A DNA stretch of 64,000 nucleotides from Pantanalinema sp. (GTDB lineage: Bacteria > Cyanobacteriota > Sericytochromatia > S15B-MN24 > UBA4093), in assembly GCA_036704125.1 (NCBI GenBank), contig DATNQI010000021.1, forward strand, positions 1-64,000, in the 5' to 3' direction. The notes under the pieces were generated by a model that saw only the letters and a list, made by a program, of their open reading frames with translations, had not been told where the DNA came from and searched no databases. The translations under genes were made by a program, and so were the position numbers. Positions within the stretch are counted from its first letter, which is position 1, and the number at the start of each line of letters is the position of its first letter. Shown here one piece after another: positions 1-64,000 of this stretch.

Positions 1-1295
1 TGACCCCATCCCCCCCCGGCTTCGAGACGCTCGGCCTGCGGCCCGAGTTGCTCGCCGGCCTCGCGCGGCTCGGCTTCGAACACCCCACCCCCGTCCAGGC
101 CGCCAGCATCCCGGCCCTGCTCGCGGGCCGCGACGCCGTGATCCAGGCCGAGACCGGCACCGGCAAGACCCTCGCCTACGGACTTCCTCTGCTGAACGCC
201 ATCGCCGGCACCCCCCTTCGCCCCCGGGCCATGGTCCTGGTGCCCACCCGCGAGCTCGCCCTGCAGGTGCGCGACGTGCTGCGGGAGGCGGCGCGCAAGT
301 GGCGCCCCTCGATCCACGCGCTGGTCGGCGGCGAGGCCATCGAGCCCCAGTTCAAGGTCATCGAAAAGGGGATCGCCGTGCTGGTGGGGACGCCCGGCCG
401 GGTCCACGACCTGGTGCGCCGCGACGCGCTGATGCTCAAGCACTGCCGCACCGTCGTCCTCGACGAGGCCGACGAGATGCTGCTGCGCGGCTTCAAGCAC
501 GACCTGGACGGCATCCTCTCGGCGCTGCCGAGCGATCGCCAGACCATCCTGGTCTCCGCCACGGTCGGCCCCGAGGTCAAGGCCTACGCGGCCTCGACCA
601 TGAAGGAGCAGGAAGGCGCCGACCCGGCCATGCCGAGCGCCACGGCCAAGACCCTCACGCACCAGCACGTGGCGGCCCCCAAGGACCAGAAGCTGCCCAT
701 CTTGATCCGGCTCTTGCAGGACGAGCCGGGCCAGGCCATCGTCTTCGTCCGGCTCAAGGAGGACACCAAGCGGGTCGCCATGCGCCTGCGCCAGGCGGGG
801 ATCGCCGCGGCCTACCTCAGCGGCGATCTGCCGCAGGTCAACCGCAACGAGACCATGGCGCGCTTCCGCGACGGCCTCTACCGGATCCTGGTCGCCACCG
901 ACGTGGCCTCGCGCGGGCTCGACATCCCCGAGGTGGACCTGGTGGTCAACTACGCGGTGCCGCCCGACGTGGACCAATACGTTCACCGCGCGGGCCGCTC
1001 GGGCCGCGCGGGCAGAGCGGGCCGGGCCGTGACCCTCAGCTACCGCGAGGAGTTCGACGCCCTCAAGCGGCTGCGCGCCGAGTTGCCGCTCGAGCCCCTC
1101 AAGGTCGCCCCCGCGCGCAGCGGCACGGGAGAGCCCGTTCGCGCGTGGCGACCTCCCGCCGAGGCGATCGCGCCGAGCGAAAGCCCACAGAGACGCACGA
1201 GCGAGAAGCCCGAAAAGCCGCCAAAGGGCAAGATCTCGCGCCACCTGGACTGGCACGAGGACCGGCCCGATCGAAGGGATCGACGCAAGCCCTGA
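1..1295 (+). CDS. DEAD-box ATP-dependent RNA helicase (5' end at window edge)
   Basis: RNA helicase that uses ATP to remodel RNA duplexes in the cytoplasm. All core motifs are visible: Q motif (GFEHPTPVQ), Walker A AETGTGKT, PTRELALQ, GTPGR, DEAD, SAT, ATDVASRGLDIP and HRAGRSGRAGR. The C-terminal 60 residues are a basic, Pro/Arg/Lys-rich tail typical of RNA-binding extensions. The frame is open back to base 3, and bases 1-2 are TG, so the start codon is probably an NTG whose first base lies just outside the window. That gives an N-terminus MTPSPPGFETLGLRPELL, which fits the family better than an internal TTG at 48. The subfamily (RhlE, CsdA, DbpA-like) cannot be decided. The next gene follows after 24 bases. 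Confidence 0.93.
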   Translation, partial: TPSPPGFETLGLRPELLAGLARLGFEHPTPVQAASIPALLAGRDAVIQAETGTGKTLAYGLPLLNAIAGTPLRPRAMVLVPTRELALQVRDVLREAARKWRPSIHALVGGEAIEPQFKVIEKGIAVLVGTPGRVHDLVRRDALMLKHCRTVVLDEADEMLLRGFKHDLDGILSALPSDRQTILVSATVGPEVKAYAASTMKEQEGADPAMPSATAKTLTHQHVAAPKDQKLPILIRLLQDEPGQAIVFVRLKEDTKRVAMRLRQAGIAAAYLSGDLPQVNRNETMARFRDGLYRILVATDVASRGLDIPEVDLVVNYAVPPDVDQYVHRAGRSGRAGRAGRAVTLSYREEFDALKRLRAELPLEPLKVAPARSGTGEPVRAWRPPAEAIAPSESPQRRTSEKPEKPPKGKISRHLDWHEDRPDRRDRRKP

Positions 1296-1319
1296 GGCCC
1301 CGCGAGCGACAACTCATGC

Positions 1320-2603
1320 ATGAGGATTCGTCGCTCGTTTTTGATCCTTTTGGCTCTCTTGCCGGCAACCGCTGCCTGCCAAGCTCCCCTTGCGGCCACG
1401 CTCAGCGTGACCACGGGCGATCGCTTCGGCGGCATGCTGGTGGCCTCGAAGGCGGGAGCACCCCGCGTCAACGTGGGGGTTTCCGGGATGAGCACCGCCC
1501 AGGCCGCCGATCTCGGCAAGCGTCACGGGCTCGTGCTGGTGCGCCACCTGGGCGCCCTTGGCCTTGCGACCTACCGCGTGGACGGCGCCGACGCCGACGA
1601 TCTGCAAGCGCTCTCAAACCAGCCTGGAGTTCGCTACGTCGAGCGGGACGTGGCGGGCCGGGTGAGCGACCCCGCCCCTGATTCTTCCCGGGCGATCCCC
1701 AACGATCCGGGCTTCGACGACCAGTGGGACCTGCAGCGCATGAACGTCGCGGACGCCTGGGAGATCCGCGAGGGCGCCTCGGACGCGGTCATCGCCGTGC
1801 TCGACACCGGCTGCGACCTGGCGCACCCCGAGCTTTCCCCCAAGCTCGTGAGCGGCCACAACGTCTCGGACCCGTCGCGCGCGCCCCAGGACGACCTTGG
1901 GCACGGGACCGCCGTCGCGGGCATCGCGCTGGCTGCCACCCACAACGGCGAGGGGCTCGCGGGGGTGGCCCCCAACGCGCGCCTGATGCCCGTCAAGGTC
2001 AACGTGGCGAACAGCGGCGCGGTGCGCGCGGCGGATGCCGCGGCCGGCATCGTCTGGGCGGTCGACCACGGCGCGAGCGTCCTCAACATGAGCCTGGGCT
2101 TCACCGAGGGCGAGGACGGCCTGACGTCGAGCGGCCTGCAGGCCCTCAAGGACGCGGTCGGCTACGCGCTCGAGCGCAGCGTGGCGGTGGTGACGGCGGC
2201 GGGGAACATCGGGGATCGCCCGGTCAAGACCTATCCCGCCTGCTGGAGCGTCGAGCCGGGCTTCGAGGGCCTGATCGCGGTGGGGGCGCTGGATCGCGAC
2301 GATCGACGCGCCGGCTACTCCAACTACGGGACGTTCGTGACCGTGACGGCGCCGGCCGACGACGTGCCGGCACTCACCATCGGCGGCTACGGTCGCTTCG
2401 GAGGCACCTCGGCGGCCGCTCCCCACGTCAGTGGCCTCCTGGCCCTGCTCATCCACCCCTCGCGCCCGCCATCGGCCAAGACGCTGCGCAAGTGGATCGC
2501 CTCGAGCGCGCGCGACCTGGGGGTTACAGGGGTGGATCCCCAGTACGGCGCAGGCTGCGTGGACGCCCTTGCAGCCATCCAGACCAGCACCCGGAAGCCC
2601 TAG
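1320..2603 (+). CDS. Secreted S8 family serine peptidase (subtilase)
   Basis: Subtilisin-type protease of 427 residues. The N-terminus has an Arg-rich start and a hydrophobic segment ending in PATAAC; Cys20 could be a lipid anchor although the -3 position is not the usual Leu. Residues about 25-110 look like an I9-type propeptide. The catalytic triad is Asp162 (VLDTG), His195 (GHGTAVAG) and Ser364 (GTSAAAPHVSG), with the oxyanion Asn296 in AAGN. The protein ends soon after the catalytic domain, so no extra C-terminal modules. It starts at ATG 1320 without a strong ribosome site. Its stop overlaps the stop of the convergent phosphatase gene in the same CTAG palindrome. Likely an extracytoplasmic protease of unknown substrate. 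Confidence 0.92.
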   Translation: MRIRRSFLILLALLPATAACQAPLAATLSVTTGDRFGGMLVASKAGAPRVNVGVSGMSTAQAADLGKRHGLVLVRHLGALGLATYRVDGADADDLQALSNQPGVRYVERDVAGRVSDPAPDSSRAIPNDPGFDDQWDLQRMNVADAWEIREGASDAVIAVLDTGCDLAHPELSPKLVSGHNVSDPSRAPQDDLGHGTAVAGIALAATHNGEGLAGVAPNARLMPVKVNVANSGAVRAADAAAGIVWAVDHGASVLNMSLGFTEGEDGLTSSGLQALKDAVGYALERSVAVVTAAGNIGDRPVKTYPACWSVEPGFEGLIAVGALDRDDRRAGYSNYGTFVTVTAPADDVPALTIGGYGRFGGTSAAAPHVSGLLALLIHPSRPPSAKTLRKWIASSARDLGVTGVDPQYGAGCVDALAAIQTSTRKP

Positions 2604-3394
2604 CTCAAGAGCTCCTCGATCACCCGCGCCACCCCGTCCTCGCGCACGTGGTGGGTGACGCGGTCGGCGACGGCCTTCACCGCGTCGGGGGCGTTGCCCA
2701 TCGCCACCCCGAGGCCCGCGTACGCGAGCATGTCCAGGTCGTTCATCCCGTCGCCGAAGGCCACGATCTCCTCGCGCGAGACCCCGAGTCGCTCGGCCAC
2801 GTGCTCCAAGGCGACGCTCTTGCGGATGGTGGGGTTGGCGATCTCGAGGAAGATGGGGATCGACTCGGTGACGTAGAGCCTGTCGCCGAAGCGCTCGCGC
2901 AGCGCGGGGACCCACTTCTGGACCTCATCGGCCTTCGCGATGGCGACGATCTTGGTCGGCTCGGCCGTCAGGGCCCCCTCGAGGGAAGGCACCACCTTGG
3001 GCACGATCCGCGAGACGCTGGAGTAGAGCTCGGCCTCGGGGCTCATGCGCTCGACGATGAGCTCGTCGTCCACGTACAGGTTGAGGTGGAAGCCCGAGCC
3101 CCTGAGAACCTCGATGGTCTCGCGCGCGAGCCCCATCGGAATGGTGCGGTGCCACAGGTCCGCCTCGGTGAGGTGGTCCCGGATCAGCGCCCCCTGGTAG
3201 GTGATGAGCGGGGTCTTGACCCCGCAGGCCCGCGCGTAGGGCAAAGTGGCGCGGTACATGCGACCGGTCGCCATCACGAAGTGGACCCCGGCGTCGTGGG
3301 CGAGCTGCACGGCGCGCCGGTTGCGCTCGGAGACCTCGAGGTCGCGCCCGATGAACGTCCCATCGAGGTCGGTGGCGATCAGCTTGGGGCGCAT
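2600..3394 (-). CDS. Cof-type HAD family hydrolase
   Basis: Haloacid-dehalogenase phosphatase of 264 residues, the usual length for the Cof/YidA class. Motif I is DLDGTF close to the N-terminus (nucleophile first Asp), motif II is MATGR, the motif III Lys lies in RKSVALEH, and motif IV is GDGMNDLDML. A cap domain sits between motifs II and III, as in sugar-phosphate or flavin-phosphate phosphatases. I chose ATG 3394 because it gives MRPKLIATDLDG, the normal family start; the frame is open further upstream but that sequence runs into the rapZ promoter. It is transcribed divergently from rapZ. The substrate is unknown. Confidence 0.9.
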   Translation of the reverse strand: MRPKLIATDLDGTFIGRDLEVSERNRRAVQLAHDAGVHFVMATGRMYRATLPYARACGVKTPLITYQGALIRDHLTEADLWHRTIPMGLARETIEVLRGSGFHLNLYVDDELIVERMSPEAELYSSVSRIVPKVVPSLEGALTAEPTKIVAIAKADEVQKWVPALRERFGDRLYVTESIPIFLEIANPTIRKSVALEHVAERLGVSREEIVAFGDGMNDLDMLAYAGLGVAMGNAPDAVKAVADRVTHHVREDGVARVIEELLS

Positions 3395-3499
3395 GCTCGG
3401 GCTCCATTTCGAAAAATCGTGCGGCGGGAATGACGCCAGTCTAGCAGATGGCCGCGGCGCCCGCGCCTCGCACGGGGTTCGGGGGAAAGCGGGGCGCCG

Positions 3500-3508
3500 T
3501 GATATAAT
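3500..3508 (+). promoter_or_regulatory. Extended -10 promoter of the rapZ-yvcK-whiA operon
   Basis: TGATATAAT is an exact extended -10 (TG-N-TATAAT) in very GC-rich surroundings. No good -35 is seen, as expected for extended -10 promoters. Transcription would begin near 3515, about 50 bases before the rapZ start codon. The same nine bases recur upstream of secA. Confidence 0.75.
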
Positions 3509-3563
3509 CGGAAGCCGCCCCGAGCCAGCGCCGCATTTCCCTTTCGGCAGGAGGTCCCCCGCC

Positions 3564-4472
3564 ATGAGCGCCCGCCAGAACGCCATCTTCATCGTCACGG
3601 GCCTGTCCGGGGCGGGCAAGAGCCTCGCCATCCGCTGCTTCGAGGACATGGGCTTCCTCTGCGTGGACAACCTGATCCCGCCCCTGTTGCCCCAGTTCAT
3701 CGCGCTGACCTACCCGCGCATGCCCCAGATCGCGGTGGTGATGGACTCGCGCGGCGGCAGCTTCCTCGACGAGCTGACGAACGTCCTCGACCAGATCAAG
3801 CCCGAGGGCTACCCCACCACGGTGGTCTTCCTCGAGGCCTCCGACAACATCCTCCTGACCCGCTTCAGCGAGACCCGCCGGCGCCACCCCCTGTGGGGCG
3901 AGGCCACCCTCGTCGACTCGATCAAGCAGGAGCGCGATCGCCTCGCCGAGATCCGCGCGGCCGCCGACGTCATCATCGACACCTCGGACCTCACCAGCAA
4001 GCAGCTCAAGGAGAAGCTCATCGCGAGCTTCATCCAGACCGACCAGGTCGAGGGGTCCATGCAGGTGACGGTCAAGAGCTTCGGCTTCAAGTACGGAGCG
4101 CCCATGGACGCGGACCTCGTCTTCGACGTGCGCTTCTTGCCCAACCCCCACTACGACCCGGACCTTCGGCCCTTCACCGGCCTCGACGACAAGGTGCAGG
4201 ACTTCGTGCTGAGCCACCCGGTCACCCTGGAGTTCCTCGAGCGCTTCATCGACCTGGTCTCGTTCCTGGTGCCCCACTACCGCAAGGAGGGCAAGACCCA
4301 CCTGGCGATCGCCATCGGCTGCACCGGCGGCCGCCACCGCTCGGTCGCGATCGCCCACTACCTGGCCGACTACCTGCGCCGGGGCGACACCCCGGTGGTC
4401 GAGGAGCACCGCGACATCGCGCGGCACCCCGACTACTACGGCGCAGACCAGCAGACCCGCGCGGGCGCCTGA
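3564..4472 (+). CDS. rapZ: RNase adapter / nucleotide-binding protein RapZ (YvcJ)
   Basis: 302-residue P-loop protein of the RapZ/YvcJ family, GTP-hydrolysing in Bacillus and an sRNA-binding adapter of RNase E in E. coli. The Walker A GLSGAGKS is at residues 13-20, followed by the family-typical CFEDMGFLCVDNLIP. The conserved C-terminal block CTGGRHRSVAIAHYL is intact. The ATG at 3564 is preceded by AGGAGG nine bases upstream. It heads an operon with yvcK (7-base gap) and whiA, the order known from Gram-positive bacteria. In this lineage the role is unproven. Confidence 0.95.
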   Translation: MSARQNAIFIVTGLSGAGKSLAIRCFEDMGFLCVDNLIPPLLPQFIALTYPRMPQIAVVMDSRGGSFLDELTNVLDQIKPEGYPTTVVFLEASDNILLTRFSETRRRHPLWGEATLVDSIKQERDRLAEIRAAADVIIDTSDLTSKQLKEKLIASFIQTDQVEGSMQVTVKSFGFKYGAPMDADLVFDVRFLPNPHYDPDLRPFTGLDDKVQDFVLSHPVTLEFLERFIDLVSFLVPHYRKEGKTHLAIAIGCTGGRHRSVAIAHYLADYLRRGDTPVVEEHRDIARHPDYYGADQQTRAGA

Positions 4473-4479
4473 AGCGGCC

Positions 4480-5796
4480 ATGCGACACTGGCTTCGCTGG
4501 CTCACCCCGGGCCTGGGCATCAAGCGCTGGATCTCCCTGGCGCTGCTGGGCGTGCTCTTGAGCAACACCGGGGTGATCTTCCTGACCTACTTCGTGCTCA
4601 TGGAGCTGCGAGGGCGCGAGCCGCGCGTGGCGACCGCCCTCGAGGGGATCGGGCTGTTGGCCCTGGGGGCGGTGATCGCCTTCATCGGGGCCAGGCGCCT
4701 CATCCGCGAGGTGGTCCGGGTGCTGCACCCCGCCCCGCCCCGCCTACTCGACGCCTTCCACCGCCAGCGGGTGCGGCGCGGCCCCAAGCTCGTCGCCATC
4801 GGCGGCGGCACCGGCCTCTCGACGCTCCTGCGCGGCCTCAAGGCCTACTCCGACAACATCACCGCCATCGTGGCGATGACCGACAACGGCGGCTCCAGCG
4901 GGCGCCTGCGCGAGGAGCTTGGGGTGCTGCCGCCCGGCGACCTGCGCCACTGCCTGACGGCGCTGGCGGGCGAGGAGGAGCTGCTCACCAAGCTCTTCGA
5001 CTATCGCTTCACCGCGGGGACCTCGCTCCTGGGCCACTCGTTCGGCAACCTCTTCCTCACGGCCATGGCCGACATCACGGGCGACCTCGAGCAGGCCATC
5101 CGGGCGTCGAGCAGCGTGCTCGCGGTCCGCGGCCAGGTCCTGCCCGCGACCCTCGAGGCCATGGAGCTCATCGCCATCCTCGCGGACGGCGCCGTGGTCC
5201 GCGGCGAGCAGGAGATCTCGAGGAGCCCGTCGCCCATCGCCATGATGCGCGCGGAGCCCGAGGCGCCCGCCGCCCTTCCCGAGGCGATCCGGGCCATCCA
5301 GGAGGCCGACGCGATCATCATCGGGCCCGGCAGCCTCTACACCAGCCTCGCCCCCAACCTGCTCATCCCCGAGATCGTGGACGCCCTGGTCTCGAGCAAG
5401 GCGCCCAGGCTGTACGTCTGCAACGTCATGACCCAGCCCGGAGAGACCGACCACTACGCGGTGTCGGACCACGTCCGCGCCCTGCAGCGCCTGGGGGGCC
5501 CCGAGCTCTTCAAGGACGTGCTGGTCAACCGCGATCTGCCCCAGCGCCTCCTCGAGAAGTACGAGGCCCGGGGCCAGCACCCGGTCTCCTTCGACGCGGC
5601 CGCCTGCAAGCAGCTGGGCGTCGAGGGCTTCAGCGCCGAGCTGCTGGACGAGGGGGACCTGGTGCGGCACGACCCCGCCGCGCTCGCCAGGGCCATCGTG
5701 GAGTGGCTCATCAAGGCCCGAAAGGAGTCGGGCGAGAAGATCCTGCCCTTCCCGACCGAGGCCGAGTGGTCCGCCAAGAGCAAGGGCTGGCTATGA
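4480..5796 (+). CDS. yvcK: Gluconeogenesis factor YvcK-like protein with N-terminal membrane segment
   Basis: 438-residue member of the YvcK/CofD-like family, which binds UDP-sugars and affects carbon flux and cell-wall synthesis. The Rossmann core begins at about residue 100 with KLVAIGGGTGLSTLLRGLK and TDNGGSSGRLR, and ends with a PGSLYTSLAPNLL block. Unlike the roughly 320-residue Bacillus protein it has an extra N-terminal region of about 95 residues holding two hydrophobic segments (about 15-45 and 55-75), so it is probably tethered to the inner membrane. It lies 7 bases after rapZ, and its stop overlaps the whiA start (ATGA). Confidence 0.92.
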   Translation: MRHWLRWLTPGLGIKRWISLALLGVLLSNTGVIFLTYFVLMELRGREPRVATALEGIGLLALGAVIAFIGARRLIREVVRVLHPAPPRLLDAFHRQRVRRGPKLVAIGGGTGLSTLLRGLKAYSDNITAIVAMTDNGGSSGRLREELGVLPPGDLRHCLTALAGEEELLTKLFDYRFTAGTSLLGHSFGNLFLTAMADITGDLEQAIRASSSVLAVRGQVLPATLEAMELIAILADGAVVRGEQEISRSPSPIAMMRAEPEAPAALPEAIRAIQEADAIIIGPGSLYTSLAPNLLIPEIVDALVSSKAPRLYVCNVMTQPGETDHYAVSDHVRALQRLGGPELFKDVLVNRDLPQRLLEKYEARGQHPVSFDAAACKQLGVEGFSAELLDEGDLVRHDPAALARAIVEWLIKARKESGEKILPFPTEAEWSAKSKGWL

Positions 5797-6704
5797 GCGC
5801 GCCGACCTTCTCCCAGGACGTGCGCAGCCACCTCGCGCAGGTCGAGACCGACCGGCCCTGCTGCCAGAAGGCGCTGCTGCTGGCCCTGTTGTCGGTGTGC
5901 GCCGCCGAGGCCGCCGAGAGTCACCTGATCGTCTCGCTCGAGAACGGCGCCGTGGCCAGGCTCCTGTTCAAGCTCGCCAAGCTGTCGCTCGGGGTCGTCC
6001 CCCACCTGCACGACCCCGATCCCTCGCAGCGCGGGGCCCACTACCGGCTGGTGCTCCCCATCCCCGCCGAGGGGCTCGCCGGAGTCATGAGCCTCGACGA
6101 GCTGCAGCGCACCATCCGGCGCCGATCCTGCTGCCGCCGCTCCTTTCTGCGCGGGGCCTTTCTCGGGTGCGGCTCGATCGTCAACCCCGAGCGGGCCTAC
6201 CACCTGGAGTTCACCGCCTCGGGCGAGCTGAGCTCGTGGATCGTCGTGCTGCTCCAGGACGAGGGGGTCAAGGCGGGCCACTACCGCCGCTCGGGTCACA
6301 CCCACTGGACCGCCTACGTCAAGAAGAGCGAGGACATCGCCACCTTCCTCACGCTGGTGGGGGCGGTGCCCGCCCTCTTGGCCCTCGAGGAGCTGCTCAT
6401 CAGCCGCGACCTCAAGAACAACGTGCAGCGGGCGGTCAACTGCGAGACCGCGAACCTGGACCGGACCGTCTCGACCGCCCAGGACCAGATCGCCCGCATC
6501 GAGTCGCTCGAGAACACCGGCCGCCTCAAGGCCCTGCCCGCCGAGCTCGTCGAGACGGCGACGATCCGGCGCGAGAACCCCTTCGCGAGCCTCGCCCAGC
6601 TCGCCGAGCTCCACTCTCCCCCCCTCTCCAAGTCCGCCATCAACCACCGCCTGCGCAGGATCGCCCAGCTGGCCGATGGCGCTGATTCTTCGCAGCACCA
6701 GTAG
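5793..6704 (+). CDS. whiA: DNA-binding protein WhiA
   Basis: 303 residues. WhiA proteins combine a LAGLIDADG-homing-endonuclease-like fold without nuclease activity and a C-terminal helix-turn-helix. The characteristic block is RRSFLRGAFLGCGSIVNPERAYHLEF near the middle, and the C-terminus contains NHRLRRIAQLAD, the HTH recognition region. In actinobacteria it is a sporulation regulator; in Bacillus it affects chromosome segregation and division. The chosen start, ATG 5793, overlaps the yvcK stop by four bases, a translational coupling arrangement. The Cys pairs near residues 28 and 110 are unusual but I attach no function to them. Confidence 0.93.
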   Translation: MSAPTFSQDVRSHLAQVETDRPCCQKALLLALLSVCAAEAAESHLIVSLENGAVARLLFKLAKLSLGVVPHLHDPDPSQRGAHYRLVLPIPAEGLAGVMSLDELQRTIRRRSCCRRSFLRGAFLGCGSIVNPERAYHLEFTASGELSSWIVVLLQDEGVKAGHYRRSGHTHWTAYVKKSEDIATFLTLVGAVPALLALEELLISRDLKNNVQRAVNCETANLDRTVSTAQDQIARIESLENTGRLKALPAELVETATIRRENPFASLAQLAELHSPPLSKSAINHRLRRIAQLADGADSSQHQ

Positions 6705-6706
6705 GG

Positions 6707-6712
6707 TATAAG
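6707..6712 (+). promoter_or_regulatory. -10 box seven bases before the first TPR gene
   Basis: TATAAG lies exactly seven bases upstream of the ATG at 6720. There is no Shine-Dalgarno sequence between them. A transcript from this box would begin at or next to the ATG, i.e. be leaderless. No clear -35 is visible. Confidence 0.5.
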
Positions 6713-6719
6713 ACGCTCG

Positions 6720-8168
6720 ATGACCAACCAGGAAATTCTCAAAGCCGGCCATGCGGCCTTCGAGGCGGGCGACGACGCGACCGCGATCGCCACGCTCAGC
6801 CACGTCACCGCCAAGGACCCTGCGGCCTACGCCCAGGCCCTCCTGCTGCTGGGCCGCGCCTACGCGCGCACCCGGCAGCTGGACCAGGCCCGGATCTGCC
6901 TCGAGGAATCCTACAACACCCGCCAGAGCGCACGCACCCTCTATCACCTGGGCGAGTGCCTCTACCAGATGGGCGATCGCGAGGGGGCCGAGTCGTGCCT
7001 CTCCAACGCGGCCCAGTCGGACGAGACCCTGACCGACGCCTACATCCTGCTCGGGGTGGTGCGCAAGGAGGCGGGGCGGTACAAGGAAGCGGTTCCCTGC
7101 TTCGACAAGGCCCTCAAGAACGACCCCAAGGCGGTGGTCGCGCGCTACCAGATCGCCCAGGTCGCCTTCGAGCTTGGCGACATGCAGCGCGCCGCCGCCC
7201 AGGCCCACCTGGTGCTGCAGCACTCGGCGGACTTCGCCCCGGCGCACCTGCTCTTGGCCAACATCACCCTCAAGCTGGGCGACTACCGCCAGGCCGCCGT
7301 CGAGTTCTGCCGGGTGCTCGAGCTCAACGGCCCCGACGCCGCGATCTACATGTCGCTGGGGCGCGCCTTCGCGCACCTTCACGACCTGCCCCAGGCCATC
7401 CAGGCGTTCGCGGCGTCCATCGAGATGGAGCCCGACAACGAGCTGGCGCTCTCGGCCGTCGCGCGCCTCGCCGAGCGCCACGGCGACAAGGAGACGGCCG
7501 GCAAGTACTTCCGGCAGCTCCTGCGCTTCCCCAACTCGGCCCAGCTCGCGGGCGACGCCCTGGTGCGGCTTGGGCTGCCCGCCGAGGCTCCTCCCGCCCC
7601 CAAGGCCGAGAAGAAGGGGAAGAAGGGCGCCAAGCCGGGCGCCCAGAGCGCGAGCGCCGCCAAGCCCAAGGGCCCCGCGGTCTCCTTCTCGCCGCCCAAG
7701 ATGATCGACAGCAAGGCGCTGCCCAAGTCGCTGCCCTCCCAGGCGCCCGGCCGGGTCATCGGCGCGAGCAAGACCGCCCCGCTCGGCAAGACCCCGACCA
7801 GCAACTCGGGTCCCTTGCCCCCCCGGCCCCTGCCGCAGCAGGCCCCCCCGACCGCGCCGCTCGACAACCTCTTCGACGGTCTCAACCGCCTCATCGACCG
7901 GACCCCGCTCAAGGACGCCATCGACCTCTCGGGCGTCCAGGAGACGGCCAACGCCATGGTCCGCAGCGTGACCGATCGCCTCAACCCGGACGTGGTCAAC
8001 AAGGTCAAGACCGGGATCCTCGCCAAGCTGCAACCGGGTAACGCCCCTCATCCGCCGAGCCCGAGCGCGCCGACCCGGCCGCAGCAGCCCCCCGCCCGGC
8101 CGCCCCAGCAGGGCGGGCCCGGGGCGCCGGCCAAGCCTACGACACCCCGCCCCAAGCCGAAGGGCTAG
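6720..8168 (+). CDS. TPR protein with Pro/Lys-rich linker and C-terminal helix (paralogue 1)
   Basis: 482 residues. Residues 1 to about 285 are tetratricopeptide repeats, recognisable by pairs such as YLGRAYARTRQLDQA and AYILLGVVRKEAGRYKEAV. Then comes a low-complexity linker rich in Lys, Pro and Ala (about 290-390), then an amphipathic helical stretch (DNLFDGLNRLIDRTPLKDAI and on), and a Pro/Gln-rich tail. There is no signal peptide or membrane segment, so it is probably a cytoplasmic scaffold. It is followed after 7 bases by a homologue of the same layout: both share phrases such as TLTDAYIL, NDPKAV and AIQAF/AIKAF. The function is unknown. Confidence 0.85.
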   Translation: MTNQEILKAGHAAFEAGDDATAIATLSHVTAKDPAAYAQALLLLGRAYARTRQLDQARICLEESYNTRQSARTLYHLGECLYQMGDREGAESCLSNAAQSDETLTDAYILLGVVRKEAGRYKEAVPCFDKALKNDPKAVVARYQIAQVAFELGDMQRAAAQAHLVLQHSADFAPAHLLLANITLKLGDYRQAAVEFCRVLELNGPDAAIYMSLGRAFAHLHDLPQAIQAFAASIEMEPDNELALSAVARLAERHGDKETAGKYFRQLLRFPNSAQLAGDALVRLGLPAEAPPAPKAEKKGKKGAKPGAQSASAAKPKGPAVSFSPPKMIDSKALPKSLPSQAPGRVIGASKTAPLGKTPTSNSGPLPPRPLPQQAPPTAPLDNLFDGLNRLIDRTPLKDAIDLSGVQETANAMVRSVTDRLNPDVVNKVKTGILAKLQPGNAPHPPSPSAPTRPQQPPARPPQQGGPGAPAKPTTPRPKPKG

Positions 8169-8175
8169 CTGAGCG

Positions 8176-9600
8176 ATGGCGACCCCAGGTCCGAGCAACC
8201 GGGATCTGCTGAAGGCGGCGACCGACGCCTTCCAGGCCCAGGCCTACCCGGAGGCCATCGCGGCCCTCGGCAGGGTCACCGGGGAGGACCCCGCGATCCA
8301 GGCCCAGGCGCTCGCCCTCTTGGGTCGCTGCAAGACCCGCACCGGCGCCTTCGACGAGGCGGCGCGGGTCCTGGAGCAGGCCATGGCGCTGACAAGCACC
8401 CCCTTGACCCGGTACTACCTGGGCGAGTGCCGCTTCCAGCAGGGGGATCACGAGGCCGCCCTCGAGGAGCTCTCGGCGGCCATCTCGCTCGATCCCACCC
8501 TGACCGACGCCTACATCCTGATCGGGACCATCCACCGCGCGAAGGGCCGGTACGACGAGGCCACCAAGGCCCTCAACACGGCCCTGCGCAACGACCCCAA
8601 GGCCGTCGCCGCCCGCTTCCAGCTGGCCCAGGCCGCCTACGACGCGGGGGACCTTCAGCGCGCCACCTCGCAAGCCTACCTCATCATCCAGCAGCAGGAG
8701 GACTTCGCGCCGGTCCACCTGCTCCTGGGGCACTGCGCCCTGCGGCTCAACGACTTTCGCCAGGCCGCATACGAGTACTGCCGGGTGCTCCAGCTGCAGG
8801 ATCCGACCCTCGAGGTCTACGAGGGCCTGGGGCGCGCCTTCGCCAACCTGAAGGACTTTCATCAGGCGATCAAGGCCTTCGAGGGGGTGATCGCCATGGC
8901 CCCCGACAACGAGATGGCCTACGTGGCGGCCGCGCGCCTGTGCGATCGCCAGGGCGACAAGGAGAAGGCGATCAAGCTGTGGCAGCGCGCCGCGCAGTTC
9001 CCCAAGTACGCCCAGCTGGCGAACGAGGCGCTCGCCAAGCTCGGTTCGCAGGCCGCGGGCGGATTGGCGGCGGGATCCACGGCCGGAACCGGCGCCAAGA
9101 AGAAGGGCAAGGCCCCAGCCAGGCCCCCGGCCGCACCGGCAATCGACGCGGCCAACCTGCCGCGCGACTTCGAGCCGCCACGCCAGCTCGATCGCAGCAC
9201 CCTTCCCCAGCGCGCCCCCGCCCACATGCCCACCGCCCCGCTGACGAGCCACGCCGCGGGCACCCTCTCCCTCGCCTCGCGCCAGGCCCCGAAGACCCAG
9301 CCCTTCACCGCCCCGCTCAGGCCCGTGCCCCCTCTCCCGCCCGAGCCCCTGACGGTCAAGGAGAAGATCACCAGCGCCCTCGACCAGATGCTGCGCCCGT
9401 CCCTCGAGGCGATGGCCTCGCTCATGGCCAGGACGCGAAAGCAGACGACCGACGAGGCTGCGACTGGCGACGGCGCCCACGAGACCATCGCCGCCATGAT
9501 GGCAAAGCGCGCCGCCGAGCAAGCACCCGCGCCGGAGGCGCCTCCGGCCAGGCCGAAGGCGCCGGGGACCCCGGCGCCCGGAAAGCCGAAACGGCGCTGA
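8176..9600 (+). CDS. TPR protein (paralogue 2, tandem duplicate)
   Basis: 474 residues, same architecture as the preceding gene: TPR array to about residue 290, a Pro/Ala-rich linker, and a helical C-terminal stretch (EKITSALDQMLRPSLEAMAS) before a Pro-rich tail. Repeat-by-repeat correspondence with the neighbour (for example DPTLTDAYILIG, LRNDPKAVAARFQLAQ, CRVLQL, MAPDNEMAY) shows an old tandem duplication. The linkers have diverged freely. The ATG at 8176 is 7 bases after the upstream stop, so the two are co-transcribed. The gene ends 4 bases from the convergent rsmE. No enzymatic domain is seen. Confidence 0.85.
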   Translation: MATPGPSNRDLLKAATDAFQAQAYPEAIAALGRVTGEDPAIQAQALALLGRCKTRTGAFDEAARVLEQAMALTSTPLTRYYLGECRFQQGDHEAALEELSAAISLDPTLTDAYILIGTIHRAKGRYDEATKALNTALRNDPKAVAARFQLAQAAYDAGDLQRATSQAYLIIQQQEDFAPVHLLLGHCALRLNDFRQAAYEYCRVLQLQDPTLEVYEGLGRAFANLKDFHQAIKAFEGVIAMAPDNEMAYVAAARLCDRQGDKEKAIKLWQRAAQFPKYAQLANEALAKLGSQAAGGLAAGSTAGTGAKKKGKAPARPPAAPAIDAANLPRDFEPPRQLDRSTLPQRAPAHMPTAPLTSHAAGTLSLASRQAPKTQPFTAPLRPVPPLPPEPLTVKEKITSALDQMLRPSLEAMASLMARTRKQTTDEAATGDGAHETIAAMMAKRAAEQAPAPEAPPARPKAPGTPAPGKPKRR

Positions 9601-9604
9601 GCGA

Positions 9605-10351
9605 TCAGGCCTCGAGCGCGGATCCCACGATGGCCAGGGCCGCAAGGCTCGCCGTCTCGGTTCGCAGGATGCGGGGCCCGAGGGTGACGGCGATCGCCCC
9701 GCTCGCGACGAGCGCCTCCCCCTCGGCTGGAGCCAGGCCGCCCTCGGGCCCCACCACCAGCTCGATCGCCGGGTGAGCGCCGTGAAGGGCCATGGCCCTG
9801 GCGAGCGGCAGCCTGCCCTCGCGCTCGAGGCAGGCAAGTCGAGTCACGGGACCGTCCTGTGCCCCGGCAAGCCAGGAGCGGAAGGGGACGGGGATCTCCA
9901 CGGTGGGCACCAGCGCCCGCTCGCATTGCTCGGCCGCCTCCTTGGCGATCGCCTGCCAGCGGCGCACCTTGTCCAGGGCGCGATCGCCCTCGAGCCTCAC
10001 CACCGATCGCTCGGTCACGACCGGCACGATGCGGCTGACGCCCAGCTCGGTGGCCTTCTGGACGATCCACTCGAACTTGTCGCCCTTGGGCAGGCCCTGC
10101 ACCAGGGTCACCGGCACGCCCAGCTCGCCGCCGGCGGACTCCTTTCCCGTCACCCGGCACGTCACCGTGCGCTTGTCGATGGCGCTCACCTCGGCGTGGT
10201 AGAGCATCCCCCGGCCGTCCAGGGCGTAGAGCGCCTCGCCCTCCTTCATCCGAAGGACGCGTGCGGCGTGGTTGGCGTCCTCGTCCAGCAGGACGAGAGT
10301 CTCGCCCAGGAACTGGGCAGGGGGCAGGAAGAAGCGGGGAAGATCGCGCAT
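9605..10351 (-). CDS. rsmE: 16S rRNA (uracil(1498)-N(3))-methyltransferase RsmE
   Basis: 248 residues, the normal RsmE length. It methylates U1498 of 16S rRNA using S-adenosylmethionine. The N-terminal PUA-like part starts MRDLPRFFLPPAQ and contains HAARVLRMKEGE. The C-terminal SPOUT knot has LVQGLPKGDKFEWIVQKATELGV, LVVGPEGGLAPAE and LGPRILRTETA, all family signatures. ATG 10351 was chosen because it gives the canonical start of the family; the same frame upstream only shadows the HD-GYP gene. It is the last gene of a four-gene minus-strand cluster, 11 bases after the HD-GYP stop. Confidence 0.96.
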   Translation of the reverse strand: MRDLPRFFLPPAQFLGETLVLLDEDANHAARVLRMKEGEALYALDGRGMLYHAEVSAIDKRTVTCRVTGKESAGGELGVPVTLVQGLPKGDKFEWIVQKATELGVSRIVPVVTERSVVRLEGDRALDKVRRWQAIAKEAAEQCERALVPTVEIPVPFRSWLAGAQDGPVTRLACLEREGRLPLARAMALHGAHPAIELVVGPEGGLAPAEGEALVASGAIAVTLGPRILRTETASLAALAIVGSALEA

Positions 10352-10362
10352 GGGGGTCCTGT

Positions 10363-11628
10363 TCAGGGGGCGGGCTTGTGCATGTGGACGATCGAGAGCC
10401 GGGGATCCTTGGCCAGGTCGACGAGGTTGCCCTCCAGCTCGATGACCGGCCGCATCAGGTGCGGCCGCGTCACGCGAACGACCCGGGCGATCTGGCCCGT
10501 GTTGAGCTCCACGTGGCAGTTGACGGGGTAGGGGACGATGAACTTGACGAAGGCCTGGACGATCCTGGGATCGAAGTGGTTGCCCGCACCGTTGATGATG
10601 GCCTGGTAGACCACGTTGGGGGGCAGGCCCTTCTTGTAGGGCCGATCCGAGATGAGGGCGTCGTAGACGTCCACCACCGAGACGATCCGGGCGAACTCGG
10701 AGATCCCCGTCGCGCTCAGCTTCATGGGGTAGCCCGAGCCGTCGAACTTCTCGTGGTGCTGGAAGACCACGTTCTTGATGTCGGTGGTCGCCCAGGAGTA
10801 GCCCGACAGCAGCATGATGCCGTTGGCCGGGTGGGTGGCCATGATGTTGAACTCCTCCTCGGTCAGCTTGCCCGGCTTGTGCAGGATGCTCTCGGGGATC
10901 ATGGCCTTGCCCACGTCGTGCAAGAGGGCCCCGATCCCCAGGATGCGCAGGCGCTCGGGCGCGTAGCCCATGGCGGCCCCCACGACCAGCGCGAGGCTCA
11001 TGACGTTGGAGGAGTGGGAGTAGGTGTACTCGTCGTACACCCGCAGGTCGATCAGGCTGTTGAGCAGCTCCTTGTTGGTGACGATCCGCTGGATGGTCGT
11101 CTGCACCGACTGGTCCACGCTCTGGATGTCGATCCGGTTGGACTGCTTGACCTGGTCGTGGAGGTGCTTGATGGTCTGGAGGTTGCGCTCGAGCACCTCG
11201 TTGCGGATGGCCTGGGGCTTGAACTGGGTGCCCTTGGCGCTGGCTCTCGGCGCCGGGGCGCCGGTGGGCCCCGCGGCCGGACGCGCCGGCTGGGTGGGCG
11301 TGGTCGAGGTGGTCCCGTGGGCGCTGGGCCTGGTGAAGCGCAAGACCGGCGGCTCTTTCGGGGGGGACTTGACCGGCTCGCTCGGCGCGACGGCCTGCGA
11401 GAGGACTTCGGCCGCCTCGCCCTTGACCTCGAAATCGGCCCTGGGCCGATCCGCCAGGTCGATGATCCTGATGGCCCTGAGCTCCATCCGCTGAAGAAGG
11501 GTGATGTGCTGCTGGGTGAGGGCCGTGCCGCTCGTCCAGATGACCTGCCGCGTGAAGGGATGGCAAACCGGCTCGGCAAGGACCATGCCGGGCGCCAGGT
11601 CTTGGGGCATGAGTTTCCGTTCGGTCAC
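10363..11628 (-). CDS. HD-GYP domain protein, predicted c-di-GMP phosphodiesterase
   Basis: 421 residues. An N-terminal domain (about 1-60, MPQDLAPGMVLAEPV) of the type often found before HD-GYP domains is followed by a Pro/Ala/Thr-rich linker (about 85-155) and then a complete HD-GYP domain: YSHSSNVMSLAL, LLHDVGK (HD pair), the GYP motif HHEKFDGSGYP and VVDVYDAL. All metal ligands appear intact, so hydrolysis of cyclic di-GMP is likely. GTG 11628 is chosen because GAGGAG lies six bases upstream of it; an internal ATG at 11610 is possible. A TATAAT box sits about 38 bases upstream, so it may be transcribed separately from thyX. Confidence 0.92.
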   Translation of the reverse strand: MTERKLMPQDLAPGMVLAEPVCHPFTRQVIWTSGTALTQQHITLLQRMELRAIRIIDLADRPRADFEVKGEAAEVLSQAVAPSEPVKSPPKEPPVLRFTRPSAHGTTSTTPTQPARPAAGPTGAPAPRASAKGTQFKPQAIRNEVLERNLQTIKHLHDQVKQSNRIDIQSVDQSVQTTIQRIVTNKELLNSLIDLRVYDEYTYSHSSNVMSLALVVGAAMGYAPERLRILGIGALLHDVGKAMIPESILHKPGKLTEEEFNIMATHPANGIMLLSGYSWATTDIKNVVFQHHEKFDGSGYPMKLSATGISEFARIVSVVDVYDALISDRPYKKGLPPNVVYQAIINGAGNHFDPRIVQAFVKFIVPYPVNCHVELNTGQIARVVRVTRPHLMRPVIELEGNLVDLAKDPRLSIVHMHKPAP

Positions 11629-11665
11629 GCGGGGCTCCTCACGAGGTCGAGGGGCTCGAACAAGG

Positions 11666-11671
11666 ATTATA
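11666..11671 (-). promoter_or_regulatory. TATAAT -10 box upstream of the HD-GYP gene
   Basis: TATAAT on the minus strand. It overlaps the TAA stop codon of the upstream small gene (11669-11667). Transcription would start near 11659 and give a leader of about 30 bases carrying the GAGGAG ribosome site. The -35 is weak. Confidence 0.55.
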
Positions 11672-12026
11672 GCGTATCCGTCACCTCGAGGTGGATGGGG
11701 CCGAACTCGCCGGTGCGCACCCGGAAGGTGAGGTGGTGCTCGCCCGGCTCCAGGGCCTCGCCGCGCACCGAGACCGTGACCGTGACCCCCTTGGCGAAGG
11801 GAACCGGGCACGTCTGGCTGATCTCGTGGCCGCCGCGCACCTCGCCTGAAGCCGAGAAGGTCAGGGCCTCGGGGGCGAAGGCCTCACCGCCCACCGCGAT
11901 CGCGTCGATGGCGACGATGGTCGCGCTCATCATGTGGTTGTGGACGGCGAAGCAGAAGCCCTCGGGGTGGTTGGCGAGGCTGCCCTCGCGATACATCTGC
12001 TTGAGCAGGAAGGCTGGGATCTGCAC
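11667..12026 (-). CDS. Small conserved-looking protein of unknown function
   Basis: 119 residues, start VQIPAFLLKQMYREGSLANH at a GTG two bases after the thyX stop. It has no signal peptide, no Cys cluster and no recognised catalytic motif. The sequence looks like a beta-rich fold: repeated short hydrophobic strands with SASGEVRGG and an end GPIHLEVTDTL. I recall similar short proteins opening with IPAFLLKKLY in other bacteria and archaea, but cannot assign a function. A longer frame upstream on this strand only shadows thyX. Position between thyX and the HD-GYP gene suggests co-transcription with thyX. Confidence 0.75.
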   Translation of the reverse strand: MQIPAFLLKQMYREGSLANHPEGFCFAVHNHMMSATIVAIDAIAVGGEAFAPEALTFSASGEVRGGHEISQTCPVPFAKGVTVTVSVRGEALEPGEHHLTFRVRTGEFGPIHLEVTDTL

Positions 12027-12028
12027 GG

Positions 12029-12922
12029 CTACAATCCCAGCTTGGCGAGGAGCTCGCGCTTGCGGCTCGCGCCGAGGCGATCGCCGAGGCGCCCCGAGAG
12101 CGCGGCGGCGAGCTCCGGGCCGTCGGCGATCCCGAGGGCGTCCGAGAGCACCTCGCGAAGCAAGGAGCGCTCGCCCTTGCTGAGGGTCGCAGCCTCCAGG
12201 GTGTGCTCCGCGAAGACCTCGTAGGTCTTGGGCCACAGCAGCCGGATGAGGCGCGCGACCTCGTGGGCGTAGACCCGGATCTCGTGCTGGGCATTGGGGG
12301 CCATGCGCAGGTTGAGGAAGTGGAGCCAGTTGCGGAGGTTGGCCTGGGCGCGGAAGCGGGTGTACTGGCTCAGGGGCAGGTTGATCCGGGCCAGCTCGCG
12401 GGCCACCCCGGCCTCGAGGTAGCCCTCGTAGTGCGAACGAACCAGGGCCTGGTCCTCGGCGATCGAATCGAGGTAGGCCGTCTTGGCCGCATCGTCCAGG
12501 CCCTCGCCCGAGGCCTGCTTGTTGGTCGTCGACTGGCCCTGCACCCGCTCGGTGGAGGGCTGGTAGTAGAGCGCGGGCATCTCGGCGTAGCGGCCCGAGA
12601 ACTCGTTGAAGCTCTGCGTCCTGTGCCGGTGCCACTCGCGCGCCACGAAGATGGGGACCTGGACCTCGATCTGGAGCACGGCCATCTCGAAGGGGGTGGC
12701 GTGGGCGTGGCGCCAGAGGAAGTCGCGGGTGGCCGCGTCCTTGGCCTCGTCAACCCCGGTCGGGTTGCCCGTGCTCATGCGGGCGGCCTCCAGGGGCATC
12801 AGGTCGTCACCCAGGTGGGCGACGTAGCGCATGTAGCCATGGTCGAGGACCGGGATCGGCTCGCCTTGGAGGATCTGCTCGGTGGTGGGGATGGGCCGGG
12901 CGGCAACGGAATGGTTCGTCAT
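12029..12922 (-). CDS. thyX: FAD-dependent thymidylate synthase ThyX
   Basis: 297 residues. It makes dTMP from dUMP with methylene-tetrahydrofolate, FAD and NADPH. The ThyX signature RHRxxS is present as WHRHRTQSFNEFSGRY, and NLRNWLHFLNLRM matches the conserved C-terminal substrate region. Length is slightly above the usual 220-280. It starts at ATG 12922 and leads the minus-strand cluster thyX, small unknown, HD-GYP, rsmE. No classical thyA is visible in the window. Confidence 0.97.
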   Translation of the reverse strand: MTNHSVAARPIPTTEQILQGEPIPVLDHGYMRYVAHLGDDLMPLEAARMSTGNPTGVDEAKDAATRDFLWRHAHATPFEMAVLQIEVQVPIFVAREWHRHRTQSFNEFSGRYAEMPALYYQPSTERVQGQSTTNKQASGEGLDDAAKTAYLDSIAEDQALVRSHYEGYLEAGVARELARINLPLSQYTRFRAQANLRNWLHFLNLRMAPNAQHEIRVYAHEVARLIRLLWPKTYEVFAEHTLEAATLSKGERSLLREVLSDALGIADGPELAAALSGRLGDRLGASRKRELLAKLGL

Positions 12923-12964
12923 GACTCCATGCTAGCCCCCAAGCGCGGCAAGGGCAAGGCACCC

Positions 12965-12998
12965 GAACAAAATGGCGCCCCCCGTGAGAGGGGACGCC
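12965..12998 (-). terminator. Intrinsic terminator of the arylsulfatase gene
   Basis: On the minus strand a 9-bp stem with one mismatch (12974-12998) is followed by ATTTTGTTC. It lies just after the sulfatase stop and ahead of thyX, separating the two transcripts. Confidence 0.7.
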
Positions 12999-13013
12999 CG
13001 GCCGAGCCGCTGG

Positions 13014-15356
13014 TCAGTCGCGGCTCATCATCATCGCGAGCTCCTTGTTGAAGTCGCGGTACGTCTCCCCGCTAAGGTCGAAGACCAGCTGCTTGATGAC
13101 GCCGCCCTTGAACCGGAAGGGGGCGACGTAATCGTCCGAGACGGCCTCGGCCCCCGATCGCCCCACCAGCAAGGCGCCGCCCGAGAGGCCGAACCTGGCC
13201 GTCTGGGTCAGGAGCGGGGCCTCGGCGACCTTCCGGTCGTCGATGTAGAGGGCGGCGCTGCCATTGAAGCCGAGGGGATCCTGCTGCTCCATGCGGAACC
13301 TCACGCCGAGCCGGGTGGCCTTCAGCGGCACGTCGCTGTCCGAGACCAGCTTCTGGACCCGCTCGCCAAGCCAGTTGAAGGTGTAGCAGAGCTTGCCGTC
13401 CTTGACGAAGAGGGTGTGCCCGCCGAAGCGGCTGCCGTCGGCGAACAGGACGCCCTCGGCCTCCGGCGAGGTCAGCCTCACCTCGGCCACGATGTTGTAG
13501 GACCGGCCCCGGATGTCGGCGGCGACCGATTCGGGCACCCCCTCGGTGTCCGGGTAGTAGACGAAGGTGCTCCGCGGCTTGGCGATCTCGCGCCTCGCGG
13601 TCCCAAGGATCTCGACCGCCGAGCGATCGTCGAGGGGCAGGCCCTTGTACTTGCCCGCCTGCATGAACCAGAGGTTCTTCAGCTGCTCCAGCTTCTCGGG
13701 CATCTGCGCGGCCAGGTCCCTCATCTGGTTGCGGTCCTGGGCCAGGTTGAAGAGCTCCCAGCGGTCGGCCTCGAAGTGGCCCCAGCCCGAGGGCGTGGGC
13801 GGGTGAACGGTGCTCGCGTGCCAGCCCTGGTACCAGACGCCCCGCGTGCCGAGCATGGTGTAGAACTGGACCAGCTTGGCGCCGGGCGCCTTGGCATCGT
13901 CGAAGGTCTCCTTGAAGCTCGTACCCTCGATCGGGGCCTGGGTGTAACCCTTGACCGCATCGGGCGGGGTGATGCCCAGGCATTCGTAAAGGGTGGGCAC
14001 GAGGTCGATCGCATGGATGTACTGGTCGCGCAGCTCGCCCCGCGCCTTGATCCCCTTGGGCCACGAGACGATGCAGGCGTCCGCCGAGCCGCCCTCGTAG
14101 CTCGCGTAGCGCTTGAACATCTTGAAGGGGGTGTTGAAGGCCATGGCCCAGCCGGTCGGGTAGTGGTTGTAGGTCGCCTCGCTCCCCAGCACGTCCAGGT
14201 CCTTCATGTTCGCTTCGATCCGGTCGGGGATCCCGTTGAAGAACTTGTTCTCGTTGACCGAGCCGTTGGGGCCGCCCTCACCGCTCGCTCCGTTGTCCGA
14301 GACCACCACGACGATGGTGTTGTCGAGCTGGTTCGACTCCTGGAGGTAGTCCAGCAAGCGCCCAATCTCGTGGTCGGTGTAGGACAGGTAGCCCGCGTAC
14401 ACCTCGGCCATCCGGCAGAAGAGCTTCTTCTCTTCCGCGCTGAGCGACTCCCAGGGGCGCACCGTGTCGCCCTCGGGCCAGGGCTGGCCCTCGGGCCCCT
14501 TCACGTCGGCGAAGGGATTGATCGCCGGCAGCTCGGTGCTCTCGGGCACGATCCCCCGCTTCTTCTGGTTGGCCAGCACGATCTTGCGGTACTCCTCGTA
14601 CCCCATGTCGAACTTGCCCGCGTACCTGTCCGCCCAGTCCTTCCAGACCTGGTGGGGCGCATGGGCGCACCCGGGGCAGAAGTACATCATCCATGGCTTC
14701 TCTGGCGCGATGACCTTGGCGTCGCGAACGAAGCGGATCGCCTTGTCCACCACGTCCCTGCTGAAGTGGTAGCCCTCCTGAGGGCTGTACGGCGGCTCGA
14801 CGGGGTGGTTGTCGTAGACCAGATCGGGGTACCACTGATCGGTCTCGCCGCCGAGGAAGCCGTAGAAGCGCTCGAAGCCGCGCCCCAGCGGCCAGCGGAC
14901 CTTGGTGCCCGCCATGTTGCACTCTTCGTCCGGGGTCAGGTGCCACTTCCCGAGGGCGTAGGTGTTGTAGCCCCGCTCCAGCAGCACCTCCGAGATGAAG
15001 GCGTTCTCGAAGGGGATGTGGCCGTTCGAGCCCGGGAAGCCGCTGGCCCCCTCCGTGATGCAGGCCATGCCGTTGCTGGTGGCGTTGCGGCCGGTCAAGA
15101 GGCACGATCGGGTCGGCGAGCACAGGGCCGTGGTGTGGAACTGGGTGTAGGTCAGGCCGTTCTCGGCGATGCGCTTGAGGTTCGGCATCTCGATCAAGCC
15201 GCCGTACATCTCGAGCGCCCCGAAGCCCGTGTCGTCCAGCACGATGTAGAGCACGTTCGGCGCCTCGTCGGGGGCCCTCGGGGGCGCGAACGCGCTCCAG
15301 TCCGCAGCGGAATCTCGGACGTCCAGGGCAATCCGACCCTTGAAATCTCTCGGCAT
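13014..15356 (-). CDS. Large sulfatase (arylsulfatase, alkaline phosphatase superfamily)
   Basis: 780 residues, similar in size to the large mycobacterial AtsA-type arylsulfatases. It hydrolyses sulfate esters. Residues 39-46 (VLDDTGFG) give the metal-binding Asp pair, and CSPTRSCLLTGR has Cys79, the residue converted to formylglycine (C-x-P-x-R). GKWHL and HAPHQ are further family motifs. The C-terminal 150 residues form a separate beta-rich domain. AGGAGG seven bases before ATG 15356 fixes the start. There is no signal peptide, so it would act in the cytoplasm or be exported by another route. No formylglycine-generating enzyme is encoded nearby. Confidence 0.94.
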   Translation of the reverse strand: MPRDFKGRIALDVRDSAADWSAFAPPRAPDEAPNVLYIVLDDTGFGALEMYGGLIEMPNLKRIAENGLTYTQFHTTALCSPTRSCLLTGRNATSNGMACITEGASGFPGSNGHIPFENAFISEVLLERGYNTYALGKWHLTPDEECNMAGTKVRWPLGRGFERFYGFLGGETDQWYPDLVYDNHPVEPPYSPQEGYHFSRDVVDKAIRFVRDAKVIAPEKPWMMYFCPGCAHAPHQVWKDWADRYAGKFDMGYEEYRKIVLANQKKRGIVPESTELPAINPFADVKGPEGQPWPEGDTVRPWESLSAEEKKLFCRMAEVYAGYLSYTDHEIGRLLDYLQESNQLDNTIVVVVSDNGASGEGGPNGSVNENKFFNGIPDRIEANMKDLDVLGSEATYNHYPTGWAMAFNTPFKMFKRYASYEGGSADACIVSWPKGIKARGELRDQYIHAIDLVPTLYECLGITPPDAVKGYTQAPIEGTSFKETFDDAKAPGAKLVQFYTMLGTRGVWYQGWHASTVHPPTPSGWGHFEADRWELFNLAQDRNQMRDLAAQMPEKLEQLKNLWFMQAGKYKGLPLDDRSAVEILGTARREIAKPRSTFVYYPDTEGVPESVAADIRGRSYNIVAEVRLTSPEAEGVLFADGSRFGGHTLFVKDGKLCYTFNWLGERVQKLVSDSDVPLKATRLGVRFRMEQQDPLGFNGSAALYIDDRKVAEAPLLTQTARFGLSGGALLVGRSGAEAVSDDYVAPFRFKGGVIKQLVFDLSGETYRDFNKELAMMMSRD

Positions 15357-15477
15357 CTCCCAGCCTCCTGAAATCGTTCAACGCGACGCGCCCACCCTAG
15401 CATCCGGGCCGGGGGCCTCAAAGGCCCTAGCGAGACCCAGCCGCCTTCGGCATCCCCGTCCTGAAGCGGCACCCACG

Positions 15478-15506
15478 AACAAAAGCGGCCCCCTTTCGGG
15501 GACCGC
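15478..15506 (-). terminator. Intrinsic terminator of rpmE
   Basis: Read on the minus strand, a GC-rich stem (GCGGTCCCC / GGGGGCCGC, loop GAAA) is followed by TTTTGTT. It starts 26 bases after the rpmE stop. Confidence 0.85.
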
Positions 15507-15531
15507 CGAGGAACGGTTTTGTTGGCCGCTC

Positions 15532-15738
15532 TTACTTGGTGGTGAGGTTGTACTTCTTCATGAAGCGCTCGACACGGCCCTCGGTGTCGACGATCTTCTG
15601 GGTGCCGGTGAAGAAGGGGTGGCAGGCCGAGCAGATTTCGGTGCGGATTTCCTTCTTGGTCGAACCGGTCTTGAACTGGTTGCCGCAGACGCAGGTGACG
15701 TTGATCTCGTTGTACTGGGGGTGGATGTCGGCTTTCAT
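15532..15738 (-). CDS. rpmE: 50S ribosomal protein L31 (zinc-binding type)
   Basis: 68 residues, the usual L31 length. It starts [20 protein letters not shown] and contains the conserved [13 protein letters not shown] and [11 protein letters not shown]. Cysteines in CVC and CSAC make it the C+ (zinc-binding) paralogue; it is a peripheral large-subunit protein at the subunit interface. ATG 15738 is the family start; longer upstream reading is not supported. It is transcribed divergently from secA from its own promoter and ends at an intrinsic terminator, so it is monocistronic. Confidence 0.97.
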
Positions 15739-15842
15739 GGTCTCTCCAACTGGGCTAAGGCCCCGGTATCCGCAAGAAGGGACACCATCGAACCTGGTGG
15801 GCCGCTCGGCGGGACGACCCGGCACAAAACGCCGATAAACGG

Positions 15843-15892
15843 GTCCATAAAAATGGACTCCCATTCTAACACCCGCCCGTGACGCGGGTCAA
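15843..15892 (-). promoter_or_regulatory. rpmE promoter and start-proximal hairpin
   Basis: On the minus strand TTGACC (15892-15887), an 18-base spacer, and TAGAAT (15868-15863) form a good sigma70-type promoter. The transcript would begin near 15856, inside a perfect 6-bp stem GTCCAT/ATGGAC with a four-base loop (15858-15843). The remaining leader is about 105 bases. The hairpin could protect the 5' end or serve regulation; this is inference. Confidence 0.7.
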
Positions 15893-15912
15893 CGGCTTCG
15901 GAGGCGCGCTTG

Positions 15913-15921
15913 TGATATAAT
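15913..15921 (+). promoter_or_regulatory. Extended -10 promoter of secA
   Basis: TGATATAAT, an exact extended -10 identical to that of rapZ. Transcription would begin near 15928, giving a secA leader of about 95 bases. It faces away from the rpmE promoter. Confidence 0.75.
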
Positions 15922-16022
15922 GCGGTTTCTGGAAAAATGACGCGAGGCCCGTGCCACGTCACGGCCTCGGCCCCCGGGCTTCGGCCCCCACCGCTAAGAC
16001 GAACTGAGGTAGCAAGACTCCC

Positions 16023-18623
<2,601 letters not shown>

Positions 18624-18641
18624 AATCCAGGGAGAAAACAA

Positions 18642-19779
18642 GTGACGCTTCAAGAATGCCGGAACGAGCTGGAGCAGCTCAGCAGCCGAATCGCCGAAGC
18701 AAGGAGGCATCTTTGACCCGGACCGACTGAAGAGCCGGATGAAGGGTCTCGAGGCCGAGGCGGCCTCGCCCGACTTCTGGGGAGATGCCAAGACCGCGCA
18801 AGCGACCATGCAGACGCTCAACATGATCCGCAGCCAGGTCGAGCGCCTCTCGCTCTGGGAGACGCTCAGCTCGGATCTCTCGGTCCTCATCGAGATGGGG
18901 ATCGAGGAGGGCGACCTCTCGGTCCTGCCCGAGATCGAGCAGGGCCTTGCGCGCATCCGCAGCACCCTGGGCGACTGGGAGATGGAGCAGATGCTCGGCG
19001 GCGAATACGACCAGGCGCCCGCCATCGTCTCGATCAACGCCGGAGCCGGCGGCACCGACTCCCAGGACTGGGCCCAGATGCTTTTGCGCATGTACACCCG
19101 CTGGGCCGAGTCCAAGGGCTACAAGGTCGAGCTGGTCGATCTGTCCGAGGGCGAAGAAGCGGGTATCAAGAGCGCGACCGTCATCATGACGGGCCCCTAC
19201 GCCTACGGCCGCATGTCGGCCGAGAAGGGGGTCCATCGCCTGGTGCGCATCTCGCCCTTCAACTCCAACGGCAAGCGCCAGACCTCGTTCGCCGCCCTCG
19301 AGATCACCCCCGAGCTCGCCGACCAGGCCACCGACGTCGAGATCAACCCGGTCGACCTCAAGATCGACACCTTCCGCTCGGGCGGCGCCGGCGGCCAGAA
19401 CGTCAACAAGGTCGAGACGGCCGTCCGCATCACCCACCTGCCCTCGGGGATCGTGGTGGCCTGCCAGAACGAGCGCAGCCAGCACCAGAACCGCGAGACC
19501 GCCATGCGCATCCTCAAGGCCAAGCTCTACGAGCGCATGCTCGCCGAGCAGGCCAAGCGGCTGGCCGACATCAGGGGCGGCTACAGCGAGGCGTCATGGG
19601 GCAACCAGATCCGCTCCTACGTCTTCCACCCCTACCAGATGGTCAAGGACCACCGGACGGGGTACGAGGTGGGACAGGTGCAGGGCGTCATGGACGGGGA
19701 CCTCGACGGCTTCATCGAGGCGTACCTGCGCGCCAAGGCGAGCGGCCAGTGGGCGACCGCCGTCGGCGTCGAAGAGTAA
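18642..19779 (+). CDS. prfB: Peptide chain release factor 2 (programmed +1 frameshift)
   Basis: RF2 recognises UGA and UAA. The gene is read as 18642-18713 joined to 18715-19779 (about 378 residues). The first 24 codons from GTG 18642 end at an in-frame TGA within CTT TGA C; slipping +1 continues with GAC CCG GAC, giving [11 protein letters not shown]-like RF2 sequence. The SPF codon-recognition motif is in [15 protein letters not shown] and the catalytic GGQ in [17 protein letters not shown]. The start is supported by GGGAG upstream. Starting instead at ATG 18739 would lose the first helix. It lies between secA and hldE1 in the same run. Confidence 0.96.
18702..18717 (+). promoter_or_regulatory. 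RF2 autoregulatory frameshift site
   Basis: AGGAGG CAT CTT TGA C. A Shine-Dalgarno-like AGGAGG sits three bases before the slippery CTT, followed by the TGA stop and a C, the weak stop context. This is the classical layout by which low RF2 raises its own synthesis. Confidence 0.95.
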
Positions 19780-19801
19780 TCAGGAAAGAAAACCAACAGG
19801 C

Positions 19802-20824
19802 ATGCTCAACTCCGACACCCTCCAGCGTCTCACCCGGTCCTTCGCGACCACCCGGGTGCTCGTGGTCGGCGATCTGATCGCCGACGAGTTCCTCACGGGC
19901 CAGGTCGGCCGGATCTCGCGCGAGGCCCCGGTCCTCATCCTCTACCACCAGCACACCGACGTGGTGCCGGGCGGAGCGGCCAACGCCGCGGCCAACATGG
20001 CGAGCCTCGGCGGCCAGGTCGAGGTGATCGGCCTCTTCGGCGACGACCCCTCGGGCGTCTCGCTGCGCCAGGCCTTCGAGGATCGCGGGATCGACGCCAT
20101 GCACGTGGTGATCGATCCGAGCCGCCCCACCACCACCAAGACCCGCATCTCGGCCTCCAGCCAGCAGTCGGTCACCCAGCAGATCGTCCGGGTCGACCGC
20201 GAGAGCCGCGAGCCCATCGACGCCGAAATCGAGGCCCGGGTCATCGCGGCGCTGGAGGAGCGGATCCCCCACGTGGACGGAGTGCTCGTCTCCGAGTACG
20301 GCAACGGCCTCTTCACCCCGAAGGTGATCGAGCGGACCCTCGAGCTGTGCCGCGCGCACGGCAAGCTCGTGACGGTCGACGCCCAGTGCGACCTGCGCCT
20401 CTTCAAGGGGGTCCACGCGCTCACCCCCAACCAGCCCGAGGCCGAGGCGGTCGTGGGCTTCCCCATCACCGACGAGGCGAGCCTGCGCCGGGCCGGCCAG
20501 CTCCTGCTGGACGAGACGGGCGCGCGGTACGTGCTCATCACCCGGGGCGCCAACGGCATCGCCCTGTTCGACGCGGACGGCACCCTGCATCAGGTCCCGG
20601 CCTTCAACCGCCACGAGGTCTTCGACGTGACCGGGGCGGGGGACACGGTCGTGGGGACCCTCACCCTCGCCTTGGCGGGCGGCGCCTCGGCGCTGGAGGC
20701 GACCATCCTCGCCAACCTCGCGGCCTCCATCGTCGTGCGTCGCTTCGGGACCGCCACCACCTCGGTCACCGAGCTGATGGAGACCTGGAGCAAGAATCCC
20801 CCCGAAGCCCTGACGCTGGGCTGA
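19802..20824 (+). CDS. hldE1: D-glycero-beta-D-manno-heptose-7-phosphate kinase-like (PfkB family)
   Basis: 340-residue ribokinase/PfkB family sugar kinase matching the kinase half of HldE (RfaE domain I). It phosphorylates heptose 7-phosphate at C1 in ADP-heptose synthesis. Key motifs are [17 protein letters not shown] near residue 57 and the C-terminal anion hole [17 protein letters not shown]. It stands alone here, and the adenylyltransferase half is a separate gene 5 bases downstream, a split arrangement known in several bacteria. Symbol given by function; an equally used name is rfaE1. Confidence 0.92.
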
Positions 20825-20829
20825 CGCGC

Positions 20830-21300
20830 ATGAACGTCTACACCATCGACACCATCGCCCCCGCGGTCGCGGACTGGCAGGCGCAAGGCGGCCGCACCGT
20901 CTTCACCAACGGCTGCTTCGATCTCATGCACGTGGGCCACGTGCGGTACCTGCAAGCGGCCCGTGCTCTGGGCGATCGCCTCGTGGTCGGCCTCAACTCC
21001 GATCGCTCGGTTCGCGAGCTGAAGGGTCCCGCCCGCCCCATCCTCCCCGAGGCGGAGCGGGCCGAGCTGCTCGCGGCCCTCGGCTGCGTCGATGCGGTCG
21101 TCGTGTTCGACGAGCGCACCGCGGATGCGGCCATCCAGGCCGTGCGCCCCGCGCTCTACGCCAAGGGCGGCGACTACGAGCCGGACACCATTCCCGAGAC
21201 GCCGCTGGTGCGCAGCCTCGGCGGCGAGGTCGTGGTGCTGCCCTTCGTCGAGGGCCGATCGACCACCTCGCTCATCGCCCGCATCAAGGCGCAGGGCTGA
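20830..21300 (+). CDS. rfaE2: D-glycero-beta-D-manno-heptose 1-phosphate adenylyltransferase
   Basis: 156 residues, equal to the nucleotidyltransferase half of HldE. It joins AMP to heptose 1-phosphate. The cytidylyltransferase-like signature is [19 protein letters not shown] (HxGH), followed by [18 protein letters not shown] and the C-terminal [14 protein letters not shown] 20830 begins 5 bases after the kinase stop. Together with the kinase and the GT9 heptosyltransferase-like gene downstream it argues for heptose-containing LPS or another heptosylated product, hence an outer membrane. Confidence 0.95.
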
Positions 21301-21333
21301 GCCGGAAAAGCTCAACCAAGAAAGGATCACTCA

Positions 21334-21846
21334 GTGTTAGACCAGCAGGGACGAGTTTTCGGGAAGGTCAACCTCATCGATCTGTCGATCGTCGTGGTCG
21401 TGGCCCTCTTCATCCTGGGCGCGGGGCTCGCGCGCACCGGCAACGCCGGGGTGAACCAGCAGCTCAAGGGCGAGGCCACCGCCGAGTTCGACCTCTTCAT
21501 CCGGGGTGGCATCTCGGATCCGGCCATGTTCAAGGCCGGCGACAAGACCTTCATCACCATCCGCAACCAGCCCTACGCGCCCCTGACCATCCGCAAGGTC
21601 AAGGTCACCCCGCGCACCGTCACCGTGCCCGCTGCCGGCGGCGTGAAGGCCTACCCGGACCCCTCGGAGCCCTACAGCAAGGACGTGCTCTTGACCCTGC
21701 GCGAGACGGCGCAGCTGACCGACGACGCGATCGTGCTGGGCGGCAACAAGATCAAGGTCGGCGTCCCCATCGACATCGAGGGCCGGCTGTACCGCCTGCG
21801 CGGCTCGATCGTCGACGTCCGCCTCGTCGATCAGCCGAAGCTCTGA
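21334..21846 (+). CDS. DUF4330-type membrane-anchored protein
   Basis: 170 residues. It starts MLDQQGRVFGKVNLIDLSIV, the usual opening of DUF4330 proteins, with one membrane helix at about residues 15-34 (IDLSIVVVVALFILGAGLA) and a beta-rich extracytoplasmic part. GTG 21334 has AAAGGA about 8 bases upstream. The family is frequent beside polysaccharide genes in cyanobacteria and some Gram-positives, and the neighbours here agree. The biochemical role is unknown. Confidence 0.85.
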   Translation: MLDQQGRVFGKVNLIDLSIVVVVALFILGAGLARTGNAGVNQQLKGEATAEFDLFIRGGISDPAMFKAGDKTFITIRNQPYAPLTIRKVKVTPRTVTVPAAGGVKAYPDPSEPYSKDVLLTLRETAQLTDDAIVLGGNKIKVGVPIDIEGRLYRLRGSIVDVRLVDQPKL

Positions 21847-21850
21847 AGCC

Positions 21851-23299
21851 ATGCACGCCCACTCCGATAGCGGGGCCCTCGGGGCCTCGACGCGCGGGGC
21901 GCGCCAGGGGCGCGGCCTGAGCGCCGCGCTCGGCCTCGTCACCATCCAGGAGGCCTGGCAGGCGCGCGTGAGTCAGAGCCTGCCGTACCGGGCGATCGCC
22001 TCGGCCCGCGCGGCCCTGTACGAACGCCTGGCTCCTCTTGCTGCCACCTCGCTCGCCGTCAAGCTCGCGCCGTTGCTCTCGCTGGCTTCCGCGTGCCTGC
22101 TCTTGCTGGCCTCGCCCTACGTCGGCACGGGCCTCAACGCCCTGATGGTGCTCCTGGCCTTCGGGACCTTCCTGTTCCAGTGGATCGTGGAGAAGCCCGT
22201 CGCCAAGGAAGCTGACGGCCTCGACCTTCCCTTCCTGGCCTTCCTGGCCGCCTCGATCGTCGCGGTCGGCTTCTCGCCGTACCTGCTGCTGAGCGTCAAG
22301 GGCCTCGCCAAGATGCTCGTCTTCTGGATGAGCTTCTTGGCCTTCCGGGGCGCGCTGCGGCGCGGTGAGCGCGGCTGGCTGCCCCTCTTCGGCGCCCTCT
22401 TCGTCGCGGCCTTCGCCCAGTCCCTCTACGGGATCTACCAGTGGAAGATCCAGGTCGCGCCCCTGGCCCTCTGGGACGACGCCGAGGCCGAGGTCAAGCT
22501 GACCCGCGTCTACGGCACCCTGGGCAACCCCAACCTGCTCTCGGGCTACCTGATCCCCATCATCCCGTTCGCCGTGGCCGCCGCCGTGACGTGGAAGGCG
22601 TGGGGCTTGCGCCTGCTGGCCATCGGCACCGCCCTGACGGCACCCGTCTGCCTCTACTTCACCTACTCGCGCGGGGCCTACCTGGGCATGGTGGGCGAGG
22701 CGATGGTCTTCGGCGCGCTGGGCCTCGCGGCCCTGTGGCCCGCCATCCGGCGCCGCCCGTGGCTCTTGGCGGTGCTCGCGGGGATCCTCGCCCTCGGGGC
22801 GGTCGCGGCCGTGGTCGTCTACCACCACTCGCCGGCCATGCAGGAGCGCCTGCTCTCCATCACCGCCACGCGCACCCACTCGTCCAACTCGTTCCGCATG
22901 AACGTCTGGGACGGGGTGATCCGGATGATCAAGGACTCCTGGTGGTTCGGGATCGGGCTGGGCAACGACGCCTTCCGCAAGGTCTACGCCCTGTACATGG
23001 TCAGCGGCTTCGAGGCACTCGGGGCCTACAACATCTTCCTCGAGGAGATGGTCGAGAAGGGCATCCTTGGCCTCCTGGCCTTCGTGGCCCTGGTCGGCGG
23101 TGCGATCTTCCGGGCCCTCCACCACTTCAAGCACGGCGTGAGCCGCCCGTGGGCGGTGGCCGCGATCGCGGCGCTGGTCGGCCTGATGATCCACGGCATG
23201 GTCGACACCGTCTTCTATCGCCCGAGCGTCCAGATCCTCTTCTGGCTGACCCTCGCCGTCGTCATCCACCTTCCCCACCGAATTGAGGGGGCCGCATGA
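21851..23299 (+). CDS. O-antigen ligase superfamily membrane protein, IctB-like
   Basis: 482 residues with about ten hydrophobic segments. It belongs to the Wzy_C/O-antigen ligase superfamily and most resembles the cyanobacterial IctB group: GTLGNPNLLSGYLIPIIPF, NSFRMNVWDGVIRMIKDSWW, FGIGLGNDAFRKVYALY and the large loop thereafter. IctB was once thought to be a bicarbonate transporter, but the family relation and this context point to glycan ligation or polymerisation. The N-terminal 60 residues before the first helix are unusually long and cytoplasmic. ATG 21851 is 4 bases after the DUF4330 stop. Its stop overlaps the GT9 start. Confidence 0.88.
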   Translation: MHAHSDSGALGASTRGARQGRGLSAALGLVTIQEAWQARVSQSLPYRAIASARAALYERLAPLAATSLAVKLAPLLSLASACLLLLASPYVGTGLNALMVLLAFGTFLFQWIVEKPVAKEADGLDLPFLAFLAASIVAVGFSPYLLLSVKGLAKMLVFWMSFLAFRGALRRGERGWLPLFGALFVAAFAQSLYGIYQWKIQVAPLALWDDAEAEVKLTRVYGTLGNPNLLSGYLIPIIPFAVAAAVTWKAWGLRLLAIGTALTAPVCLYFTYSRGAYLGMVGEAMVFGALGLAALWPAIRRRPWLLAVLAGILALGAVAAVVVYHHSPAMQERLLSITATRTHSSNSFRMNVWDGVIRMIKDSWWFGIGLGNDAFRKVYALYMVSGFEALGAYNIFLEEMVEKGILGLLAFVALVGGAIFRALHHFKHGVSRPWAVAAIAALVGLMIHGMVDTVFYRPSVQILFWLTLAVVIHLPHRIEGAA

Positions 23300-24396
23300 C
23301 CAAGATTCCCGTCGATTCCCGCATCCAGCGCATCCTCGTCGTCAACTTCGGCGGCATCGGGGACGAGATCCTCTTCTTCCCCGTGATCCAGAGCCTGCGC
23401 GAGGCCTACCCCCACGCCAGGCTGAGCGCCCTGGTCGAGCCCCGCTGCAAGGGGATCATGGCCTTCAACCCGGCCATCGACGAGGTGCTCACCCTCGACG
23501 TGAAGGGCAAGCCCAGTCTCGGCGAGCTCCTCAAGGTGGTGGGCGAATTGCGCTCGCGCGGCTTCGATCTGGCCATCGGCTCGGGCCGCTCGCCCGTCAT
23601 GCCCGTGATCCTGCTCCTGAGCGGGGCCAAGTACCGCGCGGGCTACGACGCCAACCGCCTCTCCTGGACCCTCACCGAGAAGGCCGTTTGCAACCCCCAG
23701 CAGTACGCCGCCGAGATGTACTACGACCTGATCCGCCGCTGGATCCCCATCCCCTTCCGGCTGCCCCAGGCGGCCCTGACCCAGCCGGACCGCGAGTGGG
23801 CCAAGGCCTTTCTGGCCGAGCACGGGGTCCAGCAAGGCGACCAGGTGGTCGTGCTTCACCCCGGCACCAGCAAGCTCTCGGTCCAGAAGAAGTTCATCAA
23901 GAGCTGGGACGCGGACCGCTGGGCGGATCTCGCCGCGCGCCTTCAGGCCGAGGGGGTCAAGGTGGTGCTCGCCGGCGGGCCCGACGACGAGGAGACCATC
24001 GAGCGGATCAAGGGCGTGCTCAAGACCCAGCCGATTGAGGCCTTCGGCAAGACCAGGGGCCTCGGACAGCTCGCCGCTCTCATCTCCCAGGCCTCGATCC
24101 TGGTCTGCGTCGATTCGGCCCCCCTTCACCTGGGCGTGGCGGTCGGCACCCCCACCGTCGGCATCTTCGGGCCGACCGATCCGGCGAAGCTGATGCCCTC
24201 GGGCACGGTCCACCAGGCGATCCACGTCGACGGCCTCGCCTGCCGCCCCTGCCTGTGGGATCGCCGGGCCACCACGTGCGACGAGCTGTCGTGCCTCAAG
24301 AATCTCGGAGTCGAGGCGGTCGAAGCCGCCGTTTGGCGGGTGATGCCCGCAAGGAACCAAGCGAATCATGGAACCATCAACGCCCCTGAACACTAG
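23296..24396 (+). CDS. Glycosyltransferase family 9 (heptosyltransferase-like)
   Basis: 366 residues. GT9 enzymes transfer heptose from ADP-heptose to LPS core. The N-terminal RILVVNFGGIGDEILFFPVI and the C-terminal VCVDSAPLHLGVAVGTPTVGIFGPTDP are diagnostic, with LHPGTSK in the nucleotide-binding part. Four Cys residues in the tail (CRPC, CDELSC) resemble the conserved Cys region of several GT9 members. The ATG overlaps the upstream stop by four bases. It completes an ADP-heptose supply and transfer set in one transcript. Confidence 0.93.
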   Translation: MTKIPVDSRIQRILVVNFGGIGDEILFFPVIQSLREAYPHARLSALVEPRCKGIMAFNPAIDEVLTLDVKGKPSLGELLKVVGELRSRGFDLAIGSGRSPVMPVILLLSGAKYRAGYDANRLSWTLTEKAVCNPQQYAAEMYYDLIRRWIPIPFRLPQAALTQPDREWAKAFLAEHGVQQGDQVVVLHPGTSKLSVQKKFIKSWDADRWADLAARLQAEGVKVVLAGGPDDEETIERIKGVLKTQPIEAFGKTRGLGQLAALISQASILVCVDSAPLHLGVAVGTPTVGIFGPTDPAKLMPSGTVHQAIHVDGLACRPCLWDRRATTCDELSCLKNLGVEAVEAAVWRVMPARNQANHGTINAPEH

Positions 24397-24889
24397 ATCG
24401 ACCGACGCCGAGCGCGAGGCGCTCGCGAAGCTGCCCACCTACCTCGTGGACGCCGACGCCGATGCGCGCTACACGCCGGGCGAGCGCGAGGGGGAGGACT
24501 GGCAGGCCCGGGTGGACGCGCTCGCCGACGAGGCCGAGGACACCCTGTCCCAGATCGAGAACGCCTTCGAGTCGCCCCTCCACCAGACCGAGGACGACCT
24601 GGAGGTGCTCGACCAGGTGATCACCGAGGGCTGGGGGCAGGAGCTGCCCCCCGAGGAGGAGCTCGCCACCATCGCCCTGGAGTGGGGCACCTACCTGGGG
24701 GACCTGATCCTCAAGAACCTGGGCGGCGCCTGGGTCATCCGGCAGGAGAGCGAGCATCTGAGCATCCGCTTCGGACGCCTCGAGACCCAGTTCTTCCCGG
24801 TGCATGCGGTGCTGAGGCGCTTCGCCCTCGGCCAGGAGGCCACCCTCGAGTCCACTTACGCAGGCCTGGTCGCGGCGCTCACCGACTGA
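24368..24889 (+). CDS. Acidic protein of unknown function
   Basis: 173 residues, strongly acidic (Asp/Glu-rich between residues 25 and 95). The conserved-looking core is LATIALEWGTYLGDLILKNLGG followed by AWVIRQ, and then FFPVHAVLRRF; such WGTYLGDLI...GG phrases occur in small bacterial proteins without known function. No signal peptide or Cys. The chosen ATG lies 29 bases inside the end of the GT9 gene, which makes coupling likely; a later start is possible. It is the last gene of the secA-led run before a new promoter. Confidence 0.75.
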   Translation: MEPSTPLNTRSTDAEREALAKLPTYLVDADADARYTPGEREGEDWQARVDALADEAEDTLSQIENAFESPLHQTEDDLEVLDQVITEGWGQELPPEEELATIALEWGTYLGDLILKNLGGAWVIRQESEHLSIRFGRLETQFFPVHAVLRRFALGQEATLESTYAGLVAALTD

Positions 24890-24899
24890 TCGGACGCAA

Positions 24900-24959
24900 T
24901 TGACAAGCGAGCGCCTACGGTCCATCGTGAATCAAGTGCCTCCCCTGCACCCGTGCAGG
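24900..24959 (+). promoter_or_regulatory. Promoter and leader hairpin of the double-glycine peptide gene
   Basis: TTGACA (24900-24905) is an exact -35. At 17 bases spacing the -10 would be the poor CATCGT (24923-24928). Farther on, CCTGCAC and GTGCAGG (24944-24959) form a 7-bp hairpin with a two-base loop, about 20 bases ahead of the peptide ATG. The -35 is convincing, the -10 is not. Confidence 0.45.
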
Positions 24960-24980
24960 CTTTCGAAAGGTAGTCGAACC

Positions 24981-25115
24981 ATGTCGGAACAAGAAACGAA
25001 GGACACCGCCCCCGCCGCCGACGAAGGGGTGATCCCGGACGAAGCCCTCGAAGAGGTCGCCGGCGGCATCTTTGCCATCGATGCCAAGAGACGCAACAAG
25101 CTCCGCCTGCCCTAA
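24981..25115 (+). CDS. 44-residue peptide with double-glycine-type leader (putative RiPP/bacteriocin precursor)
   Basis: MSEQETKDTAPAADEGVIP, then DEALEEVAGG, then IFAIDAKRRNKLRLP. The first 29 residues are acidic and end with LEEVAGG, the form of leader cut after Gly-Gly by C39-type peptidases in class II bacteriocins, microcins and Nif11/NHLP-type RiPPs. The remaining 15-residue core is cationic (five Lys/Arg) with no Cys, Ser or Thr, so lanthionine chemistry is excluded. AAAGG ten bases before the ATG supports the start, and the gene has its own terminator. No modifying enzyme or peptidase-containing ABC transporter lies next to it. A plain small regulatory protein is the alternative. Confidence 0.7.
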   Translation: MSEQETKDTAPAADEGVIPDEALEEVAGGIFAIDAKRRNKLRLP

Positions 25116-25131
25116 GCATCACCAAGAGGTT

Positions 25132-25168
25132 GCCTGGGGGCCGTCCTGAGACGGCCCCCAGGCCTATT
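25132..25168 (+). terminator. Terminator of the peptide gene
   Basis: A 13-bp perfect GC stem (25132-25144 with 25151-25163) and a six-base loop begin 16 bases after the peptide stop, followed by CTATT. The T tract is poor but the stem is very strong. Confidence 0.75.
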
Positions 25169-25222
25169 AAGGGCAGCTTGTACGGGTATAGTGAGGCATC
25201 CCTCGCCACTTGGATACCGCCG

Positions 25223-26605
25223 TTGAGACACCTTCGCACGCTCATGCTCGCCATCGCCCTCGGACTGGCCGCCCCCCAGGCGGCCGGCGCCGAGACGTGG
25301 AAGACCGTGGCCTCCGACGCGGGGGTCTGGTTCAAGGTGAACCTCCACCACCCGCACCTCGTGCGCAAGGTACCGCTGGTGGACGGCATGCGCTGGGACA
25401 TCGAGGTCTCGAACAGCGTCCGGAACCACGTGGTCAAGGAGCTGACCTCGGGCCCGCTCGCGAGCGTGACCATCGACCAGAACAAGCGCTACGTCCGGAT
25501 CGTGGCCCGCTGGCGCTTCCCCTACGCCATGACCCCCAAGCTCAGCCGCGATCGCTTCGAGCTGTTCATCCCCTACACCATCACCCGCACCAGCACGGTG
25601 GACCTGGCCGAGGGGCTGAGCTTCAAGCGCATGAACCGCTGGACCATGGCCGGGCCCGTCTCGGTCAACGTGGTGCACGCCGACCTCAGGCGCTACGGCC
25701 TGCGCCCCCAGCTCGCCCGCTCTGGCCAGGGCTTCTCGGTCGAGCCGGTCTCGGCGATCGCGAACCGCTCCAAGGCGCTGGCTGCGATCAACGGGTCGTT
25801 CTTCGCCCCGAAGGGCGGCGCGCCCATCGGCCTCTTGATGCTCGACGGCCAGATCGTCAGCTCCAGCTACTTCAACCGCTCGGTGTTCGGGGTGCGCTAC
25901 GACGGCACCTGCTTCATCAACAACGCCAGGCTGAAGGCCGCCATCGGGCTCGGGGACAGCCGCGTCTTCGTCGCCAACGGGGTCAACCGCCCGGCCTCGC
26001 GCAACCAGATCATCCTCTACACCTCGCACTGGGGCAAGCGCACCCGCACCGTCCCGGACCCGAGCCGCCGCGAGTTCATGATAGCCGCCGACGGCACCAT
26101 CACCGCCGCCAACACCGGCAACTCCGAGATCCCGAAGGACGGCTTCGTGGTCTCGGGGCAGGGCAGCGCCCTGCGCGCCATGGTCGAGCAGTTCAAGGTA
26201 GGCCAGCGCGCCGTCGTCTACCCCCGCCTCTCGGACGAGTGGCAGGGGGTCAAGTCCGCCATCGGCGGCGGACCGACCCTTGTCTCGGGCGGCCAGGTCA
26301 AGGTCACGGCCCGCGAGGAGCGCTTCGGCCCCGAGATCGCGCGCGGGCGCGCGCCCCGCACCGCGATCGCCTACCTCGGGGGCACCTCGGTCGCCATGGT
26401 CACGGTGGACGGTCGCCAGAAGCACAGCGTCGGAATGACCCTGTACGAGCTCGCGCGCCTGTTGCGCGAGCTGGGCGCCCACGACGCCATCAACCTCGAC
26501 GGCGGCGGCTCGACGGCCATGGTGGTGCGAGGCAAGCTGGTCAACCGCCCGTCGGACGGCACCGAGCGCTCGGTCAACAACGCCCTGATCGTCACCAGGC
26601 CCTGA
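25223..26605 (+). CDS. Exported phosphodiester glycosidase family protein (NAGPA/DUF2233)
   Basis: About 460 residues. The C-terminal 250 residues form the NAGPA domain, with AINGSFFAPKGGAPIGLLM, ALGLG-type turns and the terminal signature INLDGGGSTAMVVRGKL...NRPSDG. Such domains remove sugar-1-phosphodiester caps or act on cell-surface polymers. The N-terminal 200 residues are an AMIN-like/secretion-associated beta region. TTG 25223 is chosen because it yields a signal peptide (LRHLRTLMLAIALGLAAPQA, cut near AGA-E); ATG 25244 is an alternative. The open frame further upstream runs through the terminator of the peptide gene and cannot be coding. Confidence 0.87.
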   Translation: MRHLRTLMLAIALGLAAPQAAGAETWKTVASDAGVWFKVNLHHPHLVRKVPLVDGMRWDIEVSNSVRNHVVKELTSGPLASVTIDQNKRYVRIVARWRFPYAMTPKLSRDRFELFIPYTITRTSTVDLAEGLSFKRMNRWTMAGPVSVNVVHADLRRYGLRPQLARSGQGFSVEPVSAIANRSKALAAINGSFFAPKGGAPIGLLMLDGQIVSSSYFNRSVFGVRYDGTCFINNARLKAAIGLGDSRVFVANGVNRPASRNQIILYTSHWGKRTRTVPDPSRREFMIAADGTITAANTGNSEIPKDGFVVSGQGSALRAMVEQFKVGQRAVVYPRLSDEWQGVKSAIGGGPTLVSGGQVKVTAREERFGPEIARGRAPRTAIAYLGGTSVAMVTVDGRQKHSVGMTLYELARLLRELGAHDAINLDGGGSTAMVVRGKLVNRPSDGTERSVNNALIVTRP

Positions 26606-26610
26606 TCAGG

Positions 26611-26648
26611 CGAATCGCCCCGCCATCACGAGATGGCGGGGCGATTCG
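26611..26648. terminator. Bidirectional hairpin terminator
   Basis: A perfect 16-bp stem (26611-26626 with 26633-26648, loop CACGAG) sits between the stop of the phosphodiester glycosidase and the stop of the convergent lipoprotein gene. It can serve both, although neither side has a long T run. Confidence 0.75.
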
Positions 26649-26662
26649 CTTCGAACGTGGCG

Positions 26663-27475
26663 CTAGTACTGCCGCTGCTGGCCGTACGCGGTCTGTTGCT
26701 GGCCGGCCATGCCCTGCTGACCCTGCTGTTGCTGGCCCTGCTGCCAGCCCTGCTGACCTTGCTGGCCCTGCTGCCAGCCCTGCTGACCTTGCTGCCCCTG
26801 CTGCCAGCCCTGCTGACCTTGCTGATAGCCCTGCTGCATCCCGGCCTGGTCGCCCATCTGGTAGCCGGTGCCGTAACCAACACCGGCACCGTAGCCGAGG
26901 CCGGCGCCGTAGTAGGGCGCGTAGCCGTACGGGTAGTAGTTTCCGCCGTAGGGGGCGTAGTACGGGGTGTAGTAGTAAGGGTACGAATAGTAGCTGTAGT
27001 ACGGGTAGTAGTAGTCCCCGTAGCTGAAGTAGGGGTAATAGTAGCCGCCGAGGTTGTAGTAGGAGAAGTTCCGTCCTCCCCACCAGCCCCGACCGCCCCA
27101 GCCACGGCCGCCCCAACCACGGCCGCCACGCCAGCCGCCGCCACCGCCACGAATGCCCCCGCGCCCGCCGCCCCGGAAGCCGCCGCCGCCGCCGCGACCG
27201 CGCTGCTGGACCGAGTAGCCACCGTTCAGCGCCTCGTCGATCGGGTTGTCCATGATCTTGTCCATCGGGATCTGGACCAGCTGATCCGCCTTCAGCCGCG
27301 CCGGCAGCTTGATCGCCTGGATCGGCGACGCGGCGGAATCAGCAGCCACCCCGAGGCCCTCCGCCGGCGCGCTGGGGGTAGTCTGATCGGGAGCGGTGGC
27401 GGGCGTCTGGGCGCAGCCCAGCGTTCCCGCCAAGAGTCCTACCGTCGTCCAAGACAAAAGCCTTGTGTTCGCCAT
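26663..27475 (-). CDS. Tyr/Gly/Arg/Gln-rich low-complexity lipoprotein (paralogue A)
   Basis: 270 residues. The N-terminus has a signal with GLLAGTLGC (probable lipid-modified Cys21), then a Pro/Ala-rich stretch, then a small folded-looking part ending NGGYSVQQRGRGGG. After it come three low-complexity blocks in order: Arg-Gly-rich with Trp (GGWRGGRGWGGRGW), Tyr-rich (YYYPYFSYGDYYYPYY and similar), and a Gln-Gly block built on three 10-residue repeats QGQQGWQQGQ. AGGAGG nine bases before ATG 27475 fixes the start. It shares order of parts with the gene at 28224. It should sit on the outer membrane surface or in the periplasm. No known family is recognised. Confidence 0.85.
   Translation of the reverse strand: MANTRLLSWTTVGLLAGTLGCAQTPATAPDQTTPSAPAEGLGVAADSAASPIQAIKLPARLKADQLVQIPMDKIMDNPIDEALNGGYSVQQRGRGGGGGFRGGGRGGIRGGGGGWRGGRGWGGRGWGGRGWWGGRNFSYYNLGGYYYPYFSYGDYYYPYYSYYSYPYYYTPYYAPYGGNYYPYGYAPYYGAGLGYGAGVGYGTGYQMGDQAGMQQGYQQGQQGWQQGQQGQQGWQQGQQGQQGWQQGQQQQGQQGMAGQQQTAYGQQRQY
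26731..26820 (-). repeat. Three tandem 30-bp repeats encoding the QGQQGWQQGQ block
   Basis: Units 26731-26760, 26761-26790 and 26791-26820 are exact 30-mers except for one base in the third. They are in frame with paralogue A (10 residues each), so copy number can change without frameshift. Confidence 0.92.
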
Positions 27476-27595
27476 GGGGGTCGACCTCCTGTCGCCAACG
27501 TGCCTCCGACCGCCTTCGCTATGGTGGTCCTCCGGCATTGCCTGCAACCATAAGCTCAATCGGTCGGAATGAAACCGGGTAATACCCCTGAAGAT

Positions 27596-27626
27596 TGCGC
27601 TCGCTTACAGGAGAGCAAGAGCAAGG
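27596..27626 (-). promoter_or_regulatory. Shared upstream element, copy 1
   Basis: 31 bases beginning TGCGCTCGCTTA on the plus strand and continuing with AGAGCAAG. The same element at 28966-28996 matches at about 27 of 31 bases with the same spacing. It lies about 120 bases before the start of paralogue A. A GTGAGATGA-like patch follows both. Probably a promoter-linked control site duplicated together with the gene. Confidence 0.6.
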
Positions 27627-27676
27627 CCCCGCTCTCGTGAGATGACGCCCTCATGGGAGGACTCCCCCCAAACGGA

Positions 27677-27707
27677 CGCCCGCTCGGCGCGATGCGCCGG
27701 GCGGGCG
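27677..27707 (-). terminator. Hairpin after lipoprotein B
   Basis: A 14-bp stem with one G-T pair and a three-base loop lies 19 bases downstream of the lipoprotein B stop (minus strand). There is no T tract, so it is a probable but unproven terminator. Confidence 0.55.
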
Positions 27708-27725
27708 AGAATGCCAAGCGAAGGT

Positions 27726-28118
27726 TTAACCGGCTGGAGCAACATGCGCCGAGGCGCTGGCCGCCTCGGCCTGCTCTCTGGGCTCCTTCTCCACTTCCGG
27801 CGAAATGGGTGGGCCGTACGCGTAAATGCCGGAGTAGGGGTAGTAGGCCCCGTAGTAGAAGGGGTACCGGTAGCCGCTCCGGAAGATCACGTCGTTGCGG
27901 AAACCCGGCGGCCCGATCTCCTGCCAGTCGCGCAGCACCTGCAGGAGCCCCCCCTCGACGCGCGAGCGCCGGCCGCTGCGCTGCTGAACCGCGAACGCGA
28001 GGGGCGCGGCTTGCCGCGGCGCGCGAACGGCCTCGGAAGCGACGGGCGGGGCCGCGACCGGCTGGACGCAGCCGAGGATGGCGAGGGCGGCGAGCGCCAA
28101 TGAGCTCTCTCGAAGCAT
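27726..28118 (-). CDS. Small Tyr-containing lipoprotein (B)
   Basis: 130 residues. A short signal ends LAALAILGC (probable lipid-modified Cys17). The middle has FAVQQRSGRRSRVEGGLLQV, comparable with the YSVQQRGRGG of paralogue A and the YAIQQRGGRG of paralogue C, but the Arg-Gly block is absent. A reduced Tyr-rich part follows (YRYPFYYGAYYPYSGIYAYG), then an acidic, Ala-rich tail. AGGAGG lies 11 bases before ATG 28118. It looks like a shortened, divergent relative between the two longer ones. Function unknown. Confidence 0.75.
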   Translation of the reverse strand: MLRESSLALAALAILGCVQPVAAPPVASEAVRAPRQAAPLAFAVQQRSGRRSRVEGGLLQVLRDWQEIGPPGFRNDVIFRSGYRYPFYYGAYYPYSGIYAYGPPISPEVEKEPREQAEAASASAHVAPAG

Positions 28119-28173
28119 GGAGCGGCAGGCCTCCTGTTCAAGCTGAAGATGCCGGCTTCCCGACAACGCGAGA

Positions 28174-28202
28174 GCAGACCCGATACGCGGTATCGGGTCT
28201 GC
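28174..28202. repeat. Perfect 13-bp inverted repeat between lipoprotein genes
   Basis: GCAGACCCGATAC (28174-28186) and its exact complement (28190-28202) flank a GCG loop. It lies between the stop of paralogue C and the start of gene B. It may end the C transcript or stabilise its 3' end; there is no T run. Confidence 0.7.
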
Positions 28203-28223
28203 AACCAGGAAATGAGCGCGCGA

Positions 28224-28835
28224 CTAGCAGCCGCCGCAACCGGCGGCGTATCCGCCGTATCCGCCGAATCCGTAAGTCGATGGGGGAAGCGAACCCGGGA
28301 TGTAGGTGCTGCGCAGGGCTTCGACGGCCAGGGCCGAGGGCAAGCCGAGCGTGGTCACGCAACTGGCGCAGGCGCCGGCGTAGGGGGTCATGACGTTGGT
28401 GTAGGCGTTGTAGGCGTAGGGATAGTAGCTGCCGCCCCACGAGTAGGGATAGTAGTTGCCACCGTCCAGGTAGTACGGGTAGTAGTAGTTGCCGAAGCCG
28501 TATCCGAGGCCGCTCCCGCCGAAGAAGAAGGCATTCCGGCCCCCGAACCGACCGCCGGTGAAGCGACCGCGGAAGCCACGACCGCCGAAACCACGGCCGC
28601 CGCCACGGATGCCGCCACCGCCGCGGATGCCGCCACCGCCACCCCGACCACCGCGCTGCTGGATCGCGTAATCCTTGTCAACGGTGACCTGGTCGGCCGG
28701 AATGACGGGCAGTTGCGTGACCTTGGAGGGCTCGGCCTGGCTCGGGGCCACCGTGTTGGGGGTAGACTGGGCACAGCCCGCGGTCGCGGCCAACAGTCCC
28801 ATCAGAACCACCGACGAGAATTTTGAAAGTCGCAT
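28224..28835 (-). CDS. Gly/Arg/Tyr-rich low-complexity lipoprotein (paralogue C)
   Basis: 203 residues. The signal ends MGLLAATAGC (probable lipid-modified Cys21), then a Pro/Ser/Thr stretch and DQVTVDKDYAIQQRGGRGGGGG. An Arg-Gly/Phe-rich part (GRGFGGRGFRGRFTGGRFGG) and a Tyr-rich part (NYYYPYYLDGGNYYPYSWGG) follow. It differs from paralogue A at the end: instead of the Gln-Gly block there is a CASC pair, a hydrophobic 25-residue stretch and a terminal GYGGYAAGCGGC. Four Cys near the end could cross-link. GGAGGA ten bases upstream supports ATG 28835. Confidence 0.83.
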   Translation of the reverse strand: MRLSKFSSVVLMGLLAATAGCAQSTPNTVAPSQAEPSKVTQLPVIPADQVTVDKDYAIQQRGGRGGGGGIRGGGGIRGGGRGFGGRGFRGRFTGGRFGGRNAFFFGGSGLGYGFGNYYYPYYLDGGNYYPYSWGGSYYPYAYNAYTNVMTPYAGACASCVTTLGLPSALAVEALRSTYIPGSLPPSTYGFGGYGGYAAGCGGC

Positions 28836-28965
28836 AGGAAGGAGGTCCTCCTTTTCCCGTACAGCGGGCGATCGCCGCGCACTCCGCGATCGCACCTCGC
28901 ACGTTCGACCTTAAGCCCCTGCGCCTCGAAAGGGACGCGTCACAATCCCTAAGGTTTGCGCAGGA

Positions 28966-28996
28966 TGCGCTCGCTTAAAGCAGAGCAAGTGCAGGG
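28966..28996 (-). promoter_or_regulatory. Shared upstream element, copy 2
   Basis: Second copy of the 31-base element, about 131 bases before the start of paralogue C, compared with about 121 bases for paralogue A. The patch GTGAGATG follows about 10 bases further. Confidence 0.6.
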
Positions 28997-29044
28997 GGTC
29001 GCCATCGTGTAAAGTGAGATGCAGCGCTTCTCGACGGCCCGAGC

Positions 29045-29050
29045 TATAAT
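29045..29050 (+). promoter_or_regulatory. TATAAT -10 box for the cobalamin-binding protein gene
   Basis: Exact TATAAT with weak -35. Transcription would begin near 29057, about 54 bases before ATG 29111, and includes AGGAGG at 29092-29097. Confidence 0.6.
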
Positions 29051-29110
29051 AAAGGGAACCCCGCGACCCATGCTCGAGGGGTGTCCACAACAGGAGGCCA
29101 GCAAAACCCA

Positions 29111-29509
29111 ATGATGGAACGGAAGATTCGGGTGCTCATCGGCAAGCCCGGCCTGGACGGCCACGATCGCGGCGCCAAGGTCGTGGCGCGCGCCCTGCGC
29201 GACGCCGGGATGGAGGTCATCTACACCGGCCTGCACCAGACCCCGCAGGAGATCGTCAGCGTCGCCATCCAGGAGGACGTGGACGTGGTCGGCCTCAGCC
29301 TGCTGTCGGGCGCTCACCTGACGCTGGTGCCCGCCATCTGCGACCTCTTGCGCGAGCAGGGGGCCTCGGACATGACGGTGATGGTCGGCGGGATCATCCC
29401 CGATGCCGACGTCGAGCCGCTCAAGGCCGCCGGCGCCCACGCGGTGTTCGGCCCGGGCACCCCGACCGAGACCATCGTCGGCTTCATCGCCGCTCGCGCC
29501 GGGGCCTAG
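29111..29509 (+). CDS. Cobalamin B12-binding domain protein (methylmalonyl-CoA mutase C-terminal type)
   Basis: 132 residues, one B12-binding Rossmann domain. The DxHxxG lower-ligand motif is [15 protein letters not shown], followed by SLLSG and VMVGGIIP. It equals the stand-alone small subunit of an acyl-CoA mutase; the large catalytic subunit is not in the window. ATG 29111 (or 29114) is taken rather than the upstream GTG because AGGAGG lies between them. DUF503 follows after 4 bases. Confidence 0.9.
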
Positions 29510-29513
29510 GCCG

Positions 29514-29807
29514 ATGATCGTCGCGACGGCTCTGCTCAGGCTGCACCTGCCCCAGGCGCACTCCCTCAAGGACAAGCGCCGCGTCGTCAAGTCGATCCTC
29601 ACCCGCCTGCACAACGAGTACGCCGTCAGCGCCTCCGAGGTGGAGGACCAGGACCTCTGGCAGGTCGCGACCCTGGGCATCGCCTACGTGAGCAACGACG
29701 CGAGCCACGCCAACTCGGTGGTCTCCAAGGCCGTGGCCTTCGTCGAGACCGGCCACTGGGAGACCTGGCTGTCCGGCTACGAGCTGGAGATCCTCCACGT
29801 CTTCTAG
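29514..29807 (+). CDS. DUF503 family protein (YlxP-like)
   Basis: 97 residues, single DUF503 domain: LHLPQAHSLKDKRRVVKSIL, EVEDQDLWQVATLGIAYVSND and LEILHVF at the end. In Bacillus the homologue YlxP is encoded with translation factors and is thought to bind ribosomes. Here it is paired with a B12-binding protein instead. Cytoplasmic, no signal. The ATG at 29514 is supported by the common family start MIVATALLRL. Confidence 0.92.
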   Translation: MIVATALLRLHLPQAHSLKDKRRVVKSILTRLHNEYAVSASEVEDQDLWQVATLGIAYVSNDASHANSVVSKAVAFVETGHWETWLSGYELEILHVF

Positions 29808-29916
29808 GCCACCCTTTCAAGCGGCCCTTTCCCGAACGAGATTGGCGAAGGCTTCCTTCCCTCCTCTCCCTCCTCTCGCTACGATGCCGATGAGCGAGCG
29901 AGAGGAGGAACTTCGG

Positions 29917-30852
29917 ATGCAACCTTTCGATCCCAGGATCCTGCCCCCCCATCGGCCTCGGGCCGACGGCCCCTTCGTTCCGGCGTTCGCAGCCCAGGCG
30001 CAGGCACCGGGCTTCGCGGCCGCGAGCCTCGACTTCCATCCCTACCTGCCGCTCCCGGCGGGCACCCTCTTGGCCCGGCGCTTCGAGATCACCGAGGCAC
30101 TCGGGGAAGGGCACTGCGGCTACGTCTACCTGGTGCGCGATCGCGCCGCCCAGAACGCCCTGCGGGCCCTCAAGACCTTCGACCCCCGGCGCGGCGAGGC
30201 CAAGGACGCCGAGCTCTTCCGGCGCGAAGCCAGGCTCCTGAAGCGCCTCGACCACCCCCGGATCCCCAAGGGCTACGACCTGTGCGATCACCGGGGGATG
30301 CTCTGCGCCTGCGTGGCCTTCGTCCAGGGGGAGGACCTGCTCGCCCACGTCCAGCAGCACGGCCCCATGCCCGAGCGCGAGGCCCAGATCGTCATGCGCC
30401 AGGTCCTCGAGAGCCTCATCTACCTGCATGGCCAGAAGCCGGCCGTGCTGCACCGCGACCTCAAGCCGGAGAACCTGATCCGGGATCAAGCGGGCACGAT
30501 CCACCTGATCGACTTCGGCTCGGCCTCCGACCGCCCCCAGGACAAGCAGGGGGTTGCCCTCGAGGCGCTCACCACCCTGCACACCATGGGCTATGCCGCC
30601 CCGGAGCAAGCCCTGGGGCTCGAGGCGTACCCGGCAAGCGACCTCTACAGTCTGGCCGCCACCGTGCTCTACCTGCTCACGGGCAAGAACCCCCTGGTGC
30701 TCTACAACGGCATGGAGGGGCGCCTCGCGTGGAAGGTCCCGCTCAGCGGCGGTTTCGACGCCCTGCTCTCGGAAATGCTCGCCTTGCCGGCCAAGGCGCG
30801 GGTCCAATCGGCTCGAGAGGCCCTCGCCCGCCTCGATGGCTTCACGATATAA
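29917..30852 (+). CDS. Eukaryotic-type serine/threonine protein kinase
   Basis: 311 residues. After about 45 Pro/Ala-rich residues the kinase domain starts with the glycine loop GEGHCGYVYLV, then the Lys in ALRALKTF, the catalytic loop LHRDLKPENLI, IDFGSA (the DFG) and GYAAPEQ (APE). All catalytic residues are present, so it should be active. It has no membrane helix or sensory domain and is cytoplasmic. AGGAGG eight bases before ATG 29917 fixes the start; longer frames upstream are less likely. Its TAA stop overlaps a TATAAT box for the next gene. Confidence 0.93.
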   Translation: MQPFDPRILPPHRPRADGPFVPAFAAQAQAPGFAAASLDFHPYLPLPAGTLLARRFEITEALGEGHCGYVYLVRDRAAQNALRALKTFDPRRGEAKDAELFRREARLLKRLDHPRIPKGYDLCDHRGMLCACVAFVQGEDLLAHVQQHGPMPEREAQIVMRQVLESLIYLHGQKPAVLHRDLKPENLIRDQAGTIHLIDFGSASDRPQDKQGVALEALTTLHTMGYAAPEQALGLEAYPASDLYSLAATVLYLLTGKNPLVLYNGMEGRLAWKVPLSGGFDALLSEMLALPAKARVQSAREALARLDGFTI

Positions 30853-30853
30853 T
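30848..30853 (+). promoter_or_regulatory. TATAAT -10 box overlapping the kinase stop codon
   Basis: TATAAT, whose TAA is the stop codon of the kinase gene. Transcription would start near 30860, about 40 bases before the methionine-gamma-lyase-like gene. The -35 is weak. Confidence 0.6.
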
Positions 30854-30898
30854 GGGGATCGCGCCCCATCCGACGTCGCAAAGGAGCACCCCGACCCC

Positions 30899-32155
30899 AT
30901 GGCCACCCTCTCCCAGGCCCCGGCAACCGAGCTGATCGCCCGAGCAGAACAGGACCTCGCCCCGGTGTGGGCCGAGATCGAGCGCATCCGGCACCACAAC
31001 CAGCGCAAGGTCCTGAAGGCGTTCATCGACCACAAGATCGGCGAGCAGCACTTCGCCGGCACCACCGGCTACGGCCACGGGGACCTCGGCCGCGAGGCGA
31101 TGGAGGGGGTCTTCGCCCAGGCCATCGGGGCCGAGGCCGCGCTCGTGCGCACCCAGTTCGCCTCGGGGACCCACGCGATCGCAGTGGCCCTCTTCGGCGC
31201 CCTCAAGCCCGGCGACGAGCTGCTCTACGTCACGGGCCACCCCTACGACACCCTCGAAGAGGTGATCGGCACCCGCGCCCCGGGCCAGGGCTCGCTGATG
31301 GAGTGGGGGGTCCTCTACCGGGAGCACGACCTGCTGCCCGACGGCAGGGTGGACCTCGAGGGCCTCGTCGGCGCCCTTCGCCCCGAGACCCGGGTGATCG
31401 CCATCCAGCGCTCGCGCGGCTACGCCTGGCGACCCTCGGTCACCGTCTCCGAGATCGGCGCGATCATCGCCCGGGTCAAGGCCGTTCGCCCGGACGTGGT
31501 GGTCTTCGTGGACAACTGCTACGGCGAGTTCACCGAGGAGCTGGAGCCCTGCGACGTGGGGGCGGACCTCGTGGCGGGCAGCCTGATCAAGAATCCGGGC
31601 GGCGGGATCGTGCCCATGGGCGGCTACGTGGCCGGGCGCGAGGACCTGGTCGAGCGCGCCGCCTGCCGCCTCATCGCGCCCGGCATCGGCCGCGACGGCG
31701 GGGCGAGCCTCGACTACAACCGCCTCCTGTTCCAGGGCCTCTTCATCGCCCCCAACGTGGTCGGCGAGGCCCTCAAGGCCGCCACCCTCGCAAGCCGCCT
31801 CTTTGCCTCGCTCGGCTTCGACGTGGATCCGCAGCCCGAGGCCAAGCGCACCGACATCATCCAGTCGATCCGCCTGGGGACGCCCGAGCTGCTCGTGGCC
31901 TTCTGCCGCGGCATCCAGGAGTCCTCGCCCGTCCACGCCTACGTCCAGCCCATCCCCGACGTGGTGCCCGGCTACGAGGACAACGTGGTGATGGCGGGCG
32001 GCACCTTCATCGAGGGCTCGACCATCGAGCTTTCGGCCGACGGGCCGCTGCGCGAGCCCTACGTCGCCTACTACCAGGGAGGCCTGACTTACTCCCACGC
32101 CCGGATCGCGCTCGAGCAGTGCCTCGAGAAGATGCGCTCGGCGGTGCGCGCATGA
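30899..32155 (+). CDS. Methionine gamma-lyase family protein (aluminium resistance protein type)
   Basis: 418-residue PLP-dependent fold-type I enzyme of the Met_gamma_lyase (aluminium resistance) family. Characteristic blocks are TTGYGHGDLGREAMEGVFAQ, RTQFASGTHAIAVALFGALK, VDNCYGEFTEELEPCDVGAD and GSLIKNPGGGIVPMGGYVAG, the last with the probable PLP lysine. Substrate assignment within this family is unreliable; Cys or Met sulfur metabolism is likely. ATG 30899 follows an AAGGAG at a long spacing (12). Its stop overlaps the Nudix start. Confidence 0.88.
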   Translation: MATLSQAPATELIARAEQDLAPVWAEIERIRHHNQRKVLKAFIDHKIGEQHFAGTTGYGHGDLGREAMEGVFAQAIGAEAALVRTQFASGTHAIAVALFGALKPGDELLYVTGHPYDTLEEVIGTRAPGQGSLMEWGVLYREHDLLPDGRVDLEGLVGALRPETRVIAIQRSRGYAWRPSVTVSEIGAIIARVKAVRPDVVVFVDNCYGEFTEELEPCDVGADLVAGSLIKNPGGGIVPMGGYVAGREDLVERAACRLIAPGIGRDGGASLDYNRLLFQGLFIAPNVVGEALKAATLASRLFASLGFDVDPQPEAKRTDIIQSIRLGTPELLVAFCRGIQESSPVHAYVQPIPDVVPGYEDNVVMAGGTFIEGSTIELSADGPLREPYVAYYQGGLTYSHARIALEQCLEKMRSAVRA

Positions 32156-32604
32156 GCCACCCCAAGGCCCCGCGGATCCGCGTCTGCACCGTCCTGCCCC
32201 AGGACGACCACCTCCTGATGGTCCGTCACCGCAAGGGTGACAAGTCCTACTGGATGCTGCCCGGCGGGGGCCTCGACTTCGGCGAGTCCTTCGAGCAGTG
32301 CGCCATCCGCGAGATCAAGGAGGAGACCGGCCTCGACATCGCGATCGAGCGCATGCTCTACCTTTCCGAGGCCATCTGCCCGCGCGGCAGCCGGCACGTC
32401 GTCAACATCTACCTGCTGGGGCGGATCGAGGGCGGCGTCATCGCCGTGCCCGAAGAGGACGTCATCGACGCCGTCGCGTTCATCCCGGTCGCGGGCCTGA
32501 ACGAGGTCACCCTCTACCCCGCGATCGCCTCCGAGCTCCAGGCGGCCCACGCCGCGGGCTACACCGGCGCCATCCTCAACCTCGGCTCCATGTGGACGGA
32601 CTGA
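32152..32604 (+). CDS. Nudix hydrolase
   Basis: 150 residues. The Nudix box begins GGGLDFGESFEQCA and ends REIKEETGL, matching Gx5Ex7REUxEExGU. It hydrolyses a nucleoside diphosphate linked to some other group; the substrate is unknown. ATG 32152 overlaps the upstream stop (ATGA), so it is translationally coupled to the lyase-like gene. A strong hairpin follows. Confidence 0.93.
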   Translation: MSHPKAPRIRVCTVLPQDDHLLMVRHRKGDKSYWMLPGGGLDFGESFEQCAIREIKEETGLDIAIERMLYLSEAICPRGSRHVVNIYLLGRIEGGVIAVPEEDVIDAVAFIPVAGLNEVTLYPAIASELQAAHAAGYTGAILNLGSMWTD

Positions 32605-32627
32605 GCCCGGGCACTTTCCACGCATCG

Positions 32628-32661
32628 CGAGCCCCCGGAGCCCCACGGCTCCGGGGGCTCG
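32628..32661 (+). terminator. Terminator after the Nudix gene
   Basis: A perfect 15-bp GC stem (32628-32642 with 32647-32661, loop CCAC) 23 bases after the stop, followed by GTCTCGTCTCG. Strong stem, weak T tract. Confidence 0.75.
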
Positions 32662-32838
32662 TCTCGTCTCGGGAGCGACCCCCACGCAAGGCTCACGGCG
32701 TGGCAGGAAGCAGCCTTCTTAAATAAGTGTTATCATTTTTTACCAAACTTTTTGAAGTATTTCTCATTCCGGATTGGTAAATCACGTCGCAAATCCGCTA
32801 GCCATGCGGCTTAAGCCGGCACAACGTAAGGAGAGAAC
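32662..32838 (+). other. AT-rich intergenic leader before the chemoreceptor gene
   Basis: Bases 32715-32790 are the most AT-rich stretch of the window, with TAAATAAGTG, a run of six T and TTGAAG. CGGATT and AATCCG form an inverted pair around 32770-32797, and CGGCTTAAGCCG (32807-32818) is a perfect 12-bp palindrome. AAGGAG precedes the ATG. A promoter for the chemoreceptor gene is certainly in here, but I cannot name its boxes with confidence. Confidence 0.45.
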
Positions 32839-34884
32839 ATGAGACTGACGGTGGGGAAAAAGCTGATCGGCAGCTTCCTGGCGATCGCGCTGCTGGTTCT
32901 GATCTCGGGGATCGTCACCATCACCCAGTTGCAGAGCGTGAACCGGACGATGAACGAGCTGACCGGGAGCTGGTTGCCGGCGACCGCTGCGGCGGGCAAG
33001 ATCGACACCAACATCTCCAACCTCCAGCGCCTGCTGAACCGACACCTCTTCGAGACGAACCCCGACGCCCTCGAAAAGGTCGAGCAGGAAATCGTCCAGC
33101 GCCGAGGGCTGGTGACCCAGGCCTTCGATCGCTACCGCCCGACCCTCTCGCAACCGGCGGATCGCGCGCTCTTCTCGCGCATCGAAGCGGAATACGGCGC
33201 TTACCTGGTCCTGCTGGATCGGACCCTCCAGATCAGCCAGACGGGCAACAAGGCCGAGGCGGTGCGCCACGCCCAGGCAAAGACCATCCCCCACTACCAG
33301 GGGATCAAGGACGAGGTCAACCAGCTGATCGTCGCCAACGAGCAAGGCGTGCTCGGTGCCTCGCAGCACGCCGAGGAGGTGCTGAAGGCCTCCCGGCAAA
33401 ACAGCCTTTGGGCCATCGCGCTGGTCATGGTGATCGGCATGGCCCTCGGGCTGTGGCACTCGCGTCAGATCACCGTCAGCGTCAAGCGCATCGGGGATGC
33501 CGCCGAGGGGATCTCGCGCGGCGAGCTGGACCAGCGGCTGGACGTGACGAGCCACGACGAGTTCGGCGACATGGCGCGCACCTTCACGCGGATGACCGCC
33601 TATCTCGAGGAAGTGGCCTCGGTGGCCGAGGGGATGAGCCACGGCGACTTCACCCGCACCGTCACCCCCAAGAGCGAGCGCGACCAGTTCGGGGTCGCCA
33701 TCTCCAAGATGATCGCGAACCTGCGCACCATCGTCGGGCGGGTCCGCGCCGCTTCGGAGTCCGTCGGGACCGGGGCCGAGCAGCTCAGCGGCTCGAGCTC
33801 CGAGCTGAGCGCGACGGTCTCGCAGCAGGCGGCGAGCTCCGAGGAGACCTCCGCCACCATCGTGGAGATGACCGCAAGCATCCGCGCGGTGGACCAGAGC
33901 GCCCAGGTGGTGCTCGAGAAGGTCAAGCAGCTGGAAGGCGAGTCTCACCAGCTCGGCGACGCCGTCAGCGAGACGAGCAGGGCGATCGCCGAGCTCGCGG
34001 CGAGCATCCAGCAAGTCGCCGGCAACGTCGCCCATGCAAGCCAGGTCTCCGATCGTGCCGCCAAGGCCGCGAACGACGGCGAATCGGCCGTCGCCCAGAC
34101 CATCGGGGGGATCACCACCGTCGCCGACACCATGACGGCGATCCAGAACTCCGTTCGGCACCTGCAAGAGCGCTCGGGGGAGATCGGCCGCATCATCGAG
34201 GTGATCGACGACATCGCCGAGCAGACCAATCTCCTGGCGCTCAACGCCGCCATCGAGGCGGCGCGCGCCGGCGAGGCGGGCCGCGGCTTCGCGGTGGTCG
34301 CCGACGAGGTGCGCAAGCTCGCAGAGCGCTGCGCCCATGCCACCCAGGAGATCGGCACGCTCATCAAGGGGGTGCAGGCGGAAACCAAGCAAGCCGCCGA
34401 GGTGAGCCTCCAGGGGAGCGAGCAGGCAAAAGAGGGGGTCGAGCTGGCCACGGTCACCGGTGACGTCCTGCGCCAGCTCAAGGCCGCGGCGGGCGAGGTG
34501 AACGCGCTCATGCGCCAGGTCGCGAGCGCCACGGACGAGCAGACCCGCGCCAGCGCGCAGATCGTCGCGAGCGCCGAGCAGATGGGGGGCATCAACCGCC
34601 ACCTGGGCGATGCCGTCGCCGAGATGAACCAGGCCACCCAGACCGTGACCTACGCGACGGGCGAGCAGCGCACGGGCTGCGCGCAGGTGGTCGCGGCCGT
34701 GGAGCAGCAGAGCCGCAGCGCACAGGAATCTGCGGCCGCCACCGAGCAGGTCGCCCGGACCGCCGACGACCTCAAGCTACAAGCCACGAGGCTCCAAGAG
34801 GCGATGGCCTTCTTCAAGACCGGTCAAGCCGAGCGGTTCCTGGAGATCGGGATCGCGCGCAGCGCCGAACGGCTCCTCACCTAA
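32839..34884 (+). CDS. Methyl-accepting chemotaxis protein
   Basis: 681 residues. Topology: membrane helix about 9-30, an extracytoplasmic four-helix-bundle sensor of about 155 residues, second helix about 190-207, HAMP ([20 protein letters not shown]) and a second HAMP-like stretch, then the cytoplasmic coiled coil. The hairpin tip is [20 protein letters not shown] followed by [20 protein letters not shown], the universal MCP signature that binds CheA/CheW. No C-terminal CheR pentapeptide. AAGGAG precedes ATG 32839. No other chemotaxis genes are in the window, so it works with a distant che cluster. The ligand is unknown. Confidence 0.95.
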
Positions 34885-34888
34885 CCCT

Positions 34889-34942
34889 CGCCAAGCAAAG
34901 CGGCCCCCTTGCTCAACCGGCAGGGGGCCGCTTTGCTTGGCG
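34889..34942. terminator. Long hairpin terminator after the chemoreceptor gene
   Basis: A perfect 21-bp stem pairs 34889-34909 with 34922-34942 around a 12-base loop. It starts five bases after the stop. The right arm contains CTTTGCTT but there is no true T run. Confidence 0.8.
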
Positions 34943-34950
34943 AAGACCTT

Positions 34951-34990
34951 ATTGACAACTGGCTTCCATTAATGAAAACTAGTTGTCAAT
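34951..34990 (+). promoter_or_regulatory. Promoter and operator of the marR-yceI pair
   Basis: ATTGACAACT (34951-34960) and its exact complement AGTTGTCAAT (34981-34990) are separated by 20 bases, i.e. arms 30 bases apart centre to centre. The left arm contains an exact -35 TTGACA; a -10 would fall at AAAACT (34975-34980), and the right arm covers the start site. This is the layout of an autorepressed MarR gene. Confidence 0.75.
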
Positions 34991-35014
34991 ACAGCCCCGA
35001 CTTGGAGGATCCCC

Positions 35015-35467
35015 ATGACAAGCCCCGCCGCCTTGACCCAGGTCACGCTCGCCATCTTCCGGGCGAATGGTCGCCTGCTCGAAGCAGGCGATGCGCTCGT
35101 GGCCCCGCTGAACCTCACCAGCGCGCGGTGGCAGGTACTGGGCGCGGTCGCCCTCTCCTCGGGGGCTCTGAGCGCGCCGCAGATAGCGGCGGCGATGGGC
35201 GTGACCCGCCAGGGGGCGCAAAAGCAGCTCAACCTCCTCGTGAAGGACGGGCTGCTCGTCCAGCGCAAGAATCCCCTTCACGCGCGCTCGCCACTCTACG
35301 CCCTCTCCGCGCGGGGGGCTCAGACCTACGATGCAGCGGAGAAGCTCTGGATGAAACGGGCTGAGGACCTGGCCGCGGACCTGCCCAGCGAGGCGCTGCA
35401 GGCGACCTTACACGTTCTCGAGGCGATCGTCGAGCGGCTACATCGTCCCACCCCTGCAAAGGAGTAA
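35015..35467 (+). CDS. MarR family transcriptional regulator
   Basis: 150 residues, winged helix. SAPQIAAAMGVTRQGAQKQLNLL is the recognition part and ARSPLYALSARG the wing. GGAGG lies before ATG 35015. MarR proteins bind short palindromes as dimers and usually repress themselves and neighbours; a matching inverted repeat overlaps the promoter. The effector is unknown. The yceI-like gene starts 4 bases after the stop, so both share control. Confidence 0.93.
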   Translation: MTSPAALTQVTLAIFRANGRLLEAGDALVAPLNLTSARWQVLGAVALSSGALSAPQIAAAMGVTRQGAQKQLNLLVKDGLLVQRKNPLHARSPLYALSARGAQTYDAAEKLWMKRAEDLAADLPSEALQATLHVLEAIVERLHRPTPAKE

Positions 35468-35471
35468 CCGA

Positions 35472-36086
35472 ATGAAACGTTCCTTCATCCAGGCCCTCGG
35501 CATCGCTTGTGCCCTGTTCGGGCTCTTCGGCCCGAAAGGTCTTCCCGCCTCGGCGGCGCCCTTCGAGCGCCGCTTCGCCATAGAAGAGGGGAGCCAGGTG
35601 TCGTACCACGTGACCGCGAAGATCGTCGGGCTCATCGACGACGCCATCGCGGGCGCCAATCGCAGGGTGAAGGGCGAGATCGTCCTGGTTGCTCCCAACC
35701 AGGCCACTTGCTGGGCGCAAGCCGACGCGAGCGACTTCGACTCGGGCCTGAGGGTGCGCGACGAGCACGTCGCGGAGATCCTCGGCGTCCCGCGGACCCC
35801 CTCGATCCGGTTCGTCCTCGATCGACTGGAGGGTTTCGACGCCGGGCGCGAAAAGGGCCGGGTCACCGCGACGGGAACGCTCAGCGTCCGAGGACGAGAT
35901 CACGCGCTGCGGATGCCCCTCGACTATCAGGTGAGCGGTGACAGGGTGCGGATCCAAGGGGAGGCGCCGCTGCGCTTCTCGGATTTCGGAATCGAGCCGC
36001 CGGTGGTCGGCCTGGTGTTCAAGCGGGCACCCGACGCCCTCACGATCCGGGTGTCGCTGATTGCGCGGGAAGTCGAAGCGAAGTAG
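35472..36086 (+). CDS. YceI family periplasmic protein
   Basis: 204 residues with signal peptide MKRSFIQALGIACALFGLFG, probably cut at ASA-AP. The remaining part is a YceI-like lipocalin-type barrel: VKGEIVLVAPNQATCWAQ, FDSGLRVRDEHVAEILG and FSDFGIEPPVVGLVFK. YceI proteins bind isoprenoid or other lipids and are often induced by stress. Its coupling to a MarR regulator suggests induction by a small molecule. Ends next to a hairpin shared with the convergent MFS gene. Confidence 0.88.
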   Translation: MKRSFIQALGIACALFGLFGPKGLPASAAPFERRFAIEEGSQVSYHVTAKIVGLIDDAIAGANRRVKGEIVLVAPNQATCWAQADASDFDSGLRVRDEHVAEILGVPRTPSIRFVLDRLEGFDAGREKGRVTATGTLSVRGRDHALRMPLDYQVSGDRVRIQGEAPLRFSDFGIEPPVVGLVFKRAPDALTIRVSLIAREVEAK

Positions 36087-36101
36087 CTCAAAAGCGCCGA
36101 A

Positions 36102-36136
36102 CGAGGCGCCGGCCGAATCACGCGGCCGGTGCCTCG
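36102..36136. terminator. Hairpin between yceI-like gene and MFS gene
   Basis: A 14-bp stem with one G-T pair (36102-36115 with 36123-36136). It follows the YceI stop by 15 bases and overlaps the last codons of the MFS gene, so it can end both transcripts; on the minus side a CTTTT follows. Confidence 0.65.
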
Positions 36137-37335
36137 CTCATGGTTTCGAAGCCGCGAACGCCCGGCAGCAGAGGCAGCAGCGCCCCCACCAGGGCGAGCA
36201 TCACCCCGGATGCGGTGAAGATGGCGCTTGGCGGCACGCGGGCCGCGAGGACCCCGACCAGCGCGTATGACGCCGGCATCACCCCCAGGACCACCGCGGT
36301 GAGCAGGCCCATGAAGCGCCCCATCTGCTCGACGGGCACGGCGCGCTGGAAGGCCGCGAGCGTCACGATGTTGAGCGCGCTCAGGGCGGCCCCCAGGATG
36401 AAGAGCCCCCCGAGGAAGCCTACGAACTGAGGCATAAGCCCCATCAGGGCGAGACACGCCCCTTGCAGCACGAACGACCCCGCGATGAGCGCGATCTTCC
36501 GCCCCACGTCGCCACGCTTCACCAGGACCAGCGCCGCTGCGATCATGCCGACGCCGAGCGCCCCCTCTAGCATGCCGAGCCCGCTCGCCCCCGCCCGGAA
36601 GACATCCCTGGCAAAGACCGGCAGCAGGACGGGGATGGGCGCCAGGAAGAGGTTCGCCACCGCGAAGGCCCCGAGCAGCGAGGCGATCGCGGGGCGCTCC
36701 GAAAGGGTCCGGGCGCCTCCTTTGAGGGTCTCCCAGTACGACTCTCCCTGCGGCGGCACGACGTGCGAGCGCCGGCTCATCGCCATCAGGGCGACGCCCG
36801 ACACCGTGAAGGTCGCCGCGTTCAAGAGGAACGCCGAGGGCGCCCCGGTCGCGGCCACCAGAAGACCGCCAAGGGCGGGCCCCAGGATGGCGGCCATCTG
36901 GGTGGTCAGCTCCAAAGCCGAGTTGGCCTTGAGCAGCGCGTCCTGCTCGACCACCTCCGGCACGATGGCGAGCCCCGCCGGGGTGAAGGCCGCCCCGATG
37001 CAGGAGAGCAGGACCGCCAGGAAGAACAGGAGCGGCAGGGGCAGCAGGTGGAAGTAGGCGAGGGCGGCCATCCCCGTCACCAAAATGGCGCGCGCCCAGT
37101 CGCAGGCGAGCATGAGCCGGCGCCGGTCCATGCGATCCGCGAGCGCGCCGGCGAAGGGGCCGACCACGATCATCGGCAGGCTGGTCGCCACCATGAGGGC
37201 GCCGGTCATGGCCGCCGAGCCGGTGGTGTCGAGCACCCACCAGACCATGGCGAGCTGGTGGACGCGATCGCCGAACTGGGAGGCCGCCTGCCCGAACCAG
37301 AGCAGGCGAAAGTCGCGGCTAAACGGCGCCGGCAT
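36118..37335 (-). CDS. Major facilitator superfamily exporter
   Basis: 405 residues with about 12 hydrophobic helices. It starts MPAPFSRDFRLLWFGQAASQ and has the loop 2-3 signature ALADRMDRRRLML. It is of the MFS_3/EntS-like kind that exports siderophores or other small molecules. It is the last gene of the LuxC/LuxE/PaaK operon and overlaps its predecessor by 17 bases, so the product of that operon is the likely cargo. Whether it instead provides self-protection cannot be told. Confidence 0.9.
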   Translation of the reverse strand: MPAPFSRDFRLLWFGQAASQFGDRVHQLAMVWWVLDTTGSAAMTGALMVATSLPMIVVGPFAGALADRMDRRRLMLACDWARAILVTGMAALAYFHLLPLPLLFFLAVLLSCIGAAFTPAGLAIVPEVVEQDALLKANSALELTTQMAAILGPALGGLLVAATGAPSAFLLNAATFTVSGVALMAMSRRSHVVPPQGESYWETLKGGARTLSERPAIASLLGAFAVANLFLAPIPVLLPVFARDVFRAGASGLGMLEGALGVGMIAAALVLVKRGDVGRKIALIAGSFVLQGACLALMGLMPQFVGFLGGLFILGAALSALNIVTLAAFQRAVPVEQMGRFMGLLTAVVLGVMPASYALVGVLAARVPPSAIFTASGVMLALVGALLPLLPGVRGFETMSEAPAA

Positions 37336-40042
37336 CGCGGTCCCTGTCCTCCTGGCGCTGGTCGGCCCGGCCGGGCTTGACCAGCCGCTGGTCGATGATC
37401 CGCTTGACCTTGCCGGTGCGTTCCAGGCGCGGCAGGCCGCCGGCAGGCAGGACCTCGAACCTGAGATCCGCGAGCAGGCCGTTGGCGAGCGCCTCGCCGA
37501 GCAGCGGGATCTTCCGAGAGACCCCGGTCGCCAGCAGGCCCTGAAGCAGGGAGACGTCGATGGCAGGATCCTCGCCCACCAGCTCGGCCCGCACCACCAG
37601 GTGGTCCTGGTGGCCTTCGAGCTTCGCCTCGAGCTGGATCATGGAGCTGAGGCCCTCGACGGTGCTCGCGGCCTGCTGGAAGTCGGCGTAGGGGAAGACG
37701 TGGCCCGCGACGATCACCACGTCGTCGCTGCGCCCGAGCAGCTCCAGGCGCGGCATGGAGCGACCGCAGGGGCAGTCGCCTTCGACCCAGCGGCCGAGAT
37801 CCCCTATCTTGTACCGGATGAGCGGCATGATTCGCCGGTTGAGGTTGGTCACGACCACCTCGCCGAAGCCGCCCGGGCCTGCCGGCTCGCGGGTGCGCCG
37901 GTCGATCAGCTCCACGTACTGGTGGTCGGCGTGGATGTGGTGCTCGGCCCCCTTCGAGTGGGGACACTGGAAGCCGATGGGGCCCGCGTCCACCGTGCCG
38001 TAGCCGATCGAGCCGATGACCTCGACGCCGAAGGTGCGCTTCAGGTACTCCTGCTCGCTCGGGTAGAGGTGCTCGCCGGTGTAGAAGACCTTGCGGATCC
38101 GGATCCCCTCGGGGTCGGCCTTGATGGCGTCGAAGACCCGCAAGAGCCAGGACGGCAGGCCCATCAGGGTGTCGATGCCGTAGGCCCTCAGGAAGTAGGG
38201 GATCTGCTCGGGCGGCACCGAGCTGGTGAAGGGGAAGCTGTTGCAGCCGACGATCTCGAGAGCCCGGTTGACCGAGAGGAACGAGCCGTAGAGGCCCCCC
38301 GAGTAGAAGAGGTTGGCCACGCGATCGCCCCGGCGCAGACCCACCGCGTAGGCCCCGCGCGCCGCGCGCGCCATGTCGTCCTCGTAGTCCTCGAACGAGA
38401 AGACCGAGAGCTTGGGCGAGGCGCTCGACCCGCCGCTGCGCAGGAAATGGCCGCCCATGGGGGCTTGGGTGAACAGGCCCTCGCCGACGGGCGGGGTGTG
38501 CAGGGCCACGTCGTCCCGCTCCATCAGGGGCACCTTCGCCCAGTCCTCGGGCGACGCGACTCGGATGCCCTCGAGCCGATCCCGGTGGTACGGCGCCCGG
38601 GGCGCGAGCTCGGAGACGAGGCGCAGGCGGCGGCCGAAGGAGAGGGCGTCCAGCTCCTCGGGCCCCAGCCACTCGGCGCCGTCGAAGCGATCGTTCGCCT
38701 CGCTGAAGCCGATGGAGACCCACTTGACCAGCTCGTTTAGGGCGATCAGGCCGTCGTGCGGCTCGCCCGGCGTCCCGCCGCTCATCTCGGCGAGCGGAGT
38801 CACGCGCAGGACCCCCGCGGCCAGGAGCCTGTCGGCGATCCCGAAAAGGCGCTCGGGCGGAATCGAGACGCCCGCCGTCTGGAGGGAGTCGCCGTAGGGC
38901 GCGAGGTGAGCGGGCAGCTCGGAAAGATCGTTCAGGCGCTTGACGTAGAGGGTGCGGAACAAGGGCGAGAGCTTGAAGGCGGGGTCCTTCTCGACGATGA
39001 CGGTCCAGTGGGGGGCGTTGCCCGGCGTGTACAGCTCGGCGGTGCCCATGGCCGCGTCGAAGCGCGCCATCTCGCGCTCCTTGGTCACCTCGGCGCGCTC
39101 CTGCATGGTGAGCGGGCCCTGCGGCAGCTCGCGCTGCACGGTGGAGAGGGCGTCCTGCAGGCTTGCGACGAAGGCCCGGGTGGGCGCGCCGTCCTCGGTG
39201 GGGTCCTCGAGGTAGAGGACCTGAGGACTTGAGCAGGCGTTCTGGTCCCAGAGGGCGAGCGAGCGCGCCATGTCCATGGCCACCTCGGGGTGGAGGAGGC
39301 GCTCCTTGGCGATCGCGGCGAACGAGACCTTGGGGCCGTACTCGACCAGGTGGGCCTTGAGCGAGAGGCCCTCGCGGTACTCGCGGACCACCTCTTCGCC
39401 GCCCCACACCACGATCCCGTCGCAGTGCTGCTGGAAGACCTTGTGGAGCCGGCTCTTGCCGCCTGACCACGAGAGGATGGCGATCGAGTCGGCTACCGCT
39501 CCGTCAGGATCGCACTCCTTGAGGGATCGGGCGAAGAGCAAGGGGAAGAGGGGCGCCTTGCTCGCGGCCTTGAGGAGGTTCACGTTCTTGGTGATGACCC
39601 CCTCGATCATGCTGAGGATGCCGCCCGTGAAGACGTTTCCGCTCGAGACGTGCAGGACCACCCCGCGCGGGACCGCCCGCTTGAAGGCCGCCCCGTTGCC
39701 CCCTTGCCACATGTCCAGGGCGTCCAGCGAGCCGAGTTCAAGGCGGATCTTGGGCTCGAGGTAGGCGCGCGAGAGCGCCATCTTGAGGCTACCGAGCTCC
39801 TGGGCGACCATCTCGCTCGAGAAGCCGATCTGCTCGGGGATGCGCCGCATGACCTCCTGGCAGCCGGCATAGGCGGGATCCGCCCAGAGCCTGGCCGCGC
39901 GGTCGAACACGCTCAGGATGCGGTCGATTGGAACGCGCGAAAGGCGCTCCTTGCGCTCCTGGGCCTCGACCAGGATGTCGCGCACCGTCTGTTCGGTGAG
40001 CTCACCTTTCAGCGTTCGCCCGAAAACGTAGTGTTCACGCAT
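37319..40042 (-). CDS. LuxC-like acyl-CoA reductase fused to a PaaK-like adenylate-forming ligase
   Basis: 907 residues in two parts. Residues 1 to about 440 are a LuxC-type fatty acyl-CoA reductase (aldehyde dehydrogenase fold): VVLHVSSGNVFTGGILSMIE, ILSWSGGKS and the active-site Cys in DQNACSSPQVLYLED. Residues about 455-890 are a phenylacetate-CoA ligase-like enzyme: HFLRSGGSSASPKLSVFSFE, GYGTVDAGPIGFQCPH, RYKIGDLGR and CPCGRSMPRLELLGR, closely similar to the separate ligase gene at 41212. It would thus activate an acid and reduce the thioester or protein-bound acyl group to an aldehyde in one polypeptide. The fusion is unusual. The gene starts 9 bases after the LuxE-like stop. Confidence 0.92.
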   Translation of the reverse strand: MREHYVFGRTLKGELTEQTVRDILVEAQERKERLSRVPIDRILSVFDRAARLWADPAYAGCQEVMRRIPEQIGFSSEMVAQELGSLKMALSRAYLEPKIRLELGSLDALDMWQGGNGAAFKRAVPRGVVLHVSSGNVFTGGILSMIEGVITKNVNLLKAASKAPLFPLLFARSLKECDPDGAVADSIAILSWSGGKSRLHKVFQQHCDGIVVWGGEEVVREYREGLSLKAHLVEYGPKVSFAAIAKERLLHPEVAMDMARSLALWDQNACSSPQVLYLEDPTEDGAPTRAFVASLQDALSTVQRELPQGPLTMQERAEVTKEREMARFDAAMGTAELYTPGNAPHWTVIVEKDPAFKLSPLFRTLYVKRLNDLSELPAHLAPYGDSLQTAGVSIPPERLFGIADRLLAAGVLRVTPLAEMSGGTPGEPHDGLIALNELVKWVSIGFSEANDRFDGAEWLGPEELDALSFGRRLRLVSELAPRAPYHRDRLEGIRVASPEDWAKVPLMERDDVALHTPPVGEGLFTQAPMGGHFLRSGGSSASPKLSVFSFEDYEDDMARAARGAYAVGLRRGDRVANLFYSGGLYGSFLSVNRALEIVGCNSFPFTSSVPPEQIPYFLRAYGIDTLMGLPSWLLRVFDAIKADPEGIRIRKVFYTGEHLYPSEQEYLKRTFGVEVIGSIGYGTVDAGPIGFQCPHSKGAEHHIHADHQYVELIDRRTREPAGPGGFGEVVVTNLNRRIMPLIRYKIGDLGRWVEGDCPCGRSMPRLELLGRSDDVVIVAGHVFPYADFQQAASTVEGLSSMIQLEAKLEGHQDHLVVRAELVGEDPAIDVSLLQGLLATGVSRKIPLLGEALANGLLADLRFEVLPAGGLPRLERTGKVKRIIDQRLVKPGRADQRQEDRDRDAGAV

Positions 40043-40051
40043 CGCAGTCCC

Positions 40052-41188
40052 CTACTTCAAAAGCTGGCTGGCCGAGATGGCGCAGCCCTTGTTCTTGCGC
40101 GTCCCGGCCCGCCCGATGATCGTCACGGTCGGCATCGAGCGCCCGCACGGGCAGTCCCCCTGAAGAGTGGCCAGATCGCTGGTCAGCAAGGACATGGCGG
40201 GCATCGCGAGGTTGTAGGGCGTCACCAGGTTCAAGAAGCCCACCTCTCCATACGGCAGCACCTCGAGCGTCTCGACGTCCCGCACGTAGGCCCTGGCGAA
40301 GGTCGGCACGTGGAACCGATGGTGTTCGCACTGGAGATAGGGCACCCCGTGCTCGACCATGCCGTAGCCGTCGCGCACGTTTCCTGCCGGGATCCCCAGG
40401 TATTCCTCGACCTCGGCCACGAAGGCCTCGGGCTCGATGCGCTCACTTTCCGACTTCTTCCACCCGCCGCCGGTCAGGACGTAGGAGTCGGGCCCGAGGT
40501 CGAGCTTGGGCATGTTCAGCTCGCGCATCCGCGACACGATCCGGTGCAGGAAGGCGGGAAATCCCAGGATCCGCACCGGCGCGCCCTCTTCGGCGTAGGC
40601 TTGCAGCACTTCGAGGGCCTCGGCCTCGCGGAAGGCGAAGGCCTGGGTCGCCTCGTCCCAGCGCAGGGCGTGATACGAGCGCTTCTTCGGCGCGTACTTG
40701 GTGATGTTCGAGTCGGTGTAGGCCGTCCCCACGTTCTTGGCCTCGCTCGGGTCGTAGGCGAAGATCAGGTAGTTGGTCAAAAGGTCCTGCCGCACCAGCC
40801 CCATGGCCTCGTGGGCCAGATCCACCATGCCGAGCCCGCGCGCGAGCGACGCCGCGTCGAAGAAGATCTGGCTCTTCTGGCCCCCGGTGCCGCTGGAAGT
40901 GAGGTTGAGCGCGATTTGATCCTTCTCGATGGACAGCAGCTCGTACTTCTTGAAGACGTTCACGAAGACGTGCGGCACCCTCGGCACGTCTTCGATGGTC
41001 TCGAGGTCCGAAAGGGAGAAGCCTTGCTGCCGGCAAAGCTCGGCGTAGGGGCCGTGATGCGCCAGGTGCCACTCGAGCGCCTCGGCGAGCGCCGCGACGA
41101 AGGCCGCGTCGTGCGCGGGGCTTTCGTCGTAGATGCCCGAGAGGGCCATGTAGCGGTCAAGGGCGGGGGTGTCGGTCAAGGTCGGCAT
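40052..41188 (-). CDS. LuxE-like acyl-protein synthetase
   Basis: 378 residues, like luminescent-bacteria LuxE. It activates a fatty acid as acyl-AMP and passes the acyl group to an enzyme cysteine or LuxC. Motifs: FKKYELLSIEKDQIALNLTS, the P-loop-like SSGTGGQKSQIFFD, LTGGGWKK and DGYGMVEHGVPYLQCE. It ends with CPCGRSMPTVTIIGRAGTRK. ATG 41188 follows the family start. It lies between the separate PaaK-like gene and the LuxC fusion. The substrate need not be a long fatty acid. Confidence 0.9.
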   Translation of the reverse strand: MPTLTDTPALDRYMALSGIYDESPAHDAAFVAALAEALEWHLAHHGPYAELCRQQGFSLSDLETIEDVPRVPHVFVNVFKKYELLSIEKDQIALNLTSSGTGGQKSQIFFDAASLARGLGMVDLAHEAMGLVRQDLLTNYLIFAYDPSEAKNVGTAYTDSNITKYAPKKRSYHALRWDEATQAFAFREAEALEVLQAYAEEGAPVRILGFPAFLHRIVSRMRELNMPKLDLGPDSYVLTGGGWKKSESERIEPEAFVAEVEEYLGIPAGNVRDGYGMVEHGVPYLQCEHHRFHVPTFARAYVRDVETLEVLPYGEVGFLNLVTPYNLAMPAMSLLTSDLATLQGDCPCGRSMPTVTIIGRAGTRKNKGCAISASQLLK

Positions 41189-41211
41189 GGATTCCCTCGC
41201 TAGCGGCCTCT

Positions 41212-42549
41212 TCAGGAAGAGGCGAGTCCGTTCAAGCTGCGATCGAGTGTGCGTTTCACCTTGCCCGTGACGGGCACCCGCGGGATCTCGCCCAGGTCGA
41301 AGACGGACACCCCCAGATCGAGCACGTGGCCGGTCTGGATCAGCTTGGCGAGATCCGGCTTGTGACGCAGGACGGCAGCGCGCAGGCGCCAGGCGAGATC
41401 CGCGCGATCGCCCGTGTAGCCCGGCCGCGCCTCGACCTTGACCGTCAGGCGGTCCTTCATCAGGTCCCGCTCCTTGACCAGCTGAACGTTGGTGGTCAGC
41501 TCGCTCAGCTCGGCGACCGCCCGGATCACCTCGTCGTAGGCCACCGTCGCGATCCCGATCCGCAGGTCGTCGTTGCGGCCCAAGAGCTCGAAGCGCGGGA
41601 AGGTCCGGCCGCAGGGGCAGGGCCCCGGCACCATCCGGGCCATGTCGCCCACCGCGTAGCGGATGGTCGGCATCAAGAAGCGATCGAGCTCGGTCACGAG
41701 CACGAGGCCCTCCTCGCCCTCGCTCACCGGCTGGTAGGTCACGGGGTCGACCACCTCGAAATAGACGTGGTCCGAGTGGACGTGGTGGACGGCCCCCTCT
41801 GCGTGGGGGCACTGGAAGCCGATGAGGCCCGTGTCCACCGTCGCGTAGCCGCCGGAGGCGACGACCTTGAGGTTGGGCAGGCGATCGTGAAGCCAGGTGC
41901 GCTCCTCGACGTAGAGGTGCTCGCCGCCGTAGAAGATCTTCTCGATCCTGGGCAGGACCTCGTCGGGCAGCTTCTGGACCACCTCGAGCACCCACGAGGG
42001 GATGCCCATCAGGGTGTTGATGGCGAAGCGACCCATGTTCTGCGAGACCGTCTCGACCGGCGCGTTGCCCGTGAAGGGGAAGTTGACGCAGTTCATCTCC
42101 TCGAGCACCCGGTTGATGAACACGAAGGACGAGTAAAGGCTGCCCGCGACGAAGAGGTTGCCCACCCAGTCGGTGGAGCGCAGGCCGGCGGCCCCGTAGG
42201 TGCGCTTGAACAGATCGGTCACGTGCCGGAACTCGTCGTAGCTGAAGGCCGAGAACTTGGGGCTGCCCGTGGTGCCGCCGCTGCGCAGGACGTAGGCACC
42301 AGCCAAAGGCGCGGTCAACAGCGCGTCGCTGACCGGCGGCGAGTTCTGGACGAGCAGCTCCTTGGTCAGGACCGGGATGGCCTCCGGGGTCCAGGCCCCG
42401 TCGAGATCGATCCCCTTCAGGTGGTCGCGGTAGAAAGGAGAGCTCGCGCGCGAGAGCGCGAGCAGCGCCGCGAGCTTCTTTCGCTGCAGGCCCGAGAGCA
42501 CCTCCGGGGCGAGGGTCTCGACGCCCTCGAGCGGGATGTCCGCGATCAA
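41212..42549 (-). CDS. PaaK-like adenylate-forming ligase
   Basis: 445 residues. Phenylacetate-CoA ligase family: YVLRSGGTTGSPKFSAFSYD (P-loop), SGGYATVDTGLIGFQCPH, RYAVGDMARM, CPCGRTFPRFELLGRNDD and the C-terminal GKVKRTLDRSL. Much of it aligns by eye with the second half of the LuxC fusion, so the operon holds two related ligases. Residue pattern does not reveal the acid used. ATG overlaps the GNAT stop by four bases. Confidence 0.92.
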   Translation of the reverse strand: MIADIPLEGVETLAPEVLSGLQRKKLAALLALSRASSPFYRDHLKGIDLDGAWTPEAIPVLTKELLVQNSPPVSDALLTAPLAGAYVLRSGGTTGSPKFSAFSYDEFRHVTDLFKRTYGAAGLRSTDWVGNLFVAGSLYSSFVFINRVLEEMNCVNFPFTGNAPVETVSQNMGRFAINTLMGIPSWVLEVVQKLPDEVLPRIEKIFYGGEHLYVEERTWLHDRLPNLKVVASGGYATVDTGLIGFQCPHAEGAVHHVHSDHVYFEVVDPVTYQPVSEGEEGLVLVTELDRFLMPTIRYAVGDMARMVPGPCPCGRTFPRFELLGRNDDLRIGIATVAYDEVIRAVAELSELTTNVQLVKERDLMKDRLTVKVEARPGYTGDRADLAWRLRAAVLRHKPDLAKLIQTGHVLDLGVSVFDLGEIPRVPVTGKVKRTLDRSLNGLASS

Positions 42550-43718
42550 ACCAGCGCCTCGCCTTCGTCCTGCGGATCGGCGAAGTGCATCTTGACCACC
42601 AGGTTGCGGTACTCGGTGTTCTGGAGGTAGACGTCGAGGAACTGGCGATCGCGCGGGGTCATCTGGACGTTCGAGAAGTTGAGGGGCAGGGTCGAGCGCG
42701 CGAAGACCAGGTAATCCCGCCGCTCGCCCTCGTGCTCGTCCATGCTGGGGAAGTAGGCGCAGGGCAGGAACTGAGCGGCGAGCGCCGCGCGCTGGATCTC
42801 CGGCTCGTAGGCGTCCACCAGGATCTCCAGGTACTCAACGCCCACCTTTCGGGCAGCGTCGAACACGGCACCGAGCGCGATCTTGAGGTCGGCCACGCTC
42901 GCTTTGAGGCCGACCATCACCCCGTGGCCGTCCTTGCCCTCGTAGTTGACGTAGGCCCGCACCGCACCGTCCTCGGTCTGCAGGAGGAAGTTGGGGGTGT
43001 GGAAGGGGTAGAAGTCGAAGAGCAGCTCGCCTGCCGCCTGGGAAGCCTCGTAAGCCTGCTTGACGGCGTCCCCGCGCACGATCCGCAGGCGCGGCACGTC
43101 GCGCTGAGGCATGATCTCCGAGGGCTCCAGGTTGAACGTGTGCCGGATGATCCGGTAGAAGCCCTCGACCTCGGGGATCAGCTTGGGCAGGCGCTTGCGC
43201 TTGGCGAAGGCCTGCGGGTGGAAGATGGCGTTGAGGCCGTGGGTCTCGTAATCGGCCAGACGGTGAACGTTGGGGAAGATCCCGAGGCTGACGAAGCCCA
43301 GCTTCTTGAGGAGCTTGCTCGGGCCGATGCTCGCGGTGCGGGTGGTGGCGTAGATGACGTCCACCAGGCGATCGCGGTGCATCAGGGCGTTGATGCCGCT
43401 CTGGATGGTCACGTACATCAGCTCGTGGCGGCGGAAGTCGGGGTGCACCACGGCCGCGTAGACCTTGCCGTTGCGCTGGCCGGGGTCCACGTCGAAGATG
43501 ACCGAGCCCACCACCCGGCCCTCGCAGATGTTGATCAGCCAGTAGCAGTTGGGATCCAGCAGGGCGCGATCGCGGTCCTCCTCGCGGTTGACCACGTCGA
43601 GGGTGTACGCCCCCTGGTAAACATCGTCGTAGAGCGCGAAGATCGCCTGGCTGTCGTCGGGGGTCGCCCGGCGCATCTCGACTTCGCGGCCGTCCTCTAG
43701 GGGAATCATCCGTTCCAT
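42546..43718 (-). CDS. GNAT family N-acetyltransferase, two-domain
   Basis: 390 residues. The N-terminal part has acetyl-CoA-binding features (VVGSVIFDVDPGQRNGKVYA, VHPDFRRHELMYVTIQSGIN, LLKKLGFVSLGIFPN); the C-terminal 190 residues look like a second, degenerate GNAT fold. First gene of the operon. There is no Shine-Dalgarno; instead TAAAAT ends six bases before the ATG, so the operon mRNA may be leaderless. An amine-acylating step in the same pathway is plausible, for instance acylation of an amino compound before or after reduction. Confidence 0.85.
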   Translation of the reverse strand: MERMIPLEDGREVEMRRATPDDSQAIFALYDDVYQGAYTLDVVNREEDRDRALLDPNCYWLINICEGRVVGSVIFDVDPGQRNGKVYAAVVHPDFRRHELMYVTIQSGINALMHRDRLVDVIYATTRTASIGPSKLLKKLGFVSLGIFPNVHRLADYETHGLNAIFHPQAFAKRKRLPKLIPEVEGFYRIIRHTFNLEPSEIMPQRDVPRLRIVRGDAVKQAYEASQAAGELLFDFYPFHTPNFLLQTEDGAVRAYVNYEGKDGHGVMVGLKASVADLKIALGAVFDAARKVGVEYLEILVDAYEPEIQRAALAAQFLPCAYFPSMDEHEGERRDYLVFARSTLPLNFSNVQMTPRDRQFLDVYLQNTEYRNLVVKMHFADPQDEGEALV

Positions 43719-43722
43719 GTCA

Positions 43723-43807
43723 CCATTTTACCCAAGGCTGCATGCTTGTACCAGTCACGGCGCTGCAAGTCCCCCATTTTACCCAAGGCTGAATGGTTGT
43801 ACCAGTC
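43723..43807 (-). repeat. Two direct 34-bp repeats with 51-bp period, upstream of the GNAT-LuxC operon
   Basis: Copies 43723-43756 and 43774-43807 are identical at 32 of 34 positions. On the minus strand each reads GACTGGTACAA, then a variable pair, then CAGCCTTGGGTAAAATGG. TAAAAT is a possible -10 in both; that of the proximal copy (43730-43725) ends six bases before the GNAT ATG. The array looks like a duplicated promoter or operator. Confidence 0.8.
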
Positions 43808-43906
43808 GGCGCGAGGGAGAGTGACATGCGGGGTATAAGTTGTTTGATCGCTCCATGTCCCGTACCCTCATGGGGGACCCGATCGCCTGCTTCAGAAGGA
43901 CCCCGC

Positions 43907-44965
43907 ATGCACCGTCGCTGGACCCGAGCACTCATCATCGCCGCCGCCGTGGCCCTGCCCGCGTGCGTCTACGTGCCCGCGAGCAGCTACCTTCCGATGG
44001 CGGGCACCTCCTGGAACACCGCCCAGGATGCCGAGAACGCGGCGAGCCTCTCGGTAAGCCTCAAGCTCGATGCCATCAAGACCGCCTCCGCGTTCCAGGA
44101 CGGCACCTACTGGCAGACCAACCAGGTCTCGGTCTCCGTGCTGCGCGATCACATGCTCCTGGACCACAAGGCCTTCGCGATTGGCGCGCTGAGCGCCGAC
44201 AAGCTCAAGCTCAGCTTCGAGAACCTAAGCGAGGGATCCGTCCAGGTCGTCGTGGAGGTCCACGCTCCCGGCGGTGCCCTGATCGCGGAGGGAAGCGAGG
44301 AGATCACCCTTCGCGCCGGCCGCAAGCGCTCGATCACCCTCGCGGTCGTCCCCACCCGGGCTGAGCCCGACGACGACTTCGGGGGCGAGGATCCCCTCGC
44401 CCCGCCGCGTCCCTTGGCCCACGCGGACCCCAACGACTTCTTCCTGAGCCAGATGTTCGACGCCCGGTGGAACCCCGGCGCGCCCGCCTGGAGCCAGAAC
44501 TGCGGCCCTGCGAGCCTCGCGATGGTGCTCAAGGCCTACGACATGATCCCGCCGCTCATCGGCACGCCCGAGGACCCGCAGGAGTTCATCCTCAAGACCC
44601 GCCGCGCCATGATGGGCAACGAGGTCGACGCCCTGTCGAGCCTCGAGGACCTGGAGCGCGGCGCGGAGAACCTCGGGTTGAAGCACGAGCGGACCTACGG
44701 CCTCGAGAGCGTCCGCACCGCCGTGATGCTCGGAAAGCCCGTCATCGTCGCCGGCAACCCCGTCGCCTACGGCGGCCGGTTCGGCAGCGACCGGTACTCC
44801 CCTTTCGACGGGGGCCACTTCGTGCTCGTCACCGGCATGACCGGCTCGCAGGTCTACCTGAACGATCCCCTCTCCCGGCAGGGCAACATCGCCGTCACCG
44901 TCGGCGAGTTCCAGCGCTACATGGGCTATCAGGACTGGAACGTGGGAATGACGGCCTACCGCTAA
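43907..44965 (+). CDS. Lipoprotein with C39-like (papain-type) cysteine peptidase domain
   Basis: 352 residues. Signal MHRRWTRALIIAAAVALPAC with probable lipid-modified Cys20. Residues about 25-160 are a beta-sandwich-like domain of unknown type, residues about 165-190 a Pro/Asp-rich linker, and the rest a Peptidase_C39_2-like domain with the catalytic Cys in QNCGPASLAMVLKAY and His plus Asp in GGHFVLVTGMTGSQVYLNDPL. AGAAGGA precedes ATG 43907, and TATAAG (43834-43839) may be the promoter. It should act in the periplasm or at the surface; protease, transglutaminase-like or inactive binding roles are all possible. Confidence 0.85.
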   Translation: MHRRWTRALIIAAAVALPACVYVPASSYLPMAGTSWNTAQDAENAASLSVSLKLDAIKTASAFQDGTYWQTNQVSVSVLRDHMLLDHKAFAIGALSADKLKLSFENLSEGSVQVVVEVHAPGGALIAEGSEEITLRAGRKRSITLAVVPTRAEPDDDFGGEDPLAPPRPLAHADPNDFFLSQMFDARWNPGAPAWSQNCGPASLAMVLKAYDMIPPLIGTPEDPQEFILKTRRAMMGNEVDALSSLEDLERGAENLGLKHERTYGLESVRTAVMLGKPVIVAGNPVAYGGRFGSDRYSPFDGGHFVLVTGMTGSQVYLNDPLSRQGNIAVTVGEFQRYMGYQDWNVGMTAYR

Positions 44966-45005
44966 CGCCCGACTCGCTCCATCCCCGGCCACCAAGGACA
45001 GCGGA

Positions 45006-48000
45006 ATGCCCACCCCCACCTCGTCTCTCGCCAGCTATCTTCCCGCCCTCATCACCGAGCGCTACCTCGCCGACCCGGCCCCCCTCTCCGGACCCAGGCG
45101 CGAGCGTCGCGAGGGGGCCGTGCTGTTCGCGGACATCTCGGGCTTCACCGCCCTGACCGAGCGGCTCTCGCTCCAGGGGCCGGCGGGCCTCGAGGAGCTG
45201 ACCCGGATCCTCAACACCTACTTCGGGCGCTTCATCGATCTGGTCTACGCCCACGGTGGGGATGTCCTGAAGTTCGCGGGCGACGCCCTGCTCGCGATCT
45301 GGCCGCTCGATGCCGCAGGCGAGCCCCCCTCGACCCTCGTCCATCGCGCCCTCCAGTGCGGGCTCGACCTTCTGGGGCTGCAAGGAGACGTCCGGCTGCG
45401 CAGGGTCGCGCCCCTGACCCTGCGGGTCGCGGTGGGCGCGGGCGAGGTCACCCTCTCGGATCTCGGAGGCGCCTTCGACCGCTATGAGCTGCTGGTCACG
45501 GGCTCCGCCGTCGAGGAGATCGGCCGGGTCGCCCCGGACGTCGAGCCCGGCGAGCTGGCCCTGACCCCGAGCGCCTGGGCGCACGCCCAGGCGTGCGAGG
45601 GCATGCCCCTGCCTTCCGGCGGCGTCCGGCTGGACGGCTTGCATGCGACCCTCGAGCCGCGGCCGGCGACGCCACCCGCGTCGTCGCCGCAGAGCGAGGC
45701 GGCGCTATCGGCCTACGTGCCGGGCGCGGTGAAGGCCCGCCTGGCCGCCGGCCAAGCCCGATGGCTCTCGGAGCAAAGACAGGCGACCATCCTGTTCGTG
45801 AAGCTCCCCGGCATGGACCGGGCCCCGCTGGCGCACTCCCAGGCCGTGATGGCGGCCATGCAGGGCGCCCTTTACCGCTTCGAGGGCAGCATCAACAAGC
45901 TCAACGTGGATGAGAAGGGGGTCACCCTGCTCGCTGCGCTGGGGCTTCCGCCCCTGGCGCACGGCGACGATGCCGTCCGGGGAATCCGGGCGGCCATGGC
46001 CCTGCAGGAGGGCCTCGCCGAGCTGGGAGTCGAGGCCGGGGTCGGGGTGGCGACCGGCCGGGTCTTCTGCGGCGAGCTCGGCAACGACCGCCGGCGCGAG
46101 TACACCGTCCTGGGGGACGCGGTAAACCTCGCGGCGCGCCTCATGCAGGCGGTGGGGGTCGGGATCTGGTGCGACGCGGCCACCCAGCAGGCCGCACGAT
46201 CCCAGCTGCGCTTCGAGGCCATGCCCCCGGTCAAGGTCAAGGGAAAGCAGGATCTCATCTCCGTCTTCAAGCCGCTCGGGGAAGCGGACCTGGCGCAAGC
46301 CGAGCCCGCTGGCCGCATGATCGGGCGCGCCGCCGAGCGCGCCCTGCTCACGGCGCGCCTCGACGGCGCGATCGAGGCGAACCGGGGCGCCATCGTGCTG
46401 CTCGAGGGCGAGGCTGGAATGGGCAAGTCCCGTCTGGTCGGTGAGTTCGTCAGAGAGGCGCGCTCGCGAAAGGTCCCGGTCCACCTCGGCCGCACCGACG
46501 CCATCGAGCGCGGGGTCCCCTACCTGGCCTGGGCGCCAGTCCTCGCCACCCTGCTCTTTCCCGGCCAGGCACCGGCCGACCGCGACGCCCTGCGCGACCT
46601 TGTGCTCGCCAGGGCCGAGACGGATCCGGCCTTTTCCCGCCTTGCCCCGCTGGCGGGGGCCGTCCTCCAGCTTGAGCTAGCGGACAACGCGCACACCGCC
46701 GCGATGGACGCGAAGGTGCGCGCCGACAACACCCACGCGCTGTTCCTGAACCTGCTCGGCGAAGCCGCGAAGCGCGCGCCGCTGGTCGTGGTCCTCGAGG
46801 ATGCCCACTGGATGGACTCGGCGTCGTGGGCCCTGACGGCCCTCTGCGCCGAGCGCATCCCTTCGATGATCCTGCTGCTGACCACCCGTCCGCTCGGCAT
46901 GGCCGCTTGCAGCGAATTCACGCACTTGCAGAAGCGCCCCCACGCGCTGGAGCTCTTGCTGAGCGGCCTCACCTTCGAGGAGACCGCAAGCCTGGTACAG
47001 GAAAGGCTCGGCGCGGCGGCGGTGCCCGAGGCAGCCGTTCGCCTGATCCACGAGCGGGCGGAGGGGAACCCCTTCTTCAGCGAGGAGCTGGCCCTGGCCC
47101 TCTGCGAGTCGGATCAGCTCGTGGTCGAGGGCGGGGTCTGCCGCCAGTGCTCGAGCCCCGAAGGGGCACACCAGCTCATGCTGCCGGGCACCATCGAGGG
47201 AACGATCACCAGCCGCCTCGACCGTCTCACCCCCGAGCAGCAGGCGATGCTCAAGGTGGCGAGCGTGATCGGCCGGTCATTCACCCTGAGCATGATCCAT
47301 GCGCTCTGCCCCGCGGGGATTTCGCGCGAGAAGGTGGTCGAAGCCCTGGAGCAGATCAGGCTCAGGGGCCTGATCACCCTGGAGACGGCGGATCCCGAAC
47401 CCGGCTACTATTTCCGCCACGCCATCACCTGCGAGGTCGTCTACCGGCAGATGCTGCTCTCGCAGCGGCAGCCCCTGCACCGGGCCGTCGCCGAGTGGTA
47501 CGAGGCCGAGGGCAACGCGGCACCCGACGCGCTCCTCGCGCACCACTGGAACCTGGCCGGAAGCCCCGACAAGGCGATCACCTACCTCATGAAGGCCGGT
47601 GAAGCGGCCTGTCAGGGCAACGCCAACCAGGAGGCGATCGCGAGCTTCGAGGAGGCCATGCGCCTGCTTCCGCCCGAGCAGACCGATCGCCGGGCCCGCT
47701 GCGAAGGCCTGCTGGCGCGCGCATGCCTCGCGCTCGGGCGGTTCGAGGATTGCCAGGCCCACGCGGAGCGCTCCATGCAACTGGCGAACAGGCCCATCCC
47801 CGCGACGAGCGCCGGGCTGTGGCTGGGCGCCGCATCGGCGGCCTGGCGCCAGCTCCTCTACCGCGCAGGGATCGCGAAGGCCGACCCGACCCTGAGCTTC
47901 GAAGCGAGCCAACGGCTGCGCGACCAGGGCCTCGTAGGCGAGGCCCTGGCGGAGGCCCTCTTCTACGGGAGCGACCCGAAGCGGCAGATCTACGCCACCC

Positions 48001-49058
48001 TGAGCGCGGTCAACCTGGCGGAGCGAAGCGGATCCGCCTCGTCGCTGGCGCGAGGGTACGCCGGTCTGACCACGGTGGTGGGCTCATTCTCGCTGCACGG
48101 CCTCGCCGAGCATTACCTTCGCCTGGCGCAGGACCGGGCCGGGGACAGCGGGGATCCCGCCACCCGTTGCCGGGTGATGGCCCTTGGCGGCCTCTATCTG
48201 CGGATGGCAGGGCGGCTCAAAGAGGCGCTCACCTGCTTGCAGGAAGCCGCCCTCCTGAGCGAGGCCCTCGGCGATCGCAGGCAGCAGGGCATGTGCCTCA
48301 TGGTCATGGCCAACATCCACGGGTCCACGGGCGACTACGAGGAGGCGCTGGCCCTGTACGAGGCCGTGTTCGCGGAGGCGCAGCGCTACGGGGACGTCCA
48401 GCAACCGGCCGAGGCCCTGATCGCTCAGGGGATGTGCCTGGCACGCCTCGGTCGCGTCCCTGAGGCGCTCGACTGCCTGCAAGGGGTGCCGCCCTTGCTC
48501 GAGAACTGTCAGGATCCGACCCTCTCGATCGACTTCCGGAGCGTGCTGGCCCTTGCGACCCTGCGTGCCGGCCGGAGCGAGGAAGCCCAGGATCTCGCCC
48601 TCTCCACGCTGGGGCAAGTCCTCTCTGCCGCGCCGGGCACCTACAACTTCATGCAGACGTATCGCAGCCTGTCCGAGGTGATCCTCGCGCTGGTCGAGGA
48701 GTCGTCGGCGCCGCCGGGCGAGCTCGTTCAGGCCGTCCACGACATGGCCCGGCTGCTCCACCCCGTCGCCGCCATGCAGCGGACCAATCGCCCCTTCGCC
48801 ATGATCCTGATCGGCCGATCGGAGTGGCAAGCAGGGCGCCGCAAGCATGCGCAGAAGCTCTGGCGCCTGGCCCTCAGGCTGGCCACGCGTGCGCAGAACT
48901 CCTATGCGATGGGGCTTGCGCACCTGGAGCTGGGGCGGCACCTGCCTTCAGGCAAGCGAGCCCGGGCCAAGCACCTGCGGTGCGCCTGCGATCGCCTGCG
49001 CCTCTCCGAGGCCGAGGTGACCTCGCCCGGCCTCGCCCTGACGCCCCCTTCGAAATGA
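45006..49058 (+). CDS. Soluble-adenylyl-cyclase-like protein: two class III cyclase domains, AAA-type ATPase, TPRs
   Basis: 1350 residues. Domain order: cyclase C1 (about 35-180: VLFADISGFTALTERL, GGDVLKFAGDALLAIW), cyclase C2 (about 255-420: FEGSINKLNVDEKGVTLLAA, LGLPPLAHGDDAVRG, EYTVLGDAVNLAARLM), an AAA/STAND ATPase with Walker A GEAGMGKSRLV and VVVLEDAHWMDS, then a long TPR-like helical region (about 830-1330). The layout and C2 sequence match soluble adenylyl cyclase (ADCY10-type), whose known members respond to bicarbonate. Both metal-binding Asp residues in C1 are present. Cytoplasmic. It follows the C39-like lipoprotein by 40 bases. Confidence 0.93.
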   Translation: MPTPTSSLASYLPALITERYLADPAPLSGPRRERREGAVLFADISGFTALTERLSLQGPAGLEELTRILNTYFGRFIDLVYAHGGDVLKFAGDALLAIWPLDAAGEPPSTLVHRALQCGLDLLGLQGDVRLRRVAPLTLRVAVGAGEVTLSDLGGAFDRYELLVTGSAVEEIGRVAPDVEPGELALTPSAWAHAQACEGMPLPSGGVRLDGLHATLEPRPATPPASSPQSEAALSAYVPGAVKARLAAGQARWLSEQRQATILFVKLPGMDRAPLAHSQAVMAAMQGALYRFEGSINKLNVDEKGVTLLAALGLPPLAHGDDAVRGIRAAMALQEGLAELGVEAGVGVATGRVFCGELGNDRRREYTVLGDAVNLAARLMQAVGVGIWCDAATQQAARSQLRFEAMPPVKVKGKQDLISVFKPLGEADLAQAEPAGRMIGRAAERALLTARLDGAIEANRGAIVLLEGEAGMGKSRLVGEFVREARSRKVPVHLGRTDAIERGVPYLAWAPVLATLLFPGQAPADRDALRDLVLARAETDPAFSRLAPLAGAVLQLELADNAHTAAMDAKVRADNTHALFLNLLGEAAKRAPLVVVLEDAHWMDSASWALTALCAERIPSMILLLTTRPLGMAACSEFTHLQKRPHALELLLSGLTFEETASLVQERLGAAAVPEAAVRLIHERAEGNPFFSEELALALCESDQLVVEGGVCRQCSSPEGAHQLMLPGTIEGTITSRLDRLTPEQQAMLKVASVIGRSFTLSMIHALCPAGISREKVVEALEQIRLRGLITLETADPEPGYYFRHAITCEVVYRQMLLSQRQPLHRAVAEWYEAEGNAAPDALLAHHWNLAGSPDKAITYLMKAGEAACQGNANQEAIASFEEAMRLLPPEQTDRRARCEGLLARACLALGRFEDCQAHAERSMQLANRPIPATSAGLWLGAASAAWRQLLYRAGIAKADPTLSFEASQRLRDQGLVGEALAEALFYGSDPKRQIYATLSAVNLAERSGSASSLARGYAGLTTVVGSFSLHGLAEHYLRLAQDRAGDSGDPATRCRVMALGGLYLRMAGRLKEALTCLQEAALLSEALGDRRQQGMCLMVMANIHGSTGDYEEALALYEAVFAEAQRYGDVQQPAEALIAQGMCLARLGRVPEALDCLQGVPPLLENCQDPTLSIDFRSVLALATLRAGRSEEAQDLALSTLGQVLSAAPGTYNFMQTYRSLSEVILALVEESSAPPGELVQAVHDMARLLHPVAAMQRTNRPFAMILIGRSEWQAGRRKHAQKLWRLALRLATRAQNSYAMGLAHLELGRHLPSGKRARAKHLRCACDRLRLSEAEVTSPGLALTPPSK

Positions 49059-49088
49059 CAAGGCGGCCCCTAAAAAGGGACCGCCTTG
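49059..49088. terminator. Bidirectional hairpin between cyclase and M16 peptidase genes
   Basis: CAAGGCGG and CCGCCTTG arms with CCCCT/AGGGA inside (49059-49071 with 49076-49088). It sits directly at the cyclase stop and 16 bases past the convergent M16 gene stop. Confidence 0.75.
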
Positions 49089-49104
49089 CCATTTCGAGAA
49101 CCGC

Positions 49105-50409
49105 TTAGGCGGCGACCGCCTCCTTGACCTCGCTCGGCTTCACCAGCGACACGGTCATCGCCACCTCGTCGAAGAGTTCTTCGAGACGCTGCATGCCGTC
49201 AGCCACCGAGATGCCCTCCATGATCGTCGGCACCTGGAACAGGTCCGCATCCTGGAAGAGGTACTGGGTGAACTCGTACGAGAGGTGCTCGGGCGAGTTG
49301 AAGACCCTGAGGAACTCGCCGATCTTGCGGTTGCGCGTCCGGTTGAACGCGGCCTCCGAGACGCCATCGCGCTTGGCCTTGCCGATGCCCGCCTTGAGGC
49401 GCTCGATGAGCTGCTCGGGCGCTTCGGTCTCGCCGCCCACGTAGGCGAAGCTGAAGCCCGGCGACGACTCGTAGTCGAAGCTGAAGCTCGGGTCGATGAG
49501 CCCCGCGTCGTCCAGCTCCTGGTACAGGTCCGAGCTCTTGCCGAACACCGTGTCCATCAGGATGCGGGTCGTCAGGTCGCGGCGCACCAGCTCGTGGCCC
49601 GTCAGCCCGACCTCGCGCTCCTTGAAGCCAAGCATGCACAGGGGCTTGGCGATGGGCATGGAAAGCTCGCTGTAGGGGCTCGCGATCGTGGCGGGCTCTT
49701 CGGGGTAGTGGCGCTCGATGACCGCCTGGGCGACGAAGTCCTTGGCGGCCTGGTTGTCACGGATGAGCTGCATGAGGCGCTCGGCGTCGAAGTCTCCGAC
49801 CACCACCAGCACCATGTTTGTAGGATGATAAAACGTCTTGTAGCACTTCATCAGGCTCTCGACGTCGATCCGGTAGATCGAGTCGATGGTGCCGGCGATG
49901 TCGATGCGGGCCGGATGGACGTGGAAGAGGTTCTCCATCAGGGCCCGGTAGGCGCGCCAGTAGGCCTGGTCGTCGTACATCCGGATCTCCTGCTCGATGA
50001 TCCCCTTCTCCTTGGCGACGTTCTCGTCGTTCAGGTAGGGGCTCTGCACGAAGTCGAGCAGGGTGTTGAGGTTGGCATCGACCTCTGCGGTGGCGGAGAA
50101 CAGGTAGCTGGTGCGGGTGTGGCTGGTGAAGGCGTTGGCGGCGGCCCCCTGCATGGCGAACTTCATGAAGACGTCGCCGTCGGGCTCCTCGAACAGCTTG
50201 TGCTCCAGGAAGTGGGCGATGCCGTCCACCACCTTGATCTCGGGCTGGCCCTCGACGTTGAAGTGGTTGTCGATGGAGCCGTAGCGGGTGGTGAACATGC
50301 CGTAGGTCTTGGCGTAGCCGGGCTTGGGCACCAGGTAGACCGTCAGGCCGTTGGGCAGGACCTCGAAGTAGGTCGTCTCCTTGAAGGTGTCGTAGGTGGT
50401 CTTAAGCAT
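49105..50409 (-). CDS. M16 family zinc peptidase, YmfH-like (HxxEH present)
   Basis: 434 residues. M16 clan ME peptidase with the inverted zinc motif HFLEHKLFE near residue 66 and the downstream Glu in EQEIRMYDDQAYWRAYRALM. The pair with the next gene matches Bacillus YmfF/YmfH, where YmfH is the catalytic partner and both are tied to 5-aminopentanol modification of elongation factor P. EF-P itself is not in the window. It overlaps the end of its partner by 8 bases. Alternative: a general processing peptidase. Confidence 0.9.
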   Translation of the reverse strand: MLKTTYDTFKETTYFEVLPNGLTVYLVPKPGYAKTYGMFTTRYGSIDNHFNVEGQPEIKVVDGIAHFLEHKLFEEPDGDVFMKFAMQGAAANAFTSHTRTSYLFSATAEVDANLNTLLDFVQSPYLNDENVAKEKGIIEQEIRMYDDQAYWRAYRALMENLFHVHPARIDIAGTIDSIYRIDVESLMKCYKTFYHPTNMVLVVVGDFDAERLMQLIRDNQAAKDFVAQAVIERHYPEEPATIASPYSELSMPIAKPLCMLGFKEREVGLTGHELVRRDLTTRILMDTVFGKSSDLYQELDDAGLIDPSFSFDYESSPGFSFAYVGGETEAPEQLIERLKAGIGKAKRDGVSEAAFNRTRNRKIGEFLRVFNSPEHLSYEFTQYLFQDADLFQVPTIMEGISVADGMQRLEELFDEVAMTVSLVKPSEVKEAVAA

Positions 50410-51694
50410 GGGTGGCCTCCACGGTTTCCTTGTCCCTGAGGAAGTAGACGGTGTCGAGCGAGACCTGACGGGCCATGGCCTGGAGGTCCTCGACCGTGAC
50501 CTTCTCGACGGCTTCTAGCAGCTCGGCAATCTCGCGCGGCGCGTGCTCGACGCCCTGGACCAGGGCGAAGTGGGCGAGCTGGCCCGGCGAGTCGGCCATC
50601 TCGCGGTAGTCGTTGGCGATCATGGCCTTGGTCTGGAGCAGCTCGTCCTCGCCGACGTCGCCGCTGGCGATCGCCGCGAGCTGCTCGTGGATGATGGCGG
50701 TGGCCTGCTCGAAGTTCTCGATGTTGATCCCCGCCTGGATCATGAGCAGGCCCTTGTGAGAGTCGAAGCGCGAGAACGCCGAGTAGGCGAGGCTCGCCTT
50801 CTCGCGGACGTTGACGAAGAGCTTGGAATGGGCGTAGCCGCCGAGCACCCCGTTGTAGACCGTGAAGCGCGCGTAATCCGGCGAGGAGAAGGTCACCGGC
50901 GTGCGGAAGCCCATCACCAGCTGGCCCTGGTTGACGTCGAAGCGATCGACGACCTCGCGCGGGGCCCCTGCGGCGCCCTTCACGACGGTAGGCGGCAGCT
51001 CCGAAACCGCGCGGCCGGGGATGGCGAGGGCCGCGCGCAGCATGGCCGTCACCGCGTCGGGGTCCACGTCGCCCACCACGAACACGTCGATGGGGCTGGT
51101 GCGCAGCCACTGCCGGTAGTGGGCGTGAAGGCGCGCGGCGTCGATGCCCGCAAGGTCCTCGAGGCGCCCGTACGAGAAGAGTCGGTAGTCCTCGTCGGCG
51201 CACATGGCCGCCACGCAGCGGATGGCCGCGTAGCGGCCCTTGTTGTTGAAGAGGCCCTCGATGCGCTTGCGCAGGGCCTCCTTCTCGAGCTCGACGGCCG
51301 TCGAGCGGAAGACTCCGCCGTCGAGGGCCGGATCGAGCAGCACCTCGGCGAGGAGCTTGATCCCCTCTTCGAGCAGGGCCGGGGCGTGGCTCAGGAACTT
51401 CTCGTTGGGGACCTCGAGCTCGAACTGGGCGACCTGCCGCTCGCCGATCTTGAACATCGTCGCGTCGAGCGAGGCGCCGTACAGGTCGTCGAGACGCTCT
51501 TGCAGGCCCTTGACCGTCGGGGTGGAGCGCGTGCCGCGCTCGAGGACCGCGGGAATCAGGGCGTTCAGGGTCACCGTCTCGGGCCGAAGCGGAGAGAGGA
51601 TGTCGACCACGACGGTGGTCGTCTTGAACTTGGGCGTGGGCAGGACGTGGATGCGAAGGCCGTCGGCCTCGCTGGTTCGAAACTTCATCTCCAT
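50402..51694 (-). CDS. M16 family protein, YmfF-like (no zinc motif)
   Basis: 430 residues with the same fold as its neighbour but lacking HxxEH: the matching region reads ALIPAVLERGTRS. So it is probably a non-catalytic half of a heterodimer, as in YmfF/YmfH. The glycine loop and YSAFSRFDSHKGLLMIQAGI resemble the C-terminal domain of M16 regulators. ATG 51694 is preceded by GGGAG at seven bases; upstream extension is not supported. Confidence 0.9.
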   Translation of the reverse strand: MEMKFRTSEADGLRIHVLPTPKFKTTTVVVDILSPLRPETVTLNALIPAVLERGTRSTPTVKGLQERLDDLYGASLDATMFKIGERQVAQFELEVPNEKFLSHAPALLEEGIKLLAEVLLDPALDGGVFRSTAVELEKEALRKRIEGLFNNKGRYAAIRCVAAMCADEDYRLFSYGRLEDLAGIDAARLHAHYRQWLRTSPIDVFVVGDVDPDAVTAMLRAALAIPGRAVSELPPTVVKGAAGAPREVVDRFDVNQGQLVMGFRTPVTFSSPDYARFTVYNGVLGGYAHSKLFVNVREKASLAYSAFSRFDSHKGLLMIQAGINIENFEQATAIIHEQLAAIASGDVGEDELLQTKAMIANDYREMADSPGQLAHFALVQGVEHAPREIAELLEAVEKVTVEDLQAMARQVSLDTVYFLRDKETVEATHA

Positions 51695-51819
51695 CCTTTG
51701 CTCCCTTCTTTGAGGCATCCCATGGTAGCAGACCCTCGGGGATCCGAGAAACGCCCGCCAATTGCCTTCAAGATGCGTTACAATTACATGGTCACTCCTT
51801 GCACGAGGGAGCACGCACC

Positions 51820-52800
51820 ATGGACGCCAAGATCAGCGATCCCCAGCAAATCATCGCCCTGTTCAACCACAACGTGGGCCTCGAGCACGGGGCGATCTAC
51901 CAGTACCTCCAGCACGCCTACGCCATCGGCGACGTCGGCGTCGGCGCCGAGATCATCACCATCGCCCGGGCCGAGATGCGCCACATGAAGTACTTCGCGG
52001 GGATCATCGCCGAGCTGGGCGGGGTGGTCACGCTCAAGCGCCCCGAGGTCCGGGTGCAGGCCGCCACGATCCGCGAGATCATGGCGCTGGGAGTGGCCGC
52101 CGAGGCCGACGCGATCCGGGACTACACCTCGCAGCTCGATCGCATCGACCATTCGGGCGCGCTGCGCGTGCTCGAGCGCGTCATCCTCGACGAGCAGCTT
52201 CATGAGGAGCAGTGGGGCACCTTCGACGCCGAGGTCTCGGAGCTCGCACTCCAGGCCAGCTACCCGAGCCCCGGGCCGATCAAGGACCCCACGCTCGTCG
52301 CCATCCTGAACGAGGCCTTCGAGGAGGCCTACAACGAGGTGCTCGTCTACCTGCGCCACTTCTTCCAGAGCAGCGACTGGGAGGCCAAGGACTTCCTGTT
52401 CGAGAACGGGGTCTGGAAGATGCGGCAGATGGGCCTGATGGCCGACGAGATCCACGAGAACGGCGCCGATCCTGGCTTCCCCTGGCGCCCCGTACCGATC
52501 GAGGGCGCCCTCTCCGATCGGATCTCCCAGGCCATCGCGATCGAGCAGGCGAGCGTCAACCGCTACCGGCGGCTCGCGGGCTGTCCCGTGCCGCACGAGG
52601 TGCGCAGCCTCCTCCAGAACGCCCTGGGCCAGTCGGTCTTCGCGCAAGGGCAGATGGAGCTGCTCAGGGACCTGAACGCCCAGGAGGCCTTCTCCGAGCC
52701 GGGCTACGTCCCGCTCCAGGAGGAAGAGCGGGTGCCCGTGATCCCCGCCCCAAGCCCCAGCTTCACGGTCGGAAGCCTTCTGGAGAAGCCGTCTCCTTGA
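51820..52800 (+). CDS. Ferritin-like protein with two four-helix halves
   Basis: 326 residues. The first half holds a ferritin-type di-iron pattern: LEHGAIYQYLQHA, RAEMRHMKYFAG and DEQLHEEQW. The second half repeats the helical pattern (EEAYNEVLVYLRHF, ADEIHENG, AIAIEQASVNRYRRLAG) with partly kept ligands. Cytoplasmic; it may store or oxidise iron or protect DNA or proteins from peroxide. GAGGGAG eight bases before ATG 51820 fixes the start; TACAAT (51779-51784) may be the -10. The 3' end overlaps the convergent LysR gene by 38 bases. Confidence 0.85.
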   Translation: MDAKISDPQQIIALFNHNVGLEHGAIYQYLQHAYAIGDVGVGAEIITIARAEMRHMKYFAGIIAELGGVVTLKRPEVRVQAATIREIMALGVAAEADAIRDYTSQLDRIDHSGALRVLERVILDEQLHEEQWGTFDAEVSELALQASYPSPGPIKDPTLVAILNEAFEEAYNEVLVYLRHFFQSSDWEAKDFLFENGVWKMRQMGLMADEIHENGADPGFPWRPVPIEGALSDRISQAIAIEQASVNRYRRLAGCPVPHEVRSLLQNALGQSVFAQGQMELLRDLNAQEAFSEPGYVPLQEEERVPVIPAPSPSFTVGSLLEKPSP

Positions 52801-53707
52801 AGCCGGCGAGGGGAGCGGCCAGCAATCGATCGATTTCGCCGTGAATCGCGCCGATCAGCGCGCGCGTCGCGGCGCACTGATGGCGATCGCGGTGGGTGAG
52901 CAGGGCGAAGGTCTCACGGGGCGTGGGATCCACGAGCCGCACGCACGCCATCTTGCTGGTGTCCTGGATGCTCCGCAGGTACATCTTGGGCAGCAGCGTC
53001 ACCCCAAGCCCCTGCTCGATCGTGGCCTTCAGGCCTTCGAGCGAAGCGACCTCGAGCGATCGCCTGGGCGCGATGCCCATTGAAGCAAATGCCTGGTCGA
53101 CGATCTTGCGGCAGGTCATGTCCTTCGAGAGGGCCAAGGGAACGTTCGCGAGCTCCGCGAGCGGCAAGCTCTCTCGCCCGGCGAGCGGATGGTCGCGCGG
53201 CACCACCAGGACCAGCTCCTCCTCGAAAAGCGGCGTGACGTCGAGGAAGGCCGACTCTTGGGGAGCGTAGGCGAGCCCGATGTGGAAGGTGTTGTCCTGC
53301 AAGCCCTGGTAGATGACCTGGGAGGGCGCGCTCTCGATGACCAGGTCGACGTCGGGATAGGCGCGCATGAAGCGCGCGGCCACCGCGGGCATCAGGTAGG
53401 CGCTCGGAGAGCTCATGGCGCCCACGACGAGGCGCCCACGCGTCAAGCCGCGGTACTCCAGCATCATGAGCCTGATCTGGTCCACCTCAGCCAGAATGGC
53501 CTGCGCACGACGCAACAGATCCTCGCCTGCCGGCGTCAGGTGAACCTGTCGCCCCAGGCGCTGGATCAGCGGCACACCGCACTCCCGCTCGAGCTCCTGG
53601 ATCTGCTTGCTCAGGTTCGGCTGGGAAACGTTCTCGTACGCCGCCGCGCGGGTGAAGTGCCGCTCGCGGGCCAAGGTCACGAAGTATTCGAGTCGTCGCA
53701 GTTCCAT
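52763..53707 (-). CDS. LysR family transcriptional regulator
   Basis: 314 residues. N-terminal HTH: MELRRLEYFVTLARERHFTR then AAAYENVSQPNLSKQIQELE; C-terminal periplasmic-binding-like effector domain. LysR regulators usually control a divergent neighbour, here the EamA transporter, through sites in the 123-base shared spacer. AAGGA lies eight bases before ATG 53707. Related proteins respond to aromatic or small organic acids, but the effector here is unknown. Confidence 0.94.
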   Translation of the reverse strand: MELRRLEYFVTLARERHFTRAAAYENVSQPNLSKQIQELERECGVPLIQRLGRQVHLTPAGEDLLRRAQAILAEVDQIRLMMLEYRGLTRGRLVVGAMSSPSAYLMPAVAARFMRAYPDVDLVIESAPSQVIYQGLQDNTFHIGLAYAPQESAFLDVTPLFEEELVLVVPRDHPLAGRESLPLAELANVPLALSKDMTCRKIVDQAFASMGIAPRRSLEVASLEGLKATIEQGLGVTLLPKMYLRSIQDTSKMACVRLVDPTPRETFALLTHRDRHQCAATRALIGAIHGEIDRLLAAPLAGFKETASPEGFRP

Positions 53708-53830
53708 CGGCAATCCTTCCCCTCAAGTCATAACCACGAGGAATGATAACAAGAAAAACAATTCATTGGAACTTGGTATCGATCATCCCTAGAGTGAGGA
53801 AGTCGTTCCTCTCTTCAAAAGGAAATTGCG
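53708..53830. promoter_or_regulatory. Divergent LysR/EamA control region
   Basis: 123 AT-rich bases. For the plus gene TTGGAA (53766-53771), 18 bases, TAGAGT (53790-53795) is a plausible promoter. Several T-N11-A boxes, the LysR minimal site, can be drawn in 53740-53790, which is too permissive to choose one. AAAGGA precedes the EamA start. Confidence 0.5.
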
Positions 53831-54760
53831 ATGCCAACAGCGCTCCAGCGTCACCCGTTCCTCACCCTTTCCCTGTTCCTGGTGCCAACCGCTGTCTGGG
53901 GGGTGCTCTTCTCGGTGGGCAAGCTGCTTTCCGCCGAGTTGCCGCCCTTCACGGCCACCCTGGCGCGATACGGCGTCGCGGCCCTCGTGCTCGTGCCGCT
54001 CGCCTGGCGAGATCTGCGCGCGCTCAAGCTCCGCGAAGTGCCCTTCCTGATCCTGCTCGGCGGCCTTGGCGGCATCCTTTTCAACGGGTTCGTCTTCGTT
54101 GGGCTTCGGATGGCTCCGGCGGGCGACGCGGTTCTCGCACCGGCGACCGTCCCGCTGATCACCACCCTCATGAGCTCCCTCTGGCTCGGCCTTCGCCCCG
54201 GCCGCGAAAGGATCGCGTCGCTCGGCGTTTCGGTGCTCGGGCTGGGGGTGGTCTTGTCCTCGGCGCTGAATGCCCAGGCCGGGATCGCCCGCGGGGTCGG
54301 CGACCTGATGCACCTTGGCGCCGCGGTCGCCTGGAGCGCCTACCTCTTGCTCAATGCGCGCGTCGCCTCGCGCTACGCTCCGCGGCTGCTCGCAGCCATG
54401 ACTGCGCTCGTCGGCGGGCTCGGCGCTCTACCCATCGCCTGGCTAGAAGGCGGGCTGCCCCGCTTCGCGAGCCTTTCCCTCGCAGGCTGGCTCGAGGTCG
54501 GCTACCTCTCGCTGATTGGCAGCGTGGTGGCGTTCATGCTCTGGGGCGCGGGCATCCGCCAGATGGGAGCGGCCAAGGCGGCGACCTTCATGAACCTGGT
54601 CCCCCTCTGGGGCCTCGCGGGCTCGATCGCCATCCTCCACGAATCCCTCGGGTGGATGCAGCTGGCCGGCATCATCCTGGTCCTGCTGGGGGTCTTCGGT
54701 GGCAGCCTCCCCACGCGCGTGCGACCGGTCCCGATGAACAAGCGGGCCACCGCCGCCTGA
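53831..54760 (+). CDS. EamA/DMT superfamily transporter
   Basis: 309 residues, ten hydrophobic helices in two EamA repeats (starts FLVPTAVWGVLFSVGKLLSA and DLMHLGAAVAWSAYLLLNAR). Such proteins export amino acids or metabolites. AAAGGA seven bases before the ATG supports the start. Divergent from and probably controlled by the LysR gene. Its stop lies 2 bases from the stop of the convergent methyltransferase gene. Confidence 0.93.
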   Translation: MPTALQRHPFLTLSLFLVPTAVWGVLFSVGKLLSAELPPFTATLARYGVAALVLVPLAWRDLRALKLREVPFLILLGGLGGILFNGFVFVGLRMAPAGDAVLAPATVPLITTLMSSLWLGLRPGRERIASLGVSVLGLGVVLSSALNAQAGIARGVGDLMHLGAAVAWSAYLLLNARVASRYAPRLLAAMTALVGGLGALPIAWLEGGLPRFASLSLAGWLEVGYLSLIGSVVAFMLWGAGIRQMGAAKAATFMNLVPLWGLAGSIAILHESLGWMQLAGIILVLLGVFGGSLPTRVRPVPMNKRATAA

Positions 54761-54762
54761 GG

Positions 54763-55545
54763 TTATTCCTGACGATCAGGCGACCCCAGGTGCCTCGTGA
54801 CACCGGCAAGGCGATGGGCGAGGCCTCTAAAGACCGAGGCCTCGTCCTCGGCGAGGATTGCGCGCGACAGGACGCGACGCAGCATCGCCTCCTTCTTGGA
54901 GCGGTTGTGGTCCTTGAAGAAGCCGCCCTCCCGAAGGAGCTCGGCCAGGTCCGTGGCGACGCGCGCGACCTCGGCCTCGAGGGCGATCGCCGTCAGCGGC
55001 TCTCCTGCCGTCTGCACCGCCTCCTCCGAGGCCTGGAACCACTCGTAGGCGATCACCATCAGGGCCTGGGCGAGGTTCAAGGAGGTGTCGGGCCGGGCCG
55101 CCGGGATGCGCACGATCTGGTGGCACCGGCGCAGCTCCTCTTTCGAGAGGCCGTTCTTCTCGTTGCCGAAGACCAGGGCCACCTGGCCGCCGCCCGCCGC
55201 GTGGACCGCGGCCAGGCGCGCGGCCTCGCGCGGGGTGAGCGAGGTCATGCCGTCGTAGAGCGCGCGGGTGGTCCCGATGACGAGGCTCGTCCCCGCGATG
55301 GCCTCGTCCAGGGTCGGGACGACCTCGGCCGCCTCCAGGATCTCCTGGGACATGATCGCGAGCTTTCGGGCGTTGTCGTGGGTGGGCAGGACCGGCCCCG
55401 GATCCGCAACGACGAGGCGCGAGAGGCCGCAGTTCTTCATGGCGCGCGCCGCCGCCCCGAGGTTCTCGGGGAAGAAAGGGTGCATCATGACCACGCGGGT
55501 CGAGAGGAGCAGAGAGGGCGACGGCTGCATGGCGGTCGCCCTCAT
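54763..55545 (-). CDS. SpoU-type RNA methyltransferase, TrmJ-like
   Basis: 260 residues. SPOUT fold: VVMMHPFFPENLGAAARAMK (motif 1), VALVFGNEKNGLSKEEL (motif 2) and SLNLAQALMVIAYEW (motif 3) are those of TrmJ, which makes 2'-O-methyl at position 32 of tRNA. The C-terminal 90 residues are helical, as in TrmJ. Start at ATG 55545 or 55530. It lies 46 bases after infA, so the two translation genes are probably one transcript. Confidence 0.88.
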   Translation of the reverse strand: MRATAMQPSPSLLLSTRVVMMHPFFPENLGAAARAMKNCGLSRLVVADPGPVLPTHDNARKLAIMSQEILEAAEVVPTLDEAIAGTSLVIGTTRALYDGMTSLTPREAARLAAVHAAGGGQVALVFGNEKNGLSKEELRRCHQIVRIPAARPDTSLNLAQALMVIAYEWFQASEEAVQTAGEPLTAIALEAEVARVATDLAELLREGGFFKDHNRSKKEAMLRRVLSRAILAEDEASVFRGLAHRLAGVTRHLGSPDRQE

Positions 55546-55591
55546 CGACGTCGGTTCATCAAGAGGTCTCCTGGGCCTCGTCGAGGCCTGA

Positions 55592-55813
55592 TCAGGTACG
55601 CAGACGGAACGTGATCCGGCCCCGGCTGAGATCGTAGGGACTCAGCTCGACCTTGACCTTGTCGCCGGGAAGCACCTTGATGAAGTGCTTGCGCATCTTG
55701 CCCGCCAGGTGGGCGAGCACCGTGTGACCGTTCGGAAGGTTGACCCGGAACATGGCGTTGGGCAGTGCCTCCAGCACGGTCCCCTCCAGCTCGATCATGT
55801 CTTCCTTGAGCAT
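55592..55813 (-). CDS. infA: Translation initiation factor IF-1
   Basis: 73 residues, the normal length. S1-like OB fold: [20 protein letters not shown] then [20 protein letters not shown] and ends [11 protein letters not shown]. It binds the A site of the 30S subunit during initiation. It is outside any ribosomal-protein operon. A TATAAT box lies about 45 bases upstream and an AAGG near the ATG. Confidence 0.97.
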
Positions 55814-55857
55814 CCTTATTCCCCCCTTCGTCCCGCCTCGGCGGTTGATGCTCCTCG

Positions 55858-55863
55858 ATTATA
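55858..55863 (-). promoter_or_regulatory. TATAAT -10 box of infA
   Basis: Exact TATAAT on the minus strand, preceded by GC; transcription would start near 55851. No good -35 in the GC-rich flank. Confidence 0.6.
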
Positions 55864-55907
55864 GCGCGTCCGGCGCCACCAAGCAGCGCCGGACGCGGGG
55901 CGGGGGG

Positions 55908-57020
55908 TTACAGGTTGCCGCGCAGGGCCTGCTCGCGCTCGATCGACTCGAAGAGGGCCTTGAAGTTGCCCTTGCCGAAGCTCTCGGAGCCCATGCGCTG
56001 GATGATCTCGAAGAAGACGGTGGGGCGATCCTCGAGGGGCTTGGTGAAGAGCTGGAGCATGTATCCCTTGTCGTCCTTGTCCACCAGGATGTCGAGGGCC
56101 TGGAGGGCGGCGAGGTCCTCGTTGATGGGGCCCGTGCGATCGAGGAGGCCCTCGTAGTAGCTCGCGGGGGTGCCGAGGAACTCGACGCCGTTGGCCTTGA
56201 GGGCGGCGACAGTGGTGAGGATGTCCTTGGTGATCAGGGCCAGGTGCTGGACGCCGGGCGCGCCGTAGGAGTCGATGTACTCCTCGATCTGGGACTTCTT
56301 CTTGCCCTCGGCGGGCTCGTTGAGGGGGAACTTGACCCGCTCGTTGTCGTTGGCGACGACCACCGAGCGCAGCGCCGAGTACTCGGTGCTGATGTCCTTG
56401 TCGTCGAAGTTGGCGAAGTGGTGGAAGCCGAACACCCGCTGGTAGAACGCGACCCAGGTGTTCATCTCGTTCCAGCCCACGTTACCCACCACGTGGTCGA
56501 TGTAAGAGAGCCCGACCGGAGCGCAGCCCAGGCCCTTGCGCGGCGCGAAGCCGGGCAGGAAGCCCCCCGCGTAGTCGGCGCGCTCGACGAAGGTGTGGAT
56601 CGTCTCGCCGTAGGTCGCGACGCTCGCGAGCACGACGCGACCGCTCGCGTCCGAGCGCTCGGCGGGCTCCATCACGCTCCTGGCGCCGCGGGCGATCGCC
56701 TGGTTGTAGGCGAGGCAGGCGTTGTTGACGCCGATGGCGACGTCCTTGACGCCGTCCCCGTGGGCCTTGACGTGCTCGGAGACCGGGTGATCGGGGGTGA
56801 GCGCCGTGGTCAGGACGAAGCGGATCTTGTCCTGCTGGAGCACGTAGCTCGCGCGATCGCGCTGGCCGGTCTCGGGGCCGGCGTAGGCGACCAGGTCGAA
56901 GCCGAAGGCCTTCTGGTAGTAATAGGCGGCTTGCTTGGCGTTGCCGACGTAGAATTCGACGTGGTCGATGCCGGTCATGACGACGGTGTCGGTGCCGGAC
57001 GGGGTGAGCGAGCTGGCCAT
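55908..57020 (-). CDS. hppD: 4-hydroxyphenylpyruvate dioxygenase
   Basis: 370 residues. Converts 4-hydroxyphenylpyruvate to homogentisate (tyrosine catabolism, tocopherol/plastoquinone precursors). Two VOC domains; the iron ligands are His in YIDHVVGNV, His in GVQHLAL and Glu in FFEIIQRMGS. C-terminal GNFKALFESIEREQALRGNL is typical. ATG 57020 is chosen for its AAGGAGG upstream; the frame is open to a GTG at 57041 that would overlap it. It has its own promoter. No homogentisate enzymes are next to it. Confidence 0.96.
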   Translation of the reverse strand: MASSLTPSGTDTVVMTGIDHVEFYVGNAKQAAYYYQKAFGFDLVAYAGPETGQRDRASYVLQQDKIRFVLTTALTPDHPVSEHVKAHGDGVKDVAIGVNNACLAYNQAIARGARSVMEPAERSDASGRVVLASVATYGETIHTFVERADYAGGFLPGFAPRKGLGCAPVGLSYIDHVVGNVGWNEMNTWVAFYQRVFGFHHFANFDDKDISTEYSALRSVVVANDNERVKFPLNEPAEGKKKSQIEEYIDSYGAPGVQHLALITKDILTTVAALKANGVEFLGTPASYYEGLLDRTGPINEDLAALQALDILVDKDDKGYMLQLFTKPLEDRPTVFFEIIQRMGSESFGKGNFKALFESIEREQALRGNL

Positions 57021-57091
57021 TCGGAAAACATCCTCCTTCACGAACAGGGCATCGAAGTCACTATTGGTAAGCTGCTTTCGATCGTGCCCTC

Positions 57092-57120
57092 ATTATAGCC
57101 ACCCCGTCCGCAACCGTCAC
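57092..57120 (-). promoter_or_regulatory. Promoter of the dioxygenase gene
   Basis: On the minus strand GTGACG (57120-57115), 17 bases, TATAAT (57097-57092). Four of six -35 and all -10 bases match consensus. Start near 57085. Confidence 0.75.
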
Positions 57121-57220
57121 GGATCAAGCCCGGCGAGCCAGCGTTGACCGCGCCCCCGGGGGGCCGTAGGGTGTCGGGTGCGACCAGGACGCATGGTCGG
57201 CACCAGAAGGGAGCAAGGCG

Positions 57221-57625
57221 ATGGGCGATGCGCGCGACGCGTCCGGCCTGCCGGACATCCTCAAGCCCGAGAACCTGCCGCCGGAGTTCGCGACCCTCAA
57301 CGCCGAGGCGCGCGAGGAGATCGCGCTGGGAGAGGTGAGCGACCTCGGCAACGCTCCCTGCGAGGTCGGTGTCGTCCAGGCCCCGCGCCCCCTGCAGGCC
57401 CAGACCACGGCCCCGGTCGTCAACGCGCTCGCCTGGATGCGGGACATCACGCCTTTGGCCGGCGAAGACGGCTTGCCTGCCGAGCTGCGTGACACCTCGC
57501 CCTCGGGCCAGGTGAGCCAGGTTCCCATCGAAGAGGGCGAGGCGCTCCTCCGTCACCGCCAGTCCGGCGTCTCGCCCGGCAACGCCGAGGCCGAGGACCC
57601 GGACTGGGACCACCTCGGAGGATGA
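57221..57625 (+). CDS. Hypothetical acidic protein
   Basis: 134 residues, acidic, Pro-rich, without Cys pair motif, signal or membrane helix. GGGAG upstream of ATG 57221 and the strong third-position GC bias support that it is translated. No resemblance to a family I know. It lies between the promoter of the dioxygenase gene (divergent) and the YaeQ-like gene. Confidence 0.6.
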   Translation: MGDARDASGLPDILKPENLPPEFATLNAEAREEIALGEVSDLGNAPCEVGVVQAPRPLQAQTTAPVVNALAWMRDITPLAGEDGLPAELRDTSPSGQVSQVPIEEGEALLRHRQSGVSPGNAEAEDPDWDHLGG

Positions 57626-57671
57626 GGCCATGGTGGCAAGTGTAGGCGGTCACAGCCTCAGAGAAGCGGCG

Positions 57672-57680
57672 TGGTATCAT
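57672..57680 (+). promoter_or_regulatory. Extended -10 box next to the YaeQ-like gene
   Basis: TGGTATCAT (TG-N-TATCAT) ends six bases before ATG 57687, with no Shine-Dalgarno in between; a transcript from it would be leaderless. If the upstream ATG 57630 is the true start, this box is inside the coding region and meaningless. Confidence 0.45.
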
Positions 57681-57686
57681 CGGTTC

Positions 57687-58160
57687 ATGATCAGTAGCTC
57701 TGACGTGCAGGGCCAGGTTCGCTTCCGCTTCGGCCGGCGCGATCAGCTGGTGCTCTACAGGAAAAAGGACGAATCCCTCAGGCACCTGCTGCTCAAGGCG
57801 GCTGCCTACGCTTTGTTCTACCGCGAGCACGAGCTCCAGGCCGACGCCAAGCTCCGCTTCAAGCACCCCGCGGACCTCGCGAGCGTGGATCTGACCGGCG
57901 AACCCACCTTCTGGGTGGTGGTGGACGACCTCAACCTCGCGCGGCTCGAGTACACCTGCCGTCACGTCCACGCGCCCGTGATCCTGGTCCTCCAGGAGCC
58001 CGACCTGGACGCCGCCGTCGCCCTGATCCGCAAGAACATCCACTACAAGCTGACCCACGCTCACCTGACGGTGTACAACTTCGTGCGGCCCGTCGAGGAG
58101 TGGCTCGACCCCGAGGGGGTGGTGATCCCCCCGGCGAGCTTCGACATCTTCCACTTCTAA
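57687..58160 (+). CDS. YaeQ-like protein
   Basis: 157 residues (176 if ATG 57630 is used, which has GGAGGA upstream). HLLLKAAAYALFYRE, LTGEPTFWVVVDDLNLARLE and FVRPVEEWLDPEGV resemble the YaeQ family, a PD-(D/E)XK nuclease-like fold of unknown substrate. I recognise the pattern but would not call it certain. Cytoplasmic. It ends close to the duplicated C-terminal segment of the convergent propeller gene. Confidence 0.65.
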   Translation: MISSSDVQGQVRFRFGRRDQLVLYRKKDESLRHLLLKAAAYALFYREHELQADAKLRFKHPADLASVDLTGEPTFWVVVDDLNLARLEYTCRHVHAPVILVLQEPDLDAAVALIRKNIHYKLTHAHLTVYNFVRPVEEWLDPEGVVIPPASFDIFHF

Positions 58161-58161
58161 G

Positions 58162-58238
58162 GCTAGCGACGATCCTGGGCGAGGGTGAAGTGCCCGTACT
58201 GGCGCGCTAGCGGCGATCCTGGGCGAGCGTGAAATGCC
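58162..58238 (-). repeat. Duplicated 3' end of the propeller gene
   Basis: 58162-58194 repeats 58206-58238 with 30 of 33 bases identical, period 44. The copy encodes the same last residues and stop (HFTLAQDRR), placed after the real stop. It is a vestige of a tandem duplication or of slippage. Confidence 0.85.
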
Positions 58239-61200
58239 ACAAGATATTGAGCTCGGCATCGAGCTCGACGACGTGGTTCTTGCCCGCGTGGACCACCAGG
58301 GTGGTGCCCTCGCTCAGGCGCCAGGCGATGATCGGGGTGTTCAGCTGGATGCCGAAGCGGCCCTTGCGACCGAGGAAGGCGGCATCGCCCCCGTATTGCC
58401 AGACGATCTCGTGCGCGGGGCTCACCTCGACCACCCGGTGGTTCTGGGTGTCGGCGATCAAGGTGTTGCCGTTCTCGAGCCGCACCGCATGCTCCGGGTG
58501 ATAGAGCTGGTTGCTGCCGGGGCCGCCGAACCCGCTCTGGCCAAATGACCAGACGACCGTCCCCCTGGGGTCGATCTCGAGCACCTGGTGATCGGCCCAG
58601 TCGCATACCAGGGTGTTGCCCGACGGCAGCCGGCTCGCGTACGAGGGGCCCTTGAAGCCCTCGCGCCCCCAGCGGACGTCGCCGGCGACCGTCACCTCGA
58701 CCACCCGGCGGTTGCCGAAGTCGGCGATCAGCATGGTGCCCTGGAGGGTGCGCTCGACGCTGCGCGGCTGCGACAGGTGCCTGGGGCCCGAGCCCGCCTC
58801 GCCCGGCTTGCCGAACTGCCAGACGATGCTCTGGTCCCGCACCTCCACGACCCGGTGATTGCCGGTGTCGGCCACGAGGGTGCCGCCGTTGGGCAGGCGC
58901 GTCACGTAGTTGGGTGCGAGCAGGCGATTTCCGCCCCCGCCGACGATGCCGCTGAACTGCCAGAAGATCTGCATCTTGCGATCGATCTCGAGCACCCGCC
59001 CCCCGGTCCGATCCGCGAGCAGGACCGAGTCGGGCAGGTTCGCGGGCAGCTCGCTGCCGCGGTGCGCGGCAACGACGGGCGCCGGCTCGGGCATCCTGGC
59101 CGGCTCGGAGAGGGGCACCAGGGCCTCGGGGCTTATGATCGGCTGGTACGCGGGGTGGGCGGCCGGCACCAGCGCGCTCAAGGGAGCCGTCCCCTCGCGC
59201 GGGGCCGGGTGGTGCTCCCAGACGATGGTGAGCTCGGGGTCCACCTCGACGGCCCCCTGTCGACCGAGCACGAGGGTGTTGCCGTTGGCGAGGCGCGCGG
59301 CGCCGCACGGGTCCTTGACCGGCGTGCCGCCGCGCGCGGCCCCCGCCCGGTACTGCCAGACGAGAGCCTTCTCGGCGTCGAGCTCGATCACCCGGCCGTT
59401 GCCCGTGTCGGCGATGAGGGTGTGGCCGTTGGGAAGCCGCGCCGCCCATGCGGGCTCCGAGAGCTGGTTGGGGCCCGATCCCTGGTTGCCGCCCAGGCGG
59501 TTGGCCCCGTTGCCGTACTGCCAGACGACCGCCCCCGCCTCGTCGACCTCGATGACCCGGTGGTTGCCCGTGTCGGCGATGAGGGTCCCCCCCTCGGGGG
59601 TTCTCACGGCGCTGTGGGGCTTGAAGAGGGCCTGACCCGCGCAGCCCGCGCGCCCCGTCTCGCCGTGAGACCAGGCGATCTCGCCCTCGGGCGAGACCTC
59701 GACGACCCGGTGGTTGCCCGTGTCGGCGACGAGGGTGTGGCCGCCGGCGAGGCGCCCCGCCCAGCGCGGAGCGCGCAGGGTCCTGGTGCGATCGCTCGAC
59801 TCGCCGAAGGCCCAGACCACCTTGGAGCTGAGCGGATCGACCTCGATGACACGATGCTGGCCGAGGTCGGCGAAAAGCAAGCGGCCGCTCGGCAGGTAAC
59901 AGGCCGAGCCCGCGACCACGTCCTTGAAGGTCCAGGTCTCGGGGCGATCGCGGTCAATCTGGGTGACCTGGCGTTTCAGGTTCTCGATCACCAGGAGACG
60001 ACGGCCGTTACCCGCGACCAGGGCCTCGATCGAGCCAAGGGCAGGCGGTTGCGGGACGATCGCCGTGGTCATCGAGGGCATGGGCGCAGCTTCGCCCTGA
60101 GCGGGAGCGGCCGCGCGCGCAGCCGGACTCGGACCAGGCGGGGCGACCGGAGGCGGCGCGGGCGACGGTGCCGGCGCGGGCCCCCGGGCCGCGCCGGCGC
60201 CACCGGGCAGCGGACCAGCAGGTACGGGCCCGCCCGGACGAGATCCTGCCGGCTCGGCGCCGCCGGGGGTGCTCCCGACCGAGCTCGAAGCGCCTGGGCG
60301 AGGGCCACCGGGCGAAGGACCGCCAGGGGAAGGGCCACCAGGACGGGGCCCGCCGGGGGAGGGCCCAGCCGGGCTCGGACCGCCCGGGCGAGGCCCGCTG
60401 GGGGCCGCTCCGGGTTCGGGAGCGGTCCCGCCTGGCGGGCGGACCACGGGTGCCGCGTTCCTCATGGCCAGGAAGCTCTCCATGAGCGCGGGGTAGCGCT
60501 CGGCCATGAACCGGTCGAGCTCCTCCTGCTCGATGGGGATGATCCTGAGATTCAGGCCGCCTGCGAGCTGGATGGCGAGCTGCTGGCACGCCGCGTCGCG
60601 CGGGTTGAGCATGGCGACCGACAGGTGGGTCGCGTCGCGCATCAGGGGGACCATGCCCATGGTCCTGATCAGGCGCTCGGGAAGCTGCGAGAGGATCAAG
60701 GGGTCCAGCCCCGGGTCCATCAGGGGGCTCACCTCGTCCTCGGGCAGCTGGAGAGCGCGCAGCTCCTCGCGCGAGGCGAAGCCCATCTGCACGATCACGT
60801 CCTCGAGGGTGGGGCGAGGCGGCAGCCAGTCGGCAGGCGGCGCGAAGGCCAGGCCAAGCGGGGGCTTGATCAGGGGGATCTCGGCGACGAGCTTGCGCTT
60901 GAGCGGGTCGAAGGCCAGGATCTTGGGGGCCCCGCTCTCGCCGGCCGCGAGGATGTAGGCGAGCGCGCCGTCCGGCGTGACCACGATGGCCTCGCCCGGC
61001 CCCTCGGTGAGCTTGTGGGCGGGCAGGTTCATCAGGTGGCGCACCCGCAGGTCCGCGGTCGAGACCATCAGGAGCCCCAGCTCGTCGCCGGCCTTGTAGA
61101 AGACCACCAGAAGGTGGCTGCCGTCCGGGGTGAGGGCCACCGGGCCCAGGGGGCCGGTCGGGAAGGGCTGGTGCCTGACCTTGAGGGTCAAGAGGTCCAG

Positions 61201-61896
61201 CACCGTCAGGCGCGGGGTCATCCCGTCGGTCAGGTAGGCGACCTTGCGATCGAGGGCCATCCCCATGGCCCGGCGCGAGCCCGCGGCGCGCAGCATGATG
61301 GCGCCCGCCTGCTGACAGGTGTTGGCGACCACGACGTGGACGGTCCCCGCGCCGCGGTTGGCCGCGAGCACGAACTCGCCCCCCGTGGAGACGGCGAAGT
61401 CGATGGGATGGGTCTTGCTCGCCGAGGGGGAGACGACCGGCGCGAGCAGGGTGGCCATGCGCGGGCTCTGGGCCTGGGTCGGCGGCGCCCCCGGGTACAG
61501 GAAGGCGCCGCGCGCGGTCGGGATCAGGCCCAGGGTCGCGCGGTGGCCCACCTGGATCGCCCCCGCGATGCCGGGCTCGCGCGTGGAGAGCACGAGGACG
61601 TCCCCAGTCGAGTAGGGGGGCCAGTCGGCGAGATCCGGCGGGGGGGCATCCTCGCCCAGGGCGATGCGCGCGCCGACCTCCTGGGTCGAGGGCACGAGGG
61701 CCACCAGGCCGTTGGCGGTGGGATCGGCGACGAAGGCGTGAGCGTAGGGGATGGCCTCCCCGGCTTCCCCCGAGGCCAGGCGCGCGCGCGCCTGGTTCAG
61801 CTCGCGCTCGCTCATCAGGCGCGCGCCCACCACCAGCTCGGCTAAGAGCTCGTCTGAGAAGGGATCGGTTGGGGCGTGCGGCGTCGGCTCAGGCAT
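58207..61896 (-). CDS. Large protein: YVTN-like propeller, MshEN-like domain, Pro-Gly linker and NHL-like beta-propellers
   Basis: About 1229 residues from ATG 61896 (a GTG at 61944 is possible). Order: a short LLAELVVGARLMSERELNQA helix pair; a propeller-like region (about 150-370); a GspE/MshE N-terminal-like domain (about 370-480; ADWLPPRPTLEDVIVQMGFA); a Pro/Gly/Ser linker with many PGGPSPGG units (about 490-630); then about eleven repeats of the type LIADTGNHRVIEVDEAG to the end. MshEN domains bind c-di-GMP, but the full RLGxxL...GLL motif is not evident here. No signal peptide, so cytoplasmic or unconventional export. Function unknown. Confidence 0.82.
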   Translation of the reverse strand: MPEPTPHAPTDPFSDELLAELVVGARLMSERELNQARARLASGEAGEAIPYAHAFVADPTANGLVALVPSTQEVGARIALGEDAPPPDLADWPPYSTGDVLVLSTREPGIAGAIQVGHRATLGLIPTARGAFLYPGAPPTQAQSPRMATLLAPVVSPSASKTHPIDFAVSTGGEFVLAANRGAGTVHVVVANTCQQAGAIMLRAAGSRRAMGMALDRKVAYLTDGMTPRLTVLDLLTLKVRHQPFPTGPLGPVALTPDGSHLLVVFYKAGDELGLLMVSTADLRVRHLMNLPAHKLTEGPGEAIVVTPDGALAYILAAGESGAPKILAFDPLKRKLVAEIPLIKPPLGLAFAPPADWLPPRPTLEDVIVQMGFASREELRALQLPEDEVSPLMDPGLDPLILSQLPERLIRTMGMVPLMRDATHLSVAMLNPRDAACQQLAIQLAGGLNLRIIPIEQEELDRFMAERYPALMESFLAMRNAAPVVRPPGGTAPEPGAAPSGPRPGGPSPAGPSPGGPRPGGPSPGGPSPGGPRPGASSSVGSTPGGAEPAGSRPGGPVPAGPLPGGAGAARGPAPAPSPAPPPVAPPGPSPAARAAAPAQGEAAPMPSMTTAIVPQPPALGSIEALVAGNGRRLLVIENLKRQVTQIDRDRPETWTFKDVVAGSACYLPSGRLLFADLGQHRVIEVDPLSSKVVWAFGESSDRTRTLRAPRWAGRLAGGHTLVADTGNHRVVEVSPEGEIAWSHGETGRAGCAGQALFKPHSAVRTPEGGTLIADTGNHRVIEVDEAGAVVWQYGNGANRLGGNQGSGPNQLSEPAWAARLPNGHTLIADTGNGRVIELDAEKALVWQYRAGAARGGTPVKDPCGAARLANGNTLVLGRQGAVEVDPELTIVWEHHPAPREGTAPLSALVPAAHPAYQPIISPEALVPLSEPARMPEPAPVVAAHRGSELPANLPDSVLLADRTGGRVLEIDRKMQIFWQFSGIVGGGGNRLLAPNYVTRLPNGGTLVADTGNHRVVEVRDQSIVWQFGKPGEAGSGPRHLSQPRSVERTLQGTMLIADFGNRRVVEVTVAGDVRWGREGFKGPSYASRLPSGNTLVCDWADHQVLEIDPRGTVVWSFGQSGFGGPGSNQLYHPEHAVRLENGNTLIADTQNHRVVEVSPAHEIVWQYGGDAAFLGRKGRFGIQLNTPIIAWRLSEGTTLVVHAGKNHVVELDAELNILWHFTLAQDRR

Positions 61897-62089
61897 CGAA
61901 GCGAGGGGGTTCCAATCCGGTCTAGCCAGGGGATGGCGGACCACGGGGCCCGGGTTGACCCCGGAGCGATCGTTGGTCTATCCTGGGGCAGATTTCCAGC
62001 GGGCGAGCCCCCTGGAGACTGATGAGGCGCTGATTCTCACGTGTCAGGCGAGCTAATCGCATCATAACAAAAGGAAGGGGCGACTGGAA

Positions 62090-62272
62090 ATGGCTGTATG
62101 CCCGTTGATGAGCTACGCGACCCAGAAGGCCGAATGCGACCCCAACTGTGCCCTGTGGCGAGCGCTCGACGGCAAGAGCGGCCAGTGCGGCCTCCTCTCG
62201 GTCAACGACCGCATCGCCGAGGGCTTCGAGGTCCTCGCCGACTCCCTGCGCGAGATCAAGGGCCGCCTCTAA
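62090..62272 (+). CDS. Small four-cysteine protein
   Basis: 60 residues. MAVCPLMSYATQKAECDPNC, then ALWRALDGKSGQCGLLSV, then a helical C-terminus ending REIKGRL. The four Cys (4, 16, 20, 33) could bind zinc or an iron-sulfur cluster. AAGGAAGGGG precedes the ATG. Short proteins starting CPLMSY with such Cys occur in other bacteria without known role, as far as I recall. Divergent from the propeller gene and followed by a 28-bp palindrome. Confidence 0.75.
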   Translation: MAVCPLMSYATQKAECDPNCALWRALDGKSGQCGLLSVNDRIAEGFEVLADSLREIKGRL

Positions 62273-62307
62273 GGAGGCGATCCGCCAGGAAGTGGAACGC
62301 CTGGACC

Positions 62308-62395
62308 ATGCCGACCGCGATGCCGACCGCGATGACGAACGGATGCAACTGGTGGCTCAGGAGGCGTGCCTCCTGAGCCACCAGTTGCATCCGTT
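62308..62395. repeat. Perfect 28-bp inverted repeat preceded by 12-bp tandem repeats
   Basis: 62338-62365 pairs perfectly with 62368-62395 around a two-base centre. Just before it, ATGCCGACCGCG occurs twice in tandem (62308-62331) and a third time in part. The hairpin lies 66 bases after the small Cys gene. Only three T follow, so a terminator is possible but not typical. Confidence 0.85.
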
Positions 62396-62592
62396 TCATG
62401 AGGTTGGCGAGCGTTCGGCAAGCGTGTCCGAGGCGTGACGTTCCAGGTGCTTGCCGTACCACTCGCGATGACCATAAGCGCAGCATCGTATCAAACGTTA
62501 ACATGCCAGTCATGTATCCCGCAAACCGTCTGCTTGCGGGCGATGAGGGGGGCAGGGGCTGCCCCCGGATCAGAATCAAGGCTCCACAGCCA
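62396..62592 (+). other. Non-coding stretch, no feature recognised
   Basis: About 200 bases between the palindrome and the next promoter. It is less GC-rich than the genes and has no convincing reading frame with a ribosome site. A GGGGGCAGGGGCTGCCCCC patch around 62550 can form a short hairpin. Confidence 0.5.
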
Positions 62593-62621
62593 TTGTAAGC
62601 AAGAAACCAATCGTTTAATAT
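62593..62621 (+). promoter_or_regulatory. Promoter of the attenuated lipoprotein operon
   Basis: TTGTAA (62593-62598), 17 bases, TAATAT (62616-62621). Four of six bases match each consensus. Start near 62628, giving a leader of about 170 bases before GTG 62798. Confidence 0.6.
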
Positions 62622-62665
62622 CCATCCCGGGTATCTAATAAGATTAGGCCGCTCGTTGATGTCTT

Positions 62666-62741
62666 GGCGCCATCCGCGTCAATAGACGCACCGCGCCCTT
62701 CGCACGGCGGGATGAAAACCGACCTTCGGGCGCGTTTTTTT
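62666..62741 (+). terminator. Leader terminator with competing antiterminator hairpin (attenuator)
   Basis: CGCGCCC (62692-62698) and GGGCGCG (62728-62734) plus seven T (62735-62741) make an intrinsic terminator with a long loop that holds a small hairpin. An alternative hairpin uses GGCGC (62666-62670) with GCGCC (62693-62697), enclosing GCGTC-AATA-GACGC, and would occupy the left arm of the terminator. The terminator sits 56 bases before the lipoprotein start, as in riboswitches or attenuators. I could not match the leader to a known class. Confidence 0.65.
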
Positions 62742-62797
62742 CCTCGTGTTTCATCGCAGTCCCCAACATCTTCATCTTTCGCATTCGGGAGAATAAC

Positions 62798-63667
62798 GTG
62801 CAGCACGGTCATCACGCTTTTTGGACAGTCCCCCTCGTGGTCCTCGGCCTCGCCGGTTGCGCCACGCTCGAGACGCGGCCTTTCGCGCAGTTTTACACGA
62901 GCGGCCAGCCTTCGATCGCAGGCGTCGCTCCCTACCAGTCGCGCCTCATGTTCTCGGTGATCCGCGAGGGCGAGCCGGAGCGCTCTGCCCAGGCGATCAC
63001 GGGGCTCACCTACAGTACGGTCGGCGTGACGCTCACGAACACCGACACGTCGCTGCTTCCGAGCGCGCTGACCAAGAACGTGACCCTCGACGGCGGCAAC
63101 CAGGCCGCCTCGGTCTTCTCGGCGCTGCGTCCGGGCGGCGGCTACTCGGTCTCGGTTTCCTTGAAGGACGCAGGAAGCACCCAGGTCGGCTCGGGCGTCG
63201 CCGAGAACGTCAGCCTGCCCGCCGGCATGACCACCCCTGTCACGATCGTCATCGGCCGCGACGGCAACGTGAAGGTCGCCAGTTCCACGACGGGGAACGG
63301 CTTCGGTACCTCGAGCGCCTACGTCGTCGCCAAGGGGGATTCGGTCGTGCTCAACACGGGCTTCTCGGGCACCGAGACCGCCGTGGCGAGCTGGTCCGTC
63401 TCGCTCAGCTCCTCGCTCTACGGGACGAACGCCAAGATCGCAGCCTACCCCGCCAGCACCAACTTCAGCACCTTCACATGGAGCACCGCGGCGGCGGCCA
63501 GCAACGGAGGCTTCTCCTACGCTCCCGCCAACCTCACGACGATGGGGACGCAGGACGGGGACATCACCTTCGAGCTTTACGACAGCGCGAACAAGGTCAT
63601 CGGGCGTAGCGTCCTCAGCCACGTCTCGGTGGTGAACGGCGCCGCCATGTCGATCACGCTCCAGTAA
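62798..63667 (+). CDS. Lipoprotein of unknown function, beta-rich
   Basis: 289 residues from GTG 62798 with GGGAG upstream. Signal MQHGHHAFWTVPLVVLGLAGC with a textbook lipobox (LAGC, Cys21). The mature part is Ser/Thr/Gly/Val-rich with regular short strands (for example SVSVSLKDAG, VASWSVSLSSS), suggesting a surface beta-sandwich, perhaps a carbohydrate- or protein-binding module. No catalytic motif. The next lipoprotein starts 12 bases later, so they form an operon under the leader attenuator. Confidence 0.8.
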   Translation: MQHGHHAFWTVPLVVLGLAGCATLETRPFAQFYTSGQPSIAGVAPYQSRLMFSVIREGEPERSAQAITGLTYSTVGVTLTNTDTSLLPSALTKNVTLDGGNQAASVFSALRPGGGYSVSVSLKDAGSTQVGSGVAENVSLPAGMTTPVTIVIGRDGNVKVASSTTGNGFGTSSAYVVAKGDSVVLNTGFSGTETAVASWSVSLSSSLYGTNAKIAAYPASTNFSTFTWSTAAAASNGGFSYAPANLTTMGTQDGDITFELYDSANKVIGRSVLSHVSVVNGAAMSITLQ

Positions 63668-63679
63668 AGAAGGGCTCCT

Positions 63680-64000
63680 GTGCGCCGCTCGCTCGTCGTT
63701 ACGCTGCTCGCCCTCCTCTGCGGCTGCCAGCCGGCCAACATGACCGCCACGAACAAGGCCTCCCAGCCGGGCCTTGCGATCGAGCGTATCGCTCAGGTGG
63801 TGGTCTCGGACGGCACCTCTCGGGTCATGGGGACGGTCCGCTTGCCTGAGAGCCTGCTCGGCCAGGGAGGCGATCGGCTGGATTCCCCACGGGGGATCGC
63901 AGGAGCGGAGCTGACCCTGCTGGATGCCTCGGGTCAGCCCATCCCCAACACGGCCACCGTGCGCTCGGATGCCGAAGGACTCTTCAGCATTCCGAGCGCT
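63680..64000 (+). CDS. Lipoprotein with carboxypeptidase-regulatory-like domain (3' end outside window)
   Basis: The first 107 codons are visible from GTG 63680. The signal VRRSLVVTLLALLCGC ends in a lipobox (LCGC). After a short Ser/Thr stretch, GTVRLPESLLG and AGAELTLLDASGQPIPNTA then DAEGLFSIPS have the form of a CarboxypepD_reg/SpaA-like beta domain, found in surface proteins. The gene is cut by the end of the window. Likely co-transcribed with the preceding lipoprotein. Confidence 0.75.
   Translation, partial: MRRSLVVTLLALLCGCQPANMTATNKASQPGLAIERIAQVVVSDGTSRVMGTVRLPESLLGQGGDRLDSPRGIAGAELTLLDASGQPIPNTATVRSDAEGLFSIPSA

Follow-up and report, generated by a model that had tools for sequence, protein, structure and literature searches.

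Predicted lipoprotein genes at the locus

Three reverse-strand genes in the window (the whole 64,000-nucleotide stretch of DNA that was analysed) encode predicted lipoproteins, designated P1, P2 and P3 (Table 1). The parts of P1 follow the order lipobox, LPA segment, YSVQQR motif, Arg-Gly stalk, Tyr-rich domain with aromatic-Pro-aromatic (YPY) units, and Gln-Gly-Trp tail. Our reading of the frames and translations agrees with the initial annotation on the frames, starts and sequence blocks of all three genes, and on a cluster of predicted lipoproteins with a common part order. Each gene carries an AGGAGG Shine-Dalgarno sequence 9–11 nt 5' of its ATG, as read from the sequence. GC1/GC2/GC3 values are 0.66/0.53/0.84 (P1), 0.60/0.60/0.81 (P2) and 0.73/0.55/0.86 (P3). 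The Tyr and Gln codons match the local preference, with TAC:TAT ratios of 31:3, 18:2 and 9:0 in P1, P2 and P3, respectively; GGA and GGG make up 0.17 (P1) and 0.15 (P2) of the Gly codons, the median ORF value being 0.28 (44 ORFs) and that of GlnA 0.06; P1 and P2 lie between the two, and codon choice makes no clear case for high expression. The neighbouring genes suggested no function for the cluster, no RNA elements or tRNA genes were found within the window, and ribosomal protein L4 was not found in the assembly.

The shorter third gene had been described as retaining the QQR and Tyr parts. Its FAVQQR motif stands, but the Tyr piece is weak; P3 is supported weakly because 15 of 500 shuffles reach its Tyr-block score. 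It contains little Arg-Gly and is probably a reduced paralogue of P1 and P2.

Table 1. Positions of the genes, protein parts and presumptive expression signals in the window.
Feature	Position	Strand	Remarks
Hairpin between P1 and convergent gene	26610-26649	.	Perfect 18 bp; possible shared terminator
P1	26663-27475	-	270 aa, predicted lipoprotein; lipobox GLLAGTLG/C
P1 Gly-Tyr and Gln-Gly-Trp tail	26666-26893	-	
P1 tail tandem repeat	26729-26824	-	30-bp unit, 3.2 copies, 98% matches
P1 Tyr-rich YPY domain	26894-27070	-	Reached by 0/500 shuffles; short strands predicted, low to moderate confidence
P1 Arg-Gly(-Trp) stalk	27071-27199	-	Net charge about +10; predicted disordered
P1 YSVQQR boundary motif	27200-27217	-	
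P1 LPA segment, short form (LPARLKADQLVQIPMDKIM...)	27239-27307	-	14.2 bits; reached by 0/500 shuffles
P1 -10-like box CTTATGGT	27547-27554	-	Consensus by eye
P1 upstream element	27596-27639	-	TTGCTCTCCTGTAAGCGAGCGCA at 27596-27618; AAGCGAG at -131
P3	27726-28118	-	130 aa, short predicted lipoprotein; FAVQQR and short Tyr piece
P3 short Tyr piece YRYPFYYGAYYPY	27878-27813	-	Reached by 15/500 shuffles
P3 FAVQQR	27995-27978	-	
Hairpin between P2 and P3	28174-28202	-	Perfect 13 bp; possible terminator
P2	28224-28835	-	203 aa, predicted lipoprotein; lipobox GLLAATAG/C; tail with Cys
P2 Tyr-rich YPY domain	28362-28511	-	Reached by 0/500 shuffles
P2 Arg-Gly stalk	28533-28652	-	
P2 YAIQQR boundary motif	28653-28670	-	
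P2 LPA segment, degenerate (QLPVIPADQVTVDKD)	28671-28715	-	6.0 bits; reached by 4/500 shuffles
P2 -10-like box CTTAAGGT	28908-28915	-	Consensus by eye
P2 upstream element	28966-29009	-	TTGCTCTGCTTTAAGCGAGCGCA at 28966-28988; AAGCGAG at -141

Constrained and exchangeable parts

The Tyr block is a domain of approximately 45–50 aa with spaced aromatic-Pro-aromatic units, and not mere low complexity as previously supposed: its residue order in P1 and P2 scored above 500 of 500 composition-preserving shuffles with profiles trained without own-genome sequences, and in relatives Phe and Trp substitute for Tyr. The Tyr pieces of P3 and of the own-genome member C96 gave scores attainable by shuffles. 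Leave-one-genome-out profiles beat all 300 shuffles for 25 of 28 members with the LPA segment and for 23 of 26 with the YPY domain. A bias-corrected aromatic profile gave no own-genome matches at E<=1e-3; the case for P1 and P2 is therefore made by comparing uncorrected scores with those of shuffles. In two pairs of relatives from one genus, P1 and P2 themselves being outside the pairs, dN/dS was 0.153 and 0.192 for the YPY domain versus 0.404 and 0.326 from the lipobox to the LPA segment. Of the parts for which relatives were measured, the YPY domain is under the strongest constraint.

The stalk is a variable Gly-rich stretch, mostly cationic and predicted to be disordered. The P2 stretch up to the first YYPY has a net charge of about +10, and the counterparts of the Arg-Gly part in relatives are His-Gly (two relatives), Asn-rich, Pro-rich or Gly-Trp stretches; it is the Arg-Gly and Gln-Gly parts that can be exchanged. 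These observations bear on the original reading of P1-P3 as disordered, phase-separating or amyloid surface proteins whose composition alone constitutes the function. The Arg-Gly and Tyr content, the predicted disorder of the Gly-Arg part and the Tyr maximum of P1 (28 Tyr per 60 residues, the top of 266 ORFs examined) are consistent with that reading. However, the order of the Tyr block is conserved beyond its composition and more strongly constrained than the head, and relatives exchange the Arg-Gly part itself. Because the Tyr block is a conserved domain with regular spacing, and relatives use Phe and Trp there in place of Tyr, a phase-separating composition is not the best description, and we regard this explanation as unlikely.

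Different tails had also been taken to hint at different assembly modes. As stated, this is not supported: the Gln-Gly-Trp tail of P1 is a young tandem repeat, and since it is a recent expansion, the difference between the P1 and P2 tails need not mean a difference in assembly.

The Phe and Trp replacements weigh against a second explanation, in which oxidative cross-linking of the dityrosine or DOPA-like type, perhaps with the participation of copper proteins, would join the Tyr-rich proteins into a matrix. The very high Tyr content would suit such a role, as would a relative of the same build with a copper domain and the His-Gly stretches of two relatives. At most of the conserved aromatic columns, however, Phe or Trp stands in for Tyr in relatives; the Tyr share of aromatics at conserved columns ranges from 0.44 to 0.93, Tyr is invariant at column 29 only, and Phe outnumbers Tyr in some members (G006_C13, 9 Tyr and 12 Phe; G007_C248, 6 and 12). 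Moreover, no oxidase was recognised by eye adjoining the window genes. Cross-linking is accordingly quite unlikely in our judgement.

The linker between the lipobox and the stalk had been described as small, and P1 and P2 as differing solely in the tail. The linker is not featureless: it holds a conserved LPA segment, which many relatives have in full and which is shortened in P1 and P2. The two proteins differ in linker length as well. With a profile of 24 sequences, none from the own genome, the P1 segment was recognised clearly, and the P2 segment was a marginal match (Table 1); none was found in P3 or in the own-genome members C96 and C26. The complete segment is predicted to form a small helix-strand-helix unit. 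The boundary motif that follows, [YRF]-x-[VITL]-Q-x-[R], occurs in many members, but some members lack QQR.

The AlphaFold model of P1 was poor (mean pLDDT 56.9, stalk mostly 37–48). In the model of the own-genome member C63, pLDDT was 75–89 for the LPA segment, 34–38 for the Gly-Arg part and 65–78 for the aromatic part, which contained strands. A fold search with this model against solved structures returned one meaningless match (E 5.5), and a sequence search of the PDB gave no family identity, the head-profile matches being weak (best E 0.011) and mostly on the signal-peptide end.

Distribution of the family

A profile search of related genomes showed that the same arrangement recurs there. 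At E<=1e-5 the family was present in nine of ten genomes of one Sericytochromatia order and in none of eight from the rest of the class, often with several copies per genome; matches in the class above E 1e-5, mostly to the signal peptide alone, are excluded from these genome counts, and the 37-member set includes a few weaker matches that looked right by eye. Among 386 Cyanobacteriota genomes, 13 had profile matches at E<=1e-3, nine of them inside the order. The weak matches elsewhere were in G082, G115, G173 and G288, and because three of the spans extend into the linker, a distant relative may exist outside the order. When named genomes were scanned with P1, none of 160 pattern stretches was a relative, in a set that may not include the own genome; with A6 the scan found three loci among 103 stretches. 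The named records found were metagenome assemblies. No conserved neighbourhood of the window cluster was found in relatives. Two relatives (G007:C123 and G006:C61) adjoin pnp and an M16 peptidase gene, both named by eye.

No Pfam or NCBIfam model matched P1, P2 or P3 above curated cut-offs, which bears out the view that no family had been described, and our literature search found no relevant publication on it. Among 22 aligned members and ten listed proteins, these models left the LPA and YPY parts uncovered, the cupredoxin domain of the own-genome member C26 excepted. Judged by these sequence searches, the family is undescribed, order-specific so far and multi-copy.

That C26 member carries an amicyanin-type copper domain (TIGR02657, 2e-11; PF00127, 3.1e-8) behind the same lipobox and YQVQQRG, and Pfam and NCBIfam place no type-1 copper domain in P1, P2 or P3. 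The LPA/QQR front end is best read as a reusable mount. A G003 relative (L021) was considered as a further cupredoxin and set aside as weak (27-residue BLAST match, E 1e-4, no Pfam support).

Predicted location and shared upstream element

The lipobox Cys is invariant in all 22 aligned rows, and 36 of 37 members have a lipobox by rule. Asp at +2 is an inner-membrane retention signal in E. coli, a rule that may not hold in this class; none of 36 members has it, and the own-genome member C70 has Gln there. Omp85 was found in 18/18 and Lsp in 16/18 class genomes, with five and two matches, respectively, in the own genome. The best reading is that the family consists of predicted outer-membrane lipoproteins.

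Upstream of P1 and P2 lie two copies of a 44-nt repeat, 80% identical. AAGCGAG occurs at -131 to -141 in five of 38 upstream regions, on the forward strand only, and in none of the other 33. A pattern derived from P1 and P2 found one further site genome-wide, 5' of a Gln-Gly lipoprotein gene on contig C67. The element also precedes two relatives and is absent from P3. A composite pattern, built from members already seen, gave four matches, all at expected genes, versus six control matches, and so carries no weight as a test on its own.

It might be argued that no real family exists and that unrelated lipoproteins look alike through GC-rich repeats and biased composition. Low complexity does inflate scores, and shuffles reach the Tyr pieces of P3 and C96; the LPA segment, YPY spacing, order-limited range, dN/dS values and shared upstream element nevertheless make this highly improbable, and we disfavour it.

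Proposed function

Our preferred interpretation, to which we assign a probability of roughly 45%, is that P1 and P2, with P3 as a reduced form, represent a family of outer-membrane lipoproteins with a stalk and an aromatic domain that form a surface coat or adhesive layer. Lsp would lipidate the proteins, which would be sorted to the outer membrane; the flexible stalk would keep the YPY domain at a distance from the membrane, and YPY domains would bind one another or surface polysaccharide to form the layer. A regulator binding AAGCGAG, about 50–62 bp upstream of the -10 box, would turn on P1, P2 and the C67 lipoprotein together. A more far-reaching and doubtful version takes YPY for a self-assembling beta domain of a new, aromatic-proline type, which would make with the LPA/QQR front a dedicated, co-regulated, order-specific coat with exchangeable stalks and cargo, including blue-copper electron carriers.

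The aromatic domain may help to build the cell surface. The family is a new one with two undescribed conserved parts, in a little-studied non-photosynthetic branch adjoining the photosynthetic cyanobacteria. If YPY self-assembles, it would provide a new lipid-anchored coat, a simple repeat makeable in E. coli. Apparent low complexity can conceal a constrained domain, the conspicuous Arg-Gly signature being the disposable part.

Comparison with known systems

According to PMC9907809, the E. coli outer-membrane lipoprotein RcsF has a lipidated Cys, a disordered stretch and a C-terminal domain, and barrel lumen threading disfavours bulkier hydrophobic residues. P1 and P2 could likewise be envelope sensors, whose lipidated end and disordered stretch thread a beta-barrel while the C-terminal domain reports envelope state; the matching order of parts (PMC9907809) and the presence of Omp85 barrels are in line with this. 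Phe- and Trp-rich stretches would, however, suit the small polar lumen described there poorly (PMC9907809), no sequence relation was shown, genomes hold several differing copies and no signalling partner was identified, making a sensor role very unlikely. The RcsF stretch is Pro-rich, whereas that of the P1/P2 family is Gly-Arg; the family further adds the conserved LPA segment, an aromatic domain with predicted strands and several copies per genome.

The cupredoxin/amicyanin domain (TIGR02657, PF00127) occurs in the C26 relative and not in P1-P3. Sulfur globule proteins and other Gly/Tyr-rich secreted bacterial proteins are exported by the Sec route and are not known to have a lipobox or LPA segment; they resemble the family in Gly/Tyr composition and would be set apart by this description. 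A literature search on them returned no publication. Gram-negative surface lipoproteins are, like P1-P3, lipid-anchored with diverse cargo; the anchoring of P1-P3 is predicted, and their sequence family is new.

Genes in the window

Re-reading of frames, starts and blocks upheld the coordinates and order of parts that the initial annotation had given for two predicted lipoprotein genes, here P1 and P2 (see table). It had also rightly described a third gene between them, P3, as shorter with the QQR and Tyr parts retained, and the tails of P1 and P2 as different. Each of the three begins with an AGGAGG ribosome site and a signal peptide of the lipobox type, their third-position GC and codon choice are consistent with real genes, and plus-strand genes border the group on either side. 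A near-palindrome at 28839-28853 (AAGGAGGACCTCCTT) encloses the Shine-Dalgarno sequence of P2 and could hide the ribosome site; P1 is without it. The small plus-strand peptide at 24981-25115, MSEQETKDTAPAADEGVIPDEALEEVAGG followed by IFAIDAKRRNKLRLP, resembles, by its motif, a precursor peptide with a double-glycine leader.

Lipoprotein genes of the window
Gene	Position	Strand	Parts
P2	28835-28224	-	lipobox, linker, YAIQQR, Arg-Gly, Tyr block, Cys-containing tail
P3	28118-27726	-	lipobox, FAVQQR, little Arg-Gly, short Tyr piece
P1	27475-26663	-	lipobox, linker, YSVQQR, Arg-Gly(-Trp), Tyr block, Gly-Tyr run, Gln-Gly-Trp tail

The assembly comprises 3.5 Mb in 102 contigs, the window being contig C21, and kinship with its relatives places it in the class Sericytochromatia. 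Five Omp85 and two signal peptidase II matches lead us to expect an outer membrane and lipoprotein processing in this organism. An open frame of 22,691 aa was reported on contig C76 (L055, near 23410); a long run of X in the stretch read there makes masked or N sequence more probable than a giant gene.

Extent of the family

The P1/P2-type proteins are a family and not a set united by shared composition. With P2 alone as query, 5 of 59 genomes matched at E ≤ 1e-3, every one in the same Sericytochromatia order. A head profile of ten rows (lipobox to QQRGG) and then a profile of 19 rows were searched against all 18 available genomes of the class, and the latter matched 9/10 order genomes and 0/8 others at E ≤ 1e-5, so that the family recurs in related genomes, where the initial annotation had proposed to look. 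Eight of these nine genomes had themselves contributed profile rows, so that what counts as found independently is G009 (second round) together with G003, G006 and G008 (first round, at E = 3.4e-4, 2.3e-5 and 6.0e-7, respectively). The tenth order genome, G004, scored 4.6e-4 with the 19-row profile; the matching stretch has QIQRGGRGFGGG and aromatic residues, but a stop precedes a Cys at its start. Phylum-wide, 13 of 386 genomes matched at E ≤ 1e-3, nine in the order and four elsewhere, the latter weakly (2.8e-5 to 7.8e-4).

The 37 members gathered include others of the same genome on contigs C63, C70, C96 and C26; a lipoprotein on C67 has only the lipobox, SIQQ and Gly-Gln in common with the family. 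Members lie side by side in G007 (two on C123), G003 (two on C62) and G006 (two on C61; three on C7, the third truncated by the contig end), and the contig ends of G006 C7 and C61 look like one gene. In G007 (L062:11788-16602) and G006 (L070:1085-6385), members directly follow pnp and an M16 peptidase gene, named by eye.

Conserved parts and selection

Between lipobox and QQR motif lies the LPA segment, with the consensus LP-x-x-[IL]-[ST]-x-x-[DQE]-A-x-x-x-[LM]-[LV]; it aligns without gaps in most members, and a form about four residues shorter occurs in P1, P2 and two G002 members (C215, C252). The aromatic (YPY) domain has four or five aromatic-Pro-aromatic units within ~45-50 residues. Five of its columns have Pro in 17-19 of 19-20 rows and one has Tyr in 20/20; elsewhere Tyr, Phe and Trp are interchangeable, an exchange that counts against a purely tyrosine-chemical role.

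Both parts were compared with shuffles, using segments chosen by eye, scores without bias correction and profiles free of own-genome sequences. Of 500 shuffles, the real LPA score was reached by 0 for P1, C63 and C70 and by 4 for P2; the aromatic score was reached by none for P1, P2, C63 and C70, by 15 for P3 and by 68 for C96. With each genome withheld in turn, 25/28 members (LPA) and 23/26 (aromatic) stood above all 300 shuffles, G006 and G008 being of one genus. A bias-corrected aromatic profile at E ≤ 1e-3 matched 8/10 order genomes, 0/8 other class genomes and no own-genome copy, the last probably owing to the Tyr content of these copies, the highest of all.

Two G006/G008 pairs gave overall dN/dS of 0.236 and 0.288, with 0.153 and 0.192 for the aromatic part and 0.404 and 0.326 from lipobox to LPA; neither P1 nor P2 yielded a same-genus pair. 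In the first pair the signal peptide reached 0.616 on few changes and the Gly part 0.14; in the second a 20-codon piece reached 0.97 on merely 4 changes. The Pro tail gave 0.285, with numerous indels.

The stretch between the conserved parts is Arg-Gly in P1 and P2, and in relatives His-Gly (G005_C338, G003_C62a), Asn-rich (G005_C380), Pro-rich (G006_C7b) or Gly-Trp (G007_C123a). Its net charge is mostly positive, with exceptions of 0 (G006_C13) and -6 (G006_C131). It looks like a loosely constrained spacer. In one G008 member (C205, L112:3004-4089, minus strand) the stalk is a long GRNIGQPGFGRNIGQPGLG repeat array with a Phe/His-rich block at the end.

The AlphaFold model of P1 (20 rows) had a mean pLDDT of 56.9 and pTM of 0.24, that of C63 58.9 and 0.42. 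In the latter, the LPA region (pLDDT 75-89) forms helix-strand-helix, the Gly-Arg part has pLDDT 34-38, and the aromatic part has 65-78 at residues 121-150 and five strands at 125-156. These models hint at two small folded parts joined flexibly. Neither the C63 model (by fold) nor the aromatic profile (by sequence) found a match in the PDB.

Upstream element

A 44-nt repeat, 80% identical between copies, lies upstream of both P1 and P2. The pattern drawn from them, TTGCTCTNNNNTAAGCGAGCGCA, has one further site in the 3.5-Mb genome at ≤ 3 mismatches, which precedes the C67 lipoprotein by 152 nt. Among 38 upstream regions, five contain the core of the pattern, AAGCGAG (P1, P2, C67, G002_C215 and G002_C252), forward only and at -131 to -141, and on neither strand of the other 33; two of the 38 are shortened by contig ends. 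A CTTA[TA]G box follows at -76 to -80 in four of these five regions, spaced by 52 or by 60-62. These spacings are about one DNA turn apart, as a bound activator would give, and a putative activator at the element may control these genes. The C67 gene (L013:2-295, minus strand), which is truncated by the contig end, encodes a Gln-Gly lipoprotein; next to it a small protein is encoded that carries GMECASC, a motif of the metal-binding type.

Discussion

The initial annotation knew of no described family of this kind. We likewise found none covering these lipoproteins in Pfam or NCBIfam, nor a description in open-access full text on Sericytochromatia lipoproteins and Tyr-rich/Gly-rich lipoproteins. 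The most likely course for P1/P2-type precursors would be maturation by Lsp. Lol-type sorting would then take the proteins to the outer membrane, in keeping with the absence of Asp at +2 in 36 of 36 members. There the LPA/QQR part would sit close to the membrane with the stalk pointing outward, and the YPY domain would be the working end, associating with itself or with polysaccharide. The sequences show the build of the proteins, their distribution, the constraint on them and the shared upstream element; where they reside, how they assemble and how they are regulated is inferred.

Family scans of 22 members gave one cupredoxin-type member, identified by sequence as that of C26; a cupredoxin identity for G003 L021 was weak and was set aside. 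The C26 member (L046:950-1540, minus strand) joins a lipobox, a YQVQQRGDRDRDG front and a short Tyr piece to an amicyanin/plastocyanin (cupredoxin) domain (TIGR02657, 2e-11; PF00127, 3.1e-8). With this copper domain behind it, the front end thus serves another cargo.

Follow-up and report, generated by a model that had tools for sequence, protein, structure and literature searches.

The window, a 64,000-nucleotide stretch of contig DATNQI010000021.1 from Pantanalinema sp., contains five adjacent minus-strand genes at positions 36118-43718. The genes and the region upstream of them are as follows.

43723-43807, no strand assigned: candidate operon control region, upstream of the genes; a 34-base direct repeat with copies at 43723-43756 and 43774-43807
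42546-43718, minus strand: operon gene 1, predicted tandem-GNAT acyltransferase (390 aa; Acetyltransf_1)
41212-42549, minus strand: stand-alone PaaK-like AMP-forming ligase (445 aa; TTG start; NCBIfam and PDB PaaK matches)
40052-41188, minus strand: LuxE-like acyl-protein synthetase (378 aa; PF04443)
37319-40042, minus strand: LuxC acyl reductase fused to a second PaaK-like ligase, LuxC·PaaK (907 aa; PF05893)
36118-37335, minus strand: MFS_3 family exporter (405 aa; PF05977)

The GNAT and stand-alone PaaK genes overlap by 4 bases (42546-42549) and the LuxC·PaaK and MFS_3 genes by 17 bases (37319-37335). The remaining intergenic gaps are 9 bases (LuxC·PaaK to LuxE) and 23 bases (LuxE to PaaK). 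Coordinates and domain searches agree with the original prediction of five genes with overlaps of 4 and 17 bases. No curated family was reached at its cut-off by the gene set. The two copies of the upstream repeat are 94% identical, and such a repeat appeared in 0 of 100 shuffles of the window. It was found nowhere else in the genome when up to 3 mismatches were allowed, and the region upstream of the operon contains no sigma-70-like promoter match.

In the fusion protein, the LuxC domain (PF05893, 5.2e-85 in Pfam) spans residues ~37-441 and the PaaK-like ligase residues ~460-890, and the protein matches the solved structures of LuxC (7xc6) and PaaK (4r1l). The LuxC catalytic cysteine is Cys270 in the motif DQNACSSPQ. 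Among homologues, Cys270 was kept in 42/42 sequences where the residue is present, as was Lys878 of the fused ligase (42/42), and the SGG of the AMP-binding loop of this ligase was kept in 40-42 of 42. LuxE matches PF04443 (1.3e-40 in Pfam) and the LuxE of PDB 7xc6 (8.6e-26). It carries a PaaK-like CPCG motif and, near its C terminus, an acyl-carrier-type cysteine, Cys369 in KNKGCAIS, which aligns with KGCSLS of the 7xc6 LuxE. Among homologues, Cys369 was kept in 49/49 sequences and the SSGT motif in 51/51, again where present. In other words, the motifs for acid activation and reduction are intact as had been claimed, including the LuxC cysteine in NACSSPQ, with Cys270, Cys369, and Lys878 invariant wherever they are present. 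Scores stayed below the NCBIfam lux equivalog cut-offs, at 146 of 750 bits for LuxC and 122 of 550 bits for LuxE, and the two proteins are distant superfamily members, not lux equivalogs. An apparent LuxE-LuxC-PaaK triple fusion in another genome (G007, a 1236 aa ORF) was rejected because its upstream part is read in the wrong frame, the genuine LuxE being encoded in a different one; for a comparable ORF of 1218 aa in locus L071, the coordinates led to the same explanation.

Both ligases matched the Pfam AMP-binding family below its gathering score and clearly matched PaaK models and solved PaaK structures. They did not reach the PaaK equivalog level in NCBIfam (103-124 bits versus cut-offs of 646-700), and by these scores they are PaaK-like only. 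The loop GG-TG-PKF and Lys430 of the stand-alone ligase are invariant in 8 orthologues. When all ligases were placed in one tree, stand-alone and fused ligases were largely separate across phyla, and the stand-alone ligase of this operon grouped with its counterparts at other loci and not with the fused domain. Because of this clustering, the second ligase is taken as a shared component of the set.

The first gene was found to have more structure than the original prediction gave it. Pfam places Acetyltransf_1 at residues 26-142 (8e-6), and an AlphaFold2 model built with 34 orthologues (pLDDT 82) displays two GNAT folds, so that the protein is, on the model, a tandem of two such folds. The top Foldseek matches of the model were PaiA (1tiq) and a tandem GNAT (2wpw); these matches gave no support to a LuxI/FeeM-type identity, which was also considered. 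Across 57 homologues the motif YATTRT is almost invariant, and position Glu99 in the CoA loop is acidic in most. An acidic residue here makes for an atypical CoA-phosphate loop, suggesting that the protein may not be a simple acyl-CoA transferase. The MFS_3 protein (PF05977, 5.5e-40 in Pfam) shows EntS- and Mef-type matches, every one below the curated cut-offs, and still weaker matches to the lysophospholipid transporter LplT.

Is the gene set confined to this genome? The original prediction had proposed a search for the same neighbourhood elsewhere, and the components were found together in distant phyla and in several gene orders. A three-gene core (GNAT, LuxE, and LuxC·PaaK) recurs in Sericytochromatia, Riflebacteria, Elusimicrobiota, Bdellovibrionota, and ADurb.Bin243/UBP16. 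All five components occur on three plasmids of Streptomyces and Streptantibioticus (megaplasmids in Streptomyces) in the order PaaK-MFS-GNAT-LuxE-LuxC·PaaK. Salmonella IncF plasmids carry LuxE-LuxC·PaaK-PaaK-GNAT with a related GNAT, and the DNA of the Salmonella LuxC·PaaK was unmatched in E. coli genomes. LuxE immediately precedes LuxC·PaaK, in the same orientation, in 52/52 loci with both genes. A homologous MFS exporter was found in loci L078-L081, L094, L100, and L102-L106. Many Riflebacteria and Elusimicrobiota loci have the core without an adjoining MFS or stand-alone ligase, indicating that neither export nor a second ligase is required in cis. The distribution inside phyla is patchy. 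A comparison of two genomes of the same genus gave dN/dS values of 0.14-0.22, and the operon genes are, by this measure, under purifying selection. Applied to the operon, the label "orphan" is correct solely with respect to luxAB; as a set, the genes form a recurring module.

Neighbouring genes were of little help as clues to the pathway, as the annotated ones are housekeeping or mobile genes with no relation to the set (YggT, DivIVA, TPR, M29 peptidase, integrase, GIY-YIG, and histidine kinase). Neighbours of 88-90 aa that might have been acyl carrier proteins are YggT and GIY-YIG instead. Tailoring genes, such as one for an alcohol dehydrogenase or a carrier protein, are absent from the vicinity, and so the operon does not fix what becomes of the aldehyde.

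The operon can be compared with several known systems. It resembles the LuxC-LuxE fatty acid reductase of bioluminescent bacteria (7xc6) in its adjacent genes, its adenylating and acyl-carrier LuxE subunit with a C-terminal cysteine, and the catalytic cysteine of LuxC. It differs in the absence of luxAB, the C-terminal PaaK on LuxC, the CPCG motif of LuxE, and the presence of a GNAT, a second ligase, and an MFS protein. Like carboxylic acid reductases (CAR), it would combine acid adenylation with reduction to an aldehyde, here possibly in the one LuxC·PaaK polypeptide. However, CARs have the domain order A, carrier, R with a short-chain-type reductase; in LuxC·PaaK the reductase comes before the ligase and is of the LuxC (Cys) type, and a carrier-protein domain is lacking. 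The mel2 locus of Mycobacterium marinum is non-luminous and has a LuxC-like gene (melK) along with genes resembling LuxA, LuxG, and LuxH but lacks a clear LuxE (PMC1793995), whereas the present operon has a LuxE and none of the other three. A Lactobacillus plasmid set (L118) likewise has adjacent LuxE- and LuxC-like genes with no luxAB beside them, but its LuxC is unfused, and an SDR oxidoreductase and an SLC23 permease take the place of PaaK, GNAT, and MFS.

Taken together, the five genes probably form a compact, self-contained biosynthetic pathway centred on a LuxE/LuxC acid reductase that does not serve light production, with activation, reduction, acyl transfer, and export. The best reading is that the gene set is mobile and non-luminous and that its metabolite would be exported. 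What the genes are, how they are arranged, that their catalytic residues are intact and their linkage conserved, that they evolve under purifying selection, and that luxAB is absent can be read directly from the DNA; from this we infer which way the chemistry runs, that the GNAT protein transfers an acyl group, and that the product is exported. In the proposed scheme, LuxE would adenylate a carboxylic acid and load the acyl group onto its own Cys369. The acyl group would then pass to Cys270 of LuxC and be converted to an aldehyde in an NAD(P)H-dependent reduction. The AMP-forming PaaK domain on the LuxC chain may load LuxC itself or activate a second acid. The stand-alone PaaK and the tandem GNAT would activate an acyl group and hand it on, with an amine as the most plausible acceptor, and the MFS_3 protein would export the product. 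The original reading, in which a carboxylic-acid product is activated, reduced, possibly N-acylated, and exported, is supported by the catalytic residues, the lack of luxAB, and the recurrent co-occurrence.

A different pathway is suggested by two non-luminous settings of these proteins, the tetronate branch of the Vibrio cholerae O1 O-antigen with its LuxE-domain protein RfbN (PMC4772473), and perhaps the polar-flagellin glycosylation islands of Aeromonas, where luxE/luxC occur with carrier-protein and ketoacyl-reductase genes (PMC7874193). Both join LuxE-type activation to AMP ligases or transferases, and the parts list of the present operon is similar. In such an envelope or glycan pathway, LuxE/LuxC could reduce a small hydroxy- or dicarboxylic acid, which the ligase re-activates and the GNAT attaches to an amino sugar. 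Those systems lie in sugar or glycan clusters, however. The hallmarks of tetronate and flagellin-glycan systems (a linked carrier protein, dehydrogenase or ketoacyl reductase, and sugar genes) are absent from the operon and scanned neighbours; likewise, no carrier protein, alcohol dehydrogenase, sugar-nucleotide, or glycosyltransferase gene was found in the operon, its scanned window neighbours, or the annotated recurrent neighbours elsewhere. With the recurrent MFS suggesting a free small molecule, an acyl-sugar product is unlikely.

LuxC and LuxE of the 7xc6 type, the closest characterised ones, use long-chain acids. The operon could thus make fatty aldehydes or alcohols from long-chain fatty acids for ether lipids, wax esters, or similar envelope lipids, with the MFS protein, which weakly matches LplT, acting as a lipid flippase. 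This appears quite unlikely, as LplT is matched less well than EntS and Mef, no lipid-assembly gene is linked, and patchy presence inside phyla is more in keeping with an accessory pathway than with a core lipid. Detoxification or catabolism is improbable. PaaK proper feeds phenylacetate catabolism, and the PaaK ligases could capture aromatic or fatty acids as CoA esters, with LuxC in salvage and the MFS protein expelling excess; however, no ring-oxidation, beta-oxidation, or thioesterase gene is linked among the annotated neighbours, and the LuxE acyl-carrier cysteine is strictly kept where a catabolic ligase has no need of it.

The homology of LuxC and LuxE raises the question of bioluminescence. 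The genome has a single LuxC above cut-off and no luxAB pair. Its only PF00296 luciferase-like monooxygenase gene has no adjacent partner, lies on another contig, and looks YhbW/MsnO8-like by eye, in line with the earlier claim of no luxAB. The luxD family PF02273 had no match in the genome, a weak absence since a control search was also without any match. That the operon is a luminescence system or its remnant is extremely improbable in spite of this homology, because luxAB is missing, lux operons do not include the fused ligase, the GNAT, or the MFS protein, and the set is kept as a unit under purifying selection. Intact catalytic residues and the co-occurrence of the components in distant phyla further favour the original view that the operon does not serve light production.

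Full-text searches of one literature library found no description of the gene set and no product assigned to it. The one paper pairing LuxC and PaaK was set aside, as lux there is only a reporter. To our knowledge, LuxC and LuxE are almost only known from light production. A more tentative possibility is that the operon represents an undescribed, horizontally spread class of biosynthetic gene set. With no polyketide or peptide synthetase involved, its product would be an acyl-derived signal or antibiotic that leaves the cell. LuxC·PaaK might then be a new type of one-chain carboxylic-acid reductase, and the tandem GNAT, whose CoA loop is atypical, might take the acyl group from an enzyme-bound thioester or adenylate, not from acyl-CoA. 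That the five-component set turns up on plasmids of Streptomyces and Salmonella as well as across unrelated phyla suggests that a pathway from acid to aldehyde has so far gone unrecognised. The Streptomyces carriers make this pathway directly testable, and the LuxC-ligase fusion may serve as a useful new acid reductase.

All five genes of the original prediction were found in the window, at exactly the coordinates it gave. In order of transcription they are as follows.

42546-43718, minus strand: GNAT, first gene
41212-42549, minus strand: stand-alone PaaK-like ligase, TTG start, 4-base overlap with GNAT
40052-41188, minus strand: LuxE, third gene
37319-40042, minus strand: LuxC fused to a second PaaK-like ligase (LuxC·PaaK), fourth gene
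36118-37335, minus strand: MFS_3 exporter, last gene, 17-base overlap

LuxC, LuxE, and MFS_3 gave strong domain matches, and LuxE and LuxC both matched the solved LuxC-LuxE complex 7xc6. The two ligases matched PaaK models and solved PaaK structures, yet far under the PaaK equivalog cut-offs, and they are classed as PaaK-like. GNAT is modeled as a tandem GNAT fold (34-sequence model, pLDDT 82; nearest PaiA 1tiq, tandem 2wpw). Position 99 in its CoA loop is acidic in most members, which is unusual and leaves several acyl donors conceivable.

In homologues drawn from genomes of the sampled phyla, plasmid copies left out, the SSGT motif of LuxE was present in 51/51 and Cys369 in 49/49 where that position was present; Cys270, Gln267, and His429 of LuxC, and Lys878 and Asp748 of the fused ligase, were each present in 42/42. 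The Streptomyces LuxE also retains a cysteine equivalent to Cys369. Because LuxE/LuxC chemistry is established and these residues are intact, LuxE would activate an acid and hold it as a thioester, and the acyl group would then pass to Cys270 of LuxC, which would reduce it to an aldehyde. For the fused ligase, the role may be to load LuxC or else to activate a further acid; the stand-alone ligase, together with GNAT, may pass an acyl group to an acceptor, and MFS_3 may export the product. In terms of enzyme logic, the original interpretation, a pathway that activates, reduces, possibly N-acylates, and exports a carboxylic acid product, is supported.

The set works like a LuxC-LuxE reductase, but its LuxC and LuxE lie far under the lux equivalog cut-offs. 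By kinship with its relatives, the host genome (3.5 Mb, 102 contigs) belongs to Cyanobacteriota, class Sericytochromatia; it has one LuxC over cut-off and no luxAB pair; its only luciferase-like monooxygenase is a lone, unpaired gene on a different contig, YhbW/MsnO8-like as judged by eye. Because there is no luxAB, the operon is not lux. Non-luminous LuxE/LuxC proteins serve in O-antigen tetronate and flagellin glycosylation systems (PMC4772473, PMC7874193). Unlike these, the window set lacks sugar, carrier-protein, and dehydrogenase genes, and the gene content of the Mycobacterium marinum mel2 locus also differs (PMC1793995). A distinct non-luminous LuxE-LuxC-SDR set, possibly converting an acid to an alcohol, lies beside an SLC23 permease on a Lactiplantibacillus plantarum plasmid (L118, NZ_CP035118). 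No description of the window set was found in the literature searched, but novelty is not proven because the search excluded most subscription papers and all preprints.

A 34-base direct repeat (43723-43756 and 43774-43807, starts 51 bases apart) sits between the GNAT start and a divergent C39-like gene and is a candidate operator; no further copies occur in the genome with up to 3 mismatches. Genes for a MarR-family regulator and a YceI-like protein (35015-36086) converge on the 3' end of the operon, as a possible regulator and a possible lipid-binding partner; the pair was not seen as a recurrent neighbour of the set.

Within Sericytochromatia, four genomes (G001, G003, G006, G007) carry all five genes in unchanged order, one (G002) carries a variant whose GNAT differs, and four with broken or split assemblies (G005, G008, G009, G010) show pieces of it. 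Full-length GNAT occurs in 8/18 class genomes and LuxC·PaaK in 10, the latter in no other genome among the 292 Cyanobacteriota searched. A comparison of two congeneric genomes gave dN/dS values of 0.14-0.22 for GNAT, PaaK, LuxE, and LuxC.

Scanning ~85,000 species genomes with a GNAT alignment gave 38 loci, and LuxE and LuxC·PaaK come after GNAT in nearly all with enough contig. Outside the class, GNAT-LuxE-LuxC·PaaK loci occur in Riflebacteria, Elusimicrobiota, Bdellovibrionota, and the ADurb.Bin243/UBP16 lineage. GNAT was found in 27/40 genomes sampled from the phylum of the Riflebacteria record, in ~26/199 from that of the Elusimicrobiota record (29 matches at threshold, three very weak), and, with long matches, in 6/58 from that of the Oligoflexales record. 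By our count, 52 of all the loci examined have both LuxE and LuxC, and in 52/52 LuxE is immediately upstream of LuxC·PaaK in the same orientation. Three GNAT relatives (L099, L101, L110) lack the remaining set genes in the stretch seen, and in one locus (L102:6297-8515) the tandem GNAT is present twice, side by side, downstream of both LuxC·PaaK and MFS. The gene set shows five main ARRANGEMENTS across loci.

Gene orders and their carriers
GNAT-PaaK-LuxE-LuxC·PaaK-MFS: Sericytochromatia
GNAT-LuxE-LuxC·PaaK: most Riflebacteria and Elusimicrobiota
PaaK-hGNAT-LuxE-LuxC·PaaK-MFS-GNAT: L079 (Bdellovibrionota), L103 (Elusimicrobiota); L100, L102, L105 similar
PaaK-MFS-GNAT-LuxE-LuxC·PaaK: plasmids of Streptomyces sp. 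NBC_00158, Streptantibioticus cattleyicolor, Streptomyces sp. BHT-5-2
LuxE-LuxC·PaaK-PaaK-GNAT (hGNAT-like): Salmonella enterica IncF plasmids

The second GNAT, hGNAT, has a weak HATPase/RsbW-like N-terminal part, matches no curated family over cut-off, and directly precedes LuxE in three phyla (L103:2623-4173, L079:18819-20276, L039:12011-13270). The Salmonella plasmids (L117/L113; CP054717, CP053580) are conjugative; their GNAT has a full or longer frame in one and a short frame in the other, and their LuxC·PaaK DNA had no match among 5,426 E. coli genomes. Recurrence of the same parts in differing orders is good evidence for one pathway. In many loci MFS and the stand-alone ligase are not beside the core, which is therefore an acid reductase plus GNAT.

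Sericytochromatia make up a single clade in the GNAT tree and in a quick LuxC·PaaK tree, as do Riflebacteria, and other loci show signs of transfer. Two loci titled Erysipelotrichia and Methylomirabilis (L056, L057) fall within the Riflebacteria clade and are probably mislabelled or mis-binned MAGs. In a ligase tree, made by a quick method and with weak deep support, stand-alone and fused ligases separate almost wholly (2 label changes versus 16 in shuffles), and Streptomyces, Salmonella, and four Elusimicrobiota loci cluster in both ligase classes. The module, conserved, partly plasmid-borne, and uncharacterised, occurs in at least six lineages, and this breadth is what the analysis adds to the original account.
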